Of a stretch of DNA of 64,000 nucleotides, positions 1 to 64,000 are shown piece by piece. This stretch comes from Candidatus Methanoperedens nitratireducens. Lineage in GTDB: Archaea > Halobacteriota > Methanosarcinia > Methanosarcinales > Methanoperedenaceae. The position numbers and the translations under genes were made by a program. Where the stretch lies: NCBI RefSeq assembly GCF_900196725.1, contig NZ_FZMP01000196.1:1-64000 (forward strand), written 5' to 3'. Within the stretch, counting starts at the first letter, position 1. Each line of letters opens with the position of its first letter. The notes under the pieces are model-generated. The model had not been told where the DNA came from and did no database searches. It was given only the letters and a program-made list of their open reading frames with translations.

Positions 1-2150
<2,150 letters not shown>

Positions 2151-2230
2151 CGCTAGATTTTGTTTTGCTACATTCGGGCGATATTCAGATTGTGTATGAT
2201 ACATGGATTACGTTGTGCTCGTAAAAATCC

Positions 2231-2255
2231 GCACATGCTCGCAGAGCATTTGTGC
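2231..2255 (+). other. Hairpin in the 23S-5S spacer
   Basis: GCACATGCTC (2231-2240) can pair with GAGCA (2244-2248) and TGTGC (2251-2255) around a GCA loop with a two-base bulge. The roughly 140-nt spacer between 23S and 5S has no tRNA gene. A role as a processing stem for the rRNA precursor is inferred from position only. Confidence 0.4.
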
Positions 2256-2290
2256 GCATTGAAGCGGGTGCGACGCTTACCGTCATAAGA

Positions 2291-2418
2291 GAGTATAGCG
2301 GCCAAAGCGGCGGGGAAACACCTGTACCCATTTCGAACACAGCAGTTAAGCCCGTCTACGTTCTGCATTGTACTATGATGTGCGAACTCTAGGGAACTGC
2401 AGAAAGCTGCTATGCTCA
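2291..2418 (+). rRNA. 5S ribosomal RNA
   Basis: The terminal helix is formed by GAGTATAGCGGC at the 5' side and GCTGCTATGCTC at the 3' side. Between them is the conserved core CCCATTTCGAACACAGCAGTTAAGCCC. The gene lies about 140 nt behind the 23S in the same orientation, the usual euryarchaeal arrangement. Exact ends are set from the terminal helix and could be off by a few bases. Confidence 0.92.
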
Positions 2419-2479
2419 CTTATTACTACTAATATTACTACTAATTTTTTGTATAATAACAGAATTAAAGCATGGTTAT

Positions 2480-3223
2480 ATGATAAATGACTTGTCTGAA
2501 GGAATTTTTCAACAAACAATGGATATGTGGATAAATCCAGAGATAGATAAAAGAAAAAAAGAAAACATGCTACCCTCTAATTTTAAACTTAAAGCAGCAC
2601 AGATAATCTTTTCTTTAGATAGAGGTTGGAATAAAGTTAGATTGAATGATGAGGTCAAGGCAATTGCTCAATGCAAAATGAATATCCCAAAAAATAAGGA
2701 CGAACCTTGTTATGAACACGAAATTGAGGATATAGAATCGATAGAGTTAACAGAACAAGACCCTAATTGTGCTCATATAACTTTAATGTTGTTTAAGGAA
2801 AAATGGTACGTTGCATTCGATTTTAGATACAATAAAAAGAGGATTAAAGAACATATTGAGGCATCAAGAGAATTTTTAGATAGCGCCAAGGATAATCTAT
2901 CAAAAAATCGATTAAGACCTTTTTTTGAAAATTCTTTTGCATGTGCAGAACTTGCCGCAAAAGCAATTCTATTGCAGCTACCGGATAAAGAAATACTTCA
3001 TGGAAAAGATCACGATTTGAAAGTTATGAGGTTTCAAAACTGGGCAACTTTAGGAAATGTTAAGTTTGAATATTCTACTATATTAAATAAATTGAATAGT
3101 TTACGACCTTCTGCAAGGTATCTTTGCTCTACTGAATTTAAAAAAGAAGATCCCATGAGAATTATTGAAACATTAAATGAGATGATTAGTTTTGTAGAGA
3201 ACAGTCTTAAATTAAGTGGGTGA
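2480..3223 (+). CDS. Hypothetical protein with C-terminal HEPN-like domain
   Basis: A 247-aa protein of uncertain function. Residues ~1-125 are not recognised. Residues ~130-245 look like an all-helical HEPN fold: a helix beginning ASREFLDSAKDNL, the stretch ENSFACAELAAKAILLQLPD, then a basic-polar HGKDHDLK segment and a late helix with SARYL. HEPN proteins are often RNases or nucleotide-transfer partners in toxin-antitoxin and defence loci, but a clear Rx4-6H RNase motif is not seen. It opens an AT-richer three-gene block directly after the rRNA genes and is followed 9 nt later by another small gene. Horizontal acquisition is plausible. Confidence 0.6.
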   Translation: MINDLSEGIFQQTMDMWINPEIDKRKKENMLPSNFKLKAAQIIFSLDRGWNKVRLNDEVKAIAQCKMNIPKNKDEPCYEHEIEDIESIELTEQDPNCAHITLMLFKEKWYVAFDFRYNKKRIKEHIEASREFLDSAKDNLSKNRLRPFFENSFACAELAAKAILLQLPDKEILHGKDHDLKVMRFQNWATLGNVKFEYSTILNKLNSLRPSARYLCSTEFKKEDPMRIIETLNEMISFVENSLKLSG

Positions 3224-3232
3224 TGATTCACA

Positions 3233-3610
3233 ATGTCTCGATGGCGCATTAGTAAAGGACAGGCGATAGACCTCCAAACCTGGGCACTTGAAGAAAGTGG
3301 AACTAAGGAGTTCCTTGATACACTCCCAGAACTTCCGAAAAAGGGCAAAATAAAACCCGGACTTTATGTAAGCTATGAAATTGATGATTCAGAGCTTGAC
3401 GGAGGCATTGACTGGCCTGATGTAGGTGTTGCCACTGTATTTGCAGTCCTAAAAAATGGTCGTAAAGAATTTATCGGGGAAGTTCGTGCTTATAATTGGG
3501 AAGCTATATGGCTGAGCACAACAGATTTTGATGAGGTCGATGACCCGCAGGAATGGTGGACATGCATAAAGGACGCTTATGAGCGATTTAAGAAGACCGA
3601 AAGCAGTTGA
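3233..3610 (+). CDS. Hypothetical protein, acidic, 125 aa
   Basis: Not recognised. It is rich in Asp, Glu and Trp (DDPQEWWTC near the C-terminus), has no signal peptide or membrane segment and appears to be a compact cytoplasmic domain. Its start lies 9 nt behind the HEPN-like gene, so the two are probably co-transcribed and may form a functional pair; an acidic small partner beside a HEPN protein is reminiscent of a two-gene toxin-antitoxin module, but nothing in the sequence proves that. Confidence 0.55.
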   Translation: MSRWRISKGQAIDLQTWALEESGTKEFLDTLPELPKKGKIKPGLYVSYEIDDSELDGGIDWPDVGVATVFAVLKNGRKEFIGEVRAYNWEAIWLSTTDFDEVDDPQEWWTCIKDAYERFKKTESS

Positions 3611-3639
3611 TGATATTAAACGCGAGTTTGTAGAAGACT

Positions 3640-4089
3640 ATGACAGAACGAAAGCCGCCTCAAACGAAGCCAAAAGAATCACGACATTACTTTTTCTTGA
3701 ACCCTTATGATGATATGGCTTTTACAGTTTGCCCGAAATGTGAAGGAAAAACCAAAATTAGAAAGTTTTGCTTACTTATTCACATCGAGTCCAGGCATTT
3801 ATTATCTCTTAACAAGTCCTGCCGATATTGTCCCGGCTGTGATCTGATTATTGTTAGAAAAGCAGACTTAGAAAGACTTCTTGCAGCCTTTTTTGAGCAA
3901 AATGCGCCGGATATTATTGGCAATGAATATTTTGTTTACGGCACAATGGATAAAAAGGATTGGAAAAATGTAAAGACGGGGAAGATGAGTGCCAATGATA
4001 TAATCAAATGTTTATACCCTTTTAAGGATATTTGGGAGTTTGAAGTGGTTCCTGGAGGGTGGTATCCTGAAAGTCGGAAGAAAGCATGA
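3640..4089 (+). CDS. Hypothetical zinc-ribbon protein, 149 aa
   Basis: Residues ~31-70 contain CPKC followed by C-x2-C-x2-C spacing (CRYCPGC), a likely zinc-binding knuckle. The remainder is unrecognised and has a Trp/Tyr-rich C-terminus. It follows the previous gene by 29 nt in the same direction and shares its AT-rich composition, so it probably belongs to the same accessory unit. No enzymatic motif is visible. Confidence 0.55.
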   Translation: MTERKPPQTKPKESRHYFFLNPYDDMAFTVCPKCEGKTKIRKFCLLIHIESRHLLSLNKSCRYCPGCDLIIVRKADLERLLAAFFEQNAPDIIGNEYFVYGTMDKKDWKNVKTGKMSANDIIKCLYPFKDIWEFEVVPGGWYPESRKKA

Positions 4090-4132
4090 AATTTTTCGGG
4101 AGAAATTTAGTTCAACGAATTATTATTAAGCA

Positions 4133-4885
4133 TCAATTTAAAATTAGATATTTTGTTAGCTCAAAAATCAAATCTCCGTAAAACACAGCCACGAAAAACC
4201 CTAAAGTTATTGAAATCATAAACGGCAGTCCCGGAGTTACCCAAACCTCCTCTTTAATCAAGCCTTTTTCAGAAAGAGCCTGAAGCTCAGAAATCACTTT
4301 TTCATTAATCTCCACGCCGCCCCGTTTAAAATTCTGTTTAACATTGCCTTCTATCTCTTCAAAATTCTCTATCAACTTGATATGCCTGCCTGCAAGCTCT
4401 TTAATTTTAGCTTTATAACCTATGAAAATATATGCAGGCTTATCGATATGCAATCCCATCTTAGCCAGATTATATGTAGCTAACCCAAAAGGGACTATAA
4501 TTGTTAGCAGGACAGCATTTCCGAATATGCCGAATGCAAAAAGATCAATTAAAGGCTCATTCAACGGGAAATTAATCCCTAAAACACCAAATTTTGGATA
4601 AGCGGGGAGGATTATTGATAGTACAATAAGCGATTTGGCGTCGGCACCTCCGAATGTGCCCAGTTGAAAAATAATATAAACAAAAACGAAGATCAATCCG
4701 GCTGAAATCAATACGCGGGGGATGTATACATATCCCAACCTGTAAATATCATAAAATACAAAAAAACTGCCGACAGCCAACATTATCAACCATAGTTTAT
4801 TTGTAACGCGGCGCGTTTTAATATCTGAATAACATGAGTATATCAGGAATGGTGTGCAGAATAATATTTTTAAAATATCCAGCAT
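4133..4885 (-). CDS. Archaeal prepilin/preflagellin peptidase (A24 family)
   Basis: A 250-aa polytopic membrane protein. It carries the two aspartate motifs of type IV prepilin peptidases: SDIKTRRV near residue 20 and GGADAK near residue 79 (the GxGD-type site). At least five hydrophobic helices are evident, with a cytoplasmic insert at ~145-215 as in archaeal type II A24 peptidases. Such enzymes cleave the class III signal peptides of pilins and archaellins at the cytoplasmic membrane. No pilin or archaellum gene lies nearby. It is convergent with the zinc-ribbon gene. Confidence 0.85.
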   Translation of the reverse strand: MLDILKILFCTPFLIYSCYSDIKTRRVTNKLWLIMLAVGSFFVFYDIYRLGYVYIPRVLISAGLIFVFVYIIFQLGTFGGADAKSLIVLSIILPAYPKFGVLGINFPLNEPLIDLFAFGIFGNAVLLTIIVPFGLATYNLAKMGLHIDKPAYIFIGYKAKIKELAGRHIKLIENFEEIEGNVKQNFKRGGVEINEKVISELQALSEKGLIKEEVWVTPGLPFMISITLGFFVAVFYGDLIFELTKYLILN

Positions 4886-4937
4886 ATTCTTTTAATTGTT
4901 TTTTATACTTAAAATATTATCTGGTCAAAAAGGTAAA

Positions 4938-4945
4938 CTATATAG
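4938..4945 (+). promoter_or_regulatory. TATA box of tRNA-Thr / ccm transcript
   Basis: CTATATAG lies about 33 nt upstream of the mature tRNA-Thr 5' end, the distance expected for an archaeal TATA box. The ccm genes follow without another obvious promoter, so they may be read through from here. Confidence 0.55.
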
Positions 4946-4974
4946 ACAAAACCACCGATATACACTTCTTTCAT

Positions 4975-5048
4975 GCCGCCGTGGCTTAGCCCGGCAAAGC
5001 GGCTGATTCGTAATCAGCAGATCGAGGGTTCAAACCCCTCCGGCGGCT
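4975..5048 (+). tRNA. tRNA-Thr (CGT anticodon)
   Basis: A 74-nt cloverleaf without intron. The acceptor stem is GCCGCCG/CGGCGGC with discriminator T, the anticodon arm is GCTGA-TTCGTAA-TCAGC giving anticodon CGT, and the T arm is GAGGG-TTCAAAC-CCCTC. No CCA is encoded. It ends 32 nt before the proposed start of ccmA, and an open frame in phase with ccmA runs through the tRNA. Confidence 0.95.
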
Positions 5049-5080
5049 TTCTAAATAAACAAAAAGCAGGTGAGCTCCAT

Positions 5081-5788
5081 ATAATCTCCATTGAAAACCT
5101 CTCAAAAGCGTTCGGCACCAATATAGTACTCCGGAGCATCAATCTCAAGATAGAGCAGGGAGAATTCCTGACAATATTCGGTCCTAACGGCGCGGGGAAG
5201 ACAACTCTTATAAAAATAATCTCCACCCTTGTAAGCCCCACGGCAGGCAGGGTCACTATAGATGGTATAGATATCAAGGAGAATCCAATCGATATCAGGA
5301 AGAAAATCGGCGTGATATCTCACGAGACATACCTGTACCATGAATTGACCGCTGCCGAGAACCTGCGGTTCTTCGGGAGGATGTACGATACAAAGAATAT
5401 CGAGTCCCGGATAGATGAACTGATAAAACAGGTAGGGTTGGGCTACAGGAAGAACGACCGTGTGAGGACGTTCTCCAGGGGAATGAAACAGCGCCTCTCG
5501 ATAGCGCGGGCGTTGATACACGACCCGCCCATACTTTTACTCGATGAGCCGTACACAGGTCTTGACCAGCATGCAAGCGCCACTTTTGACAGGATACTTT
5601 CCGGCACGAACGCGCACGATAAGACCCGTGTGCTCATCTCCCACGATATAGAGCGGGGCATTGCAATGTGCGACCGTGCAATCATCCTGACGAATGGCAA
5701 TATTGCACACGAAATGAGCAAGACCGAAATCCACGACCTGGTGCAGTGCAGGGCGATATACGAGAAACATGTAGTGGAGCGCGCATGA
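5081..5788 (+). CDS. ccmA: Heme exporter ABC ATP-binding protein CcmA (apparent ATA start)
   Basis: The protein is a 235-aa ABC ATPase with Walker A GPNGAGKTT (34-42), the signature FSRGMKQRLSIARAL and Walker B ILLLDEP. With CcmB it forms the CcmAB ATPase of cytochrome c maturation system I. In the reading frame there is no ATG, GTG or TTG between the tRNA-Thr gene and Walker A. Homology of the opening residues (x-I-S-I-E-N-L-S-K) and a Shine-Dalgarno-like AGGTGA at 5068-5073 place the start at ATA 5081. An ATG at 4973 is in frame but lies ahead of and inside the tRNA. The 3' end overlaps ccmB as ATGA. Confidence 0.85.
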   Translation: MISIENLSKAFGTNIVLRSINLKIEQGEFLTIFGPNGAGKTTLIKIISTLVSPTAGRVTIDGIDIKENPIDIRKKIGVISHETYLYHELTAAENLRFFGRMYDTKNIESRIDELIKQVGLGYRKNDRVRTFSRGMKQRLSIARALIHDPPILLLDEPYTGLDQHASATFDRILSGTNAHDKTRVLISHDIERGIAMCDRAIILTNGNIAHEMSKTEIHDLVQCRAIYEKHVVERA

Positions 5789-6474
5789 AGTTCCTTGAGA
5801 TAGCAGGTAAGGACCTGAGGGCAGAGTTCCGCACAAAACAGATGCTCAATTCCATGATGATTTTTGCGCTTCTTGTGATAGTTATATTCAGCTTCGCGTT
5901 CGGGAACGAGGCATCGATATTCATACAGGGCATAAATAAAAAGGTCGTCGATCTGCTCGCGCCCGGAATACTGTGGATCGCATTTACCTTCGCCGGGATG
6001 CTCGGTCTTTCAAGATCATTTGCAAGCGAAAAAGAGGAAGGCTGCCTTGAAGGTCTGAAGCTTTGCCCAGTGGACAGGAGCGATATATACAATGGAAAAG
6101 TCCTGTCCAATGCCGTACTGATGTTCCTTATGGAGATCATAACCATACCTGTTTTTGCCGTACTTTTCAGCTATGATATAAAAAACATTACCGGCATGCT
6201 GCTGGTCGTGGTTCTGGGAACTTTCGGATTTATCTTTGTGGGCACGCTTCTCTCGGCTTTAGCTGTAAACACAAGGACGCGTGAAATCCTGCTTCCTGTA
6301 ATCCTGTTCCCTGTGCTGCTCCCCGTGATACTCTCAGCGGTGACAGCAACGGGGACTATGCTCGCATCGGGTGAGATTTCCGATATAGCAGGCGAACTTC
6401 AGATACTTGCGGTCTATGATATAATTTTTTTCATAGTAGCGCAACTGGTATTCGAATACACTATTGAGGACTGA
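5785..6474 (+). CDS. ccmB: Heme exporter permease CcmB
   Basis: A 229-aa integral membrane protein with about six hydrophobic helices and the CcmB-type N-terminus (GKDLRAEFRTKQ). It is the permease partner of CcmA in cytochrome c maturation. The start ATG overlaps the ccmA stop (ATGA, 5785-5788), giving translational coupling. The family length is about 220 residues, so the gene appears complete. It is followed by ccmC 68 nt later; ccmE/ccmF are not in the window. Confidence 0.88.
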   Translation: MKFLEIAGKDLRAEFRTKQMLNSMMIFALLVIVIFSFAFGNEASIFIQGINKKVVDLLAPGILWIAFTFAGMLGLSRSFASEKEEGCLEGLKLCPVDRSDIYNGKVLSNAVLMFLMEIITIPVFAVLFSYDIKNITGMLLVVVLGTFGFIFVGTLLSALAVNTRTREILLPVILFPVLLPVILSAVTATGTMLASGEISDIAGELQILAVYDIIFFIVAQLVFEYTIED

Positions 6475-6542
6475 AACCAATATCGTTATAAAGATTGCTG
6501 TTATAAATAAGATAATTACAACTCATGTAAAGTGAAGAAGAT

Positions 6543-7232
6543 ATGTTAAAAAAGATACTTTTTGCATTAACCGCGGTGCTGATGATAATCTCCATATATG
6601 CGGTGTTTTCAGATTATTCCCCCATTCCGGTAAGCGTAAAAAATGCCCCGGGAGACCCGGCAAACTTTAAAATATTCTATTTCCACCTCCCGATTGCAAT
6701 ATCATCCTATCTTGCTTTTGCCGCGGTGTTCATTTCAAGCGTTTTATACCTGCGGGGCAAACAGCAGAAATGGGACATAACAGCGCTCTCCGCTGCTGAG
6801 ATTGGCGTTATTTTTGCCTTCCTGACCCTTGCCAGCGGATCGATATGGGCAAAGTCAGCCTGGGGGGCATACTGGGTGACGTGGGACGTAAGGCTCAATA
6901 CATCGCTTGTCCTGTTTTTGATATACCTGGCTTATCTGATGATACGGCAGGCTGTAGAGGAACCTGAGAAAAGAGCCAGATTATCAGCCGTGTTCGGGAT
7001 AGTAGGGTTCGTCGGAGTGCCGCTCAGCTACATGTCCATAAGGCTGTGGAACAGGGCTACGATGCACCCTGTCGCTGAGCTGAATTATTCCACATACAGT
7101 CCGCTGCTTATCACTTTATTGGTGAACTTCGTAGCTTTCTTCCTGCTTGTAGCATCGTTCATTGTATTGAGAATAGATAACGAGCGGATGAAAGAAAAAA
7201 TAAACGAGCTAAAAAGGGTAAAAAACCTGTAA
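6543..7232 (+). CDS. ccmC: Cytochrome c maturation protein CcmC
   Basis: A 229-aa membrane protein with six hydrophobic segments. The tryptophan-rich heme-handling motif WGAYWVTWDVRL is at 107-118, and histidines lie in external loops at HLP (residue 48) and MHP (~175), as expected for CcmC, which loads heme onto CcmE. It ends with a short charged cytoplasmic tail. The ccmA-ccmB-ccmC order indicates the cell makes c-type cytochromes. A TATA-like GTTATAAATAAG near 6510 could give it a promoter of its own. Confidence 0.92.
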   Translation: MLKKILFALTAVLMIISIYAVFSDYSPIPVSVKNAPGDPANFKIFYFHLPIAISSYLAFAAVFISSVLYLRGKQQKWDITALSAAEIGVIFAFLTLASGSIWAKSAWGAYWVTWDVRLNTSLVLFLIYLAYLMIRQAVEEPEKRARLSAVFGIVGFVGVPLSYMSIRLWNRATMHPVAELNYSTYSPLLITLLVNFVAFFLLVASFIVLRIDNERMKEKINELKRVKNL

Positions 7233-7234
7233 AA

Positions 7235-7822
7235 TTACGCGGCTACAGAGCCGGGTTCAGCCTCTATCTCTGTCTTTCTGACCTCTACCCTTCTCAGTGG
7301 ATAAATCGGTTTAACATCATGGTAAATGCCGGCTGAGAGCTTTCCGGTCACGATTTCCTGAACGAACTGCGCCATATCCAGTTCTTTGGCTCGTGACATT
7401 ATGACATTGTTCATTATCTGGCGTATCTCTTTTACCTGGTTTGCCCGCGCTCTTTTTATAGTGAAACATGACGGCTTTACTCTTATTGTGTAGTCATCCC
7501 TGGTCTTTACCGAGATATTTGACTCTACACTCGATGTCTGTCTCTTTACGAGCGAGCGCAGGTAGTCCTGCGTGAGCTGGTGACCTACGAATTTAGTATA
7601 TGCCGAGTCGCCCCCGACACTGTCCACTTTCAGGACCAGTTTTATGTTCTGTTTTGTAAGGTCGTTTGTCAACTCTCCGAGGGTTACTTCAACCACCCGT
7701 CCGACCAGTTTTTCAGGCACATCAGCCACGGTTTCTCCGATATTCGCTTTTCCGAACATTTCAGGTGCAACTAAGTTGTACCATTGCTTGGATTTCCATC
7801 CTTCTGCTTTTGCTACTGCCAA
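7235..7822 (-). CDS. rps3ae: 30S ribosomal protein S3Ae (eS1)
   Basis: A 195-aa protein matching archaeal/eukaryotic S3Ae throughout, beginning with AEGWKSKQWYNLVAPEMF. It is a small-subunit component near the mRNA exit. The start codon is TTG at 7822-7820, preceded by GGAGGAAATTA on the coding strand, a strong Shine-Dalgarno. It stands alone and is convergent with ccmC, separated by 2 nt. Confidence 0.96.
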   Translation of the reverse strand: MAVAKAEGWKSKQWYNLVAPEMFGKANIGETVADVPEKLVGRVVEVTLGELTNDLTKQNIKLVLKVDSVGGDSAYTKFVGHQLTQDYLRSLVKRQTSSVESNISVKTRDDYTIRVKPSCFTIKRARANQVKEIRQIMNNVIMSRAKELDMAQFVQEIVTGKLSAGIYHDVKPIYPLRRVEVRKTEIEAEPGSVAA

Positions 7823-7872
7823 ATAATTTCCTCCAGATCATTAGGATTAAAGTTGTGAATATTCACAAATCA

Positions 7873-7890
7873 AATGCTTAATAAAGCATT
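7873..7890. repeat. Short perfect inverted repeat
   Basis: AATGCTT and AAGCATT flank a 4-nt loop between the divergent S3Ae and tRNA-Leu genes. It lies about 50 bp upstream of the S3Ae start and could be an operator; no function is shown. Confidence 0.35.
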
Positions 7891-7918
7891 CAATACTTAA
7901 TACTTTTGGATACGGCGA

Positions 7919-7930
7919 TTTATATATTAA
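7919..7930 (+). promoter_or_regulatory. TATA box for tRNA-Leu
   Basis: TTTATATATTAA is a strong archaeal TATA box on the plus strand. It predicts initiation near 7950, giving a short leader before the tRNA-Leu 5' end at 7978. Confidence 0.6.
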
Positions 7931-7977
7931 AGAACGACACCCTTATGTTCAATAAGGATAATTCAGCACAGCCCCAC

Positions 7978-8060
7978 GCGGGGGTAACCAAGCGGCCAAA
8001 GGTGATAGACTCAAGATCTATTCTCGCAGGAGTTCGAGGGTTCAAATCCCTTCCCCCGCA
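7978..8060 (+). tRNA. tRNA-Leu (CAA anticodon)
   Basis: An 83-nt class II tRNA with a long variable arm. The acceptor stem is GCGGGGG/CCCCCGC with discriminator A, the anticodon arm is ATAGA-CTCAAGA-TCTAT (anticodon CAA, decoding UUG), and the T arm contains GAGGG-TTCAAAT-CCCTT. No intron and no encoded CCA. Confidence 0.94.
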
Positions 8061-8075
8061 TCTTATTCAGAATTC

Positions 8076-9176
8076 TCAGGTAAGGATTTTCCCCATTATC
8101 CCCAGCGCCCTCCTCAAATTCTCTTCCGAGGTCGCATATGATATCCTGATATGCCCCTTCCCGTTCTCACCGAAAGCCGCCCCCGGGACAACGATAACCC
8201 CTTTAGTTATCAGCTTCTGCGGCGTATCCTCATCCGCGACCTCAGGGAACGCATAGAACGCTCCCTGCGGCTTCACGCAATTTATTCCCATGCCGTACAA
8301 TCCATCAAGCAGCAGGTCTCTTCGCGCTTTGAAGCTCGCGCACATCTCTCTCACGCAGTCCTGCGGTCCCTCAAGCGCTGCCAGCGCAGCCTTTTGCGCT
8401 ATCGAACAGGCGCACGCCTGGATGTACTGGTGCACCTTGAGCATCTGCTCGATATAATCCTTACGCGCGGCTGCATAGCCGATGCGCCAGCCGGTCATGG
8501 CGTATGTCTTGGAAACGGCATTGATCGTTATGACATTATCAGTGAACTGTGCAGGGCTGACGTGCTCTCCATCATAGATGAAATGCTCATAGACCTCATC
8601 CGAAATTATTGTAATGCCGGTATCCTCAGCTATCTCAGCCAGCGCTTTTATCTCCTGCTTTGTCTGGACAGTGCCGGTTGGATTTGAGGGCGAATTTATG
8701 ATAAGTACCTTAGTCCTGGGCGTGATACATTCGTTCACTTTTTCCGGTTCTACTGTGAGTTCATCTCCAAGAGGTACGCCCACGACGTTTCCCCCCGCCA
8801 TCCTCGTCAGGGCCGCATAAGAAACAAAACCGGGGTCGGGAACCAGGACATCGTCACCCTTGTCAATAAGGGCTGCCAGTGCAAGATGAAGCGCTTCTGA
8901 GGCACCGGATGTGACTATCACCTCATCAGGCGCAACTTCAAAATGATTCTCCCGCTCGAATTTCCTGCACAGGGCAGAACGCAGTTCCGGGATTCCAAGA
9001 TTCATGGTGTAGGCGGTAAAACCCTGGTTGATAGCCTCGATAGCCGCTTTTTTTATATGGAGAGGGGTATCAAAGTCAGGCTGTCCGAGACCAAGGTTAA
9101 TGGCGTTCGGTCCTGCCCCTTCGAACATCTTGCGGATACCGGAGATATCGATGCTTTTTACCCTTTCTGAGAACAT
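8076..9176 (-). CDS. Class I/II pyridoxal-phosphate aminotransferase (aspartate-type)
   Basis: A ~366-aa fold-type I aminotransferase. Motifs include NSPSNPTGT, DEVYEHFIYDG and the PLP lysine in SKTYAMTGWRIGY, followed by a C-terminal arginine region RISYA. It transfers amino groups between amino acids and 2-oxoacids; substrate cannot be assigned from sequence alone. ATG 9176 is preferred over GTG 9185 because GAGTGAT sits 4 nt before it. The 5' end follows the hxlB stop directly, so both are in one transcript. Confidence 0.9.
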   Translation of the reverse strand: MFSERVKSIDISGIRKMFEGAGPNAINLGLGQPDFDTPLHIKKAAIEAINQGFTAYTMNLGIPELRSALCRKFERENHFEVAPDEVIVTSGASEALHLALAALIDKGDDVLVPDPGFVSYAALTRMAGGNVVGVPLGDELTVEPEKVNECITPRTKVLIINSPSNPTGTVQTKQEIKALAEIAEDTGITIISDEVYEHFIYDGEHVSPAQFTDNVITINAVSKTYAMTGWRIGYAAARKDYIEQMLKVHQYIQACACSIAQKAALAALEGPQDCVREMCASFKARRDLLLDGLYGMGINCVKPQGAFYAFPEVADEDTPQKLITKGVIVVPGAAFGENGKGHIRISYATSEENLRRALGIMGKILT

Positions 9177-9181
9177 GTATA

Positions 9182-9790
9182 TCACTCGAATACCGTGTGC
9201 CTTTTCTTCAACTCAGCTTCGCTGGCATCGGTCCTGACCATCATTTCCGATATAACGGCATCAAGAAAAACGAGCGCAGATATCTCAAAAACTGTCCCCA
9301 GAGGCGCTAATTGCGGGTATCCTATCATCCTGCGCTCGTGATAGTTCTCATAAATCACATCATCTTTCGGGCGGCCCGGGATTACAACGACGATATCCGA
9401 TATCTTACCGAGGGAAGAATCCTTATTTGAGGTTATTGTAGCCAGTTTTGAGCCTATCTTTTTTGCGATCTGGCCAAGACCCGCTATAGATGTAGTCTCA
9501 CCTGAACCGGATACTGCGATCACCAGGTCTTCCACCTGTACCGCAGGAGTCGTGGTCTCTCCTACAACGTACACGTTGAACCCCATATGCATCAGCCTCA
9601 TTGCAAAGGCCCTTGCTGCAAGACCGGATCTGCCTGCGCCCATAAGGAATATCCTTTTTGCGTTCATGATACTATCAACAAGGGATGTCACAGAATCCGT
9701 ATCCAGGTTCAACGCTATTCTTTTTATATGATTTGCAATAAAATTCATCGATTCGATAGTAGCTTCACAATCTTTTTTATCGCCGTTCAT
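9182..9790 (-). CDS. hxlB: 6-phospho-3-hexuloisomerase (SIS domain)
   Basis: A 202-aa SIS-domain sugar isomerase with FLMGAGRSG near residue 49 and AVSGSGET near residue 92, both typical of hexuloisomerase (PHI). It interconverts hexulose 6-phosphate and fructose 6-phosphate. In archaea lacking the oxidative pentose phosphate pathway, PHI and hexulose-phosphate synthase supply ribulose 5-phosphate and can also fix formaldehyde. The partner synthase is in this window as an HPS-RraA fusion near 34.6-35.9 kb. Confidence 0.9.
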   Translation of the reverse strand: MNGDKKDCEATIESMNFIANHIKRIALNLDTDSVTSLVDSIMNAKRIFLMGAGRSGLAARAFAMRLMHMGFNVYVVGETTTPAVQVEDLVIAVSGSGETTSIAGLGQIAKKIGSKLATITSNKDSSLGKISDIVVVIPGRPKDDVIYENYHERRMIGYPQLAPLGTVFEISALVFLDAVISEMMVRTDASEAELKKRHTVFE

Positions 9791-9803
9791 GCAGGTACCT
9801 ATT

Positions 9804-10313
9804 TTATTCTACAGCCTTATATTCGATTCGCTTAATAACCCAGTCATCAAGCTTTTTTAACTCACCATGCACCAGGATTACCATGTCAAAGTTCCCATTC
9901 CAGTGGAGGATCTTTCTTACATCCCTTTCTTTTAACCGGTTAAAGATCGAATTTGCAAAATGAGCCAGTGCGATTCTTTTTGAGAATGGCAGGTTGAATA
10001 TGGCCCTGTACCCGCCCCTGGATTTTGCATATGATATTAAAGTATAGCCCATGCTTTCGTACTTCGAGATCGTATTAAAATCGCATACTATTTCCAGTTC
10101 ATAACTTATAGAGGAATCAATATTGGATATCCCGAAAAGGACATGCCGTATAATAGATTCACTGACCTGCCTGCCAAACCAGAGCGTGATCTTGCCCTGG
10201 GTGCAGGAGATTGTTACGTCATCCCGACCCATCTCCACAAGAATTACATCTCGCCCTTCCTGGAAATAAATCTCGTTCTTTGATACCATATGTCCATCCA
10301 TGGGCTCTTTCAT
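9804..10313 (-). CDS. Conserved-looking hypothetical protein, 169 aa
   Basis: Not recognised. It is a soluble mixed alpha/beta protein without signal peptide, metal-binding cluster or nucleotide motif. It lies 13 nt upstream of hxlB on the same strand and is probably in the hxlB-aminotransferase transcript. The start at 10313 follows a GAGGTAA sequence closely; ATG 10301 is an alternative with more usual spacing. Confidence 0.6.
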   Translation of the reverse strand: MKEPMDGHMVSKNEIYFQEGRDVILVEMGRDDVTISCTQGKITLWFGRQVSESIIRHVLFGISNIDSSISYELEIVCDFNTISKYESMGYTLISYAKSRGGYRAIFNLPFSKRIALAHFANSIFNRLKERDVRKILHWNGNFDMVILVHGELKKLDDWVIKRIEYKAVE

Positions 10314-10386
10314 TTACCTCAGCGGTATGATTTTTTTAAAGCAAGCACAGTACCGCACCTGTGCAGGCTTCCGGTTCAAAACATCA

Positions 10387-11238
10387 TTAAATGTATTTTC
10401 CTATCAGATCGCCGAGCTTCTTTTTAGTCTCAACAGGGATCTTATCTGGCGCTGTTAATATTGCCCCTGCTAATGAATTTGCACAAACACAGTTCCTCTC
10501 AAGAGGTATCCTCGTAATAGCCTCCTTGATAACGTTGCGGACCGCTTCCTCGTTCTTCATTGCATTCTCGATCACGGTCTCTATGGTGACGTCATCCTCG
10601 TGCCATACATCATAATCAGTCACAGTTGCGATCATGCCATAGCACATCTCCGCTTCCCTTGCTAATTTCGCTTCCGGAAGCGCGGTCATACCTATTATGT
10701 CAAATCCGAGCTTCTGGTAGACCTTTGATTCCGCCCGCGTGGAGAACTGCGGTCCTTCCATGCAGACATACGTCCCCTTCCTGTGCACTCTGTATCCGAG
10801 GCCGCCTGTAATATCCGCCAGTATGGAGTTCATCTCAGGGCAGAACGGGTCTGCAAAGCCGATATGGACAACGACCCCGTCTTCAAAGAACGTGCTGTCG
10901 CGTATTCTTGTCCTGTCAAATATCTGGTCGGGGATCACGATATCAAGCGGCTTGAGCTCAAGTTTAAGGCTTCCTACCGCAGAGGCTGAGATTATTCTCT
11001 TTACGCCGAGCTTCTTGAGAGCAAGGATATTTGCCCGGGAATTCAATTTGCTCGGGGAAATCCTGTGCCCTTTACCATGCCTGGGGAGGAATGCGACATT
11101 AATATCCCCGAAAGAGCCGAGCGTAATAGCATCCGACGGCTTCCCGAAGGATGTATTTATCTCAACTTCCTTCACGTTATCAAGCATGGAGACGTCATAT
11201 ACACCGCTTCCTCCGATTATTGCTATGTCTGCCTGCAT
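10387..11238 (-). CDS. mtnP: S-methyl-5'-thioadenosine (or -thioinosine) phosphorylase
   Basis: A 283-aa PNP-family phosphorylase. It begins IAIIGGSGVYD, has the phosphate-binding FLPRHGKGHRISP and the MTAP-type YVCMEGPQFSTRAE, and contains GMTALPEAKLAREAEM followed by a TDYDVW base-contact region. It cleaves methylthioadenosine or methylthioinosine to free base and methylthioribose 1-phosphate, salvaging the by-product of polyamine and SAM metabolism. The Shine-Dalgarno AGGAG lies just upstream. A phosphoribosyltransferase gene ends 3 nt before its start and probably re-uses the released base. Confidence 0.92.
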   Translation of the reverse strand: MQADIAIIGGSGVYDVSMLDNVKEVEINTSFGKPSDAITLGSFGDINVAFLPRHGKGHRISPSKLNSRANILALKKLGVKRIISASAVGSLKLELKPLDIVIPDQIFDRTRIRDSTFFEDGVVVHIGFADPFCPEMNSILADITGGLGYRVHRKGTYVCMEGPQFSTRAESKVYQKLGFDIIGMTALPEAKLAREAEMCYGMIATVTDYDVWHEDDVTIETVIENAMKNEEAVRNVIKEAITRIPLERNCVCANSLAGAILTAPDKIPVETKKKLGDLIGKYI

Positions 11239-11241
11239 AAT

Positions 11242-11946
11242 TCATGCTCCTTCGTACATCCATGTTTTTTGGCCTGAAACTGTTTTTGTTTTAAGTATCC
11301 CTCTGCGGACCATCTCCTGCAGTATTTCCTCTATCCGGTTCGGCTGGGCTATCTCAAAACTGATAGGGTCGATATTATGGTATTTCAACAGCCCCGACCT
11401 GATCTTTTCAACTGTCCATTCGGAGAGTTTCTCCTTTGCCATAAGACGTGATATTATATCAATCATGTCCTCGATGAAATTCCAGGGATATACTATCCAT
11501 GCCCACTCTTCCACGACCTCGCCGACGTAATCGGGTTTTACATCGGATGTGTACAGGTACTGGAGAACTGCGGTCCTCACCTCGGCAGGATCCTGCCCGG
11601 AAACATACTCCTTTGCATGCACGATGCTCTTGCCCGTATCCGTGATGTCATCTACGATAAGCACCTTTTTGCCTGCCACTGCGTTATTTGCAAGAGGGTA
11701 TCGTATAGCAGGTCCGCTGCCGGCTGTGGCTGTGCCTGTATAATGCTCGATCTTGAGGCTTGTCAGGTCATTGAGCCCGAGAAAATCGCATAATACCCTT
11801 CCCGCGAACCAGCCGCCGCGAGCCAGCGCGATTATCGTATCAGGTTTGTAACCCGAGTTCTTAACATCGTCGGCAACGTGTCTGCAAAGATCGTAAATAT
11901 AGTCCCAGTTCGTTATGACGCATTTGAATTTATCCGGAAGTACCAT
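11242..11946 (-). CDS. Purine-type phosphoribosyltransferase with C-terminal extension
   Basis: A 234-aa type I phosphoribosyltransferase. The PRPP loop is VLIVDDITDTGKS near residues 95-107, and an N-terminal ALARGGWFAGRVL forms the pyrophosphate loop. The last ~80 residues add a winged-helix-like extension (EEILQEMVRRGILKT). It is 3 nt from mtnP, so a role in hypoxanthine, guanine or xanthine salvage is likely; the exact base is not determinable. Confidence 0.8.
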   Translation of the reverse strand: MVLPDKFKCVITNWDYIYDLCRHVADDVKNSGYKPDTIIALARGGWFAGRVLCDFLGLNDLTSLKIEHYTGTATAGSGPAIRYPLANNAVAGKKVLIVDDITDTGKSIVHAKEYVSGQDPAEVRTAVLQYLYTSDVKPDYVGEVVEEWAWIVYPWNFIEDMIDIISRLMAKEKLSEWTVEKIRSGLLKYHNIDPISFEIAQPNRIEEILQEMVRRGILKTKTVSGQKTWMYEGA

Positions 11947-12142
11947 ATGGTTTCCACCGCATCGGAAACGTATTACTATGAGATATATTTTTTGTACCTT
12001 TATAACTTGTAATTTTTATAAAAACCTCTAAAAAATACGTAGGCGCATGACTTTTTTGGACCATGCTTTCATTCATGATAATGATTAATATGAAATAAGT
12101 ATTTCTACAAGTAATACTATATTATCCACTCGGTGTTTAGCT

Positions 12143-12913
12143 ATGGCAGATAAAAAGCAGACCAAAACTGAAGCAACTGATTCCAAACGAGTCCCTACAG
12201 GAATACCGGGGTTTGATGAATTATGCGGCGGGGGGCTGCTCAGGAACAGGACATACCTCCTGTCAGGGGCGGCCGGTGCAGGCAAGACCATATTCGGTCT
12301 CCAGTATATTTACAACGGCATTACGAAGTACGGGGAGAACGGCATATACATTGCCACAGAAGAGCGCCCTGAACAGGTAAGGGAGCATGTCAAACAGTTC
12401 GGATGGGATTTTGAAGCTCTGGAAGATGAGGGTAGACTCGCGATACTTGATGCATGTTCAACTAAAATAGGCATACCTTCGCATGAGAAGTATGTCGATG
12501 TCAGGCCTTTCGATATGCGCTCGATGATGGACCAGGTCATAGCGATACAGGAAGATATTGATGCAAAAAGGGCGCTGGTCGACGGGACCACGTCCATAGG
12601 TTTTTATCTCCAGGATCCGGCAAAGATAAGGGTGGAACTGCTGAAATTGAGCACTACCCTTGAGATCCTCGGATTGACCTCATTGATGACATGCGAGATC
12701 ACGGATGAGAACTCTGTCAGTCGTTTTGGCGTCGAGACCTTCGTCACTGAAGGTACTGTCCTGATGTACTATAAACGGGCAGATGCCGTAAGGGTACGCA
12801 GCATCGAGATATTCAAGATGAGAGGTTCAAACCACAGCCAGAATATCCATCCCTATGAAATAACCTCAAGCGGAATAGTGGTACACCCGCACGAAGAAGT
12901 TTACACAGGTTAA
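12143..12913 (+). CDS. KaiC-like RecA-superfamily ATPase (single domain)
   Basis: A 256-aa protein with a single KaiC/RadA-type domain. The opening RVPTGIPGFDELCGGGL and Walker A SGAAGAGKT (residues ~42-50) are typical. The Walker B position reads RALVDGTTSIG. Archaeal single-domain KaiC proteins are thought to act in signal transduction; no circadian partner is adjacent. It is followed 25 nt later by tpiA. The N-terminus is lysine-rich and probably disordered. Confidence 0.82.
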   Translation: MADKKQTKTEATDSKRVPTGIPGFDELCGGGLLRNRTYLLSGAAGAGKTIFGLQYIYNGITKYGENGIYIATEERPEQVREHVKQFGWDFEALEDEGRLAILDACSTKIGIPSHEKYVDVRPFDMRSMMDQVIAIQEDIDAKRALVDGTTSIGFYLQDPAKIRVELLKLSTTLEILGLTSLMTCEITDENSVSRFGVETFVTEGTVLMYYKRADAVRVRSIEIFKMRGSNHSQNIHPYEITSSGIVVHPHEEVYTG

Positions 12914-12938
12914 TTTTAATTTTTTCAGAGGTGGGACC

Positions 12939-13610
12939 ATGGGTAAAAAGCCGTTGATAGTGGTTAATTTTAAAACCTACACCGAAGGCACGGGTGAAAA
13001 CGCCGTCAGGATGGCAAAATACTGCGAGGAAGTAAGCAGGGATTCCGGGGTTGATATCATAGCATGCCCCCAGACGCCGGACATATACAGGGTAGCATCG
13101 GCGGTAAAAATACCGGTTTTCGCCCAGCATATCGATGGCGTGGGGGCAGGGAGCTATACGGGGCATATCACAGCGGATAGCATCAAAGCTGCCGGTGCCG
13201 GAGGTGCGCTTATCAACCATTCTGAACGCCGCCTCGTACTGGCTGACATAGATTCCGCGCTCCAGGCTGCAAAGAGATCAGGGCTCACAGCTATTATATG
13301 TACGAACAATATCGCTGTCACAAAAGCGGCAGCCGTGCTTGCACCCGGTTTCGTGGCGATCGAGCCGCCGGAACTTATAGGCTCAGGCATACCGGTCTCA
13401 AAAGCCGACCCCGATATTGTGAGAGATTCTGTCGCGGCTGTAAAAAAGATAGCCCCGGACGTTGAGGTCCTTTGCGGCGCAGGCATCTCCAGAGGCGAGG
13501 ACGTTGCCGCGGCACTTGAGCTCGGGACTGCGGGCGTACTTCTTGCGTCCGGAGTCATCAAAGCAAAAGACCCCAGAGCTGCACTTCTTGACCTTGTGAA
13601 AAATGTATGA
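12939..13610 (+). CDS. tpiA: Triosephosphate isomerase
   Basis: A 223-aa archaeal short-form TIM barrel. NFKTY carries the catalytic lysine near residue 11, the electrophilic histidine lies in NHSERR, the catalytic glutamate is in AIEPPELIGSG, and the phosphate-binding GAGIS is near the end. It interconverts dihydroxyacetone phosphate and glyceraldehyde 3-phosphate in gluconeogenesis/glycolysis. The start is supported by AGAGGTGGGACC just upstream. Confidence 0.96.
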   Translation: MGKKPLIVVNFKTYTEGTGENAVRMAKYCEEVSRDSGVDIIACPQTPDIYRVASAVKIPVFAQHIDGVGAGSYTGHITADSIKAAGAGGALINHSERRLVLADIDSALQAAKRSGLTAIICTNNIAVTKAAAVLAPGFVAIEPPELIGSGIPVSKADPDIVRDSVAAVKKIAPDVEVLCGAGISRGEDVAAALELGTAGVLLASGVIKAKDPRAALLDLVKNV

Positions 13611-13777
13611 TTCTAAGGCAATGCAAAAGTTATTTAATATGTAAACAGAGAAAGGTTTAAGTTAAATGAGGTTGTGTTCAAGGGGCGCACGTCTACGAGG
13701 TTTTAACAGAATTGCGATTTGTTAGAGAGTATTTATCTTCAGTGGTTGGCAGCGTAAGAATAGATGATGACAGGTTT

Positions 13778-13878
13778 GGGCTCGTAGCTCAGTCAGGCAG
13801 AGCACCGGGCTTTTATTCCGGCGCAAATTACGTGGAAAAGATACCCGATGGTCGAGGGTTCAAATCCCTCCGAGCCCG
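13778..13878 (+). tRNA. tRNA-Lys (TTT anticodon) with 27-nt intron
   Basis: Removing bases 13816-13842 leaves a 74-nt cloverleaf: acceptor GGGCTCG/CGAGCCC, discriminator G, anticodon loop CTTTTAA (anticodon TTT) and T arm GAGGG-TTCAAAT-CCCTC. The intron sits after position 37, the canonical archaeal site cut by the splicing endonuclease. With these boundaries the anticodon stem has a C-A mismatch at the 27:43 pair, which is unusual. rpoH starts 21 nt downstream, so the tRNA and the RNA polymerase operon may share a transcript. Confidence 0.92.
13816..13842 (+). other. tRNA-Lys intron
   Basis: These 27 nt interrupt the tRNA-Lys anticodon loop between positions 37 and 38. The boundaries are set by restoring a 7-nt anticodon loop; a one-base shift cannot be excluded. 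Confidence 0.8.
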
Positions 13879-13898
13879 TTTGCCTGGGAGGTAATCGT

Positions 13899-14156
13899 AT
13901 GAAGGAGAAAGAGCAGACTGAAAGGGGGTTTAACCCCTTAGGACATAAATTGGTACCAAGGCATGAGATATTGGAAGAGAACGATCTTACGAAAATACTG
14001 GCGGAATATAAAATAGAAAAGGAACAGATGCCCAAGATCCGCGTTTCAGATCCTGCGGCTGTTGCCATAAAAGCCAAAGTTGGCGATGTTGTCCGCATAA
14101 TCCGTGATAGCCCGACCGCGGGTAAAGCCATTTTCTACCGCCTGGTTATCGCATAG
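13899..14156 (+). CDS. rpoH: DNA-directed RNA polymerase subunit H (Rpo5)
   Basis: An 85-aa protein corresponding to the C-terminal domain of eukaryotic RPB5. It contains FNPLGHKLVPRHEIL and the terminal RDSPTAGKAIFYRLV, both characteristic. It forms part of the polymerase lower jaw. The start ATG 13899 has GGAGGT 7 nt upstream; a longer frame into the tRNA-Lys is not credible. It begins the rpoH-B''-B'-A'-A'' operon. Confidence 0.96.
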   Translation: MKEKEQTERGFNPLGHKLVPRHEILEENDLTKILAEYKIEKEQMPKIRVSDPAAVAIKAKVGDVVRIIRDSPTAGKAIFYRLVIA

Positions 14157-14175
14157 ATCCGAATCATGAGGTTAT

Positions 14176-15768
14176 ATGTTAGATAGAAGAGTATTATCAA
14201 AAGCGTATTTTACAAGCGAGAATATAGTGCGCCACCATGTGGATTCTTTCAACGATTTCCTGGATTTTGGCCTCCAGAAAGTTATTGATGAGCAGAGGAT
14301 TATCGAGACCGAGATCGAAGGTACTTACGTAAAACTCGGAAAGATCCGGGTAAGCCATCCGGTGGTAAGAGAAGCTGACGGTGCTGTCGATAAACTCTAT
14401 CCCACAGAGGCAAGGCTCAGGAACATAACCTATGCTGCGCCGCTTTATCTTGGTATGACCATCATAAGCCCGGACGGCGAAAAGGAAGAGAAAGAAGCGG
14501 AAATAGGACTTTTGCCGATGATGATCTGGTCAAAAAAGTGCAATCTTGTCGGGCTGACTGAAAAGGAATCGGTCGAGCTGGGGGAGGACCCGCAGGACCC
14601 GGGCGGATACTTTATAATCAACGGTACGGAACGCGTTATCACCACACTTGAAGACCTGGCTCCTAATAAGATCCTCGTGGAATTCGAGGAACGGTACGGT
14701 GAGAATATCGAAGTTACGAAAGTATTCTCCCAGCGCCGCGGTTATCGTGCGCTTGTGGTCGTGGAGCGGAACAGGAAATCCATCCTTGAGGTCTCGTTCC
14801 CGTCGATATCCGGAAGGATCAATTTTGTCACAATGATGAGGGCGCTCGGTGTCGAGACTGACCAGGACATCGTTAACGCCGTGTCCAGCGACCCGGAGAT
14901 AGTTAAATTCATGCTTGAGAACCTGGAAGAGGCCGAGGTCCCGGATAAAGAAAAAGCAATGGAGAAGATCGGGACGCGCGTGGCGTCGGGCCAGGCAAGG
15001 GAATACCAGATAAAGAGGGCAAACTATGTCATTGACCGGTACCTGCTGCCGCATCTGGGGAATGATGAAGCCCACCGCCTGCTGAAGGCGCAGTTCCTCG
15101 GACGCATGGCGCAGGCATGCTTCGAACTTGCGCTTGGCAAGAGGGAAAGCGATGATAAAGACCATTATGCCAATAAAAGGTTGAAACTGGCAGGCGACCT
15201 TATGGAAGACCTGTTCAGGGTATCGTTCAACAGGCTTACCAGGGATGTCAAATACCAGCTGGAGAGAGCCAGCATGAGGAACAGGGACCTGAACGTCGCT
15301 ACAGTTGTGCGCTCGGATGTACTGACAGAGAGGCTCGTGCACCCGCTGGCTACGGGCAACTGGGTAGGAGGCAGGACAGGCGTATCCCAGCTGCTTGACC
15401 GCACGGATTATATTGCCACCCTCTCGCACCTGAGAAGGGTCATCTCGCCGCTGTCAAGATCGCAGCCGCATTTTGAGGCCAGGGACTTGCATCCTACCCA
15501 GTGGGGCAGGGTATGCCCGTCGGAAACGCCTGAAGGACCTAACTGCGGTCTTGTGAAGAACTTTGCGCAGCTGGTCGAAATTTCAACCAGCGCCGGGGAT
15601 GAGAAATTACTTAAGAACCATCTTTACGAACTGGGTGTAATGCCGATCATCCCGCAGCTTGTAGGAGTTGAAGAAGTGGTCACCACTTACGCGACCGAGC
15701 TTGAGGCGCTTGAAGAGGAAGAAGAACTTAAAGTCGAACCTGAAGAGGAGGTTGAAGTCTTTGAATAA
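14176..15768 (+). CDS. rpoB2: DNA-directed RNA polymerase subunit B'' (N-terminal half of beta)
   Basis: A 530-aa protein equivalent to the N-terminal half of the beta/RPB2 subunit. It includes the protrusion and lobe, the conserved [10 protein letters not shown] near residue 151, and the fork-2 region with [23 protein letters not shown] near residue 435-455. The split into B'' and B' is typical of methanogens. The C-terminus has an unusually acidic Glu-rich tail. The stop overlaps the proposed TTG start of rpoB' by 8 nt. Confidence 0.97.
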
Positions 15769-17575
15769 GACAAGGATTTTCCTGAATGGCGAGCTCATAG
15801 GAACTCACGATAATCCAAAAGAGCTTGCAGCAGAGCTGCGGAAAAAGCGAAGGCAGGGCGAGCTCAAGAAACAGGTGAACATCATCTACTACGAGGATAC
15901 GAACGAGATATATATCAACTCCGACCAGGGAAGAGCCAGGCGCCCCGCCATAATCGTGGAAAAAGGCATGCCGCTTGTGACAAAGGAACATATCGAGCGG
16001 TTAAATAAAGGAGAGACAAATCTAGAAAGTCTTGTTAACGATGGCCTGATAGAGTACCTGGACGCAGAGGAAGAAGAAAATGCGCTCATAGCGATAGATG
16101 AAAAAGATATCACGGAAAAGCATACGCATCTTGAGATAGACTCAGCGTTAATCCTGGGTATTTGTACAGGCATGGTGCCCTTCCCGGAACACAATGCATC
16201 CCCAAGGAATACGATGGGGGCGGGCATGATAAAACAATGCCTGGGCATGTCCACGCCGAACCTGAAGCTGCGTCCGGATACGAGGGCGCACGTCCTGCAT
16301 TACCCCCAAAGAGCACTGGTGTCGACGCAGACGGCTGAAGCTATCGGCTTTGATAAGCGACCTGCGGGGCAGAATTTCGTGGTAGCTGTGCTGTCGTATG
16401 AAGGTTACAATATTGAAGATGCGCTAATCATAAACAAAGGTTCTATCGAGCGCGGGCTCGGAAGGAGCCATTTCTTCAGGACAAATGAGGGCGAGGAGCG
16501 CAAATACCCCGGAGGGCAGGAGGACAAGTTCGAGATCCCTGATGCCGAGGTAAGAGGAGCCAGGGGCGCAGAGGTTTACAAGCAGCTTGACAGCGACGGC
16601 CTTGTGAACGCGGAAATCCCTGTAGGACCGAATGATGTCCTTATAGGCAAAACAAGTCCGCCAAGGTTCCTGGAAGAACCCACCGAGCTTGGGATAAGTC
16701 CTCTCCAGAGGAGAGAGAGTTCGGTAACGATGCGCTCGAATGAGAAAGGCATAGTTGATACGGTAATACTGACCGAATCTGAAAACGGTTCCCGGCTTGC
16801 AAAAGTCAGGACTCGCGACCAGAGAGTACCCGAAATCGGGGATAAGTTCGCATCCAGGCACGGTCAGAAAGGAGTAATAGGTCTTATAGTGCCGCATGAG
16901 GATATGCCGTTCTCGGAGAACGGTACTGTTCCCGACCTTATTGTCAATCCGCATGCCATACCCTCAAGAATGACCGTCGGGCACGTTCTTGAAATGATAG
17001 GCGGTAAAGTTGGTTCGCTTGAAGGAAAACAGGTTGACGGCACCCCCTTCTCGGGAGCGTCTGAAGAGGAATTGCGTTCAGCCCTTCTGAAATTTGGTTT
17101 TTCGAACAGCGGTAAAGAAGCACTGTATGACGGTATAACGGGCAAGAGGATCCAGGTGGATATATTCGTGGGTGTTATCCTGTACCAGAAGCTCTACCAC
17201 ATGGTTTCTTCAAAGATGCATGCGCGGTCAAGAGGACCTGTGCAGGTACTGACCAGGCAGCCGACCGAAGGCAGGGCAAGGGAAGGAGGCTTGAGGTTCG
17301 GTGAAATGGAGCGTGATGTCCTTATCGGGCACGGCGCTGCGATGGCTTTGAAAGAAAGGCTGCTTGATGAATCCGACCGGGTAGTGGAGTATGTCTGCTC
17401 CAACTGCGGCATGATAGGTACCCTGGATAAAAGAAAGAACATTACCGTATGTCCTGCCTGCGATGCGGAAACGGGCATACATCCTGTAGAAATGAGTTAT
17501 GCGTTCAAATTATTGCTTGACGAGATACTATCCCTCGGCGTTGCGCCGCGTCTTGTGCTGGAGGACGCCGTTTAG
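15761..17575 (+). CDS. rpoB1: DNA-directed RNA polymerase subunit B' (C-terminal half of beta)
   Basis: A 604-aa protein equivalent to the C-terminal half of beta. It starts with the domain [16 protein letters not shown], holds catalytic-centre contacts in [13 protein letters not shown] and [20 protein letters not shown], and ends with a zinc ribbon (CSNC...CPAC near residues 545-565). The start is taken as TTG 15761, overlapping the rpoB'' stop and preceded by GAGGAGGTTGA; earlier in-frame ATG 15668 would add a non-homologous Lys/Arg-rich leader read out of frame from rpoB''. Confidence 0.95.
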
Positions 17576-17584
17576 GAGGATATT

Positions 17585-21366
<3,782 letters not shown>

Positions 21367-21369
21367 ATT

Positions 21370-21663
21370 ATGGAAACCGATATAAGCAAAGTACTGCGAA
21401 GCACTATATCCACTGGTAAAGTACTTATTGGCGCAAGGCAGACTATTGATGCTGTGAAGAACGGGGAAGCACAGGTAGTTGTAGTATCTTCCAATTGTAT
21501 GGAACAAACCCTGAATGAACTTAAAGGAGTGCCTGTAATAAAATACCCGGGAGCAGGGGTTGACCTGGGTGTCGCATGCGGCAAGCCGTATCCGATTACA
21601 ACACTCGCGGTACTGGAGCCGGGGGAATCGGAGATACTTTCTTTCGGGAGCACGAATGAGTGA
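21370..21663 (+). CDS. rpl30e: 50S ribosomal protein L30e
   Basis: A 97-aa member of the L7Ae/L30e RNA-binding family. It shows the typical GKVLIGARQTIDAVKNGEAQ and a C-terminal GVACGKPYPITTLAVLEPG. It is placed between rpoA'' and nusA, the usual archaeal order, and its end overlaps the nusA start by 8 nt. Confidence 0.95.
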   Translation: METDISKVLRSTISTGKVLIGARQTIDAVKNGEAQVVVVSSNCMEQTLNELKGVPVIKYPGAGVDLGVACGKPYPITTLAVLEPGESEILSFGSTNE

Positions 21664-22090
21664 AGTCAAACTAAGTACGGACGGGATAAGATATATTGCA
21701 TTATTTGAGAGCCTGACAGGAGCCAGAGCAAGGGATTGCTTTGAGGATGCCGAGAACAACAGGCTGGTATTCGTAGTAAAAAGCGGGGACATGGGGCTGG
21801 CTATCGGAAAAGGCGGGGACCGCATTAACCGCGTCAAGAAAGCCGTTGGCAGGCATGTAGAGGTCATCGAGCACTCGGAGGACCCTGTTGAGTTCGTGAA
21901 AAATGCTTTTCACCCCGTCTCAATAAAGAATGTTAATATTACTGTTAAGGATGACAAGCGCATAGCTTATGTAGAGGTACTTACTAAGGAGAAGGGGCTT
22001 GCCATCGGGAGAGACGGCAAAAATATCGAAAAGGTAAAAAAACTCTCCCTGAGGCACCATAATATAGATGATGTGATCATCAAGGGTTGA
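21656..22090 (+). CDS. nusA: NusA-like transcription termination/antitermination factor
   Basis: A 144-aa archaeal short NusA made of two KH domains without the bacterial S1 or N-terminal parts. The KH motifs are GLAIGKGGDRINRVKK (~42-57) and GLAIGRDGKNIEKVKK (~115-130). It binds RNA and is found beside polymerase and ribosomal genes across archaea. The ATG at 21656 lies within the end of the L30e gene. Confidence 0.94.
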   Translation: MSEVKLSTDGIRYIALFESLTGARARDCFEDAENNRLVFVVKSGDMGLAIGKGGDRINRVKKAVGRHVEVIEHSEDPVEFVKNAFHPVSIKNVNITVKDDKRIAYVEVLTKEKGLAIGRDGKNIEKVKKLSLRHHNIDDVIIKG

Positions 22091-22159
22091 GTCCCTTGAG
22101 AACGCAATCGATTAGCGTAACGAAATTAAAATCATAATACACCGGAGGAACATAACTTC

Positions 22160-22588
22160 ATGGGAAAAGGAATATACGCCGCTCGCAAGTTAAAGAGCGA
22201 ACATAAGAAATTCAGATGGAGCGACAGGAACTACAGCAGGCGCGCACTTAATCTCGATGTAAAGGCAGACCCGCTTGGAGGAGCGCCTATGGCTCGCGGC
22301 ATTGCGCTTGAGAAGGTCGGGGTCGAGGCCAAGCAGCCAAACTCGGCTATCCGCAAATGCATACGGCTTCAGCTTATCAAGAACGGAAAACAGATATCAG
22401 CTTTCTGCCCCGGTGACGGTGCTATCAACTATATTGACGAACATGATGAGGTTGTCGTGGAAAGGATAGGCGGAAGGATGGGCGGCGCAATGGGAGATAT
22501 CCCCGGTGTGCGCTGGAAGGTAGTGGCTGTCAATAACGTGGACTTAAGACAACTGGTTCTCGGCAAGAAGGAAAAACCGGTGAGATAA
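22160..22588 (+). CDS. rps12: 30S ribosomal protein S12 (uS12)
   Basis: A 142-aa protein with the universal core [20 protein letters not shown] and a glycine-rich C-terminus [18 protein letters not shown]. It sits in the decoding centre. CCGGAGGAA precedes the start. It follows nusA by about 70 nt and is separated from rps7 by one nucleotide. Confidence 0.97.
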
Positions 22589-22589
22589 T

Positions 22590-23150
22590 ATGCACAAATT
22601 GTTTGGAAAATGGGATTTTACCGAGGTTGAGGTCAAAGACCCGAGCATCAAGGGCTACGTGAATCTTTCGCCTGTAACTATACCGCACAGCGGCGGAAAG
22701 AACGCAAAACAGCAGTTCAGCAAATCCAGCCTGAACATCGTCGAGCGGCTTATCAACAAGATAATACGCGAGGAGAACAATACCGGCCAGAAGATCACCG
22801 CAATCCGGATGGTACAGGATGCCTTTGAGGTCATTAACAAAAAGACAGGGCAGAACCCCCTGCAGGTGCTTGTCAACGCTGTTTCAAACGCAGGACCAAG
22901 GGAAGAGACGGTCAGGCTGCAATACGGCGGTATCGCTGTCCCGAAATCTGTCGATACGGCTCCGCAGCGCCGTGTGGATACTGCGTTAAGATTAATTGCG
23001 CAGGGTGCGCAGCAGGCATCATTCGGCACAAGGAAATCATACGTCGATGCGCTTGCCGAAGAGATAATCGCAGCAGCCAACTACGATGTCAAAGGTTTTG
23101 CCATGGGCAAGAAGGATAACATCGAGCGTGTTGCAAAAGCGGCGAGGTAA
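22590..23150 (+). CDS. rps7: 30S ribosomal protein S7 (uS7)
   Basis: A 186-aa protein with the S7 core (NVERL-like [35 protein letters not shown]). It binds the 3' domain of 16S rRNA and helps shape the mRNA exit. It ends the polymerase/ribosomal operon. In many archaea EF-2 and EF-1alpha follow directly; here the next gene is an unrelated convergent cutA. Confidence 0.97.
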
Positions 23151-23200
23151 ATACTTCGCCTTTACTTATTTTTAATTAGTCGCAGATGATAAGAAATATG

Positions 23201-23226
23201 TTCACCGTGACGCGTTGCGGTGTAAA
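23201..23226. terminator. Possible hairpin between convergent rps7 and cutA
   Basis: CACCG (23203-23207) and CGGTG (23218-23222) form a stem that can extend with TT/AA pairs. It lies in the gap between two converging genes, so a termination or 3'-end processing role is plausible. Confidence 0.35.
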
Positions 23227-23258
23227 CATAATGCAAAAAACGCTATTTACATGCCTCG

Positions 23259-23582
23259 TTACATTTGTACGGGGTTTGTGACCGATTCGCCGATCCATTT
23301 AAGATATTCTGCCGAACCTTCGCCTACATCGAACGACAATACGCACGGTACTTCATAACTGTGGAGCTGCTTCACCCTTTTTTCGATCTCTTTTACTTTT
23401 TCGGTCTTTGTCTTGACTATCATCCCGAACTCATCTGATTCTTCTATATCGTCCTTCCACCTGTAAATCGAAGTAATAGGGAAAATGTTCACGCAGGCGG
23501 CAAGGCGCTCTTCAATAAGCTTCTTTCCGATCCTGCGAGCCTCTTCCGAATTGCCAGCGGTTATATATATGATTGAAAACAT
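23259..23582 (-). CDS. cutA: Divalent-cation tolerance protein CutA
   Basis: A ~107-aa CutA1-family protein with ERLAACVNIFPITSIYRWKDDIEE, the most conserved part of the family. These proteins form stable trimers with a ferredoxin-like fold; a role in metal tolerance is named from bacteria but its biochemical function is unsettled. ATG 23582 (MFSIIYITAG) fits the family start better than ATG 23594. Confidence 0.92.
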   Translation of the reverse strand: MFSIIYITAGNSEEARRIGKKLIEERLAACVNIFPITSIYRWKDDIEESDEFGMIVKTKTEKVKEIEKRVKQLHSYEVPCVLSFDVGEGSAEYLKWIGESVTNPVQM

Positions 23583-23642
23583 AAGGGCACCCATACTTAA
23601 TATGCGCGATGTGTTTAAATAAAATGCTAATGGAGACTGCAG

Positions 23643-25334
23643 TTGAATTATTATAATCTTTTACTCCTGTTCTTGCTGTACTGGTTATTTGTCATGTTCC
23701 TTGACAGGCGGGGAATATTAAGCAAATACAATATCACAGCGTACGGACCGATACTGATGGTCAGGACCCAGAAAGGTCAGAGACTGCTCGATAAACTCGC
23801 CGTCCATAAGAGTTTCTGGAGGATATTTGCAAACATCGGTCTTCCTGCAATGCTCATAGGCATGCTTGTAATGTTCCTGCTGATATTATTCGTTGATTTC
23901 GCTTTGATAAGATCTTTCCAGACGCAAACCATCCCGCCTCCCACCAGGATCAACGAGCCGCGTAATTTTTTCCTTATACCCGGAATTAACGAGTATATAC
24001 CCTTTGAGTGGGGAGTCATTGCATTGATAGTGACCCTTATAGTGCATGAGTTCTCGCATGCGATCCTCTGTAAAGTCGAAGGTATAAGGGTAAAATCAAT
24101 GGGGATACTGCTGGCAGTAATCCCGATAGGGGGGTTTGCAGAACCCGATGAGGATCAGCTTCTCGGGAAAAAAGAGGAAAAAAATGAGAAAGAGCCCGAG
24201 CCAGCCCCACCCAAAAAGGTTGCAACAAGGGGTGAACGCGTAAGGGTGCTTACAGCGGGTGTCATGGCTAACTTTGCCACAGCATTTGTCGCCTTTATTC
24301 TGTTCTTCTCGCTTCTCGGGTCTATTTCCCCGGTTGGAGAAGTGATGGTAACAAGCGTGATTCCGGGGCATCCTGCTGATGCAGCCGGTGTAAAGCCGAA
24401 CATGATAATCACGCAGCTAAACGATAAACAGGTGAATAGCGCTGAAGAGTTCATGATCTATATGAACACACTGCAGCCGGGAAGTAAAATAACGCTGAAC
24501 GTTATCGAAAACAGGGAAAGAAAAGTAATAGACCTTGTAACAACATCGGATAATAGTACTTACCAGGGTATCAAAGTGTACGATGTAGTACCCGGCTCTC
24601 CTGCAGAAGCTGCCGGCATAAAACCGGACATGGTCCTTGTAAGGGTCAATAATACTGAGATCAGGGGACTTGATGATTTTGTCAGTTTCATGAATTCCAC
24701 AGAGCCGGGGCAGAAGATAGATGTCTATGTTCTCAGCAACAACTCTGCGAATGCATCGACGGAAGTATTCAAGAACATCGAATTAACCAGCTATCCATAT
24801 GACAAAAATGCAAAAAAAGGATTCCTGGGTATCTCTTATGCGCCCGATACCGGGGCTGTGAGCTATTCTTCAGGCATCGGGGTAGGTCAATTCCAGGCTA
24901 AAAGTTTCCTGAATATGCTGGAGAGCATACCTTCGTTGTTAAACAGGGTTGAGGGCTGGGTATACCTGTTCAGCCTGCCTATATATGGATTTACAGGTAA
25001 TGGTTTCCCGGGGTTCAGCGGTTTAATGACTTACTTCTATGAACCGGTAGGCTGGGCTGCTCCTTTTGGAAACGGGATTTTCTGGGTTTTGAATATACTC
25101 ATGTGGGTCGGCTGGATGAATTTCTATGTTGGGCTTTTCAACTGCCTCCCGGCGGTTCCCCTTGACGGCGGACATGTATTCCGCGATGTTATGACCTCAT
25201 CACTCTCAAGGATAATAGGTAATGGTGAGAAGGCCGAAAAAATAACCAATGCTGTCGTAATCTTATTTGCAGTCCTTATCCTTATGTCGCTTGTGTTCGT
25301 CGCGTTCGCGCCGTATGCTGCGCATGGGTTTTAG
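23643..25334 (+). CDS. Site-2-protease-type membrane metalloprotease with two PDZ domains
   Basis: A 563-aa polytopic membrane protein. The zinc motif HEFSH is near residue 137, and the second site NCLPAVPLDGGH is near residues 500-511. Two PDZ-like domains follow each other at ~225-310 and ~315-390, each with the pattern PGxPAxxAGxKPxM. Such enzymes cut substrates inside the membrane, typically to release transcription factors or signal peptides. The start is TTG 23643 with GGAGA upstream. No substrate is suggested by the neighbours. Confidence 0.9.
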   Translation: MNYYNLLLLFLLYWLFVMFLDRRGILSKYNITAYGPILMVRTQKGQRLLDKLAVHKSFWRIFANIGLPAMLIGMLVMFLLILFVDFALIRSFQTQTIPPPTRINEPRNFFLIPGINEYIPFEWGVIALIVTLIVHEFSHAILCKVEGIRVKSMGILLAVIPIGGFAEPDEDQLLGKKEEKNEKEPEPAPPKKVATRGERVRVLTAGVMANFATAFVAFILFFSLLGSISPVGEVMVTSVIPGHPADAAGVKPNMIITQLNDKQVNSAEEFMIYMNTLQPGSKITLNVIENRERKVIDLVTTSDNSTYQGIKVYDVVPGSPAEAAGIKPDMVLVRVNNTEIRGLDDFVSFMNSTEPGQKIDVYVLSNNSANASTEVFKNIELTSYPYDKNAKKGFLGISYAPDTGAVSYSSGIGVGQFQAKSFLNMLESIPSLLNRVEGWVYLFSLPIYGFTGNGFPGFSGLMTYFYEPVGWAAPFGNGIFWVLNILMWVGWMNFYVGLFNCLPAVPLDGGHVFRDVMTSSLSRIIGNGEKAEKITNAVVILFAVLILMSLVFVAFAPYAAHGF

Positions 25335-25351
25335 ATTCGGCTCTGTTGTCT

Positions 25352-26227
25352 TTATTTACCCGTAAATCTCAGCATTACAAGGCTGACCTCATATAAAATA
25401 ACAAATGGCAGCATCATCATTATCTGGCTGAACATGCTCGGATCAGGGGTGATCCAGGCTGCAACAACCAGCAGGATGATGTAAGCATGCTTCCTGTAAT
25501 AAGCAAGGGTCTGCCGCGTGGTAACGCCTGCGTGAACAAGCATTGTCATAATAAGGGGTAATTCAAAGGCAAACCCTAAGATCAGGGTGGTCAGGACAAT
25601 AAAATAGATAAACTCATATATCGAGAAGGTCGCATTTACACCAAGACTTATGGCATCCTGGTAGATGTAACTCAGGAAGAAAGGCAGCATGACAAAATAA
25701 GAATATCCTGCCCCCAGCAAAAACAACAACGCGGCTACAAGTATTATGAAAATCACTGAGGATTTTTTAAAGGGTATGATTTTTGTAAACCTTCCCTTCA
25801 GCCCTTTATAGGCATAATATATAATGAGCGGAGATGCTATGATAATCCCGAATATAAGAGACATTTTGAACTCAAGCATCAGCACTTCCAGGGGAGTAAG
25901 AAAAATAATGGTGGGTTTATAAGTATTTATATTCTGGGATATATTTAATATATCAGCGGATATTCTCGTCAGGTTTTGCGCTATTGCAGGATTATTGACT
26001 ATAAGTTCCTTTGACATCCGGGAGAGAGAGTCTGAGATTTCAACCAGTTGTCCTGAACCGGGGTTACCAGGCAGGTTCAATTTATAGAACATATCATATT
26101 CTATTTTTTTTATTACGTTCCCCATTAACTGGAAAGAAAATATAGCTCCAGCTCCGAAAAGGGCTGCTATGTAAAACAGTTTCTTTCTTAACTCGGAAAG
26201 TATATGTGTATAATCTTCCAGCGGCAT
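25352..26227 (-). CDS. tatC: Twin-arginine translocase subunit TatC
   Basis: A 291-aa membrane protein. Its opening LEDYTHILSELRKKL resembles the TatC N-terminal region that receives twin-arginine signals, and six hydrophobic segments follow. An external insert of about 65 residues (~37-105, rich in Ser/Asn/Ile) separates TM1 and TM2 and makes it longer than bacterial TatC (~250). Tat exports folded, often cofactor-containing proteins, relevant for a cytochrome-rich cell. No tatA is adjacent. Its start is 2 nt from the end of nadX. Confidence 0.85.
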   Translation of the reverse strand: MPLEDYTHILSELRKKLFYIAALFGAGAIFSFQLMGNVIKKIEYDMFYKLNLPGNPGSGQLVEISDSLSRMSKELIVNNPAIAQNLTRISADILNISQNINTYKPTIIFLTPLEVLMLEFKMSLIFGIIIASPLIIYYAYKGLKGRFTKIIPFKKSSVIFIILVAALLFLLGAGYSYFVMLPFFLSYIYQDAISLGVNATFSIYEFIYFIVLTTLILGFAFELPLIMTMLVHAGVTTRQTLAYYRKHAYIILLVVAAWITPDPSMFSQIMMMLPFVILYEVSLVMLRFTGK

Positions 26228-26228
26228 C

Positions 26229-27041
26229 TTAAGTTCCTATCTGTAGCGGCTCTGTTATCTTCTTCAATGTAGCTATGGCTGATAATGCGGCAAGGAAACT
26301 CGTCCTCGGATTGCCAGGCGAGGGGACATTCTCAATACGGCATGTAAATTTTCCGAAAGCCCCCTCAACTGTGATCTCATGAATATTTCTCACCGCCCCG
26401 GGGTCAACAAAAACCCTCACTTGAGTTTCTTTTGCACCTATACCTGCAAGGCTCAGTGATGCGGCGACATTGACATTTGCCGGGAAGGCTGCGATCGCCT
26501 CCTCCGCATTTCCTTCGAACAGCAGCGTCTTTTCACGGAAAGAACCGAGGTCAATATTGTTATTTATAATATATGGCGCCCCTTTCAATCCTGCCGGGTT
26601 CTTCGTAGTTGTAAGCATTACTTTATCTATACTGGCAATAGAGGCCGATCTTAAGCCGTCGATTCCTGCAATGGCTCCTGATGGTATATATATCCTGCTA
26701 TGGTGGGTTGCAGCCGTTTTAACGAGCTTTTCCAGAAGCTCCGGATCTGTCAGGGCTCCAACGCTAAGTATCATAAGGTCTTTTCCCCTTTCCAGTACTT
26801 CAAGCCCGTATTCGCGGACCGCTGCCGCTGAGGCACATTCAACAACTATATCGGATTCGGATATCAGGTCATCCACAGATAGCAATCGGGGCATGTTACT
26901 GAGCGCTCCAAGCAGCTTCCCACCGTGCTCCTCGCTCCGGTCATAGACAGCTACAAGCTGTGCATTTATGAGCTTTGCATCGATAGCCTTACAAATTTCC
27001 GTGCCGATAGAACCGCATCCGATTATTCCGATTTTAAGCAT
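26229..27041 (-). CDS. nadX: L-aspartate dehydrogenase
   Basis: A ~270-aa NAD(P)-dependent dehydrogenase. The Rossmann motif GIIGCGSIGTEI opens the protein, and the catalytic region contains IYIPSGAIAGIDGL and KNPAGLKG typical of the family. It oxidises aspartate to iminoaspartate, the first step of NAD synthesis in archaea lacking NadB. ATG 27041 is preferred over 27065 because it places the Rossmann motif at the N-terminus. nadC is divergent next door. Confidence 0.93.
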   Translation of the reverse strand: MLKIGIIGCGSIGTEICKAIDAKLINAQLVAVYDRSEEHGGKLLGALSNMPRLLSVDDLISESDIVVECASAAAVREYGLEVLERGKDLMILSVGALTDPELLEKLVKTAATHHSRIYIPSGAIAGIDGLRSASIASIDKVMLTTTKNPAGLKGAPYIINNNIDLGSFREKTLLFEGNAEEAIAAFPANVNVAASLSLAGIGAKETQVRVFVDPGAVRNIHEITVEGAFGKFTCRIENVPSPGNPRTSFLAALSAIATLKKITEPLQIGT

Positions 27042-27078
27042 AATGTATTCTGTTTCCGATAGCATCCATTAACAGCAG

Positions 27079-27085
27079 TATATAT
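27079..27085 (+). promoter_or_regulatory. TATA box of nadC
   Basis: TATATAT lies about 34 nt before the nadC start in the nadX-nadC gap and predicts initiation near 27108, leaving a leader of about 10 nt with a GGGAT ribosome-binding site. Confidence 0.5.
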
Positions 27086-27118
27086 GTAATTGAAGAATAT
27101 TAATTGTAGGGATTGATT

Positions 27119-27934
27119 ATGTTACTGGTAGAACTTGAACGTTTCATTGAAGAAGATTTAGGTTATAATGATGTCTCATGCACTGTAGTTCCGGACTGTA
27201 AGGTCAGGGCTGAAGTGGTATCAAATGAAGACGGCATCGTTGCCGGGCTTGCCGAAGCTACTCAGGTATTCGAATATTTTGAGGTTTTTGCGACCACTGA
27301 CCTTGCTGAAGGTACAGCCATAAAAAAAGATGACATCATCTTCACCCTTGAAGGCGGCGCAAGGTCTATACTCCGGGCTGAGAGGCTGGCATTGAATTTC
27401 CTGGGGAGGATGAGCGGGATCGCGACCCTGACGCGCAAATATGTTGGCAGGGCTAATGGTGTAAAGATCGCATGTACCAGGAAAACCACGCCGGGATTCC
27501 GGAAATTCGAAAAGAAAGCCGTCATAGCCGGAGGCGGCGACCCTCACAGGTTCAACCTTTCAGATACTGTGCTGATAAAGGATAACCATATTGCAGTTCT
27601 CGGACTTGAAAAGGCTCTGAAAAGCGCAAAAGATGCAGCCAGCTTCACGCAGAAAATAGAGGTTGAAGTAGAAGATACGGATTCCGCTGTTCGTGCGGCG
27701 GAACTGGGGGCGGATATTATCATGTTCGATAACATGGCGGCTGATGAGATCGAAAAATGCATTAAAAGGCTGGATGAAAAGGGACTGCGGCAGGGGTTAA
27801 TCCTTGAAGCTTCAGGAGGCATTTCAATGGAGAACGCAGGTGATTATGCAAAAACCGGTGTTGATGTTATATCTATCGGCGCACTTACGCATTCATCCCT
27901 ATGGCTTGATATCAGTCTGAGGATTAAACAGTAA
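27119..27934 (+). CDS. nadC: Nicotinate-nucleotide pyrophosphorylase (quinolinate phosphoribosyltransferase)
   Basis: A ~271-aa type II phosphoribosyltransferase. It shows EEDLGYNDVSC at the start, RSILRAERLALNFLGRMSGIAT, CTRKTTPGFRKFEKKAV and GGGDPHRFNLSDTVLIKDNH, all classic NadC signatures. It converts quinolinate and PRPP to nicotinate mononucleotide. The divergent pair nadX/nadC covers the first and third steps of NAD synthesis; quinolinate synthase is not in the window. ATG 27119 is used rather than TTG 27113. Confidence 0.96.
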   Translation: MLLVELERFIEEDLGYNDVSCTVVPDCKVRAEVVSNEDGIVAGLAEATQVFEYFEVFATTDLAEGTAIKKDDIIFTLEGGARSILRAERLALNFLGRMSGIATLTRKYVGRANGVKIACTRKTTPGFRKFEKKAVIAGGGDPHRFNLSDTVLIKDNHIAVLGLEKALKSAKDAASFTQKIEVEVEDTDSAVRAAELGADIIMFDNMAADEIEKCIKRLDEKGLRQGLILEASGGISMENAGDYAKTGVDVISIGALTHSSLWLDISLRIKQ

Positions 27935-27987
27935 ACGTAATTTTTTTCTTCAGTAAATTCATTATCATAATGTTAATACTCATAAGG

Positions 27988-27997
27988 TTTATATATT
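27988..27997 (+). promoter_or_regulatory. TATA box for surface protein/tubulin-like operon
   Basis: TTTATATATT precedes the signal-peptide gene. Initiation about 25 nt downstream would fall close to ATG 28021, which raises the possibility of leaderless translation. Confidence 0.5.
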
Positions 27998-28020
27998 ATT
28001 GAATGTTAATTAATGGTAGT

Positions 28021-29166
28021 ATGGGCAAAATGGACTACTGGATGAGACCAATCTACTTTTTGTTATTTGTATTGCTGGCGCTTCCCGTATCAGGAGAAGC
28101 TGCAACACAAACATACAACTTTACTGTCCCAAACAATACCGCCATAAATTTTGAGAACGGCGCGTATATTATTGAGGTCATTGAGATCAGTCCGCCAGTT
28201 TATGCCAAAGTGAATTTGACATTTGGCAACCTGTCTAAGATTAATAATTTATACGAGGGCGAAGCCCCTATCACGTTTAACCAGATAAGTCTCAGAGCAT
28301 ATACCGTTTCCGATACTGCCAGGATTTCCATAGAATTCCCGACCGGATGGGGTTACCCAAAAATATACCCGGTAGTCATACCCACCCATCCGGTAGGAGT
28401 TCCTGATATCGTCCTGACAAAATCGGTAGATAGAACCAGTCTCAATATCGGGGAAGTTGCAGAATTTAAAATCAAAGTTGAAAATAGGGGAAATGCCACT
28501 GCATATAACCTTACACTGACCGACCAGCTTCCCAACGGTTTTTCCAGCGCTAAGGGTTCAAGGTTCCCGCCTGTGATAAATACCCAACTTGCCGCCGAAG
28601 AAAGCCAGGAGGTTTATTATGCCCTGAAGGCTGTTGACTCAGGCACGTTCACTGTTGAGCCGGCAGTTGTTGTATATGGGTCAAAAACGAACAGGTCAAA
28701 CTCGATTACACTGAAGGTTGCGGCGATTATGGAGGAAAAATCAAACCTGACAACAATAATTATTTTAAATAAAAATAAAATTAATATCGATGACTCTATC
28801 GAAGCCACAATAAGAGTCACTAATATCGGGAAAGCCTATGCAAGATCGGTAGTTGTAGATGGCATACCCCCATATGGCATGGAAGTCATTGAAGGAGATT
28901 TAAGGAAAGTTTACTATGATGAAGGTATAGCTCCAGGTGAAACAAAAGAGTACAGAGTAACCTTAAAAGCAACCGAAGCGGGGAATTTCACAATCAATTT
29001 GAGAACGGTTTATAATGATGATCAAATCGGTATAAAAGTGGATTCTGAAACAATCAATGTGACAGCGACAGAAAAAAATTACCTGTATGTTGTTTTACCC
29101 TTAGTTGTAGCAGCATTCGGACTGGCAACATTCGCAATAAAAAGACATAGAGAATATTCATATTAA
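28021..29166 (+). CDS. Membrane-anchored surface protein with two DUF11/CARDB-like domains
   Basis: A ~381-aa exported protein. A signal peptide (YFLLFVLLALPVSGEA) is followed by a ~100-aa N-terminal region, two beta-rich DUF11/CARDB-type repeats (~125-215 and ~235-335; NIGEVAEFKIKVENRGNATA, TIRVTNIGKAYA) and a C-terminal membrane helix with a short basic tail KRHREY. Several N-glycosylation sequons are seen. It is 8 nt upstream of the tubulin-like GTPase gene, so a surface protein and a cytoskeletal-type GTPase are made from one transcript. ATG 28003 is an alternative start. Confidence 0.75.
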   Translation: MGKMDYWMRPIYFLLFVLLALPVSGEAATQTYNFTVPNNTAINFENGAYIIEVIEISPPVYAKVNLTFGNLSKINNLYEGEAPITFNQISLRAYTVSDTARISIEFPTGWGYPKIYPVVIPTHPVGVPDIVLTKSVDRTSLNIGEVAEFKIKVENRGNATAYNLTLTDQLPNGFSSAKGSRFPPVINTQLAAEESQEVYYALKAVDSGTFTVEPAVVVYGSKTNRSNSITLKVAAIMEEKSNLTTIIILNKNKINIDDSIEATIRVTNIGKAYARSVVVDGIPPYGMEVIEGDLRKVYYDEGIAPGETKEYRVTLKATEAGNFTINLRTVYNDDQIGIKVDSETINVTATEKNYLYVVLPLVVAAFGLATFAIKRHREYSY

Positions 29167-29174
29167 GAGGAGAC

Positions 29175-30272
29175 ATGTTAAACGTACTATTAATCGGTGT
29201 AGGACAGTGTGGCAACAGGATTCTTGATGCAATAAACAAGGAAGCTTTTGGCGGGGGGATGGTATCTAAATATTATGGCAAGCAGAAATTCACAAGCCAC
29301 GTCGAGACAATTGCGATTAATACGGCTGTGAACGACCTGAAGGAATTAAGATTCACAAAAGCCAGGGACAGGATACACGTACCTTATCTCCATGGTGTGG
29401 GAGCGAACCGGAGCGTAGGGAAAAATTGTTTCGATGAAAATAAGGAACTTTTGCTCAGTACCATAGAAGAACGGGGGGATTTTGATGTTGCTTTTGTCAT
29501 TGCATCGGCATCTGGCGGTACGGGATCATCGTTCCTGCCACTCCTTATAGAGGCTATGAAAGAACGGTATAAATTCAATGTTTACGGGGTTCTTGTGCTT
29601 CCATTCAGGGAAGAAGGTGCGATTTACCTGCAGAATGCCATCTTTTGCCTGAAAGAAGTCATGGACGGGAAAGCCGATGGGAATCTTATCGTGGACAACC
29701 AGTTCTTAAAACATCTTGGCAAAGATATAAAAACCGCTTATGATGGTATCAACAGTACCATTGCGAACCGGTTCCTGTTCCTTTTAAAAGCGCTTGACAG
29801 TGAAATGATGATGGTTACCGACCTGGGGGACTTTAAGAGCGTTATGTCCGGGGGCTCAAGGCTTGCTACTATGGGTTACGGCGAGGGTGATAAAAATACT
29901 CCCGTCAAGTCGGTTATCAAGCACAGCCTTTCACATGCGGGTCTACTTTTCGAGCTTGACCCTTATAGTGAAGCGAACAGGGCCATGATAATCCTGGAAG
30001 GTGACCAGAAGTATCTTAATATTAACGATATTACGAGTGAGGTTGAAAAATTAGCCTGTGAGGTGGGCCAGGTATTCAAAGGAGTGCTTCTGCATAAGGG
30101 CGAAGTTCCACGAGTGCTGACAATATTATCGATCGGTGCATCTTCAGAACTGGATAGGCTATTCAAGATCGGGGTAGGGGCGGTAGAGAAACAGCGTGAG
30201 AAAAAGGAACTGCTGTCCGAGCAGAATAGGCTCATAGCAGAGAGGCTTGAGGGACTGGAACCTGTATATTGA
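29175..30272 (+). CDS. Tubulin/FtsZ-superfamily GTPase (CetZ-like)
   Basis: A 365-aa GTPase. The N-terminal nucleotide loop reads VGQCGNRI, closer to tubulin GQCGNQI than to FtsZ. The T4 loop is ASGGTGSS in place of GGGTG(S/T)G, and the T7-like region is VTDLGDFKSVMSGG followed by ATMGYGEG. Such archaeal proteins polymerise in a GTP-dependent way and control cell shape. It is not canonical FtsZ. GAGGAG lies just before ATG. It follows the membrane-anchored surface protein and may work with it at the envelope. Confidence 0.85.
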   Translation: MLNVLLIGVGQCGNRILDAINKEAFGGGMVSKYYGKQKFTSHVETIAINTAVNDLKELRFTKARDRIHVPYLHGVGANRSVGKNCFDENKELLLSTIEERGDFDVAFVIASASGGTGSSFLPLLIEAMKERYKFNVYGVLVLPFREEGAIYLQNAIFCLKEVMDGKADGNLIVDNQFLKHLGKDIKTAYDGINSTIANRFLFLLKALDSEMMMVTDLGDFKSVMSGGSRLATMGYGEGDKNTPVKSVIKHSLSHAGLLFELDPYSEANRAMIILEGDQKYLNINDITSEVEKLACEVGQVFKGVLLHKGEVPRVLTILSIGASSELDRLFKIGVGAVEKQREKKELLSEQNRLIAERLEGLEPVY

Positions 30273-30359
30273 GCTTAAATATTATAGCGGGCAAACTATA
30301 ATCAACGTTCAATTTTACAAACCAAAATATTCATATTGTCCAGAGCAGTATCAACCATC

Positions 30360-30596
30360 ATGGCAAAAGATAAGAAACTTGTCCAATCAGGAAATTGCAA
30401 CGGATGCGGGATATGCGTTACGGTCTGCCCCACAAATACAAAACTGTCAAAGGCCGAGGACTTCGATATCAACACCGCAAAACTTGCGGTCCACGTTACC
30501 AACGGCGCGGCTGTAGTGGATTACAACACCTGCATCGCCTGCGGCATATGCTCCAAGAACTGCCCTGTCGGCTCCCTGGCAATGGTCCAGTTATAA
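30360..30596 (+). CDS. Small ferredoxin with two [4Fe-4S] motifs
   Basis: A 78-aa iron-sulfur protein. Two CxxCxxCxxxCP clusters are present, CNGCGICVTVCP (~13-24) and CIACGICSKNCP (~58-69), separated by an insert of about 33 residues that is longer than in simple clostridial ferredoxins. It probably carries low-potential electrons in the cytoplasm; the partner is unknown. ATG 30360 (MAKDKKLV) is chosen over a TTG at 30336. Confidence 0.88.
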   Translation: MAKDKKLVQSGNCNGCGICVTVCPTNTKLSKAEDFDINTAKLAVHVTNGAAVVDYNTCIACGICSKNCPVGSLAMVQL

Positions 30597-30623
30597 CATA
30601 TTGTTTTTAATAATATACTCCGC

Positions 30624-31250
30624 ATGCGGCGCTCTGAAAATGATAATACGGGCAGGGATATCAAAAAAGCCGCAGATATCATAAAAAAAGGCGGGATTGT
30701 CATCTATCCGACCGAGACCGTGTACGGCATAGCTGCCAATATTTTTTCAGAAGAAGCCCTGAGGAGGGTATTTGAGGTTAAAAACAGGTTCCCGGATAAA
30801 CCCGTTTCAGTCGCAGTATCAAGTTTTAAAATGATGGATGAACTGGTATATATCGGCGAAAATGAGAGAAGTTTTATTGAAAAATTCCTTCCCGGACCTG
30901 TGACCGTTATACTGAAGAAAAAAAAGACGGTTCCCGATATCCTGACGCCGGGAACTGACCTGGTGGGCATACGCTATCCGGCTCATAAACTTGCAACCGG
31001 GTTCATCGAGCTTGCAGGCGTCCCTGTTACCTCGACCAGCGCCAATATATCGGGTGAGGCGCCGCCTGCGAGGGTGGAAGAAATAAAGGTAAGCGCGGAC
31101 TATATCATTGACGGGGGGGATTGCAGGGGTGAACCTTCGACTGTCGTTGACCTTGTTAACCTGAAGATAGTGCGAAAAGGTGCAAAATACGGGGAAGTAC
31201 TCGCTGCTCTAAGTCAAATATTCGATATGAATGGGGTGGCTGTGAAATGA
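30624..31250 (+). CDS. Threonylcarbamoyl-AMP synthase (Sua5/YrdC/YwlC family)
   Basis: A 208-aa YrdC-domain protein with PTETVYGIAANIF, KNRFPDKPVSVAV, the LPGPVTVIL strand and PVTSTSANISGEA, all typical. It makes threonylcarbamoyl-AMP from threonine, bicarbonate and ATP for t6A37 modification of ANN-decoding tRNAs. It lacks the C-terminal Sua5 extension, so it is the short YrdC form. It is 27 nt behind the ferredoxin gene. Confidence 0.93.
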   Translation: MRRSENDNTGRDIKKAADIIKKGGIVIYPTETVYGIAANIFSEEALRRVFEVKNRFPDKPVSVAVSSFKMMDELVYIGENERSFIEKFLPGPVTVILKKKKTVPDILTPGTDLVGIRYPAHKLATGFIELAGVPVTSTSANISGEAPPARVEEIKVSADYIIDGGDCRGEPSTVVDLVNLKIVRKGAKYGEVLAALSQIFDMNGVAVK

Positions 31251-31296
31251 TATATTGGGGGACAGGCTGGCGCTAACAATCCATTTTTGAATAATC

Positions 31297-32089
31297 TCAT
31301 TCGTTTTTGAATAAGCCGGATAGGGTGTTTTGTGGCAATCTGATTGACTCGTATTCCCTCTTCAACAGCAGCGCGTCCCCCTCAAGGTTCGGGCTTTCGC
31401 TTATGACCATTCCCTTTATACCAAACTCCGAAAAAACCTGCGCAAGCTCCATGTACTTAAAATCCGACTCCGCGAATACAAGATGCCTTCTCTCACCTTT
31501 GTCCGAATATTCTATCCCTGAGACGTGTATGTGCATATTATCAAGCCCTTCGCGCCCAAGCTTTTTCTCTATCTGCTCCAGAACATATGCAAATTCCTCG
31601 CGGGAATTGAACTTTCCGGTCCTTGCGTGCAGATGTGAAAAATCGATGCATGGCAAAAACCCCTTCCGTGATATTCATATCCTCGCTCCTTAATTGCTCT
31701 ATGAGTTCCATTAGCTGCTTTTTAATTTTCCCGTACACCGCCTGCCCTGTTTCTCCCTGGAAATAACCCGCATGGATAACCACGCTTCTTGCTCCGCAGA
31801 TGCTCCCTATCCTGGCGGAATTAAGTATCCTCTCCCTGCTTTTAGCGAGCGTATCACCCGCGGCGTTAAGATTGATATAATACGGGGCATGCACGCTCAG
31901 CCGTACATCAAGCTCCTTTGCCACTTCTGCGACCATGTGCGCCATGGATTCACCCATCCTGATGCCCCGGACGAACTCAAGTTCCATGCATCCAAGACCA
32001 AGCTCTCTCACCCGCTTGATACCTGACAGGCTGTCGTTCCCTTTTGAACTGAGCGGGGTGCCGGCTGTGCCAAACAGCAGGCGCTCCAT
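31297..32089 (-). pseudogene. nfo: Endonuclease IV-like AP endonuclease, frameshifted with internal deletion
   Basis: The N-terminal part (32089 to about 31670) encodes an intact endonuclease IV-like beginning (LFGTAGTPLSS, VRLSVHAPYYINLNAAG, SVVIHAGYFQGETG). Reading then continues in another frame from about 31665 (PCIDFSHLHARTGKF, HIHVSGIEYSDKGERRH). Compared with the family, about 30 residues including the conserved glutamate metal ligand of the GLET-type motif are missing at the junction, and the frame changes. Repair of abasic sites by this gene is therefore unlikely unless the assembly is wrong. It directly follows the ferritin-like gene. Confidence 0.8.
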
Positions 32090-32596
32090 TCAACCTTCTA
32101 TCGTCGGAGGGGAATAGCCATACCAGGTGCCTTCCTGCTCAAGATAGTACAGCGCATCCTCAAGTATCCTCTTATGTCCTTCTTCGAAGTGAACGAGCTT
32201 GTGGAAAAGATCTTTTGTTGATTTAATATCTGTTTTTTGTGCTGCGCCGGAGTATAACTCGATAGACCTTACTTCAGTCCTGATGCCAAGCTTCAGCGCA
32301 TCCCCGGTCTGCGCTACGTTAAGCGGCTGGAGCGATTCCGGAAAGACGCTGCGCGCCTTTTCCCTGTTCTCTTCATCCATTACCTGGATGTCAATGGACT
32401 TACCTGAGAGCTTTTTGTATTCTTTCTCAAGCCATTCCCTGTGGTCGCCCTCATCCTTTGCCAGCCCCCTGAATATAGCCGCTGCGTTCTCTTCCTCAAT
32501 GATTTCGCTGAATATCGAATAATACTCTTTTCCGTAAATCTCGATCGCTATAGCTTCTTTGAAGATGCCAAGAATCTCGTTGTTCTGGTTTGCCGT
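32090..32596 (-). CDS. Ferritin-like (rubrerythrin-type) di-iron protein, apparent ACG start
   Basis: A 168-aa four-helix ferritin-like protein. Two helical pairs carry Glu/His ligands: AIEIYGKEYY and KDEGDHREWLEKEY in the first half, RTEVRSIELY and HFEEGHKRILED in the second. There is no in-frame ATG, GTG or TTG between an upstream TGA and the first helix. GGGGTGA on the coding strand is followed 6 nt later by ACG, giving the natural start (M)ANQNNEILGIFKEA. The first in-frame ATG (32380) would delete the entire first half of the domain. Likely role: peroxide or iron handling. Confidence 0.8.
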   Translation of the reverse strand, partial: TANQNNEILGIFKEAIAIEIYGKEYYSIFSEIIEEENAAAIFRGLAKDEGDHREWLEKEYKKLSGKSIDIQVMDEENREKARSVFPESLQPLNVAQTGDALKLGIRTEVRSIELYSGAAQKTDIKSTKDLFHKLVHFEEGHKRILEDALYYLEQEGTWYGYSPPTIEG

Positions 32597-32702
32597 ATCG
32601 TTTCACCCCATGAAAGTTGGCTGCGATTGATATTAAAGATTGGTATGATGCAATAATTTTTAGGGGATGAAACCCATGTATATTAAAACAACAGGTGCTA
32701 TT

Positions 32703-33518
32703 ATGGCGGATCATCCAAAAGTCAAGGATTACATGACAACGGAAGTGAATACGGTCTCACCCGACAATACGGTCAGGGATGCCATACGGCTGATAAGGAG
32801 AACGGGTCATGATGGCTTTCCCGTTGTCAGGGATAGTAGAGTCATAGGATATATTTCTGCGGCTGATATGCTTGAAAAGAGCCTCGATGAGAAAATCTCA
32901 AACATCATGAGCAGGGATATGCTTGTGGCGGATACGGAGATGGACATGAACGACGTGGCGCGTGTGATATTCAGGTCTGGCAAATCAAAATTGCCTGTTG
33001 TGGACTCAAACGAGCACCTGCGCGGTATTATTACGAATACTGATGTCATACGCTCCCATATAGAAAAAACAAGCCCGCAGAAGGTCTGGACTCTCAAGAA
33101 GACGCTTGAAGCTATCCATAACATCCACGTTGATGTGGTTCGTGAGACCGTCAACATTGACGAACTTATTCCGACGCAGCCCAAGGTCTATGCGGATGAA
33201 CTTGACGGCAGGATATATGAGCTGAAAAAAGGCCTGGCTGAACCGATAGTTGTGATAAAGAAACCGGATAAGCTCATACTTGTCGATGGTCACCACAGGG
33301 TCATTGCAGCCAGGAAGCTCGGAATAAAAAGCATGGACGCCTATGTTATCCCGCTGGGGGATGATGTGCGCCTTGGCATGGAAAAAACAGCCGCCTCGGC
33401 AGGTCTGCATACACTCTCGGATATCAAGATACTTGATTATGCCAAGCATCCGCTTATCGAGGTAACAAAGAGGCTGAAAAAGAACGACGAGAACGGCCTG
33501 ACTGATGTGGCGCAATAA
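32703..33518 (+). CDS. CBS-domain pair fused to ParB/sulfiredoxin-like domain
   Basis: A ~271-aa protein. Two CBS motifs occupy residues ~1-125 (KDYMTTEVNTVSPDNTVRDA; ISNIMSRDMLVADTEM). After a linker, a ParB-like domain appears at ~155-230 with PIVVIKKPDKLILVDGHHR, the conserved GHHR nucleotide-binding segment. CBS pairs sense adenosine ligands; ParB-like domains bind CTP or act as kinases/nucleases, so this looks like a nucleotide-regulated enzyme or regulator. ATG 32703 has AGGTG 5 nt upstream and is preferred over ATG 32667. Confidence 0.82.
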   Translation: MADHPKVKDYMTTEVNTVSPDNTVRDAIRLIRRTGHDGFPVVRDSRVIGYISAADMLEKSLDEKISNIMSRDMLVADTEMDMNDVARVIFRSGKSKLPVVDSNEHLRGIITNTDVIRSHIEKTSPQKVWTLKKTLEAIHNIHVDVVRETVNIDELIPTQPKVYADELDGRIYELKKGLAEPIVVIKKPDKLILVDGHHRVIAARKLGIKSMDAYVIPLGDDVRLGMEKTAASAGLHTLSDIKILDYAKHPLIEVTKRLKKNDENGLTDVAQ

Positions 33519-33557
33519 GTCCCGGAAATACAGGGACTTTCAGCAAACCACAAGTTT

Positions 33558-34436
33558 TTATCCATAAACTGCAAGTTTATCCAGTATATCTGTTTTTGAG
33601 ATAAGCCCTACAATATCCCCGTTCGATCTGACAAGCAGTCTTCCCACTTTCTCTTTGCTAAAGACCTTTACAACCTCATAGAGAGGCAGTTCCGCATCAA
33701 CGGATATTATCCTCTTGCTCATAATATCCTTTATCTTAAGACTGGTCTTACCATCCGCAAGTGTCTTTCCGATATCGGTAAGTGTCACTATACCCACGAT
33801 GGCGTTCTTATCTTTAACAGGCGCCCCATGGATTTTATTATCAACAAGGATCCTCGATGCTTCCTGTATCGTGGCTATAGCAGGTATGGTTATGGTCTGT
33901 TTTTTGATATAGTTCTTAACAGGTTTTTTGGGCAGGGAAACCATTTCCTGTATAACAAATAATATCGAGTTCTGGATATCATCCCTGCCGATAACTTCCC
34001 CGCGCATTACCAGTTTATTAACAGGCGTGGGTCCGATCATGATAATGTCCCCGATATCGAATTTCTTTATATCCCCGATAACGTGTACCGTAGCATTGCA
34101 AAGGTCAGGATGCCTGACAGTCGTAAAACTGATCTCAGCGGCTGTCGCGTTAGGGATGAGTTCATCATTCCGCTTTATCGGGACTACGGTCTCTTTTTCC
34201 ATTTCTAATAAGCAGAGGGCGCGGTATGTCTCGCCGGTCGCCTTGTATCCACCCTTCGGTCCCGGCACACCTTCCACCAGCCCCAGCGCTTTAAGGGACT
34301 GCATCTGATTCCTGACAGTCCCGGGGTTCCTGTTTATAACCTCGGCAATATCTTCACCCTTGATAGCCAGTTTCCTTTCCCTGTATAAATTAATTAACGC
34401 AGTTAAAATCTCTTTCTGAATAGGCGTGAGTTCCAT
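33558..34436 (-). CDS. HTH transcriptional regulator with CBS domains
   Basis: A 292-aa protein. The N-terminal winged helix (LTPIQKEILTALINLY, GEDIAEVINRNPGTVRNQMQSLKALGLVEG) spans ~1-70. A middle region of beta strands lies at ~90-170, and a CBS pair occupies ~180-292 (TIPAIATIQEASRILVDNKIHGAPV; DIMSKRIISVDAELPL). This architecture suggests ligand-responsive transcription control; its ligand is unknown. GGAGA precedes the start. It is convergent with the CBS-ParB gene, and both could respond to the same nucleotides. Confidence 0.85.
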   Translation of the reverse strand: MELTPIQKEILTALINLYRERKLAIKGEDIAEVINRNPGTVRNQMQSLKALGLVEGVPGPKGGYKATGETYRALCLLEMEKETVVPIKRNDELIPNATAAEISFTTVRHPDLCNATVHVIGDIKKFDIGDIIMIGPTPVNKLVMRGEVIGRDDIQNSILFVIQEMVSLPKKPVKNYIKKQTITIPAIATIQEASRILVDNKIHGAPVKDKNAIVGIVTLTDIGKTLADGKTSLKIKDIMSKRIISVDAELPLYEVVKVFSKEKVGRLLVRSNGDIVGLISKTDILDKLAVYG

Positions 34437-34604
34437 TGTCTAACTCTCCTGAGTACATATTATATAGAAGGTATGTATATAACTATTGATTATGATAGTT
34501 ACCCATACACCCTCGGTTTGTTCAATCTCCTATTTATTAAGCTAAAATTAGTATTCATTATTAATAAATATATGCCCTATTTAACATTGATTTATGCTGG
34601 TTAC

Positions 34605-35879
34605 CTATCTTTTCTCCCATTTTTGCAGGTATAGCACTTCTGACAGCGTTTTCCCCCTCTTGATCTCATCCCGGATTCTGCGCTCGTTTTTCTCGACTTC
34701 AACAGCCCGCCTCGCGACCTCGTATCCCCTCTCTTTGGGTATCACGACAACGCCGTTATCATCCCCTACGATATAATCACCGGGTTTGACTGTTTGACCT
34801 CCGCACTGTATCTCTGCGTTTATCTCCCCGAACCCTTTCGGCTCGCCTGCATTAGGCATTATTGAACTTGCGAATACGGGGAAATTAAGCCGCCTGATAT
34901 CGTCCACGTCCCTCACCGCGCCATCGATCACAACGCCTGATACGCCGTTATTGATACAGCTCAATGTCGCCAGTTCCCCCCAGGGAGCGACGTGCGGACT
35001 GCCGTTATAGATAACTATGATATCATCTTTTTTTGCAACATCGATAGCTTCTACGGTCTTTGCCCAGTCGCCCTCAAAGGTCTGGACCGTGACAGCCCTG
35101 CCCACAGCTTTGTTGCCGGGACAGATGCAGCGGATGTTCTTCATGGCTCCCTTCCTGTGCATGGCATCGGAGATGTTGGGTGTAGATACACGCCTGAGTA
35201 AAAGAAGCGTCTGCTCATCGATTGATCTCTCAGGCTCCTCGGCGACTTCCGGGGCATCGATGCTCCGGCGGATAGCTCTTGCAGACTCTGTTACACTGGA
35301 TGAACGAACGATGTTCCCTCCTATGATAATTATACTCGCCCCTGATATGACCGCCTTCGCAGCGCTCTGCGCATCCAGCCCCCCGGCTACCGCGACGGGC
35401 ACGTTAATCTTGAGATCCCTGAGTATCCTGACAGGGTCCTGACCCGTCATCTGCTGATCGATGCCTACATGCACATTGATATAATCAATCCCCATTTCCA
35501 CCAGTTCTTTTGCTCTCCTTGCCGGATCGTCTGTGGAAATCAGGTCAGCCATGAGTTTCACACCGTATTTACGGGCTGCCCGTACCGCATCCATGATAGC
35601 TGAGCTATCGGCGCTGCCGAGAAGGATTACTATATCAGCGCCCGCTTTAGCAGCCATCTCAACCTCAAGGGCACCCGTATCAATGGTTTTCATATCAGCC
35701 AGGACAGCATGCTCCGGGAATGCCGCTTTAAGCCTTCTTACAGCGTTCATGCCTTCGCTTTTGATCAGAGGGGTCCCCGCTTCTATCCAGTCCGCCCCTC
35801 CTTCTATAGCTTCTTTTGCTATCTGGATAGCCCGGTCTGTCTCTAAAATATCAAGCGCGACCTGAAGTATTGGTTTGAT
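34605..35879 (-). CDS. 3-hexulose-6-phosphate synthase fused to RraA-like domain, apparent ATC start
   Basis: A 424-aa fusion. Residues ~1-215 are a hexulose-phosphate synthase TIM barrel ([51 protein letters not shown]). Residues ~225-420 are an RraA/aldolase-type domain ([39 protein letters not shown]). It makes hexulose 6-phosphate from ribulose 5-phosphate and formaldehyde, or the reverse. In frame there is no ATG/GTG/TTG between an upstream TAA and the first strand; GGTGAT on the coding strand is followed 3 nt later by ATC at 35879. ATG 35750 would remove the first strand and active-site residues. Confidence 0.88.
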
Positions 35880-36030
35880 AGTATCACCACAAATAAATTC
35901 GTGTGCGTAATTAAAGCTTTAATGGTTGATATCAGCACTGGCGTACAATCCGCTATCTGCTACTATCGCAGGGTTGGATGGGCTTGGTTGAATGGCAGGG
36001 TTTTTATACTTTAATGGTTTACCAACCCTC

Positions 36031-36036
36031 ATATAT
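36031..36036 (+). promoter_or_regulatory. TATA box of S-layer gene
   Basis: CATATATC lies about 50 nt upstream of ATG 36082; initiation near 36058 would leave a short leader carrying the AAGGTGAT ribosome-binding site at 36070-36077. Confidence 0.45.
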
Positions 36037-36081
36037 CTATTACTTAAAAAAAAACTAAAGTTTCAAAAAAAGGTGATATGG

Positions 36082-38754
36082 ATGATCAAGGGGAATATTT
36101 GTGCAGAGCGTCTGCTCAAGATTGCTATTGGAATTACAATACTGATATTATTGTCCGGCGGCATTGCCGGTGCAGCTCCCTCAACGGGTAACAGGGTATG
36201 GGACGGCAGTAAAGGGATGCCGACAACTTACACGTGGAACTCGTACAGTTTTGCAGGATTTTATTACAATCTTAATGATAATCTGGGGACCGAGCAGCTT
36301 ACTATCAGGAATATAAAAAGAACAATAGATGAAGGCGATATCCGGTACACGACCGCCCCTGCGGAGGTAAGTTTCGGTTATTCGGGCTTTGGCAAATATC
36401 AGGTAATCGGTTTCATGGCTGACAAATATTTTGCAGGTTATACCAAAAACAGCATTGTTTCCAACAAAGAAGTAAAAAGCACGCTTGGTAAAAGTCAACT
36501 GCACAGGGTGCTTCTTGATGATAATGATAAACGGATTGTTGCCGAGGGCGGTACGCTGACCTTAAAAGAGGGTTATGTACTGAAAATGAAGGAAGTTGAC
36601 ATAGGCGCCGGTCCCGGACAGATATGGATTACTCTATTGAAGGACGGGAACGAAGTTGATAACGGCGTAGTTTCCGGGGATAGTGCCTATATATATTCGA
36701 AAAAAGTGGGGAGCGTAATTGACCTGCCGATTATAGCGGTGCATTTTGATAATGTATTCCGCGGCAGGGAAGTGAATGCTGCCTTTGTCAGAGGTGTTTT
36801 CCAGCTTTCTGAGTCCTTTACTCTGGTGAGAAACGGTGACAGGTATGGCGAAATGGAGATAAGCGACGTCGGTCTGGGCGGAATCGATATGGAAAACAGG
36901 AATTCTATCAGCCTTTCTCCGGGAAATACAGTAGATTTGATGGGTGACCTGAAACTCACGGTCGCAGACAGCGATGTTCTGCGATTTGCCTTATCTGTAG
37001 AAAAAACAGGTACTTTCGAAGTAAGGGGAACGGTTTACCCCGCGATTGATGAATGGACGCCCCTGAACTTCGGTCTCAATGTCGGCGGCACGAACATAGG
37101 CTTTTACTACGATATAGATCAGGACATAGGGAACGAAAACCTGAGAATCGAGCAGATCAGCGGTTCCTCGATTCCAAGGGGTAAATTAAAATATTCTACA
37201 TCATCACAGGAGATCGGCTTCGGTTATTCAGGTTTTGGCAAATACCAGGTGATCGGCTTCATGGCTGACAAATATTTTGCAGGCTTTACCAAAAACAGTG
37301 CCATTTCCGGAAAAGAAGTAAAAAGCACACTTGGAAGGAATCAACTGCACAGGGTGCTTATTGACGATGATACAAAGCGCATTGTTTCCCAGGGGAGCAC
37401 ATTGACTTTAAAAGAGGGCTATGTGCTGAAAATGAAAGACATAGACATCGGTGCCGGGCAGGGGCAGATTCTGATCGCATTATTAAAGGATGGCAGCGAG
37501 GTTGATACCGATGTTGTTTCCGGACAGGATACTTATATATATTCCAAAAAAGTTGGGGCTGAAAGCGATCTGCCCATCATAGCTATTAACTTCGATGATA
37601 TATTCAGGGGCAGGGAAGTAAATGCTGCCTTTGTAAGGGGCATTTTCCAGATATCCGAATCCTTTATCCCGGTGAAAACAGGGGACAGGTACGGCGAAAT
37701 GGAAATTAGCAGTGTTGATGCGAATAGTATCAGGATGGAAAATAAGAACTCTATTGGTCTCTCCTCCGGCAGCACTGTAGACCTGATGGGCAATATCAAG
37801 TTCAGGGTAGCGGATTCCAGCGATGTCAGGTTATATCCTTTTGTCATGGTGACGCCTGAGATGATTGCGAACCAGCTTTTGATTGACGCTCCTGCCAGGG
37901 CTTCTGCCGGAGATGCTATAATTGTAAAAGTTACAGCCGGAGGTAAGGCGGTCGAAGGAGCATCGGTCGGGATTGATTCCGATACCGTACAGACTGACAG
38001 GGATGGTATCGTTAATTATACCCTGAAAAAAACACTGGATGGCGGTTTATACAACCTGACCGCGACCAAGCTTGGATACCAGAAGGCAAGCAAGGGCATA
38101 GAAATAAAGGAGTATATTGAGAACAGGCTGAGCATAGATGCGCCTGTAAAGGCAAACCAGTTCGAGACAATAACTATAAAAGTTACACAAAACGACCTGC
38201 CTGTCAGCGGCGTGACCGTCTTGTTCGACAATATAACAGCAGGTCAGACTGATAGCAGCGGCGCCGTGAAGTACACGCTTGAAGAGAGCGGGACTCATAC
38301 TATATATGCTTCAAAGAGCGGTTATACCACTGCCGCCAGGGATATTGATATCAGGATGCCTTATTCGGAGTATAAGGCGCTTGATATTAACATCGATCCT
38401 GAAGTTGTTTCCACAGGGCAGACGGCTGTGATCAGATCTAACGTAACAAACGCCGGTACGAAAAAAGATACTCTTCCGGTGGTGCTGATAATTAATAACA
38501 CCGAGGTTGGTAGCAAGCCTGTCACTCTTGCTCCCGGCGAGGTAAAAGAGATCACCTTCAATCAGGAAGTAGCTCTGCCGGCGGGTAATTACACGGTCGA
38601 GATACTCGGGCAGAAGAAGCTGATAGAGGTCAGGGAATCATCCCCGGTTAATATTTTTCTGATCCTGGGAATAATAATTGTCGTAGGAGCGATTATTATT
38701 TACTACATGACAGCGAAAAAAAGTATATTTGAGGTAATAAAAAAGCCAAAATGA
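36082..38754 (+). CDS. S-layer protein with two tandem Methanosarcinales-type S-layer domains
   Basis: An 890-aa exported protein. A signal peptide (IAIGITILILLSGGIAGA) is followed by two homologous S-layer domains (~45-310 and ~325-590), each with GYSGFGKYQVIGFMADKYFA and RGREVNAAFVRG. Two carboxypeptidase-regulatory-like beta repeats (~605-760), a CARDB-like domain (~765-855) and one C-terminal membrane helix follow. It is probably a major envelope lattice or sheath subunit. The two S-layer domains are still highly similar in DNA, pointing to an internal duplication. ATG 36082 is preferred over 35992 because AAGGTGAT precedes it and the signal peptide starts properly. Confidence 0.88.
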   Translation: MIKGNICAERLLKIAIGITILILLSGGIAGAAPSTGNRVWDGSKGMPTTYTWNSYSFAGFYYNLNDNLGTEQLTIRNIKRTIDEGDIRYTTAPAEVSFGYSGFGKYQVIGFMADKYFAGYTKNSIVSNKEVKSTLGKSQLHRVLLDDNDKRIVAEGGTLTLKEGYVLKMKEVDIGAGPGQIWITLLKDGNEVDNGVVSGDSAYIYSKKVGSVIDLPIIAVHFDNVFRGREVNAAFVRGVFQLSESFTLVRNGDRYGEMEISDVGLGGIDMENRNSISLSPGNTVDLMGDLKLTVADSDVLRFALSVEKTGTFEVRGTVYPAIDEWTPLNFGLNVGGTNIGFYYDIDQDIGNENLRIEQISGSSIPRGKLKYSTSSQEIGFGYSGFGKYQVIGFMADKYFAGFTKNSAISGKEVKSTLGRNQLHRVLIDDDTKRIVSQGSTLTLKEGYVLKMKDIDIGAGQGQILIALLKDGSEVDTDVVSGQDTYIYSKKVGAESDLPIIAINFDDIFRGREVNAAFVRGIFQISESFIPVKTGDRYGEMEISSVDANSIRMENKNSIGLSSGSTVDLMGNIKFRVADSSDVRLYPFVMVTPEMIANQLLIDAPARASAGDAIIVKVTAGGKAVEGASVGIDSDTVQTDRDGIVNYTLKKTLDGGLYNLTATKLGYQKASKGIEIKEYIENRLSIDAPVKANQFETITIKVTQNDLPVSGVTVLFDNITAGQTDSSGAVKYTLEESGTHTIYASKSGYTTAARDIDIRMPYSEYKALDINIDPEVVSTGQTAVIRSNVTNAGTKKDTLPVVLIINNTEVGSKPVTLAPGEVKEITFNQEVALPAGNYTVEILGQKKLIEVRESSPVNIFLILGIIIVVGAIIIYYMTAKKSIFEVIKKPK

Positions 38755-38776
38755 AAAGAGAAGAAGGATATTGAGC

Positions 38777-39769
38777 TTATCTGCCAGGCTCTATTATGTG
38801 TTCCTTTGCCGCCGCGGTCGTCTCCCTTCCCTGCGGCGTCCGCTTGATGAATCCTACCTGGATTAGATACGGCTCATAAACCTCTTCGATAGTCCTGACC
38901 TCTTCACCTATGGAGATAGCGATTGTCTTGACACCCACAGGACCGCCTCCGAAATCTTTTGCGATCACTTTAAGGATGCGCCTGTCAAGGTCATCAAGCC
39001 CGAGCCTGTCTATGCCCAGCATGGTCAGTGCATTATCCGCAACCTCCTGCGTTATTTCCCCGGCAGCTTTCACGATCGCAAAATCCCTCGCCCGCCTGAG
39101 CAGTCGGTTGGCGATACGGGGTGTGCCGCGGCTGCGCTTCGCGATTTCCAGCGCACCGTCGGCTGTTACGGGAATGACCAGAATAGAGGCGCTTCTCTTT
39201 ACTACCTGCACAAGTTCATCAACCCGGTACAGGTTAAGCCGCGCAGTGAAACCGAACCTGTCCCGGAACGGTGAGCCCAGCATGCCGATTTTTGTGGTTG
39301 CGCCGATAAGGGTAAAACTTTCAAGATTAAGTTTTATAGACCTGGCGCTCGGTCCTTCACCTATCATGACGTCGATCTCAAAGTCCTCCATTGCAGGATA
39401 CAGGATTTCTTCGATAACATGATTGAGGCGGTGGATCTCGTCTATAAAGAGCACATCCCCTTTCTTGAGCGTGGTCAGTATAGCAGCAAGGTCGCCCGGG
39501 CGCTCAAGCACCGGTCCTGATGTAGCTTTGATGCCTGTGCCCATCTCGTTCGCTATTATATGCGCAAGCGTGGTCTTGCCAAGGCCGGGAGGTCCTGAGA
39601 AGAGGATATGGTCAAGAGGTTCTCCGCGTTTTTTGGAGGCTTCGATAAATATTTTCAGGGATTCCTTGAGGGAACTCTGCCCGATGAATTCATCAAGCTT
39701 TGCAGGACGGATCGTAGTATCTTCACTTTCGTCTCTCAGCGGGGTTGATGCAATGATTCTTTCTTCCAT
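38777..39769 (-). CDS. ruvB: Holliday junction branch-migration helicase RuvB
   Basis: A 330-aa AAA+ ATPase matching bacterial RuvB over its full length: [12 protein letters not shown]-like start, Walker [10 protein letters not shown], Walker [12 protein letters not shown], sensor region [19 protein letters not shown] and the C-terminal winged helix [18 protein letters not shown]-like segment. With RuvA it drives branch migration of four-way junctions. RuvAB is rare in archaea and was probably acquired from bacteria. ruvA lies 218 nt upstream on the same strand. Confidence 0.96.
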
Positions 39770-39987
39770 GTTAAGTATTCGTACCCTTTTATGAAGTCGT
39801 CTTCGACTGATTTAATAGATTTCTTATCTCCCGCTGTTTATATAAACATTCTCCCGGGTTGGCTTGCGGATTTTGGTACTTCTTGGCGCGCTTAAAAATT
39901 GGGAATATAGCGTCTTTGTTTCATCAAAAAGGGCAGCGCGGCGGGTGAGGTTGTGAAGGAGATGCGGCGGAATGAAATTAAGAAGAT

Positions 39988-40575
39988 TTACCTCTCCTTC
40001 AACCTCGCCAGCGCCGCCTTGACCAGTGCCTGCACCGTTGGTTCCTTTAATCCCGCAGCTACGGCATCCACAGCCTCTTTAGCCTCGCGTTGCGTAAATC
40101 CAAGGGAGACAAGGGCGCTCACGGCATCGTAATTAGCGCTGCTTACGCCGGCAAGCACGACCCCTTCCATCTTCTTTTTCATCTTGTCCCGGAGTTCCAG
40201 TATCAGCCTCTTCGCATTTTTTGGACCTACACCAGAAATGCGTGTAAGGACTTTCTCATCCTCATTGATTATCGCTGCTGCAAGTTCCTCAATCCTAATC
40301 TGGGAAAGGATATTAAGCGCTATCTGGGGTCCCACTCTCGTAACACTGATAAGAAGTTTGAACATCTCAAGCTCGCTTGGGCTTGTAAATCCGTAAAGCA
40401 TGAGCGCATCCTCCCTGACCTGCAGGTGCGTGTACAGCTTTACCTTCTCTTTCCTGTCGCCAAGTTCAGCAAGTGCAGGCTGCGTGACATTGACCTGATA
40501 CCCAATGCCTCCGACATCAATCACCACAAAACTCTCGCCCCTGTGCGCTATTTCTCCATAGATATGTGAAATCAT
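39988..40575 (-). CDS. ruvA: Holliday junction DNA helicase subunit RuvA
   Basis: A 195-aa protein with the OB-fold N-terminus (MISHIYGEIAHRGESFVVIDVGGIGYQV), two helix-hairpin-helix motifs (LLISVTRVGPQIALNILS; LTRISGVGPKNAKRLILELRDK) and the C-terminal domain III (ALVSLGFTQREAKEAV) that contacts RuvB. It tetramerises on Holliday junctions. No ruvC is nearby; an archaeal Hjc-type resolvase encoded elsewhere would have to complete the pathway. A strongly inverted-repeat element lies upstream. Confidence 0.96.
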   Translation of the reverse strand: MISHIYGEIAHRGESFVVIDVGGIGYQVNVTQPALAELGDRKEKVKLYTHLQVREDALMLYGFTSPSELEMFKLLISVTRVGPQIALNILSQIRIEELAAAIINEDEKVLTRISGVGPKNAKRLILELRDKMKKKMEGVVLAGVSSANYDAVSALVSLGFTQREAKEAVDAVAAGLKEPTVQALVKAALARLKER

Positions 40576-40751
40576 ATTGATTCTTCAACAGTTGAAGATT
40601 CGCCTCTTTTGCATTTCTTAATATCTCCTTCGCATATTACATTTGATATATGTTTAATTTTATTTAAGGGCTTTTGCCTGTTAATAGATGTTGTTAACAT
40701 AAGAAAGAGCTGTAACATATGTTATCAGTCCCGGAATTAATCTCTTTAGAT

Positions 40752-40869
40752 ACAAACAACGAACTAATACGAACTCGTACGAACTCTATGATTAGCCGGG
40801 CTAAGTTAGCTTAGTATTGTTACAAAATTCAACAATGAGTTCGTTGTGAGTTCGTACGAGTTAGTTGTT
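40752..40869. repeat. 118-bp inverted repeat built from phased AGTTCGT units
   Basis: Left arm 40752-40786 and right arm 40837-40869 are inverted copies with few mismatches around a 50-bp centre that itself holds a CTAAG/CTTAG hairpin. Within each arm the unit (G/T)AGTT(C/A)GT repeats three times at 10-11 bp. It lies between ruvA and the exported thioredoxin gene, facing both, and a near-identical arm recurs at 51856-51891. The remaining sequence between 40576 and 40964 holds a TAACATATGTTA palindrome near 40717 and TATA-like elements but no gene. Confidence 0.8.
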
Positions 40870-40964
40870 AAATCTATTTAAATTAACACAAGCTGTTAAC
40901 AAATTAGCATATAAATTTAAACAAAAATTTCGAATATTCTTTATACCTCCAGGCCAATTCTGCT

Positions 40965-41447
40965 ATGATGAAGCTAATAGGGCTGCTGTCGCTCTTTATC
41001 CTTTCAACCGCCATTATCCCGGCGACCGCCCAGCCCACACAGTGGTACACCTACGAGGAAGGCATCCTTGCAGCAAGCATAAAGGATAAACCCATAATTA
41101 TGGATTTCTATGCAGACTGGTGCCAGCCGTGCATAGCGATGGAAGAGGGGACTTACCCGGACCCGCGCGTAGTCGGGGAGATGGCGAATTTTATCGCAAT
41201 AAAGGTCGATACACAAAAGAGAATAGATATAGAAAGCAAGTATGGTATAGCCTATTATCCCACTGTTGTATTCCTGGACCCAAAAGGGAAGGAGCTGTCA
41301 AGGCATATCGGTTACCTCGGACCTGAAGAGATGGTGCAGGAGATAAAGCGCTCCAGCGGGAAATTGCCAAAAGAATCGCCTGGGTTTGAGACATTACCAG
41401 TAATGGTAGCACTTGTTCTCCTGGCTGTTAAAAGGTTTAACGGGTGA
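40965..41447 (+). CDS. Exported thioredoxin-fold protein with PGF-CTERM-like tail
   Basis: A 160-aa secreted redox protein. A signal peptide (1-22) precedes a thioredoxin-fold domain with the active site WCQPC (Cys53, Cys56) and a cis-proline region YYPTVVFLDP. The C-terminus has ESPGFETLPV, then a hydrophobic stretch and a basic end, resembling PGF-CTERM signals processed by archaeosortase A. It is likely a membrane- or S-layer-attached disulfide reductase/oxidase, possibly serving apocytochrome thiols in cytochrome c assembly. Confidence 0.82.
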   Translation: MMKLIGLLSLFILSTAIIPATAQPTQWYTYEEGILAASIKDKPIIMDFYADWCQPCIAMEEGTYPDPRVVGEMANFIAIKVDTQKRIDIESKYGIAYYPTVVFLDPKGKELSRHIGYLGPEEMVQEIKRSSGKLPKESPGFETLPVMVALVLLAVKRFNG

Positions 41448-42599
41448 ATTTCTTAAGATTTTTCACCATCGAGCCCGTAAGCGAGGGAACGTCTATCAGC
41501 TTCTCAGCTTCGATCACTTCCTGCGGTTTGGCAGCAGTTGAGGGGTATTCCGGGACTGCCATGCAGCAGGTCGCGGGCTTTGTCGATGGCTCAAATGTGC
41601 CAATTTTACGCGCAATATCCGTTATCTCGAGCTTATCCAGTCCTATCAGGGGATGATAGATAGGATATTCCATGCCGTACATCTCAGCAAGCATGTTCTG
41701 CGATGTCTGGGATGCCACCTGACCGAGCGATGAGCCTGTGATAATGCCATGCGCGCTTTCCAGTTTCAAAACCTCGGATGCGATGCGGTACATCATCCGC
41801 CTGCACAGCACGCAGTTCAGCCTGTTATCGCAGTTGCTCAGGAATGCCAGGAGGTTTTCGCCATGAGGAGCCTCGTATACTGTGAATTTTTTCTGCGGCG
41901 ACCATTTCTGGAGAACATCGATGCACTGCATCGCCCTCTCGCGTGTGGTCTCATCCGAGAAAGGCTCGTTATTGAGATACAGCGGTACTATTTCGCAGCC
42001 CCTTTTCATCATCAGCCATGCTGCCACAGGCGAGTCTATGCCGCCTGAGATGAGCGCGACCATCTTGCCCTGTGTTCCCATTGGCAAGCCGCCGGCGCCC
42101 TTTACCGATTCCGTAAAGACATACGCCATTTTTGCCTGATCTCCACGAAAATCTCTATATCAGGGTTATCAAGGTCAACCGTAATATTTTTGTTCATTTG
42201 CTGAAAAACCGCATCTCCGCATACAACGCCTATATCACGGGATGTAAAATCGTGGTTCCCGGCCCGCCTTGCCCTGATAGCGAAGGACTGCCCCTCCTTC
42301 ATGATACTGCCTGCAACTTCTGCGCAGAGCTTTGCAGCCGATTCAAGGGTCGGCTCACACGTATAAGCAGGGCTTGCGGATACTACGCCAAAAACTTTTA
42401 CCGCGCTTTTCAAGGCGCCGGGGTCTTCGGTATGTATGAAGACCCTGCCCATTTCCTTGCTGATCTCCGAATATGAGCTGCCATCAGCGTAAAGCATCGC
42501 TTTCAGGTTCTTTACCAGTGCCTGTTCGTACCTTGCTCTCACCCTGTTGCTTTTCAGGGCAAGTTCATCATATCTTACTAATACTACATCTGTAGTCAC
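41437..42599 (-). pseudogene. thiI: tRNA 4-thiouridine synthetase ThiI, split by a one-base shift
   Basis: The N-terminal part (42599 to ~42130) carries the ferredoxin-like and THUMP domains (VVLVRYDELALKSNRVR, RRAGNHDFTSRDIG). The C-terminal part (from ~42129 down to 41437) has the PP-loop ALISGGIDSPVAAWLMMKRG and the catalytic PP-loop ATPase region. The two frames join exactly at EIRQK/MAYVF if one base is added to the A5 run (T5 on the plus strand, 42129-42133). ThiI makes s4U8 in tRNA. The junction is so clean that a homopolymer sequencing error is the most likely explanation; slippage is the alternative. Confidence 0.85.
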
Positions 42600-42628
42600 G
42601 CGGCTTCCATTGTGCTTTCATGATTTAA

Positions 42629-42835
42629 AGATTCTGTTTTTCGAAAGGACAAACCGTAACATGGACAAATATGGATAGTGCGCCGCATACAGTAACAAGT
42701 ACAAGCGGAATTTTTGACTCGGGGTCCATAGGTAACGGGCAGACATTTAGCTACACATTTAATACGGCAGGTACCTTTGAATATTCCTGCATTGTCCATC
42801 CCAGTATGCAGCACGGAAAAGTAATTGTGACCTGA
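42629..42835 (+). pseudogene. Plastocyanin/cupredoxin C-terminal fragment
   Basis: An open stretch of 68 codons after an in-frame TAA encodes the last two thirds of a cupredoxin: GQTVTWTNMDSAPHTVTS, FSYTFNTAGTFEYSC and IVHPSMQHGKVIVT. All four type-1 copper ligands are present (His in PHT, Cys in YSC, His in VHP, Met in SMQ), but the N-terminal strands, signal peptide and start codon are missing. The break lies about 30 bp from the 5' end of thiI. It looks like a 5'-truncated remnant of an exported copper protein. Confidence 0.75.
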
Positions 42836-42916
42836 TAAAGGTCTCAATTTACTTTTTTAGGTTAAAGTAGTAATCCAGCTGGGGAAATGATTAGTTTCAC
42901 CCCGCTTGGAGCGCCC

Positions 42917-42923
42917 ATATATA
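42917..42923 (+). promoter_or_regulatory. TATA box of 44-aa protein gene
   Basis: ATATATA is centred about 37 nt ahead of ATG 42957, consistent with initiation near 42945 and a very short leader that includes the ribosome-binding site GAGGTGAT at 42945-42952. Confidence 0.5.
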
Positions 42924-42956
42924 CCGACCGGGTTATTTTTGAGCGAGGTGATTAAT

Positions 42957-43091
42957 ATGGATTTATTCTGGAGCGGTCTTGTAAACCGTGCTTCTGAGCA
43001 CACATGGAATGGAAGAAGAAGCCAGTTCAGCAAGGTATTTGAAGTTGCTATACAGGATATGGTAATAGAGAAGCAGGAAGAGAGTGTATAG
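42957..43091 (+). CDS. Small protein of 44 aa with strong translation signals
   Basis: Not recognised. The peptide is amphipathic and Trp-containing (MDLFWSGLVNRASEHTW, then SQFSKVFEVAIQDMVIEKQEE). It has a near-perfect Shine-Dalgarno GAGGTGAT 4 nt before the ATG and its own TATA box, which is the reason for calling it a gene despite its size. A longer frame from 42906 has no such support. It precedes a perfect inverted repeat at 43133-43190. Confidence 0.6.
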   Translation: MDLFWSGLVNRASEHTWNGRRSQFSKVFEVAIQDMVIEKQEESV

Positions 43092-43132
43092 ATAACGCAC
43101 TGATAAAGATGGTTAACAATAGCCTCAAATTA

Positions 43133-43190
43133 TTTACTTACCCCGGCTCTAAAATCTGTCCGGGTGTTCAATATAAACGGGGTAAGTAAA
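43133..43190. repeat. Perfect 13-bp inverted repeat (stem-loop)
   Basis: TTTACTTACCCCG (43133-43145) is exactly complementary to CGGGGTAAGTAAA (43178-43190), with a 32-nt loop. It lies between two convergent small genes and could be a bidirectional terminator or a small palindromic element. Confidence 0.6.
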
Positions 43191-43203
43191 ATTAATTTCA
43201 TAA

Positions 43204-43359
43204 CTATGCCTGGGAGCGATCTTCTTGCTCCAGCTCTACCCCGATTAGCATATATTCCCCGCATATACAAACAGGCTCACCATGTTTTTTAACCAGTTCG
43301 ATGTTATGTTCTACCTTAAAACAGCATTTCGGACATTGCCATATTATTTTTGTGCGCAT
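43204..43359 (-). CDS. 51-aa zinc-ribbon protein
   Basis: A short frame starting ATG 43359 encodes MRTKIIWQCPKCCFKVEH..., with CPKC near residue 9 and CIC-G near residue 33, a plausible single zinc ribbon, followed by an acidic tail. AAGGGGC lies just upstream as a possible ribosome-binding site. Such mini-zinc-ribbons are common in archaea, and many have no known role. No neighbour suggests a function. Confidence 0.6.
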   Translation of the reverse strand: MRTKIIWQCPKCCFKVEHNIELVKKHGEPVCICGEYMLIGVELEQEDRSQA

Positions 43360-43500
43360 AAGCCCCTTCTTGCGATACGTATCTGGTTAATCTTGAGTGT
43401 ATTTTAAAGGATATAAAAGGTTACAGCGTAGAGAATTTTATAAGAAATTATTGAAATCGCTTAAGAAAACTTATTTTATTATAAGGACTATATCAGGCAT

Positions 43501-43908
43501 ATGAAAACCGTTTATCTTGCAGCACCACTTTTTACGGGGGCTGAGCTTGATTTTAACCGCAAGCTCAGGGATGAGATAAAGAAAGCAGGCTCCAATGTTT
43601 TCCTGCCGCAGGAGGACTCAAATAACATAAAGGATGAGAAAAACAGGCAGAAAATTATCTTTGATAAAAACCTGGCTGCGATCGATAAAGCGGATATACT
43701 CGTTGCTGTAATTGATGGGGCGGATGTTGATTCCGGGACGTCATGGGAGATCGGGTATGCTTATGCGCTCGGTAAGCCGGTACTTGGACTGAGGACTGAT
43801 TTTCGCACCCTGGGCATTGAAGGCACTGTAAATCTTATGATTGAGCGATCAATCATTCTCTGTTCAGGTATTCCGGAGTTATTGGCTCGTTTAAAGAGTT
43901 TCAAATAA
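43501..43908 (+). CDS. Nucleoside 2-deoxyribosyltransferase-family protein
   Basis: A 135-aa Rossmann-like protein. YLAAPLFTGAELDFN at the start, DILVAVIDGADVDSGTSWEIGYAYALGKPV in the middle and a conserved glutamate in WEIGYA are signatures of the family, which exchanges or hydrolyses the base of (deoxy)nucleosides or nucleotides. Some homologues are nucleotide N-glycosidases used in metabolite clean-up. It stands alone with a separate upstream region. Confidence 0.85.
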   Translation: MKTVYLAAPLFTGAELDFNRKLRDEIKKAGSNVFLPQEDSNNIKDEKNRQKIIFDKNLAAIDKADILVAVIDGADVDSGTSWEIGYAYALGKPVLGLRTDFRTLGIEGTVNLMIERSIILCSGIPELLARLKSFK

Positions 43909-43921
43909 ACTATAAAAAGTA

Positions 43922-44122
43922 TTAATTCGTTGACTGTGTGTTTCTCTCAATAATCAGGCGCTTATTATCAGCATCCACCGTGATTATCAGCTTATCACCT
44001 TCCTTAAATGGGAAGAGCCCGTCCCTTGCAACCTCGGCAGGTACATAGATAAAAAAACGGTCGTATTCTTTTCCAGCCGTCTTTGTCCGGCGGTTAATTA
44101 ATTTCCCTTGTCCAGAAATCAC
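43922..44122 (-). CDS. AbrB/SpoVT-type DNA-binding protein
   Basis: A 66-aa protein with a swapped-hairpin pattern: FFIYVPAEVARDGLFPFKEGDKLIITVD, then KRLIIERN. These form dimeric DNA-binding domains in transcription regulators and antitoxins. The start is GTG 44122. It has no toxin gene beside it. It is convergent with the deoxyribosyltransferase gene and lies downstream of the structured segment at 44.23-44.32 kb if that is read on the minus strand. Confidence 0.7.
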   Translation of the reverse strand: MISGQGKLINRRTKTAGKEYDRFFIYVPAEVARDGLFPFKEGDKLIITVDADNKRLIIERNTQSTN

Positions 44123-44207
44123 GTTTTGCTCACGGCGCTAACATATTTTATCATCCATATCTATTTTATGGGTAGTTATTTTTTACCCCCATATTAGTAG
44201 CAAAAAC

Positions 44208-44216
44208 TATATAAGT
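44208..44216. promoter_or_regulatory. TATA element between AbrB gene and structured segment
   Basis: CTATATAAG is nearly symmetric and could serve the AbrB gene on the minus strand or a plus-strand transcript starting near 44235, where the GC-rich structured segment begins. Confidence 0.4.
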
Positions 44217-44232
44217 CATTAAAAGGTATTAA

Positions 44233-44318
44233 GCCGAGGTTGCGGGCCGCGGTTAGCACTGTTTTTCAACTCCCCAACTCCCCAACCGCGAACCGTCGGC
44301 ACGCAACTGGAGAACAGT
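44233..44318 (+). ncRNA. Candidate structured RNA (strand uncertain)
   Basis: In an AT-rich gap of about 290 nt without a gene, an 86-nt GC-rich segment can form several long helices: CGCGGTT (44248-44254) with AACCGCG (44284-44290), GTTGCG (44239-44244) with CGCAAC (44302-44307), ACTGTT (44258-44263) with AACAGT (44313-44318), and GCCGA (44233-44237) with TCGGC (44296-44300). Some pairings nest and others cross, implying a pseudoknot or switch. A TATA box lies upstream on the plus strand. It matches no rRNA, tRNA or SRP motif that I recognise. Confidence 0.45.
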
Positions 44319-44412
44319 ACAGATTATGCCTCATCTGATAGACCCGTTTTCAACATAAACCAAACACTTCTTTTATCCGGTACCAGTCGGCAGCTACTGT
44401 TACTTATTTAAG

Positions 44413-45207
44413 TTATCGCCTCTGCAGATCAAAGACATATCTACTTACTCGCGGCGCTACACCGCCGCATGCCCTGTAAAAGTCAATTTTCCAATTTTTT
44501 CCTTCCAGTAACCTTTTAAAATGTGGTATCTCAAAATCCTTCTTGAATGTATAAAAGTGGATCGTTCCCCCGGATTTCAATATGGGGCAAGCAAGCATTA
44601 AAAAGCGGTCGTGACCATAAGGGGCAGGCATCACTATCCTGTCAAAAGGTTTTTTGAAAAGATTAGCCATTAAATTCGCATCACCAAGGACAATATTGGC
44701 GTCAATATTATTGAGTTCTGTGTTTTTTTTGAATAAAGCGCATGCATCCGGGTTATTATCAAGTCCTGTTACATTCACGTTTCTCCTCTTCCTGATTGGA
44801 ATCAGAAACGGTCCGACACCGCAGAATAATACAAGGATATCTTCTCCATCTTTCGCTTTTTCTACGATCCTGTTCCGTTCAAAAGCCAGTTTTCCTGAAA
44901 AATAGGTCTTTGTTATATCTATTTGAAAAACACAGCCGTTCTCCCTGTGCAGGGTTTTGGTGGTATTACCAAGAAGCAGCTCAAATTCCCCGATACGCTT
45001 TTCCCCTCTTAGCATATTTACCTTGCGCAGGATTGTCCTGATATCTTTCCTGTGGGACGCCAGCGCCTGTGCGATAAGATATTTTTCATTATCAAGTGCT
45101 GGAGGGATATTGATAATCGCGATATCCCCGATGACCTCAAAACCGCCCGGCAGGAGGAAGAGTTTTTTCTGAGGCAGTTTGTTATTCAGGAGGTCTTTAA
45201 TCGACAT
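44413..45207 (-). CDS. Trm5/TYW2-family tRNA methyltransferase-like protein
   Basis: A 264-aa SAM-dependent methyltransferase. The Trm5-type N-terminal part is FEVIGDIAIINIPP followed by RKVNMLRGEKRIGEFELLLG and HRENGCVFQIDITKTYFSGKLAFERNRI; the SAM-binding loop is LVLFCGVGPFLIPI and the motif IV position reads VMPAPYG rather than the canonical NLP. The family methylates N1 of guanosine 37 or acts in wyosine synthesis. The 5' end overlaps mtxX by 11 nt. Confidence 0.85.
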   Translation of the reverse strand: MSIKDLLNNKLPQKKLFLLPGGFEVIGDIAIINIPPALDNEKYLIAQALASHRKDIRTILRKVNMLRGEKRIGEFELLLGNTTKTLHRENGCVFQIDITKTYFSGKLAFERNRIVEKAKDGEDILVLFCGVGPFLIPIRKRRNVNVTGLDNNPDACALFKKNTELNNIDANIVLGDANLMANLFKKPFDRIVMPAPYGHDRFLMLACPILKSGGTIHFYTFKKDFEIPHFKRLLEGKNWKIDFYRACGGVAPRVSRYVFDLQRR

Positions 45208-46015
45208 TGGTATCGAGGTTCACAAGCGCGCTTGCAAGCATGATAGCCCGGGCAGCATCCTCTTTTACCCTGGAGGTATCCACGAACACTTTTTCCATCA
45301 GTACGGGCGCACCATAGCCATGTCCGCCGCCCAGGAACACAAGCGTCCTGAAAATAAGGTTACCTGATATTCCATCAGGTGCAATGATGAAATTAGCCTC
45401 CTTGATGGCATCCTCTATCAGGATCGAATAGTTCTTTGCATTAATCCCCGACTCACATGCTTTTTTTGTAACAAGCTCAGCCTCTTCAAGCGTCCTGTCT
45501 ACCTGTTTATCCCTGCCGGCATCCTCGAACCTACCGCCTGAGAGAATCCCGACTTTCGCCTGGATACCGAGGCGTTCGAAATATTCGACGCCACGCTTTA
45601 CCAGTTCAACCTTATCCTTTACCGAATTTCCTTCATCGATCCCCACAGGCGCCAGGAAAAACGGAGTTCCCTCTGCGGTTTCAAGTAATGCCGCCCTGTA
45701 AAGCTTCTTCATACCAAATGAGCCTTTTAGCGCTGTGAGAGTTTTTGTAGCACTGAGCGTTCCCCGTACAGCCCCGTCTATCTCTCCGCTTACCAGAAGC
45801 TCTACTAATTTCCCGGACGGCTCTGTGGAATGTACTATTTTAAGACCTGTACCTGTCGTTCTTATCTGTTCTTCATTACCTACGAGCACAACCTCGGCAT
45901 AATCGCCGACGTCTTCTGCGCTTTTAATGAACTCTTCGGAGAGCCTGCCGATACCAAGCCCTATCCTTGCATGGTTCTCCCTTGCTTTTCTTTCGATGTC
46001 AGAAATAATTCCCAT
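45197..46015 (-). CDS. mtxX: Methanogenesis marker protein 4 (MtxX)
   Basis: A 272-aa protein of the phosphotransacetylase-like MtxX family found in methanogens and their methane-oxidising relatives. It contains [45 protein letters not shown] and [15 protein letters not shown]. The function is not established; it was once labelled a methyltransferase. It is a useful marker that the organism belongs to the methanogen/ANME lineages. It sits 18 nt downstream of proC. Confidence 0.88.
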
Positions 46016-46033
46016 AAACCGATTAGATTACGA

Positions 46034-46864
46034 TTATTTCTTTCTGCCCAGTTCTTTTGAACGCTCGCATGCAGCAATCACAGCGTTCATCATTGCAACG
46101 CGGACGCCGCGCTCTTCCATAACCCTGATGCCCCGGATTGTTGTCCCGCCGGGTGAGGTAACCATATCCTTTAATTCGCCTGTATGGGTCGCGTTCGAAA
46201 GTACCATTTTAGCCGCCCCGAGAACTGTCTGCGCCGCCAGCAGCCTAGCCGTGTTCCTGTCAAGACCTTCATGCACGCCGCCGTCTGCAAGCGCTTCTAT
46301 TATCATGAAAATATATGCCGGTCCGCTTCCTGATAATCCCGTAACTGCATCCATAAGATGTTCCGGTAATAATACTGTCCTGCCGATGGAACTGAAGATA
46401 TCGCTCACCAGGGATACATCCTCTTCAGATACGGCGTTTCCAGGGCTTATTGCGCAGGCTGCTTCTCTCACGGTAGCGGCTATATTGGGCATCACCCTTA
46501 CCACTTTTGTCCCCGCAGGCAGGGCTTTTTCAAAGGTCTCTATCGGGACACCGGCTGCTATCGATATAATGAGCTGTTTCTTTACAGAATCTTTGAGCTC
46601 TCCCAGAACAGCCGGGATAGTCTGCGGCTTGACCGCGATAATGATTATATCTGCACCGAGGACAACATCACAATTATCCTTGCAAATGTTGATTCTACAT
46701 TCTTTCTCCAGCAGCTCCAGTTTTGCATGGTCAGCGTCGCCTGCATAGATTTTCGAAGGTGCAATGAGTTTAGCCGTAAGAATGCCTTTGATGAGGGCTT
46801 CACCCATTTTTCCGGTGCCGATAAACCCTATTTTTTTATTATCCGTGCCAGTCATTGCCTCCAT
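46034..46864 (-). CDS. proC: Pyrroline-5-carboxylate reductase
   Basis: A 276-aa NADPH-dependent reductase. The Rossmann motif GFIGTGKMGEALIKG is near residue 12, and the C-terminal family signature ends with SGSGPAYIFMIIEALADGGV and VTSPGGTTIRGI. It performs the last step of proline synthesis. ATG 46864 is used; ATG 46855 is also possible. No other proline gene is in the window. Confidence 0.95.
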   Translation of the reverse strand: MEAMTGTDNKKIGFIGTGKMGEALIKGILTAKLIAPSKIYAGDADHAKLELLEKECRINICKDNCDVVLGADIIIIAVKPQTIPAVLGELKDSVKKQLIISIAAGVPIETFEKALPAGTKVVRVMPNIAATVREAACAISPGNAVSEEDVSLVSDIFSSIGRTVLLPEHLMDAVTGLSGSGPAYIFMIIEALADGGVHEGLDRNTARLLAAQTVLGAAKMVLSNATHTGELKDMVTSPGGTTIRGIRVMEERGVRVAMMNAVIAACERSKELGRKK

Positions 46865-46925
46865 TAAAGTGACTGAATCGATAAAAACATTTGTATGAGA
46901 TTGGACTTGGCGAAAAAATTAAAAA

Positions 46926-47279
46926 CTAACCGGTCTTACTGAGTTTCAATATTGCGGCTGCGATATCCCCTTTTGTCTCTTTGAGCGCGCTTCTTGCGTC
47001 GCTCTCGCTTGCTTTCGTTTGCTCCATCACAAGCCTGATATCTTCTTCCGGGATTTTTGCTTCGCGCGCCACTTCCTGGGCAGTCCCGACAACCTGATAT
47101 GTCTTCATGCCCTTGGCATCCATTATTGTGACCTGCGCATCCTTGAATATAAGCTCCTTCTCAGGGGTCCGGATTATCACTTCTTCCACATTTTCTATCT
47201 CGTTGATGTCAATTCCCATCTGCTTCATCATCGAAGCCATCTTGCGGGGATTGATACCCTTGCCAAGTCCCGGGAACAT
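46926..47279 (-). CDS. nac: Nascent polypeptide-associated complex protein (archaeal NAC)
   Basis: A 117-aa protein with the NAC beta-barrel ([36 protein letters not shown], ~30-65) and a C-terminal UBA domain ([31 protein letters not shown]). It binds ribosomes at the peptide exit and shields emerging chains. The Met-rich N-terminus ([21 protein letters not shown]) is typical. It is 5 nt downstream of the iron-sulfur carrier gene. Confidence 0.95.
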
Positions 47280-47284
47280 CTAAC

Positions 47285-47602
47285 TCACCCGCAACTGCCG
47301 CATCCTGAACCGCACCTGGCATTCGGGTTATCTATAATGAAACCCTTTCCGTGATCGTTATCTATGTAATCGATTTTGAATTCATCGATATCTTCCTGGA
47401 GGTCTTTATTGAAGAATATCTTTATCCCGTTGCTCTCCAGTACCGTATCGTCGCTTTTTGGGGATTTTTCAAGCGTAAGACCATACTGGACACCGCTGCA
47501 GCCCATACCGGCTGCAAATATGCGCAATCCATGGTCGCTTTTCTTTTCACTTTCAAGTATTTGTTTCAATTCTGATGCGGCTGCATCTGTAATTTCTATC
47601 AT
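47285..47602 (-). CDS. A-type iron-sulfur carrier (HesB/IscA family)
   Basis: A 105-aa protein. The family cysteines are present at GMGCSG and in the C-terminal CGSGCGSCG. The core IEITDAAASELKQIL and GFIIDNPNARCGSGCG identify the HesB/IscA fold. It delivers iron-sulfur clusters to apo-proteins. A good ribosome-binding site GAAGGAGAT lies before the start. It heads a transcript with nac. Confidence 0.92.
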   Translation of the reverse strand: MIEITDAAASELKQILESEKKSDHGLRIFAAGMGCSGVQYGLTLEKSPKSDDTVLESNGIKIFFNKDLQEDIDEFKIDYIDNDHGKGFIIDNPNARCGSGCGSCG

Positions 47603-47714
47603 TCGGATCTCCTTCTTTCCCTCTATGTTTTGGATATATATAAAAATATCAGTGCTTTACCCGGTAATTTTCGGTCAAATGTATTTAATTGTAATTAATT
47701 ATAATTCAGAAAAG

Positions 47715-47722
47715 TATATATA
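47715..47722 (+). promoter_or_regulatory. TATA box of DUF2551-like gene
   Basis: TATATATA about 40 nt upstream of ATG 47755, followed by AAGGTGAT at 47744-47751 as ribosome-binding site. Initiation near 47745 would leave a leader of about 10 nt. Confidence 0.5.
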
Positions 47723-47754
47723 TTATGAAAGAAAGTTTTAAATAAGGTGATACG

Positions 47755-48078
47755 ATGGAGCCACTCAGGCTTAGAATAAAAAGGCGCCTTGAAGTATACC
47801 TGGAACTTGACATAGACGGGATTAGGAAATTTGTAATAAATATACTGCTGGAACTAAAAAAGGTAACTGTAGACATGCTGTATCGTGAGATAAATAAAAA
47901 ATTCAAAGTTTCTTACAGTGCTGTGGCTTCAACACTGGGTTATATCCACTCCAAGCTAGGCATCCTGCATGCCTTCAAAGAATCGTATAAAACACCCACT
48001 GTGTACTCATTAAAAGAAGAGTACGTGGATTTAATCAAAAGTGCTTTAGTTAATAAAAAACCTATTAGCATATCATAG
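47755..48078 (+). CDS. DUF2551-like winged-helix protein
   Basis: A 107-aa basic protein. Two helices and a winged-helix pattern are visible (FVINILLELKKVTVDMLYREINKKFKVSYSAVASTLGYIHSKLGIL), and it resembles the archaeal DUF2551 family, likely DNA-binding; the function is unknown. Its 3' end overlaps the convergent HD-domain gene by 14 nt. Confidence 0.72.
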   Translation: MEPLRLRIKRRLEVYLELDIDGIRKFVINILLELKKVTVDMLYREINKKFKVSYSAVASTLGYIHSKLGILHAFKESYKTPTVYSLKEEYVDLIKSALVNKKPISIS

Positions 48079-48415
48079 AGTTAATCTCATTATTTAACTC
48101 AATAAAGCGTTTGATTATTTTTTCATCAAACAGTTTTTCTCTCAGGGTCAGTAACAGTTCATCCATAGTGCCGACCCTGGAGCCGGATACAAGATTATCC
48201 GCATGCGCAACTACCTTTTCTTCATTAATATTCACTATTTTTTCGCCAAGCCCATTCTCAAGCGCTATCCCGGCGCCTTTAACTGCATGGTCGATACCAT
48301 GTGTTTTTGACCTGCCGATATCATGAAGCAGCCCGCCTGAGAAAACAGCGTCCACATCTACTCTTATTGATGTCCCTCTTTTTTGCGCGCACCAGTTGAT
48401 CTCAAGCAGGCGCAC
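48065..48415 (-). CDS. HD-domain protein with apparent in-frame internal deletion
   Basis: A 116-aa HD-superfamily protein related to archaeal tRNA/nucleotide phosphohydrolase-like HD proteins. The HD motif is in SGGLLHDIGRSKTHG and a distal Asp is in AHADNL. Homologues have about 25 extra residues, including the first metal-binding histidine, between the LLEINxCAQ start and KRGxxVDVDAVF; here the two parts are joined directly near 48380. Unless the missing part is an assembly error, metal binding would be impaired. The GTG start overlaps the end of tfe by 14 nt. Confidence 0.65.
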   Translation of the reverse strand: MRLLEINWCAQKRGTSIRVDVDAVFSGGLLHDIGRSKTHGIDHAVKGAGIALENGLGEKIVNINEEKVVAHADNLVSGSRVGTMDELLLTLREKLFDEKIIKRFIELNNEINSMIC

Positions 48416-48914
48416 CTGCGGTCATTGCTTCAAGCTCTGATATCCTCTGTTTCAGGGCTTTGATAACAGGTTCATTGTCCTGGTATGCCAGGTCCTCACC
48501 GCATACCGGGCACATAAAATCAAGCTCTGCCGCATCATCGAAAAGATAACGTCCGCACTGGTTCTTGCATGTATAGAAAACTTTCCCGTCCTCAAATTCA
48601 AGCTTGGCCCTGAGGTTCCTCAAAGTTCTTTTAGCCTCAATTTCAAGCTGTCGGTTCAGGCTGCCAAGGTCAAGCTTCCATAGATACGTAAGCCAGCCGC
48701 TATCTGTATCCCTTACCCTGCGATACAGTGCAAGCCTGTTCTCGTATAAAATGAAAAGGGTCCTCCTTACGATATTCAATAAAACTCCGGTCACCTCGGC
48801 TATCTTCTCATCCGTAACCTCGCCTTCGGGCATCTTTTGCACGACTTTGAAACCCTCGTCGCCAACAAGATTTATGAAATAACCTCTGATAACGGGATCA
48901 TTCAAATCAACCAA
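48402..48914 (-). CDS. tfe: Transcription factor E (TFIIE-alpha homologue)
   Basis: A 170-aa protein with an extended winged helix (DPVIRGYFINLVGDEGFKVVQKMPEGEVTDEKIAEVTGVLLNIVRRTLF, ~6-55) and a C-terminal zinc ribbon (CKNQCGRY...CPVCGEDL). It stabilises open complexes with TBP/TFB at weak archaeal promoters. The start is TTG 48914, preceded by GGTGATG. It is co-oriented with the ATP-grasp gene, 36 nt downstream. Confidence 0.94.
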   Translation of the reverse strand: MVDLNDPVIRGYFINLVGDEGFKVVQKMPEGEVTDEKIAEVTGVLLNIVRRTLFILYENRLALYRRVRDTDSGWLTYLWKLDLGSLNRQLEIEAKRTLRNLRAKLEFEDGKVFYTCKNQCGRYLFDDAAELDFMCPVCGEDLAYQDNEPVIKALKQRISELEAMTAGAPA

Positions 48915-48950
48915 AAATCATCACCATCCTATTCTTGATTTATTATGACT

Positions 48951-50054
48951 TTAAGTTTCCGTCGTGACCTTAATACTATGTGCATATCTGCCCGCCTCCC
49001 CTAAAGCTGTCTCGCGTGTTTTGCCAGTTCCAAGGAATGTGGTCACAGGTTCATCGGGCTGCACAATCCACCCGCTTTGAGGGACATCCACAGCACGTCC
49101 GGTATTCATGCATTTAATTAACCTGTCCGAGAGCCTGTTATCTATAACAACTTTCCTGTCTGCGTACAGTATGGTCTTGGCTGCAAAACACTTAGCTTTT
49201 TTTGGTTCTGGAAGCCAGCCTTTAAATGCCTCCACATGTGCATCAAAAACATTTATTCCGGTTGACAGCTCCACCGTGTCGATACTTCCCTGGAAACGCG
49301 GATTGACCTCGATGGCGACTATTCCGTTCTCCGTCCGGATGAAATCCACGCCGTTTGTACCTGCAAGCCCGAATTCCAGAGCTATCTGTGTCGAATATCT
49401 TATCATTTCTTCGCTAAATCCTGAAACGAACGGCGTGATGTTGCCGCAATAAGCAAAAGGCAGTCTTGTAAGCCAGGGAACACCAATCAACTGCTCATTC
49501 AGGGACACGACAACGGCATCATCCCCGGTGCCTATTAAAGAAGCGCTGCACGGTATGCCTTCCACGAATTCCTGTGCTATGAGCTCGCCAGCATCATCCC
49601 GCGCGCTAAAAACAGCCAGTTCATCTTCGTTTATGGCGATGGCGTTCCTCATACCCCCGGAGCCCGACCTCGGTTTTATCATCAGTGGAAATCCAAGCCC
49701 CGATGCTTTATCAAGCGGCTCGGTCTCAGGATGAGGTATCTCCATTGACCTGAATTTCTTTGCTATCTTTAATTTGTCATTCACTTCTTCAATTAACGAT
49801 AACCTGTTATTCAGGGTATTTTTGAATTTCAGCTTTTCATAACCCGGTCCTAGTACCACAGCATCGACATCGCCAAAAGAGCGAGCCAGCTCGTATATAC
49901 CTGTCTCAGGAATATCCCCGAAGGAACTCGCTTTATCTGCACATTTTACCATGTCCACATCGCCGAAATGGTCAAGGGCATAGACTGTGTGTCCCGCTTT
50001 TTTTGCAGAGCACACGATACTGCGGCTGCTCTTGCAAATCACAAGTACTTTCAT
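48951..50054 (-). CDS. ATP-grasp ligase, possibly tyramine-glutamate ligase (MfnD-like)
   Basis: A 367-aa ATP-grasp protein. The N-terminal domain (VLVICKSSRSIVCSAKKAGHTVYALDHFGD) is followed by the ATP-binding GFPLMIKPRSGSGGMRNAI, VEGIPCSASLIG and the metal site IVAIEVNPRFQGSIDTVE. It belongs to archaeal carboligases related to biotin carboxylase, a group that includes the methanofuran biosynthesis enzyme MfnD. That substrate assignment is tentative. It overlaps trm56 by 4 nt (ATGA), so the two are co-translated. Confidence 0.75.
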   Translation of the reverse strand: MKVLVICKSSRSIVCSAKKAGHTVYALDHFGDVDMVKCADKASSFGDIPETGIYELARSFGDVDAVVLGPGYEKLKFKNTLNNRLSLIEEVNDKLKIAKKFRSMEIPHPETEPLDKASGLGFPLMIKPRSGSGGMRNAIAINEDELAVFSARDDAGELIAQEFVEGIPCSASLIGTGDDAVVVSLNEQLIGVPWLTRLPFAYCGNITPFVSGFSEEMIRYSTQIALEFGLAGTNGVDFIRTENGIVAIEVNPRFQGSIDTVELSTGINVFDAHVEAFKGWLPEPKKAKCFAAKTILYADRKVVIDNRLSDRLIKCMNTGRAVDVPQSGWIVQPDEPVTTFLGTGKTRETALGEAGRYAHSIKVTTET

Positions 50055-50578
50055 TTGCTCTTTACCTCTTTACCTTTCCTGCATGGGATGATCTCAATCT
50101 CGCCGCCTGTAAACCGGGAGCTCAGGGAATCTTTGCCCGATGATGCATTAAGCCTGTCAAGCACGATCGCAAGGGCTGCAACCTCGGAATGCGGCTGGTT
50201 ACCCACGGCGACATTCCAGTCCGCAAGCTCATAGACCTCAGGCGGCACTTTTTCAGCCCCCACGACAATCATAAGGCTGCAGGTCGTGATCTCATCGATC
50301 GCGTCCGGAAGATTGAGCCCGTACATCGTGAGGTGCATCACTTTGCCTCCGGCTTCTTTCCACTTTTTGATCTCGCTTTTCCAGCTAGTTATTCTCCTGA
50401 CGTAGAAAGAGCCGCCCCACCTGTTCTTTACTTCATCCAGGCTTTTTTCGATGCCTGCATCATCAGAATCAAGGAGCATCCCCTCAGCGCCCAGGGCGCG
50501 CGCTGTGAGCGCCACATGCGTGGTTATCCGCTGGTCCCTCTGGATTCTATGCCCGAGCCTTAAAATGACTATTCTCAT
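50051..50578 (-). CDS. trm56: tRNA (cytidine-56-2'-O)-methyltransferase
   Basis: A ~175-aa SPOUT-class enzyme found only in archaea. The N-terminal VILRLGHRIQRDQRITTHVALTARALGAEG is the family hallmark, and GAEKVPPEVYELADWNVAVGNQPHSEVAALAI forms the knotted SAM site. It methylates the ribose of C56 in the T loop of tRNA. ATG 50578 (MRIVILRL) is preferred over TTG 50584. The gene overlaps both neighbours, indicating an operon with the aCPSF2-like nuclease. Confidence 0.95.
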   Translation of the reverse strand: MRIVILRLGHRIQRDQRITTHVALTARALGAEGMLLDSDDAGIEKSLDEVKNRWGGSFYVRRITSWKSEIKKWKEAGGKVMHLTMYGLNLPDAIDEITTCSLMIVVGAEKVPPEVYELADWNVAVGNQPHSEVAALAIVLDRLNASSGKDSLSSRFTGGEIEIIPCRKGKEVKSK

Positions 50579-50580
50579 AT

Positions 50581-51819
50581 TCAAATGTAAACAGTTTCTC
50601 CGTTGGCTGGGGCAATCGAATCCACTCCCAGCTCTTCTTTTATCCAGCTCGCAAAGCCGCCCGTATTATCCCCGTGAACAGGGATAACCGTTTGCGTTCC
50701 GTTATCGCAGAATTTTTTTACAACGTCTCTTAGCTGCGCATCCCCGCAGTGCGCCGAAAAATCATATAGCTCAAGCCTGCATTTGAGGTGGGTTATTTTA
50801 TTCCTGTCCTCTATATACCCGCTTTCCAGTGCTTTTCTGCCGTTCGTTCCCTCGACCTGGTAACCCGTGAGGTGGATCTTTGATCTCGGGTCGTCATACA
50901 TCTCGCTGATATAATAGAGCACAGGACCGCCGTTCAGCATCCCGGCGCTGGTCACTATCACAGAGGGCTCGCTGATTATCTCCTTGCGCTGCTCAGGCTC
51001 TACGATATTTAAGCTCGTGAACGCTTTTTCAAGTTTGTGTATATCCTTCACATGTTCAGGCGATCGTTTTATCAGGTTGAAGACATCGACTCCCATGCCG
51101 TCGACATAAGCGTGAAGCCCGTGCTTTCTCAGGATAAGCATTATTTCCTGCGTCCTCCCTATGCTGAAAGCCGGGATTATGGCTTTTCCACCGTTATCAA
51201 GGGTATCTCTTACAGATCCGATGAACCGCTCCTCCAGTTCCTTCCTGGGCGTGTGGTTCTTGCCAAAATACGTGCTTTCTATCAGCAATATATCGTTTTC
51301 AGGATAATCCGTGTCCGCGCCTTTCTGGAGTTCGGTCTCGATTGTGTTTATGTCCCCGGTATAGAACAGGCTCTGGTTACCTTTTACAAGATGTACGGAC
51401 GATGAGCCTGGGATATGACCTGCATCGTACAGGCATGCCTGGTAGCCACTTGTCTCGAACTCCTGCCTGTATTTTACCGCTCTTGCGCGCCTCTCGAACT
51501 CCTGGATCTCTTCGTTGTAGTAAGGTATGTTATGACCTTTATTCTCGCTTATTTTAAGGGTATCCCTTGCCAGCAGTCCTGACAGCTTTGATGTTGTGCC
51601 CGTACAATATATCTCAGGTTCAAGGTCCATGAGATTGGGTGCAAGCCCGCAGTGGTCAAGATGCCCATGCGAGATTATCAGGGTTTTCGGGCGCATGCCA
51701 TTCAATGGATAGGCGGGCGGGTCTGTTGGTTTGATGCCGTAATCGAGAAGTAGTTCATCATTGACAAGTATTGCGGACCTTCCGACTTCGCCTGCTCCTC
51801 CTAAAAATCGTATGTTAAT
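50581..51819 (-). CDS. MBL/beta-CASP ribonuclease (aCPSF2/RNase J-like), apparent ATT start
   Basis: A 412-aa metallo-beta-lactamase/beta-CASP nuclease. Motifs: FLGGAGEVGRSAI at the start, SHGHLDHCG, YDAGHIPGSSSVHL, the beta-CASP insert PAFSIGRTQEIMLIL and SAGMLNGGPV, and the C-terminal SAHCGDAQL and PVHGDN. No KH domain is present, as in aCPSF2. There is no ATG/GTG/TTG in frame between an upstream TGA and the first strand; GAGGCGAT on the coding strand is followed 3 nt later by ATT 51819. The first TTG (51705) would delete the first ~38 residues. Role: mRNA decay or 3'-end processing. Confidence 0.88.
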   Translation of the reverse strand: MNIRFLGGAGEVGRSAILVNDELLLDYGIKPTDPPAYPLNGMRPKTLIISHGHLDHCGLAPNLMDLEPEIYCTGTTSKLSGLLARDTLKISENKGHNIPYYNEEIQEFERRARAVKYRQEFETSGYQACLYDAGHIPGSSSVHLVKGNQSLFYTGDINTIETELQKGADTDYPENDILLIESTYFGKNHTPRKELEERFIGSVRDTLDNGGKAIIPAFSIGRTQEIMLILRKHGLHAYVDGMGVDVFNLIKRSPEHVKDIHKLEKAFTSLNIVEPEQRKEIISEPSVIVTSAGMLNGGPVLYYISEMYDDPRSKIHLTGYQVEGTNGRKALESGYIEDRNKITHLKCRLELYDFSAHCGDAQLRDVVKKFCDNGTQTVIPVHGDNTGGFASWIKEELGVDSIAPANGETVYI

Positions 51820-51840
51820 GTTATCGCCTCAGCTTGTAGT

Positions 51841-51847
51841 TTATATA
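51841..51847 (-). promoter_or_regulatory. TATA box of aCPSF2-like nuclease gene
   Basis: TATATAA on the minus strand (in TGCTATATAA) lies about 25 nt before the proposed ATT start and directly downstream of the phased AGTTCGT array. Initiation would be very close to the start codon. Confidence 0.5.
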
Positions 51848-51855
51848 GCATAAAG

Positions 51856-51891
51856 ACAAACAACGAACTAATACGAACTCTGTACGAACTC
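51856..51891 (-). repeat. Second AGTTCGT array, near-identical to 40752-40786
   Basis: This 36-bp sequence differs from the left arm near 40.75 kb only by one inserted T. On the minus strand it contains GAGTTCGT, GAGTTCGT and TAGTTCGT spaced by 10-11 bp and ends about 10 bp upstream of a TATA box, the position of an activator or repressor site. Coding does not explain the identity because it is intergenic in both places. Confidence 0.8.
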
Positions 51892-51999
51892 CAATTAGGC
51901 TCGACGTTAATCCATTTCAAACTCGTTGCTTATTTAATTATAAATTGTTATGGTTCAATATAAAACTTTATGGACAATGTTGCTGGAGATCCGGGCCAA

Positions 52000-53144
52000 T
52001 TAAACCTCAAGCTTCTCAAGCCGCAGTGCAGCCTCCATTAAAGTCTCATCCTTCTTGGAGAACGTGAACCGAAATTTATGTTTTCCTGCTTCGCTCTTAT
52101 AAAAGCTGCTCCCCGGCACAGCAGCAACTCCGATCTCGCCTACCATGTATTTCGCAAAAGCCATATCATCCATACCTGTGCCCTCAGGTATATCCGCCAG
52201 TATGTAATACGCGCCCTCCGGCAGACGGCATTTAAATCCTGCTTTTATTAATGCCTTATAGAGCAGCTTTCTCTTCCCGTCGTACATCCGCACAAGCTCT
52301 TCATAATACGAATCAGGGAATCCCAGGGCTGTTACGCATGCATGCTGGAGCGGCGCGGGAGCGCCCACCGTGAGGAAATCATGCACCTTCCGTATAGCCG
52401 AGGTCAGGTTCTTCCCTGCGAGCGCATAGCCTATCCTCCATCCTGTAACGCTATAGGTCTTTGAGAATCCGCTTATGGTTATCGTCCTGTCCTTCATCTC
52501 ATCCAGCGACCCGATGCTGATATGCTTTTTATTATCATACAGGATGTATTCGTATATCTCATCGGTCACAGCAATAATATCGTGGTCCACGCATAGTTCC
52601 GTGATCAGTTTTAGCTCATTCGCAGTGAACACTTTCCCGCACGGGTTATTTGGCGTGTTAAGGATAAGTGCGCGCGTCTTCTTATTAAAAGCAGAAACAA
52701 GAGCCTCTTCATCTATGCTGTTATCATCGTTTAAAGGCACGAACCGCGGAACTGCCCCTGAGACGGCTGAATCGGGGCCGTAGTTCTCATAGAACGGCTC
52801 AAATACAACGACCTCATCCCCCTCGTTTATTAAAGCGAGCATGGAAGCCATCATGGCTTCGTCGAGCCGCAGGTTACCGTGATCTCTGTTTCGGGGTCGG
52901 CTTCGATATGATTATATTCGCGGGCTTTTCGTGATATCTCTTCCCGCAGGTCTTTTGCGCCCCATGTAATTGAATACTGGTTATAATCCTCCAGGATCGC
53001 CGAAGCTGCTGCGCGCTTTAGCTCTTCCGGCGCAGGGAAATCCGGGAATCCCTGCGCCAGGTTGATCGCACCGTGTTTTAATGAGAGACGCGTCATGTCG
53101 CGGATGACCGACTCCATAAAATGGTCTACTCTGCGGGATAACAT
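52000..53144 (-). pseudogene. Class I aminotransferase, split by a one-base shift
   Basis: The N-terminal part (53144 to ~52860) encodes RVDHFMESVIRDMTRLSLKHG, AINLAQGFPDFPAP and ends in ITVTCGST; reading then shifts to a second frame from ~52860 with AMMASMLALINEGDEV, NTPNNPCGK, DEIYEYILYDNKKHISIG and the PLP lysine in SGFSKTYSVTGWRIGY. One G missing near 52859 restores a normal ~380-aa enzyme (TCGSTEAMMAS). Either a sequencing error or recent inactivation. It resembles a KAT/aspartate-type enzyme. Confidence 0.85.
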
Positions 53145-53274
53145 ATGTCTCCTGAAAGGTACAATAGATATTTAAATTTCGCGTATCCATCGTGATTTTC
53201 CCAACAGGAGGAAATCCAGTCAAAGTCGTTGACCGCGGATTAAAACCCGAAAGGTATCGGCGTGGATGCTTCTC

Positions 53275-53787
53275 TCAGTGACCCCCTTCACCCATTTTGA
53301 CTTCCTGCATGACAGGTGCAGCTTCACGCTTTTGTTCGCCTCCCGGCATGCCATGTATCTTTTTCACTTTAACGGCGATATCTTTTCCCAGACGTTTGCA
53401 CTCCTCAAGATCTTTATCGGTAGGTTGATATTGGATACGCAATACCGGGTCTATCACTTCCATGCCGAGTTTTCGCATTTTTTCTGCAATCATTACAGGT
53501 GCCTCACCGCTCCACCCGTAAGAGCCGAAAGCCGCTCCTAATTTAGCTTTTATCTTTGCTTTTTCAAGGCTTTCGATAAATTTCTCCATCGGAGGCAGCA
53601 TTCTATAGTAAAATGTGGAAGAACCTATTGCAATCGCATCTGCATCTTCCAATTCTTCTATCCTTGCTTCATTGAAGTTCATGGCTATTGCTTCAACATT
53701 TCTTGATTGAATCCCTGCTACAATGGCATCCGCCATCGCTTTTGTGTTTCCTGATGTGCTCAGGTACACTACTACTACTTTTGGCAT
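53275..53787 (-). CDS. Flavodoxin-like protein
   Basis: A 170-aa protein. VVVVYLSTSGNTKAMADAI forms the FMN phosphate loop, AIAIGSSTFYYRMLPPMEKF and GAAFGSYGWSGEAPV make the flavin-binding loops. It carries a Gly/His-rich C-terminal tail. It probably transfers electrons as a low-potential flavoprotein or is the flavodoxin domain of an FprA-like system. GGGGAGA precedes the start. It is a single-gene unit. Confidence 0.88.
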   Translation of the reverse strand: MPKVVVVYLSTSGNTKAMADAIVAGIQSRNVEAIAMNFNEARIEELEDADAIAIGSSTFYYRMLPPMEKFIESLEKAKIKAKLGAAFGSYGWSGEAPVMIAEKMRKLGMEVIDPVLRIQYQPTDKDLEECKRLGKDIAVKVKKIHGMPGGEQKREAAPVMQEVKMGEGGH

Positions 53788-53995
53788 ATTTTTCTCCCCA
53801 TGTTATTGAATGAGTGATTTTTTAGCTTCCACTCACATATTAATGTTATATGTTATATCAGTAAAAGCTTTCGCTCGATGAAGTGCTATGGAAAGCAGGG
53901 GTTTCAAAAAGTCCTTTTTTAGTTTGAATTTATCCTGTTCGCTTGATTTCTGCGGCATCTCTTCAGGCTCATGGTTTCATTTAATGCTGGTAGCG

Positions 53996-54718
53996 TTATT
54001 TTATCCCTGCTATTGTAACTAACCCATTTTCAATATCGTTAAATTCTATTTTAAATCCGGCATCTTTAAAATAATCCTTTACTACATCCCGCGAAATTAT
54101 CAATTTTTTATATGAGCTTATTTTTTGGATCCATCTCCCATTCTCTTTTTCATAAATTATATCAAAAACTTTTACATAAGTAGAGCGACGTTCCAAAAAG
54201 CAAGTAAAAATCCTGTTATCATCACTTCTAACAGGAATAAATCTCTGTTCTTCTTTTAGTTCAAATGTCAAATCCCTGAATGTTAAAATCAGTTTCCCGG
54301 ATTTTAAAAGTATTTTATAACTATTTTTAATCAATTTCTGGACAGACTCCAGACTATCAAGGTGGGTAATAGTATCTCCCATGCAAACTATTAATTCAGG
54401 TTTGCAGTTAGAGTAAATATCAAAATTTAAAATATTGTCTTCTATTGCTTCGATACTTAAGCCGTTACTTTTACTTTTCAATTCATTCAATAGTTTTTTG
54501 CTAAAATCAATCGCTTTAACCTTAAATCCGATTTTTGCCAGCGGAATTGATTGAAAGCCGCAACCGGCTCCCAGATCAATAGCGATTTTCGATGAAACCG
54601 GTTTGATATTATGGCACTGAAAAAATCGCTGGTTTTCGTTCAGTTTAGCGTTAAAATCACCGAACATCCAGGAATAATAATTCGCCAGGTGATTCTCATA
54701 GTGTTCCTTTGTATCCAT
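53996..54718 (-). CDS. Class I SAM-dependent methyltransferase
   Basis: A 240-aa methyltransferase. Motif I is AIDLGAGCGFQSIPLAKIGFKVKAIDFS (~47-74), with ELIVCMGDTITHL as motif II/III. The C-terminal half is beta-rich. The substrate is unknown. It is notably AT-rich relative to its neighbours. The frame extends upstream without a stop into the C-terminal remnant of another methyltransferase (54719-54920), so its 5' end may be chimeric. Confidence 0.78.
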   Translation of the reverse strand: MDTKEHYENHLANYYSWMFGDFNAKLNENQRFFQCHNIKPVSSKIAIDLGAGCGFQSIPLAKIGFKVKAIDFSKKLLNELKSKSNGLSIEAIEDNILNFDIYSNCKPELIVCMGDTITHLDSLESVQKLIKNSYKILLKSGKLILTFRDLTFELKEEQRFIPVRSDDNRIFTCFLERRSTYVKVFDIIYEKENGRWIQKISSYKKLIISRDVVKDYFKDAGFKIEFNDIENGLVTIAGIK

Positions 54719-54920
54719 TGCTGCCTCCGATCCTTGCCCGGTATTCTCCGCTATGAGTATCCATGAAATGTGATGATGCGTCTTCCCCTGAGTTCCGGGT
54801 TCATCGTACTCGCGCTCGTACAGTTCCTTAATAGAAAGAAATCTGAAATCCTCCTCCAGATCTTCTTTTGTGCAGAAATGAAGGTACTTATTATATATAA
54901 ACGAATTGGGTTCATATATC
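54719..54920 (-). pseudogene. C-terminal fragment of a second SAM methyltransferase
   Basis: On the minus strand an open stretch after a TAG at about 54921 encodes NKYLHFCTKEDLEEDFRF, LSIKELYEREYDEPGTQG and KTHHHISWILIAEN, the ending typical of small-molecule methyltransferases (the conserved HxHxWxL(I)AEN). No start codon or N-terminal SAM motifs are present. It is in frame with the downstream methyltransferase gene. It is best read as a remnant left by gene decay or recombination. Confidence 0.6.
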
Positions 54921-54947
54921 TATTCAGCAAGAGCGGAAGCGAAAGTA

Positions 54948-55484
54948 TTATTGTCTAAATTCGCCCGTAAACCTGAACTCCCACAAACTCCCGCCTTTGA
55001 TCTCCTTCTGCCTCAGGTGCTCTATCTCATGGGCAATATCATAAGCAGTAGAGCCATCGAAAACGAGTTCTTTTTCAGCCAGTTCCTCTATCTTTATCTC
55101 CTTTTCAAGAGGATTTACAGTAGTTTTTATTATGCGGTCACTCATTACTCGAACTTTGTATGGTCGCCTGACAAGCAATCTCATCTCCTCATTCCCGCAT
55201 TTCTCAAGCCTGTGGACAGTTCCCTCTTCATCTCTAATTTCAGGATTAACGAACAAATATATTTCCTCAAGAGAATATCCGAGTTTTCTTTCATCATCGT
55301 AAATCGTGGTCTTGTCCATCACTGCCATTGTCTTTATGTCCTCGGAAGAATAGCTCCAGTCCCCGCCGTCCCTCAGGGAGAGCAGAAGCGGAGTAAAAGC
55401 ATCTGCCGGCAAGTTAAAACTTGAAATCAGCTTTCTCTCGGCATTCGTGAAATCTATGATTTCCCTGACCTTATCTATGTCCAT
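54948..55484 (-). CDS. Peptide deformylase-like metalloprotein
   Basis: A 178-aa protein. The order FVNPEI (~78-83), Cys96 in EKCGN, RRPYKVRV (~106-113) and HEIEH (His152-Glu153, His156) mirrors the deformylase pattern NPEI, EGCLS, RP.. and HE.DH, giving a possible Cys/His/His metal site and catalytic Glu. The first deformylase motif GxGxAAxQ is not obvious, so the substrate may differ. Archaea do not formylate initiator Met. The gene overlaps the Nudix hydrolase gene by 14 nt. Confidence 0.6.
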   Translation of the reverse strand: MDIDKVREIIDFTNAERKLISSFNLPADAFTPLLLSLRDGGDWSYSSEDIKTMAVMDKTTIYDDERKLGYSLEEIYLFVNPEIRDEEGTVHRLEKCGNEEMRLLVRRPYKVRVMSDRIIKTTVNPLEKEIKIEELAEKELVFDGSTAYDIAHEIEHLRQKEIKGGSLWEFRFTGEFRQ

Positions 55485-55908
55485 TTTCTATGATCCTTTG
55501 TTCCTTAAGGAATGTATGTGCCTTCCTCAGTATATTCTTCGCATTCTCAAAAGTGAGTCGCTCTATAGCCTTTTGATAGTCCAGCCACTCGTAGCCGGTA
55601 TGTTCGAAAGATAGCACCACTTCACTAGTTTCGGTCTCCATCAGGAAAAATACGGCTTCCTTATAGACAGTCCTGCCCCCCATCTTGAAAAAATATCTTA
55701 TCTCTTCCCTGAATCCTTCGATGAACCTTGCATCCGTGATACCTGTTTCTTCCATGAGCTCTCTTACGACCGTGTCCCTTTCGCTCTCGCCTTTCTCGAC
55801 CTCGCCTTTTACATAATCCCAGTGACCTGCTTCGTAATGCAATAAAAGATATTTTACTTCCCGGTTTTTCCTGAATACTACGGCCCCACATGATTTTTTC
55901 CGCATCAT
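55471..55908 (-). CDS. Nudix hydrolase (diadenosine-polyphosphate hydrolase-like)
   Basis: A 145-aa Nudix protein. The Nudix box is GEVEKGESERDTVVRELMEETGI (~35-57), matching GX5EX7REUXEEXGU. The N-terminal KSCGAVVFRKNREVKYLLLHY is typical of Ap4A hydrolases. It probably cleaves dinucleoside polyphosphates or damaged nucleotides. It lies between a uracil-DNA glycosylase gene and the deformylase-like gene, all on the minus strand, consistent with a repair/clean-up operon. Confidence 0.88.
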   Translation of the reverse strand: MMRKKSCGAVVFRKNREVKYLLLHYEAGHWDYVKGEVEKGESERDTVVRELMEETGITDARFIEGFREEIRYFFKMGGRTVYKEAVFFLMETETSEVVLSFEHTGYEWLDYQKAIERLTFENAKNILRKAHTFLKEQRIIENGHR

Positions 55909-55933
55909 ATTTCTTCCCTGTAGCTATTATATA

Positions 55934-56521
55934 TTATACGGATTCTTCAAGTTCTTTCTTTATTTTCTGGAAATCCTCTTTGAGTCTTTGCCTGAATGAA
56001 GGATTATAAAGTACTGCTGCCGGATGATAGGTGGGTATTATCCTTACAGGAATATCAAGAAGCCTCTCCGTATATATCCTTCCCCTGACCTGCGCGAGCC
56101 CATTTACCTCAACACCTACCTTTGAAAGGATATATTTTGTTGAGTGCTTTCCCAGTGTAGCAATGATATTTGGCTTTATGATATGTATCTGCCTGTCAAG
56201 ATAGGATGTGCAGGCTTTGATCTCATCGGCTCTTGGCTCCCTGTTCTCAGGCGGTCTGTGCTTTACGATATTGCATATATACACATCTTCCCTTTTAAGA
56301 CCTGTAACTGAAATGAGCGTGTTGAGAAGCTTTCCCGCGCTCCCGACGAAAGGTCTGCCTTTAATATCTTCCTGGTTACCCGGCGCCTCGCCTATCAGCA
56401 TAAGGGATGCATCAAGATTGCCTTCACCGGGAACAGGATTCCTGGCGTGCTGCCAGAGGCGGCATTTTCTACAGACCTGCACCTGTGCGACTATTTCATC
56501 GATAAGTTCCTGCTTTGGCAT
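55934..56521 (-). CDS. udg: Uracil-DNA glycosylase, family 4 ([4Fe-4S])
   Basis: A 195-aa family 4 glycosylase. The iron-sulfur cysteines are in CRKCRLW near residue 17 and later C-x-n-C pairs (CNIVKHRPPENREP, CTSYLDRQIHI). The catalytic motif is LIGEAPGNQEDIKGRPFVGSAGKLLN and the HPAAVLYNP near the C-terminus corresponds to motif B. It removes uracil from DNA. It precedes the Nudix gene by 25 nt on the same strand. Confidence 0.95.
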   Translation of the reverse strand: MPKQELIDEIVAQVQVCRKCRLWQHARNPVPGEGNLDASLMLIGEAPGNQEDIKGRPFVGSAGKLLNTLISVTGLKREDVYICNIVKHRPPENREPRADEIKACTSYLDRQIHIIKPNIIATLGKHSTKYILSKVGVEVNGLAQVRGRIYTERLLDIPVRIIPTYHPAAVLYNPSFRQRLKEDFQKIKKELEESV

Positions 56522-56549
56522 ATTGATCTGAAAAAGCTATATTTTCCAC

Positions 56550-58313
56550 TCACTTGCCCCAGAACGGGTTTCCTCTCCTCTTTAGCTCCATGAAAGCCAT
56601 CAGTGCCTCCTTATCCTCGACCGACATCGCCTCGAATAGCTCCTGCTCGGCGATTTTCGCATGCTTCTCAGGCACTTCTACGTAGAGTATATCCCCTTCC
56701 TTTATCTGCCGCCCCACAACTGGTCCGTCTATAGCAACAGCCACCTCCTTGCCAGTCGCAGCCTCGCTCAGGTTCTCGCTGTGTTCCTGGATGCCCTTTA
56801 TCCTTCCAACTATCATCCCGTCCGTCCTCATCACCTCAAGGTTCGTCTTGATTATACCGCCCAGCACGCGTACACCCACAACAGCAGGCTTGCTCTGCCT
56901 GAACGTGCAGTCCGGCAGTATCTGGAACCTGGCGGGCTTGATGATGGTCTCGTAGCGCTTTTTCTCAATGAGCTGCTTTTGTTCCGCAACCCATTTCTTG
57001 TAATCCTCGATAAGCCTGTAGATGACATCGTTAATGAACACCTTGGTGTTCGAACCGGCAAGTTCCTCCTGGGCATCAGGAAGAATATCCACATCAAATC
57101 CAACGATTACCGATAAAAGCGGGTCTTTAATTGTTTTTATTTCTGCCACATCGCGTTTCGTAATGTCGCCAATATCCGCCCTGCGTATCGGTATATTCTC
57201 TTTTTTCAGTTCGTTCACAAGAGCTTCAAGAGAGCCAAGGGTATCGGCTTTGATCAATATCCCGTTTGACTGCGTTTCAATCCTTACCGCATCCACCTCG
57301 GATTTTATCTGAGCAGCTATTTCATTGATATTATCCAGCGCCACCCGTATCTGCGAGCCCGCAAGTGCACCTTCAAGGTTCGGTGCGGCGATCTTTATAC
57401 CGGACGCGGCAACCACTTTTTTTACAGGCTTGAATTTTTCCTCTGCCCTCATCTCGGATAGCGGGCGCGGTTTCAGGAGAGCCCTTACCTTCGTAACAAT
57501 AGGGTTTCCCAGACTCCCTACCACCACAGTATCCCCGACATTCAGTTCCCCGTCATACAATATCACATCCAGCGTGGTGCCAAGACCGGTCTCCTCCTTA
57601 ACCTCAATGACCGTGCCAATGCCAGGTCCTACCGCCCTGTATTCCAGGTCTTTCTCAAGGAATCTCTGCGCCAGCCCCATCAATACCATGAGGATGTCCG
57701 GTATGCCCTCTCCGGTCTTTGCGCTGAGCGGTATCACGCCTACGTTCCGCTGGAAATCACGCACTCTGTCGTACCTGTCCGAGCTGAACCCCATCTCATA
57801 GAGCTTACCGATGAGCACGTATATTTTTCCATCAAGCGCGGTCCTTACATGCTCTGCCTGTTGCGGGTACGATAGTATGAATGGCTGCCCCGGTTGCGAG
57901 TTCCAGCCTGAGAGCCTGTCGATCTTGTTCGCAGCGACCACGAACGGCGTCTTGAACCTTTTAAGTATCTCAACAGCTTCAATAGTCTGGGGCTGGAACC
58001 CTTCGTTTATATCAACAACAAGCACCGCAAGGTCAGCCAGCGCGCCTCCCCTTGCCCGCAGCGTGGTGAACGCCCTGTGCCCCGGGGTATCTATGAAAAG
58101 CAGCCCGGGTATTTTTGTATCGGATTTAAAAATGGGCCCGCATACGCGTTTTATTACATCTAGCGGCACTTCTGTTGCGCCGATATGCTGCGTTATCAGA
58201 CCCGCTTCACGCGCAGCTATTGTGGTGCCCCTTATCCTGTCAAGGAGCGATGTCTTACCGTGGTCAACATGTCCCATAACGCATACTATGGGCGTGCGCA
58301 GGTTTTGTGCCAT
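56550..58313 (-). CDS. infB: Translation initiation factor aIF5B (IF2-like)
   Basis: A 587-aa GTPase. G1 CVMGHVDHGKTSLLD, G3 DTPGHRAFTTLRARGG, G4 VAANKIDRLSGW and the SAKTGEGIPDIL G5 region are present, followed by domain II, a thin domain III and the C-terminal domain ending FMELKRRGNPFWGK. It drives subunit joining at initiation. No intein is present. The gene is minus-strand and lies upstream of udg by 28 nt. Confidence 0.97.
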   Translation of the reverse strand: MAQNLRTPIVCVMGHVDHGKTSLLDRIRGTTIAAREAGLITQHIGATEVPLDVIKRVCGPIFKSDTKIPGLLFIDTPGHRAFTTLRARGGALADLAVLVVDINEGFQPQTIEAVEILKRFKTPFVVAANKIDRLSGWNSQPGQPFILSYPQQAEHVRTALDGKIYVLIGKLYEMGFSSDRYDRVRDFQRNVGVIPLSAKTGEGIPDILMVLMGLAQRFLEKDLEYRAVGPGIGTVIEVKEETGLGTTLDVILYDGELNVGDTVVVGSLGNPIVTKVRALLKPRPLSEMRAEEKFKPVKKVVAASGIKIAAPNLEGALAGSQIRVALDNINEIAAQIKSEVDAVRIETQSNGILIKADTLGSLEALVNELKKENIPIRRADIGDITKRDVAEIKTIKDPLLSVIVGFDVDILPDAQEELAGSNTKVFINDVIYRLIEDYKKWVAEQKQLIEKKRYETIIKPARFQILPDCTFRQSKPAVVGVRVLGGIIKTNLEVMRTDGMIVGRIKGIQEHSENLSEAATGKEVAVAIDGPVVGRQIKEGDILYVEVPEKHAKIAEQELFEAMSVEDKEALMAFMELKRRGNPFWGK

Positions 58314-58472
58314 AACGTTGTGGTCTCTATAACGTGTACTATAGTTATAATATTTGGGTTACACCCGGCTCATCCGGCTGTCCTATGCCAGCTTTAGACG
58401 TTCCCGGAGAAGGCTGACGCTCCATGCCTGATAGGAAGAATACTTGAGCCAGTTGCTTATTTTTTAATAAGT

Positions 58473-58850
58473 TCAGTATCTTCTCGATTTCCTCAACCGC
58501 TCAATCCTTAACCGCGCCTCATCCGCTGCTTTTCTCTGCTGCTTTTCAATCTGCGCGATTATCTCATCAAAGCTAACTTTGAGTGAATATATTTTATATG
58601 GTCTTCCTTTGCCCGGCTTTTTCCCCTCACGCTCATTTATCCAGCCATGTTCTTTTAACTCCCTCATAGCAACGCTGACTTCCGGCTGCCTCAACCCGGT
58701 TACTTTCTCTAAGTCTACAGATGTAACCTCATCCCCTGTTTGAAGGTAGCTCAGAATTCTGGCAACAGGTCTACTCATACCTAAAGATATGAGTGTATCT
58801 GTGATTTCTTCGTTCTTTTCGTCGAGTTGTTTCATAATAAGTGTTTTCAT
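58473..58850 (-). CDS. Winged-helix transcriptional regulator (MarR/TrmB-like)
   Basis: A 125-aa protein. A helix (SRPVARILSYLQTGDEVTSVDLEKVTGLRQPEVSVAMRELKEHGWINERE) forms a winged-helix DNA-binding domain, followed by KPGKGRPYKIYSLK and a C-terminal coiled coil (FDEIIAQIEKQQRKAADEARLRIERLRK). It may regulate nearby ndk or infB genes, but no target is visible. ATG 58835 is an alternative start. Confidence 0.8.
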   Translation of the reverse strand: MKTLIMKQLDEKNEEITDTLISLGMSRPVARILSYLQTGDEVTSVDLEKVTGLRQPEVSVAMRELKEHGWINEREGKKPGKGRPYKIYSLKVSFDEIIAQIEKQQRKAADEARLRIERLRKSRRY

Positions 58851-58916
58851 ATCGACTCCCAGAATATATTATGATACCGTAATATATTAATCTTTCGATA
58901 GGAAAATTATGAGACT

Positions 58917-59366
58917 TTACTCGTAAACCCAGGTTTCGTCCATCCGCGAGTACCATGAAATCTCGGATTCCTTGAAATGAATACCTATTTCCCTCTGCGC
59001 GGATTCGGGTGAGTCGCTGGCATGGACGACATTGCGTCCCGTATCAAGCGCGAAGTCCCCGCGGATGCTTCCCGTCGCAGCGTTGGCGGGATTTGTGGCT
59101 CCGTTAATAGCACGCATCACAGAGACCGCATTCTTCCCTTCAACCACCATCGAGACCGACGGTCCGGATGTTATGAAGTCGATCAGCGAATTAAAAAAAG
59201 GTTTCTGGGCATGCTCAGCGTAGTGTTCCTTGGCACTCTCGCCGGATATCGTGTTCATCCGGAGCGCCACTATTTTAAGCCCGCGCCTCTCTATCCTTCT
59301 GATTACCTCGCCTACCAGCCCGCGCTGTACGCCGTCCGGCTTGACCATAACATACGTGCGCTCCAA
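58917..59366 (-). CDS. ndk: Nucleoside diphosphate kinase
   Basis: A 149-aa kinase. [33 protein letters not shown] opens the protein, and the phosphorylated histidine lies in [16 protein letters not shown]. It balances NTP/dNTP pools. The start is TTG 59366 with GGTGAG 3-4 nt upstream. It belongs to the L7Ae-S28e-L24e-ndk cluster common in archaea. Confidence 0.96.
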
Positions 59367-59375
59367 GGTCTCACC

Positions 59376-59567
59376 TTACTTCGCTTTTCCTCTTGCTTTA
59401 ATTCCGGCTTCTGTCCATCTGACCTTGCGCGGTATTCTTCCAAGGTCTGAATTCCCCTGGCATTTGGATGAGCAGAAATAGAACACAGTCCCGTCTTTCC
59501 TGGCAAACAGTTTGCCGGTGCCCGGCTCTATTGCGCCTCCGCAAAAAGAGCATTTCCTTTTTTCCAT
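59376..59567 (-). CDS. rpl24e: 50S ribosomal protein L24e
   Basis: A 63-aa protein. CSFCGG and CSSKC form a four-cysteine zinc site, and the N-terminal region matches archaeal/eukaryotic L24e. AAGGTGAAG lies just upstream. It is 4 nt from rps28e and 9 nt from ndk. Confidence 0.95.
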
Positions 59568-59571
59568 GACT

Positions 59572-59787
59572 TCACCTTGAAATTAATTTCTTTGCTTCCC
59601 TGGATGTCTCAAGCAGTATCAGGATATCACCGTTTTTTACTGGTCCGATAACATTGCGGGTTATGATCCTGCCTTTGTCCCTGCCTTCGAGTATCCTGCA
59701 CTGAACCTGCATGGCCTCACCATGCATTCCGGTCTTGCCTATCACTTCGATTACTTCCGCAGGATATCCTGCCTCTTCGTCTGCCAT
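59572..59787 (-). CDS. rps28e: 30S ribosomal protein S28e
   Basis: A 71-aa OB-fold protein with [32 protein letters not shown] and the terminal [21 protein letters not shown] typical of S28e. It sits near the mRNA exit of the small subunit. It lies between L7Ae and L24e in the usual order. Confidence 0.96.
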
Positions 59788-59791
59788 GTTC

Positions 59792-60163
59792 TCACTTCTT
59801 CAGCGCCTGGACCTTCTGGGCTACTTCTTCTACTAATTCCTTGCCCTTCCCCGGTTCTACTATTGCTGCCGCACCGCTTCCCACGGTCAATCCGGCGGCT
59901 GCACCAAGCTCTACCTGCTTTTTGACAAAGATGTACGGTGTGTTCTTCTCATCGCACAGTGCAGGCATATGAGCCACTATCTCGGGCGGGTTCACGTCTT
60001 CGCCTATTATTACAAGTTTTGCAATCCCACGCTCAATTGCTTTTGTTGTTTCGTTTGTTCCTTTTCGTATCTTTCCTGTATCCCGAGCCATCTCTAAAGC
60101 TTCCAGTGCTTTATTGGATAAATCTGCGGGAACTTCGAATTTAATGTACATTGGTTGTGCCAT
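59792..60163 (-). CDS. rpl7ae: 50S ribosomal protein L7Ae
   Basis: A ~123-aa kink-turn-binding protein. [48 protein letters not shown] is the family core. In archaea it serves the ribosome, box C/D and H/ACA snoRNPs and RNase P. ATG 60163 (MAQPMYIKF) fits the family; an in-frame ATG at 60202 adds 13 residues without homology. It heads the L7Ae-S28e-L24e-ndk transcript. Confidence 0.97.
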
Positions 60164-60257
60164 ATTAATTACTTCCTTCAGGATATTAGTATCCTTCATC
60201 ATTCATTTGATTAAAAGTATCGGCTTCACTACAGCATTAAATGGTATATATTTTGCG

Positions 60258-61145
60258 CTAAGAGGTCTCTTCGCTTAATACCCTGAACAGGTCAGGTCCA
60301 GCTATTTTGACAGTGGTATAGTTTCCTTCACCGGTCACGTTATATTCCGTAAAACCTTTCTCCGTACTGTTGGCTTTTAACTGGTTGAGCTTTTTCAGGG
60401 TAGTGGAGTTCAAATCAAGATATGCAGTTGTCCTCACATAACTACCATTGTTCAACCCGACACCCATATAATACTGTTTCGCAAAACTGACATTTGAACT
60501 CAGCATCTGGTATGGTGCCGGTTCAGCTTTACTGAGCAAACCTGCATACCGGTCATATGCGGTTGCTGTCTTATTCAGGCTTGTGATGATTTCCAGAACT
60601 CCACCGATCGTATCTCCTGGCGCAAGAATAGTAGGAGTTCCCATTACATTATATAATCCGTTTAACTGCGGTTCCTGTCTAACGAGAATATAGTAGCCTG
60701 CGATCTGTTGAGGATACTCGATATATTCAAAATCATTCCTTTCAGGATACATAATACTGAGAAGCAAGAACGAGTTGTTTTCTCCCTCTTTTAGCGCGGC
60801 ATAATACACTTTTGTGGTAGTTGAGTTATAAATGATATCTGCCTCATTGATGACCGTTACATCCTGTCTTACCCACTGCATCATCTGCGGCGTCATGCCT
60901 TCAAGATCAGTATAGCTGGCTGACACTGCATCAACGGGTGTCATATTGAGAGCATCAGAGATGGAATAGAACGGCTGGTTCATAGTCCAGTATTCGGGGT
61001 TGTATTTTTCCTGTTGAGGTGTTGATTGCGGTGCCTCTTGCTCCGTCTCGCTTCTCGGATTGAGTAATAAAGCAAACACCGAAAGTACCATAGTTAAAGC
61101 CAGAAAGAGGGCTAAGATTACTTTGTATGTATTCTGCTTTCCCAT
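60258..61145 (-). CDS. Hypothetical membrane-anchored exported protein, 295 aa
   Basis: Not recognised. An N-terminal signal anchor (YKVILALFLALTMVLSVFALLLNP) is followed by a Gln/Pro-rich linker and a soluble extracytoplasmic domain with several N-glycosylation sequons (for example NNSF, NGSY, NYTT). It has no cysteine clusters or enzyme motifs. Divergent from the trp operon, with an upstream TATA-like AATATAAG; any role in tryptophan metabolism is doubtful. Confidence 0.65.
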   Translation of the reverse strand: MGKQNTYKVILALFLALTMVLSVFALLLNPRSETEQEAPQSTPQQEKYNPEYWTMNQPFYSISDALNMTPVDAVSASYTDLEGMTPQMMQWVRQDVTVINEADIIYNSTTTKVYYAALKEGENNSFLLLSIMYPERNDFEYIEYPQQIAGYYILVRQEPQLNGLYNVMGTPTILAPGDTIGGVLEIITSLNKTATAYDRYAGLLSKAEPAPYQMLSSNVSFAKQYYMGVGLNNGSYVRTTAYLDLNSTTLKKLNQLKANSTEKGFTEYNVTGEGNYTTVKIAGPDLFRVLSEETS

Positions 61146-61189
61146 GCTGCCTCATATTATTTTACTTATATTAAAGCCTCACGTAACTT

Positions 61190-61196
61190 TTATATA
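61190..61196 (+). promoter_or_regulatory. TATA box of the trp operon
   Basis: TTATATA in CTTTTATATACA predicts transcription initiation near 61220, where the TGTACA operator boxes begin. Confidence 0.6.
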
Positions 61197-61199
61197 CAA

Positions 61200-61235
61200 T
61201 GTATTCGTTTATACATTGATGTACAAGTATGTACA
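61200..61235 (+). promoter_or_regulatory. TRP-box-like operators (TGTACA repeats)
   Basis: TGTACA occurs twice (61220-61225 and 61230-61235), one helical turn apart, and an imperfect palindrome TGTATTCGTTTATACA precedes it (61200-61215). TGTACA is the half-site bound by the archaeal tryptophan repressor TrpY. The boxes lie between the TATA box and trpD, so bound repressor would block initiation. Confidence 0.7.
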
Positions 61236-61244
61236 GTGATAATT

Positions 61245-62273
61245 ATGAAAGAATATATCCAGAAACTCATCCAGAAGCAGGATCTGACATCGGACGAGGC
61301 GGAAGTCGCCATATCTAAAATATTCACGGAGGCGACAGATGCCCAGATAGCAGCGTTCTTAACAGCGCTGAAACTGAAAGGCGAAGCTCCCGCCGAGATC
61401 GCAGGGCTGGCGCGCGGAATGAAAAAGGCAGCGAACAGGATTTCCCCGAAAGTAAACGGGATACTTGTGGATACCTGCGGCACAGGAGGCGACTCGACAG
61501 GCACCATCAACGTGAGCACTGGCGCAGCGCTCGTGGCTGCCGGTGCCGGTGTCCCGGTTGCAAAGCACGGGAACTATTCCATCACTTCAAAATCAGGAAG
61601 TGCTGACGTGCTAAGAGAACTCGGCATCCGGATAGACTCACCACCCGCGGAGGTGGAAAAGACCATTGAGAACGTAGGTATCGGATTTATGCTCGCCCCG
61701 GTGTTCCACCCTTCAATGAGACGTGTTGGGCAGATAAGACGCGACCTCGGTTTCAGGACTGTGTTCAATATCCTGGGTCCGCTCACCAATCCCGCAGGCG
61801 CGCAGGCGCAGGTGATCGGGGTTTTCGATAATTCCCTGTGCGAGCCGATGGCAAATGTCCTGAAGCTCCTCGGCACTAAAAGAGCCCTGGTAGTCCATGG
61901 AAGCGGCATGGATGAAATATCAAATGTGGGTGAGACTGCAATAGCCGAGTTGAATGGGGGCAGGATTACAAAATATACAATATCGCCCGAAAAACTTGGC
62001 ATCAAACGTGTTCAGGCAAGTGAAATAGCAGGCGGTACCCCTGAAGAAAATGCAAGGGATATCGTGGAGGTGTTAAAAGGGAAAAAAGGAGCAAAGCGGG
62101 ATATAATAGCAGTCAATGCGGGCGCAGCCCTGCTTGTAAGCGGGAAGGCGGAGAACCTGGATTCGGGTATAAAAATGGCAGTTCAATCCATTGACAGCGG
62201 CGCAGCCCTGAATAAGCTGAGAGAGTTCGTGAACGCCGCTGGTGAGACTGGAAAGCTTGAGCGATTCCTGTAG
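61245..62273 (+). CDS. trpD: Anthranilate phosphoribosyltransferase
   Basis: A ~342-aa type III phosphoribosyltransferase. DTCGTGGDSTGTINVSTGAALVAAGAGVPVAKHGN covers the PRPP and anthranilate sites, and MRRVGQIRRDLGFRTVFNILGPLTNPA follows. It makes phosphoribosylanthranilate in tryptophan synthesis. ATG 61245 has GTGAT just upstream and is preferred over GTG 61236. It leads the trpD-trpF-trpE operon. Confidence 0.96.
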   Translation: MKEYIQKLIQKQDLTSDEAEVAISKIFTEATDAQIAAFLTALKLKGEAPAEIAGLARGMKKAANRISPKVNGILVDTCGTGGDSTGTINVSTGAALVAAGAGVPVAKHGNYSITSKSGSADVLRELGIRIDSPPAEVEKTIENVGIGFMLAPVFHPSMRRVGQIRRDLGFRTVFNILGPLTNPAGAQAQVIGVFDNSLCEPMANVLKLLGTKRALVVHGSGMDEISNVGETAIAELNGGRITKYTISPEKLGIKRVQASEIAGGTPEENARDIVEVLKGKKGAKRDIIAVNAGAALLVSGKAENLDSGIKMAVQSIDSGAALNKLREFVNAAGETGKLERFL

Positions 62274-62285
62274 AGAGTAGAACAA

Positions 62286-62936
62286 ATGAAGGTTAAGATT
62301 TGCGGGATTAAGACAGAGCGCGATCTTGGCATGGCATTGAATGCCGGGACAGATGCTGTAGGTTTCATTACCGAGGTGCCGGTGGATTCGCCCAGAAAAA
62401 TCAGTCTTGCGGAAGCATCAAGACTGGTATTAAAAGTACCGGTCTTCGTTGCCTCCGTACTTGTCATCATGCCGGAGAATGCGGAGCAGGGGGTACGTAT
62501 GATACAGGCTGCAAGACCAACTGCTGTCCAGATACATAATACGCTTGGGATCCAGGAGTTAAAGAAAATCAAGGAAACCGGGGTAAAGCTCATTAAAACG
62601 ATTCATGTGTCTCAACAGGCCGATGCCCTGACCCTTATAAAGCAGGTAAGCGAACTTCACGGGATAGCCGATGCAGTTCTCCTTGACTCCATGCGTGACG
62701 GGAACTCCGGCGGGACAGGAGTGCCGCATAACTGGGAGATAAGTTCGGAAATCGCACTTCATTCAGGCATGCCCGTGATACTGGCAGGCGGATTGAAGCC
62801 TGAAAATGTCACGGATGCGATCAGGACGGTGCGACCTTATGCGGTAGATACAGCTTCTGGAGTTGAAACCGATGGAAGAAAGGATGAGAAGAAAGTGATG
62901 GCTTTTATCAAGAATGCGAGGATGCATGAAATTTGA
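62286..62936 (+). CDS. trpF: Phosphoribosylanthranilate isomerase
   Basis: A 216-aa TIM barrel. It starts KVKICGIKTERDLGMALNAGTDAVGFI, the catalytic Cys-based start of TrpF, and ends with MPVILAGGLKPENVTDAI and VDTASGVETDGRKDEKKV, the phosphate-binding and terminal signatures. It rearranges phosphoribosylanthranilate by the Amadori reaction. It overlaps trpE by 11 nt. Confidence 0.95.
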   Translation: MKVKICGIKTERDLGMALNAGTDAVGFITEVPVDSPRKISLAEASRLVLKVPVFVASVLVIMPENAEQGVRMIQAARPTAVQIHNTLGIQELKKIKETGVKLIKTIHVSQQADALTLIKQVSELHGIADAVLLDSMRDGNSGGTGVPHNWEISSEIALHSGMPVILAGGLKPENVTDAIRTVRPYAVDTASGVETDGRKDEKKVMAFIKNARMHEI

Positions 62937-64000
62937 TATTGATGAAAAAAAGTTCCTGAGCCTTGCAGAAGAAAAACCTGTTATAATCCAGTTAATGGCA
63001 AAGGTGAAAACATCATGTTCTCCCCTTGACCTGTATGCTTCCCTGGATAAAAAATGCGCTTATCTTCTCGAATCTGTGGAGAAAGAAAAAAAACATGCAC
63101 GTTTCTCGTTCGTGGGGGCAGAACCTGATGCAGTTGTCGCTGTTAAGAACCGGATGGTAACCCTTGATTATATACAAAAGACGAGTTTAATAGATTTTAT
63201 CCGCTCATCCCTTTCAAAAGTCTGTGATATGAGCAATGGCAGAGAAGGCAGGATCAAAAAAGAGTCAGATACAATGGATGCACTCCGCTCTGCTTTTGCC
63301 GCTTCTGATGTTAGATTTATCGGCAAGGGCTTTGACAGGCAGACGTTCCTCGGGGGTGCTATCGGGTTTTGCGCTTATGACATGGTGTATGACTGCTGGC
63401 TTGATATATCTGCTAAAACAAGCAGCACCCCGGATGCGCAGTTTGCACTTACCACAAAGACTGTGGTTTTTGATCACATGACAGATGAAACGTATATAGT
63501 AATGACCCCTTTTGTCCTGAAAGAGGACGATGCTAAAGAGGTGTACCGGGCTGCTCAGGATGATGCTGAGAAACTGGCATCAACGATAAGCTCTGCACGA
63601 CCGTTCGTTACGCAGAAAAATAAACCCTCACAGATATCGTGCAATATGGATAAGCCGGAATACGAGAATGCTGTCAGGAAAGCCAGGAAACACATAATAG
63701 ACGGCGACATCTTCCAGGTCGTGCTCTCGCGCAGGTACGAGGTAACCACAGATCAGACGCCGCTTGAACTATATACCGTGCTGCGCAACGTAAATCCAAG
63801 CCCTTACATGTATCTCTTTGAGTTTGACGGAACAAGTATCATAGGTGCAAGTCCCGAGACGTTGCTGTCGGTTCATAAAAAGAAAGTCGTCATTAACCCT
63901 ATTGCCGGCACATGCCCGCGCGGTAAAACAGCACAGGAGGATGAAGGATTCGCAAAAGAGATGCTGGGCAGCGAAAAAGAGAGGGCGGAACATGTGATGC
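62926..64000 (+). CDS. trpE: Anthranilate synthase component I, 5' part (3' end beyond window)
   Basis: The open frame from ATG 62926 runs to the window edge (>358 codons). It encodes MKFDIDEKKFLSLAEEKPVI, then FSFVGAEPDAVVAV, FLGGAIGFCAYDMVYD, IIDGDIFQVVLSRRYEV, NPSPYMYLFEFDGTSIIGASPE and INPIAGTCPRGK, all characteristic of TrpE, which with a TrpG glutaminase makes anthranilate. The start overlaps the trpF end. Only the last catalytic segments are missing. Confidence 0.95.
   Translation, partial: MKFDIDEKKFLSLAEEKPVIIQLMAKVKTSCSPLDLYASLDKKCAYLLESVEKEKKHARFSFVGAEPDAVVAVKNRMVTLDYIQKTSLIDFIRSSLSKVCDMSNGREGRIKKESDTMDALRSAFAASDVRFIGKGFDRQTFLGGAIGFCAYDMVYDCWLDISAKTSSTPDAQFALTTKTVVFDHMTDETYIVMTPFVLKEDDAKEVYRAAQDDAEKLASTISSARPFVTQKNKPSQISCNMDKPEYENAVRKARKHIIDGDIFQVVLSRRYEVTTDQTPLELYTVLRNVNPSPYMYLFEFDGTSIIGASPETLLSVHKKKVVINPIAGTCPRGKTAQEDEGFAKEMLGSEKERAEHVM

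Follow-up and report, generated by a model that had tools for sequence, protein, structure and literature searches.

A deformylase-like protein of Candidatus Methanoperedens and methanogens, a probable divergent archaeal branch of the peptide deformylase superfamily

The window analysed here is a stretch of 64,000 nucleotides from Candidatus Methanoperedens nitratireducens, and one of its genes encodes a protein whose homology to peptide deformylases (PDFs) was demonstrated by profile comparison. We consider that this protein and its relatives, hereafter the subfamily, probably form a divergent archaeal branch of the PDF superfamily, acting as metal-dependent amide hydrolases on a substrate that is probably not formyl-methionine. 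In the proposed mechanism, Cys96, His152 and His156 would bind one divalent metal (Fe2+, Ni2+, Co2+ or Zn2+), the metal would activate water with Glu153 as the general base, and the enzyme would hydrolyse an amide, its likeliest target being an N-formyl or another small N-acyl group. The physiological substrate would differ from formyl-methionyl nascent chains and the pocket would be remodelled, because motif I and the oxyanion-stabilising Gln of PDFs are replaced by GGxWSY and the Leu following the Cys is Gly. Since the genomes are devoid of protein-formylating machinery, the enzyme probably cuts some other small molecule. A deformylase active site thus appears to be conserved in archaea without formyl-methionine synthesis, and the occurrence of the gene in genetically tractable methanogens means that its substrate can be sought directly.

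Gene organization and selection

The gene is the last in a same-strand run of four open reading frames (ORFs), with gaps of 28, 25 and -14 bases in the direction of transcription:

56550-58313, minus strand: translation initiation factor IF2/aIF5B-like ORF, named from its sequence
55934-56521, minus strand: type-4 (family-4) uracil-DNA glycosylase (UDG), NF040953, 274 bits against a cut-off of 250, 25 bases upstream of the Nudix ORF
55471-55908, minus strand: Nudix hydrolase ORF, PF00293, E 9.5e-15, overlapping the start of the next ORF by 14 bases
54948-55484, minus strand: deformylase-like ORF (P0001), 178 amino acids, ATG at 55484, stop at 54950-54948

The ORF, its overlap with a Nudix hydrolase gene, the nearby UDG and the archaeal source had been named in a preliminary description of this DNA, and all were found to be correct, the ORF lying on the minus strand; the nearest homologues lie in the genus of Candidatus Methanoperedens. 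In comparison with the genes of other Methanoperedens the dN/dS ratio was 0.05-0.10, and the ORF is a real gene under purifying selection.

Relationship to peptide deformylase

As a single sequence, the protein matched the Pfam model Pep_deformylase (PF01327) with an E-value of 3.8e-4 and 20.5 bits, below the cut-off of 22.8, and no NCBIfam model matched it. Each of the 31 members of the subfamily alignment (A1) matched Pep_deformylase at E<=1. Profile-profile comparison of A1 with seven bacterial PDFs (A2) gave an E-value of 2.3e-8 and a score of 56.0, and comparison with a wider set (A4) gave an E-value of 8.2e-9. Among 200 column shuffles the highest score was 20.2, and the alignment in reverse scored 21.5. 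The similarity is spread over the protein, the part before residue 138, without HExxH, scoring 36.9 and the part after about residue 100 scoring 39.1. The elements of the two families that are matched in the alignment are the NP, the Cys together with the Glu two positions ahead of it, the Arg and the HExxH. The match to the archaeal PDFs found in this study (A5) was weaker (probability 29%, E 6e-4). When PDB was searched with hmmsearch, PDFs were the main family recovered, C90 aligning on C96 and HEMDH on HExEH. The kinship to PDF suggested by the preliminary description is thus upheld by scores far above those of the shuffled and reversed controls.

AlphaFold2 was applied to the window protein (pLDDT 93.2) and to a Methanosarcina member of the subfamily (93.8), and both models showed an identical order of elements. 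With Foldseek, the top 22 matches in PDB for the former and the top 12 for the latter were PDFs, at probabilities of 0.97-1.00, while the best matches outside PDFs were actin capping protein at 0.25 and 0.44, respectively. TM-scores to PDFs lay in the range of about 0.3-0.47, E-values were near 1e-3 and the rmsd was roughly 6.5-12 A. Owing to these low TM-scores and modest E-values, the structural support rests on the Foldseek probability and the exclusivity of the matches, and the resemblance is to be taken as partial. The modelled fold is accordingly described as PDF-like but diverged. A deformylase core in the predicted structure had been anticipated; PDFs were the sole confident matches, but all TM-scores stayed below 0.5.

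Motifs and predicted active site

The four segments noted beforehand, FVNPEI, EKCGN, RRPYKV and HEIEH, are all present in the deformylase order, and the anticipated three metal ligands (Cys96, His152 and His156) and catalytic Glu (Glu153) are conserved without exception in 36 diverse homologues. The positions are as follows:

55350-55367, minus strand: GGDWSY, residues 40-45, occupying the site of PDF motif I (GxGxAAxQ) as judged from conservation and a forced global profile alignment
55242-55247, minus strand: N80-P81 of FVNPEI; P81 is invariant and aligns with the conserved NP of PDFs
55197-55211, minus strand: RLEKC, residues 92-96, altered motif II, invariant in 36/36; C96 is the predicted metal ligand
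55164-55166, minus strand: R107 of RRPYKV, invariant, aligning with the conserved Arg of PDFs
55017-55031, minus strand: HEIEH, residues 152-156, core of motif III, with predicted ligands H152 and H156 and predicted catalytic base E153

Canonical PDFs (PF01327, TIGR00079; e.g. E. coli Def) share with the subfamily the order NP, E-x-C, R and HExxH and the set of Cys/His/His ligands plus Glu. The differences are such, however, that the subfamily is not canonical PDF by its sequence. Motif I, GxGxAAxQ in canonical PDF, is replaced by an invariant GG(D/S/A)WSY; G40, G41 and W43 are invariant among the 36 homologues, and S44 and Y45 nearly so. Motif II, EGCLS in canonical PDF, reads RLEKC(G), only E-x-C being common, with E94 aligned to the Glu of EGCLS. 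In motif III, HExxH, which lies in a predicted helix (residues 144-158), and the following Leu are present, whereas the preceding Gln and the trailing Gly of PDF are absent. The segment between R and HExxH is longer in the subfamily, and no formyltransferase partner (Fmt) of the canonical PDF kind exceeded the curated cut-off in 60 relatives. The equivalence of the invariant Tyr45 to Gln50 of PDF was also considered and was left unsupported by the forced global alignment, which places the Gln of motif I in a variable column of the subfamily.

The Zn_protease label

The protein also matched the Pfam model PF05618 (Zn_protease) with 33.5 bits, above the cut-off of 27, as did all 31 members of A1 (best 2e-19), and could on this ground be taken for a retropepsin-like "putative ATP-dependent zinc protease". 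This identity is hardly credible: a profile-profile search against eight genuine, DTGA-bearing members found nothing (probability 0.4%), no retropepsin stood among the Foldseek matches listed, and Methanolobus genomes carry both proteins separately. Genuine PF05618 members of the same order have KVDTGA motifs and score 108-133 bits. Zn_protease proper is retropepsin-like and has an ATP-grasp partner, while the subfamily is without the DTGA aspartate motif and differs in predicted fold. Probably, the PF05618 model mixes two families, members of the present subfamily being contained in it, and the label "Zn_protease" is misleading for the subfamily as a whole. At loci L140, L144 and L148, which belong to other genomes of the phylum, an ATP-grasp-like protein carries a PF05618 domain at its C-terminus as a fusion, and at L114 (533-1926) the domain overlaps an ATP-grasp-like gene.

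Comparison with type 3 deformylases

In Archaea, type 3 PDFs have been reported that have substituted motifs and, for the most part, weak or no activity (PMC5591237); others occur in trypanosomatids and some bacteria (PMC5591237, PMC12690207), so that relatives of PDF in archaea are already known in print. No paper on the present subfamily was found in the literature searched, in which few subscription journals were covered. The subfamily resembles type 3 PDFs in its archaeal occurrence, the substitutions in motifs I and II and the retention of HExxH. The type-3-like archaeal proteins found here (L165-L167 and L168:1408-2052, minus strand), in contrast, keep AAPQ of motif I and have W-(D/E)-SC in motif II. 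The subfamily looks separate from type 3 PDFs. Both kinds were observed in one genome, Methanolinea UBA277, in which a type-3-like PDF and a subfamily member lie about 25 kb apart.

The loss of motif I, the alteration of motif II, the weak or absent activity of most type 3 PDFs and the patchy, sometimes broken state of the gene would all agree with a degenerate relative of PDF that is catalytically inactive and serves in binding or regulation. If catalysis had been lost, however, the invariance of the three ligands and the catalytic Glu in 36/36 homologues would be unexpected, and we regard an inactive protein as improbable.

Gene neighbourhoods

About 60 loci were surveyed, genes in GC-rich loci being called by codon-position score. 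No conserved neighbourhood that would point to a substrate was detected among them, every genus having a context of its own, such as a TPR protein in Methanolobus. Genes for Nudix and UDG adjoin the gene in the window and in four other Methanoperedens loci (L048-L051), with another ORF in between at L050, and in no other genus. Several Methanoperedens loci lack this linkage. UDG is also near the gene fragment of one further locus, and all other loci have neither Nudix nor UDG. The preliminary description had proposed from these neighbours a role in the clean-up of DNA damage or metabolites. The 14-base overlap and the close UDG in the window, repeated in L048-L051, speak for such a unit, but the linkage is limited to some Methanoperedens and the proposal is therefore weak; we hold it to be very unlikely.

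Some other neighbours were observed. In Methanoculleus (L061:5612-8519, L063, L067 and L068) the gene lies downstream of an ABC transporter string on the same strand, composed of a solute-binding protein, a TrmO_N protein, a permease and an ATPase with a TOBE domain. The gene is followed by that of FdhD in Methanosalsum and Methanohalobium, and is preceded by a cysteine-desulfurase-like ORF in Methanosalsum. A tfuA-ycaO pair lies beside the gene in Methanofollis-like genomes and near it in Methanosalsum. The loci concerned in these FdhD, cysteine-desulfurase-like and tfuA-ycaO contexts are L082:2447-5190, L195 and L084:7986-9317. By a rough hand estimate, chance alone would give a few neighbours in common between lineages, and for this reason none was taken as evidence of function.

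Two alternative readings draw on these contexts. In the first, the protein would be a metal-dependent hydrolase or peptidase whose targets are larger peptides or protein modifications instead of N-formyl groups. This would be in keeping with HExxH chemistry, by which peptide bonds are also cleaved, and with the tfuA-ycaO neighbours. The third ligand, however, is a Cys preceding the HExxH helix, which is the PDF arrangement, and the tfuA-ycaO coincidence is close to the chance level over many lineages according to the same hand estimate; such an activity appears quite unlikely. The other is an amidohydrolase specific to methane archaea and built on the deformylase scaffold, which would serve either in the hydrolysis of an N-formyl compound of C1 metabolism (e.g. 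the formyl carrier formylmethanofuran) or in the maturation of a Mo/W formate or formylmethanofuran enzyme. Its hints are the likely co-transcription in Methanoculleus with ABC genes resembling those for molybdate/tungstate uptake, and the FdhD adjacency in Methanosalsum and Methanohalobium, and we would rate it as a long shot.

Distribution and descent

Homologues were found in 20 of 60 close relatives, in 17 of the 31 genomes of the genus (two being fragments) and in 64 of 394 genomes of the phylum, distributed over 13 of 136 genera. A scan of GTDB, with one genome per species and exact peptide patterns, by which distant members would escape, yielded 66 loci. All of the named loci belong to Methanoperedens or to methanogens, the latter including Methanosarcina, Methanolobus, Methanosalsum, Methanohalobium, Methanoculleus, Methanolinea, Methanofollis and Methanogenium. 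The gene was matched neither in the phage or plasmid collection nor in viral contigs.

In the gene tree, Methanosarcina, Methanolobus, Methanoperedens and Methanoculleus (with related bins) formed clades, deeper branching being too poorly resolved to judge transfer and one long-branch row falling inside the Methanosarcina clade. These genus clades are compatible with mostly vertical descent within genera. The gene is absent or broken in some species, and the broken or partial copies indicate that it is dispensable in some lineages. Disrupted or partial copies were seen at L108:8001-8512, L110:8001-8162, G398:C5:81840-82286 and G423:C155:30794-31214, internal stops in Methanogenium cariaci and two further genomes, and a fragment in isolate METP1.

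Formylation background

Archaea are reviewed as being without Fmt and generally without canonical PDF (PMC13234167). In none of the 60 relatives did a protein exceed the curated cut-off of TIGR00460 for methionyl-tRNA formyltransferase, leaving no evident supply of formyl-Met-tRNA. The match in the window genome (62.5 bits) covers profile positions 70-190 only, as might be expected of a different formyltransferase, e.g. PurN. The earlier expectation of a substrate other than formyl-methionine is therefore probable.

Alternatively, the protein could be a true PDF in spite of its altered motifs, removing formyl groups from the N-termini of proteins, supplied as accidental or imported formyl-peptides. 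The metal triad and Glu are retained, and a 2025 study reported that the bacterial PDF motifs are not strictly needed, type 3 PDFs of trypanosomes being active (PMC12690207). Against this stand the lack of curated Fmt, the absence of motif I and its Gln, the score below the Pfam PDF cut-off and the lack of an NCBIfam match, and we think this reading unlikely. The reading that we prefer is still the divergent amide hydrolase with a substrate probably other than formyl-methionine.

The general premise that archaeal Met is not formylated agrees with the Fmt search in the 60 relatives, but is not universal in the phylum. Canonical def-fmt pairs were brought to light in another archaeal genus, in five of its five genomes. 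At L163 (1501-2917, plus strand), and likewise at L160, L161, L162 and L164, a canonical PDF with GVGLAAPQ, EGCLSVP and HE-DHLDG adjoins methionyl-tRNA formyltransferase, which at L163 scores 280 bits against the TIGR00460 cut-off of 201.5. These pairs suggest formyl-Met initiation in an archaeon. Each of the five genomes also has a second PDF gene (L180-L184) with HEKDHHEG as motif III and EGSPCIP as motif II, so that the position of the Cys is altered.
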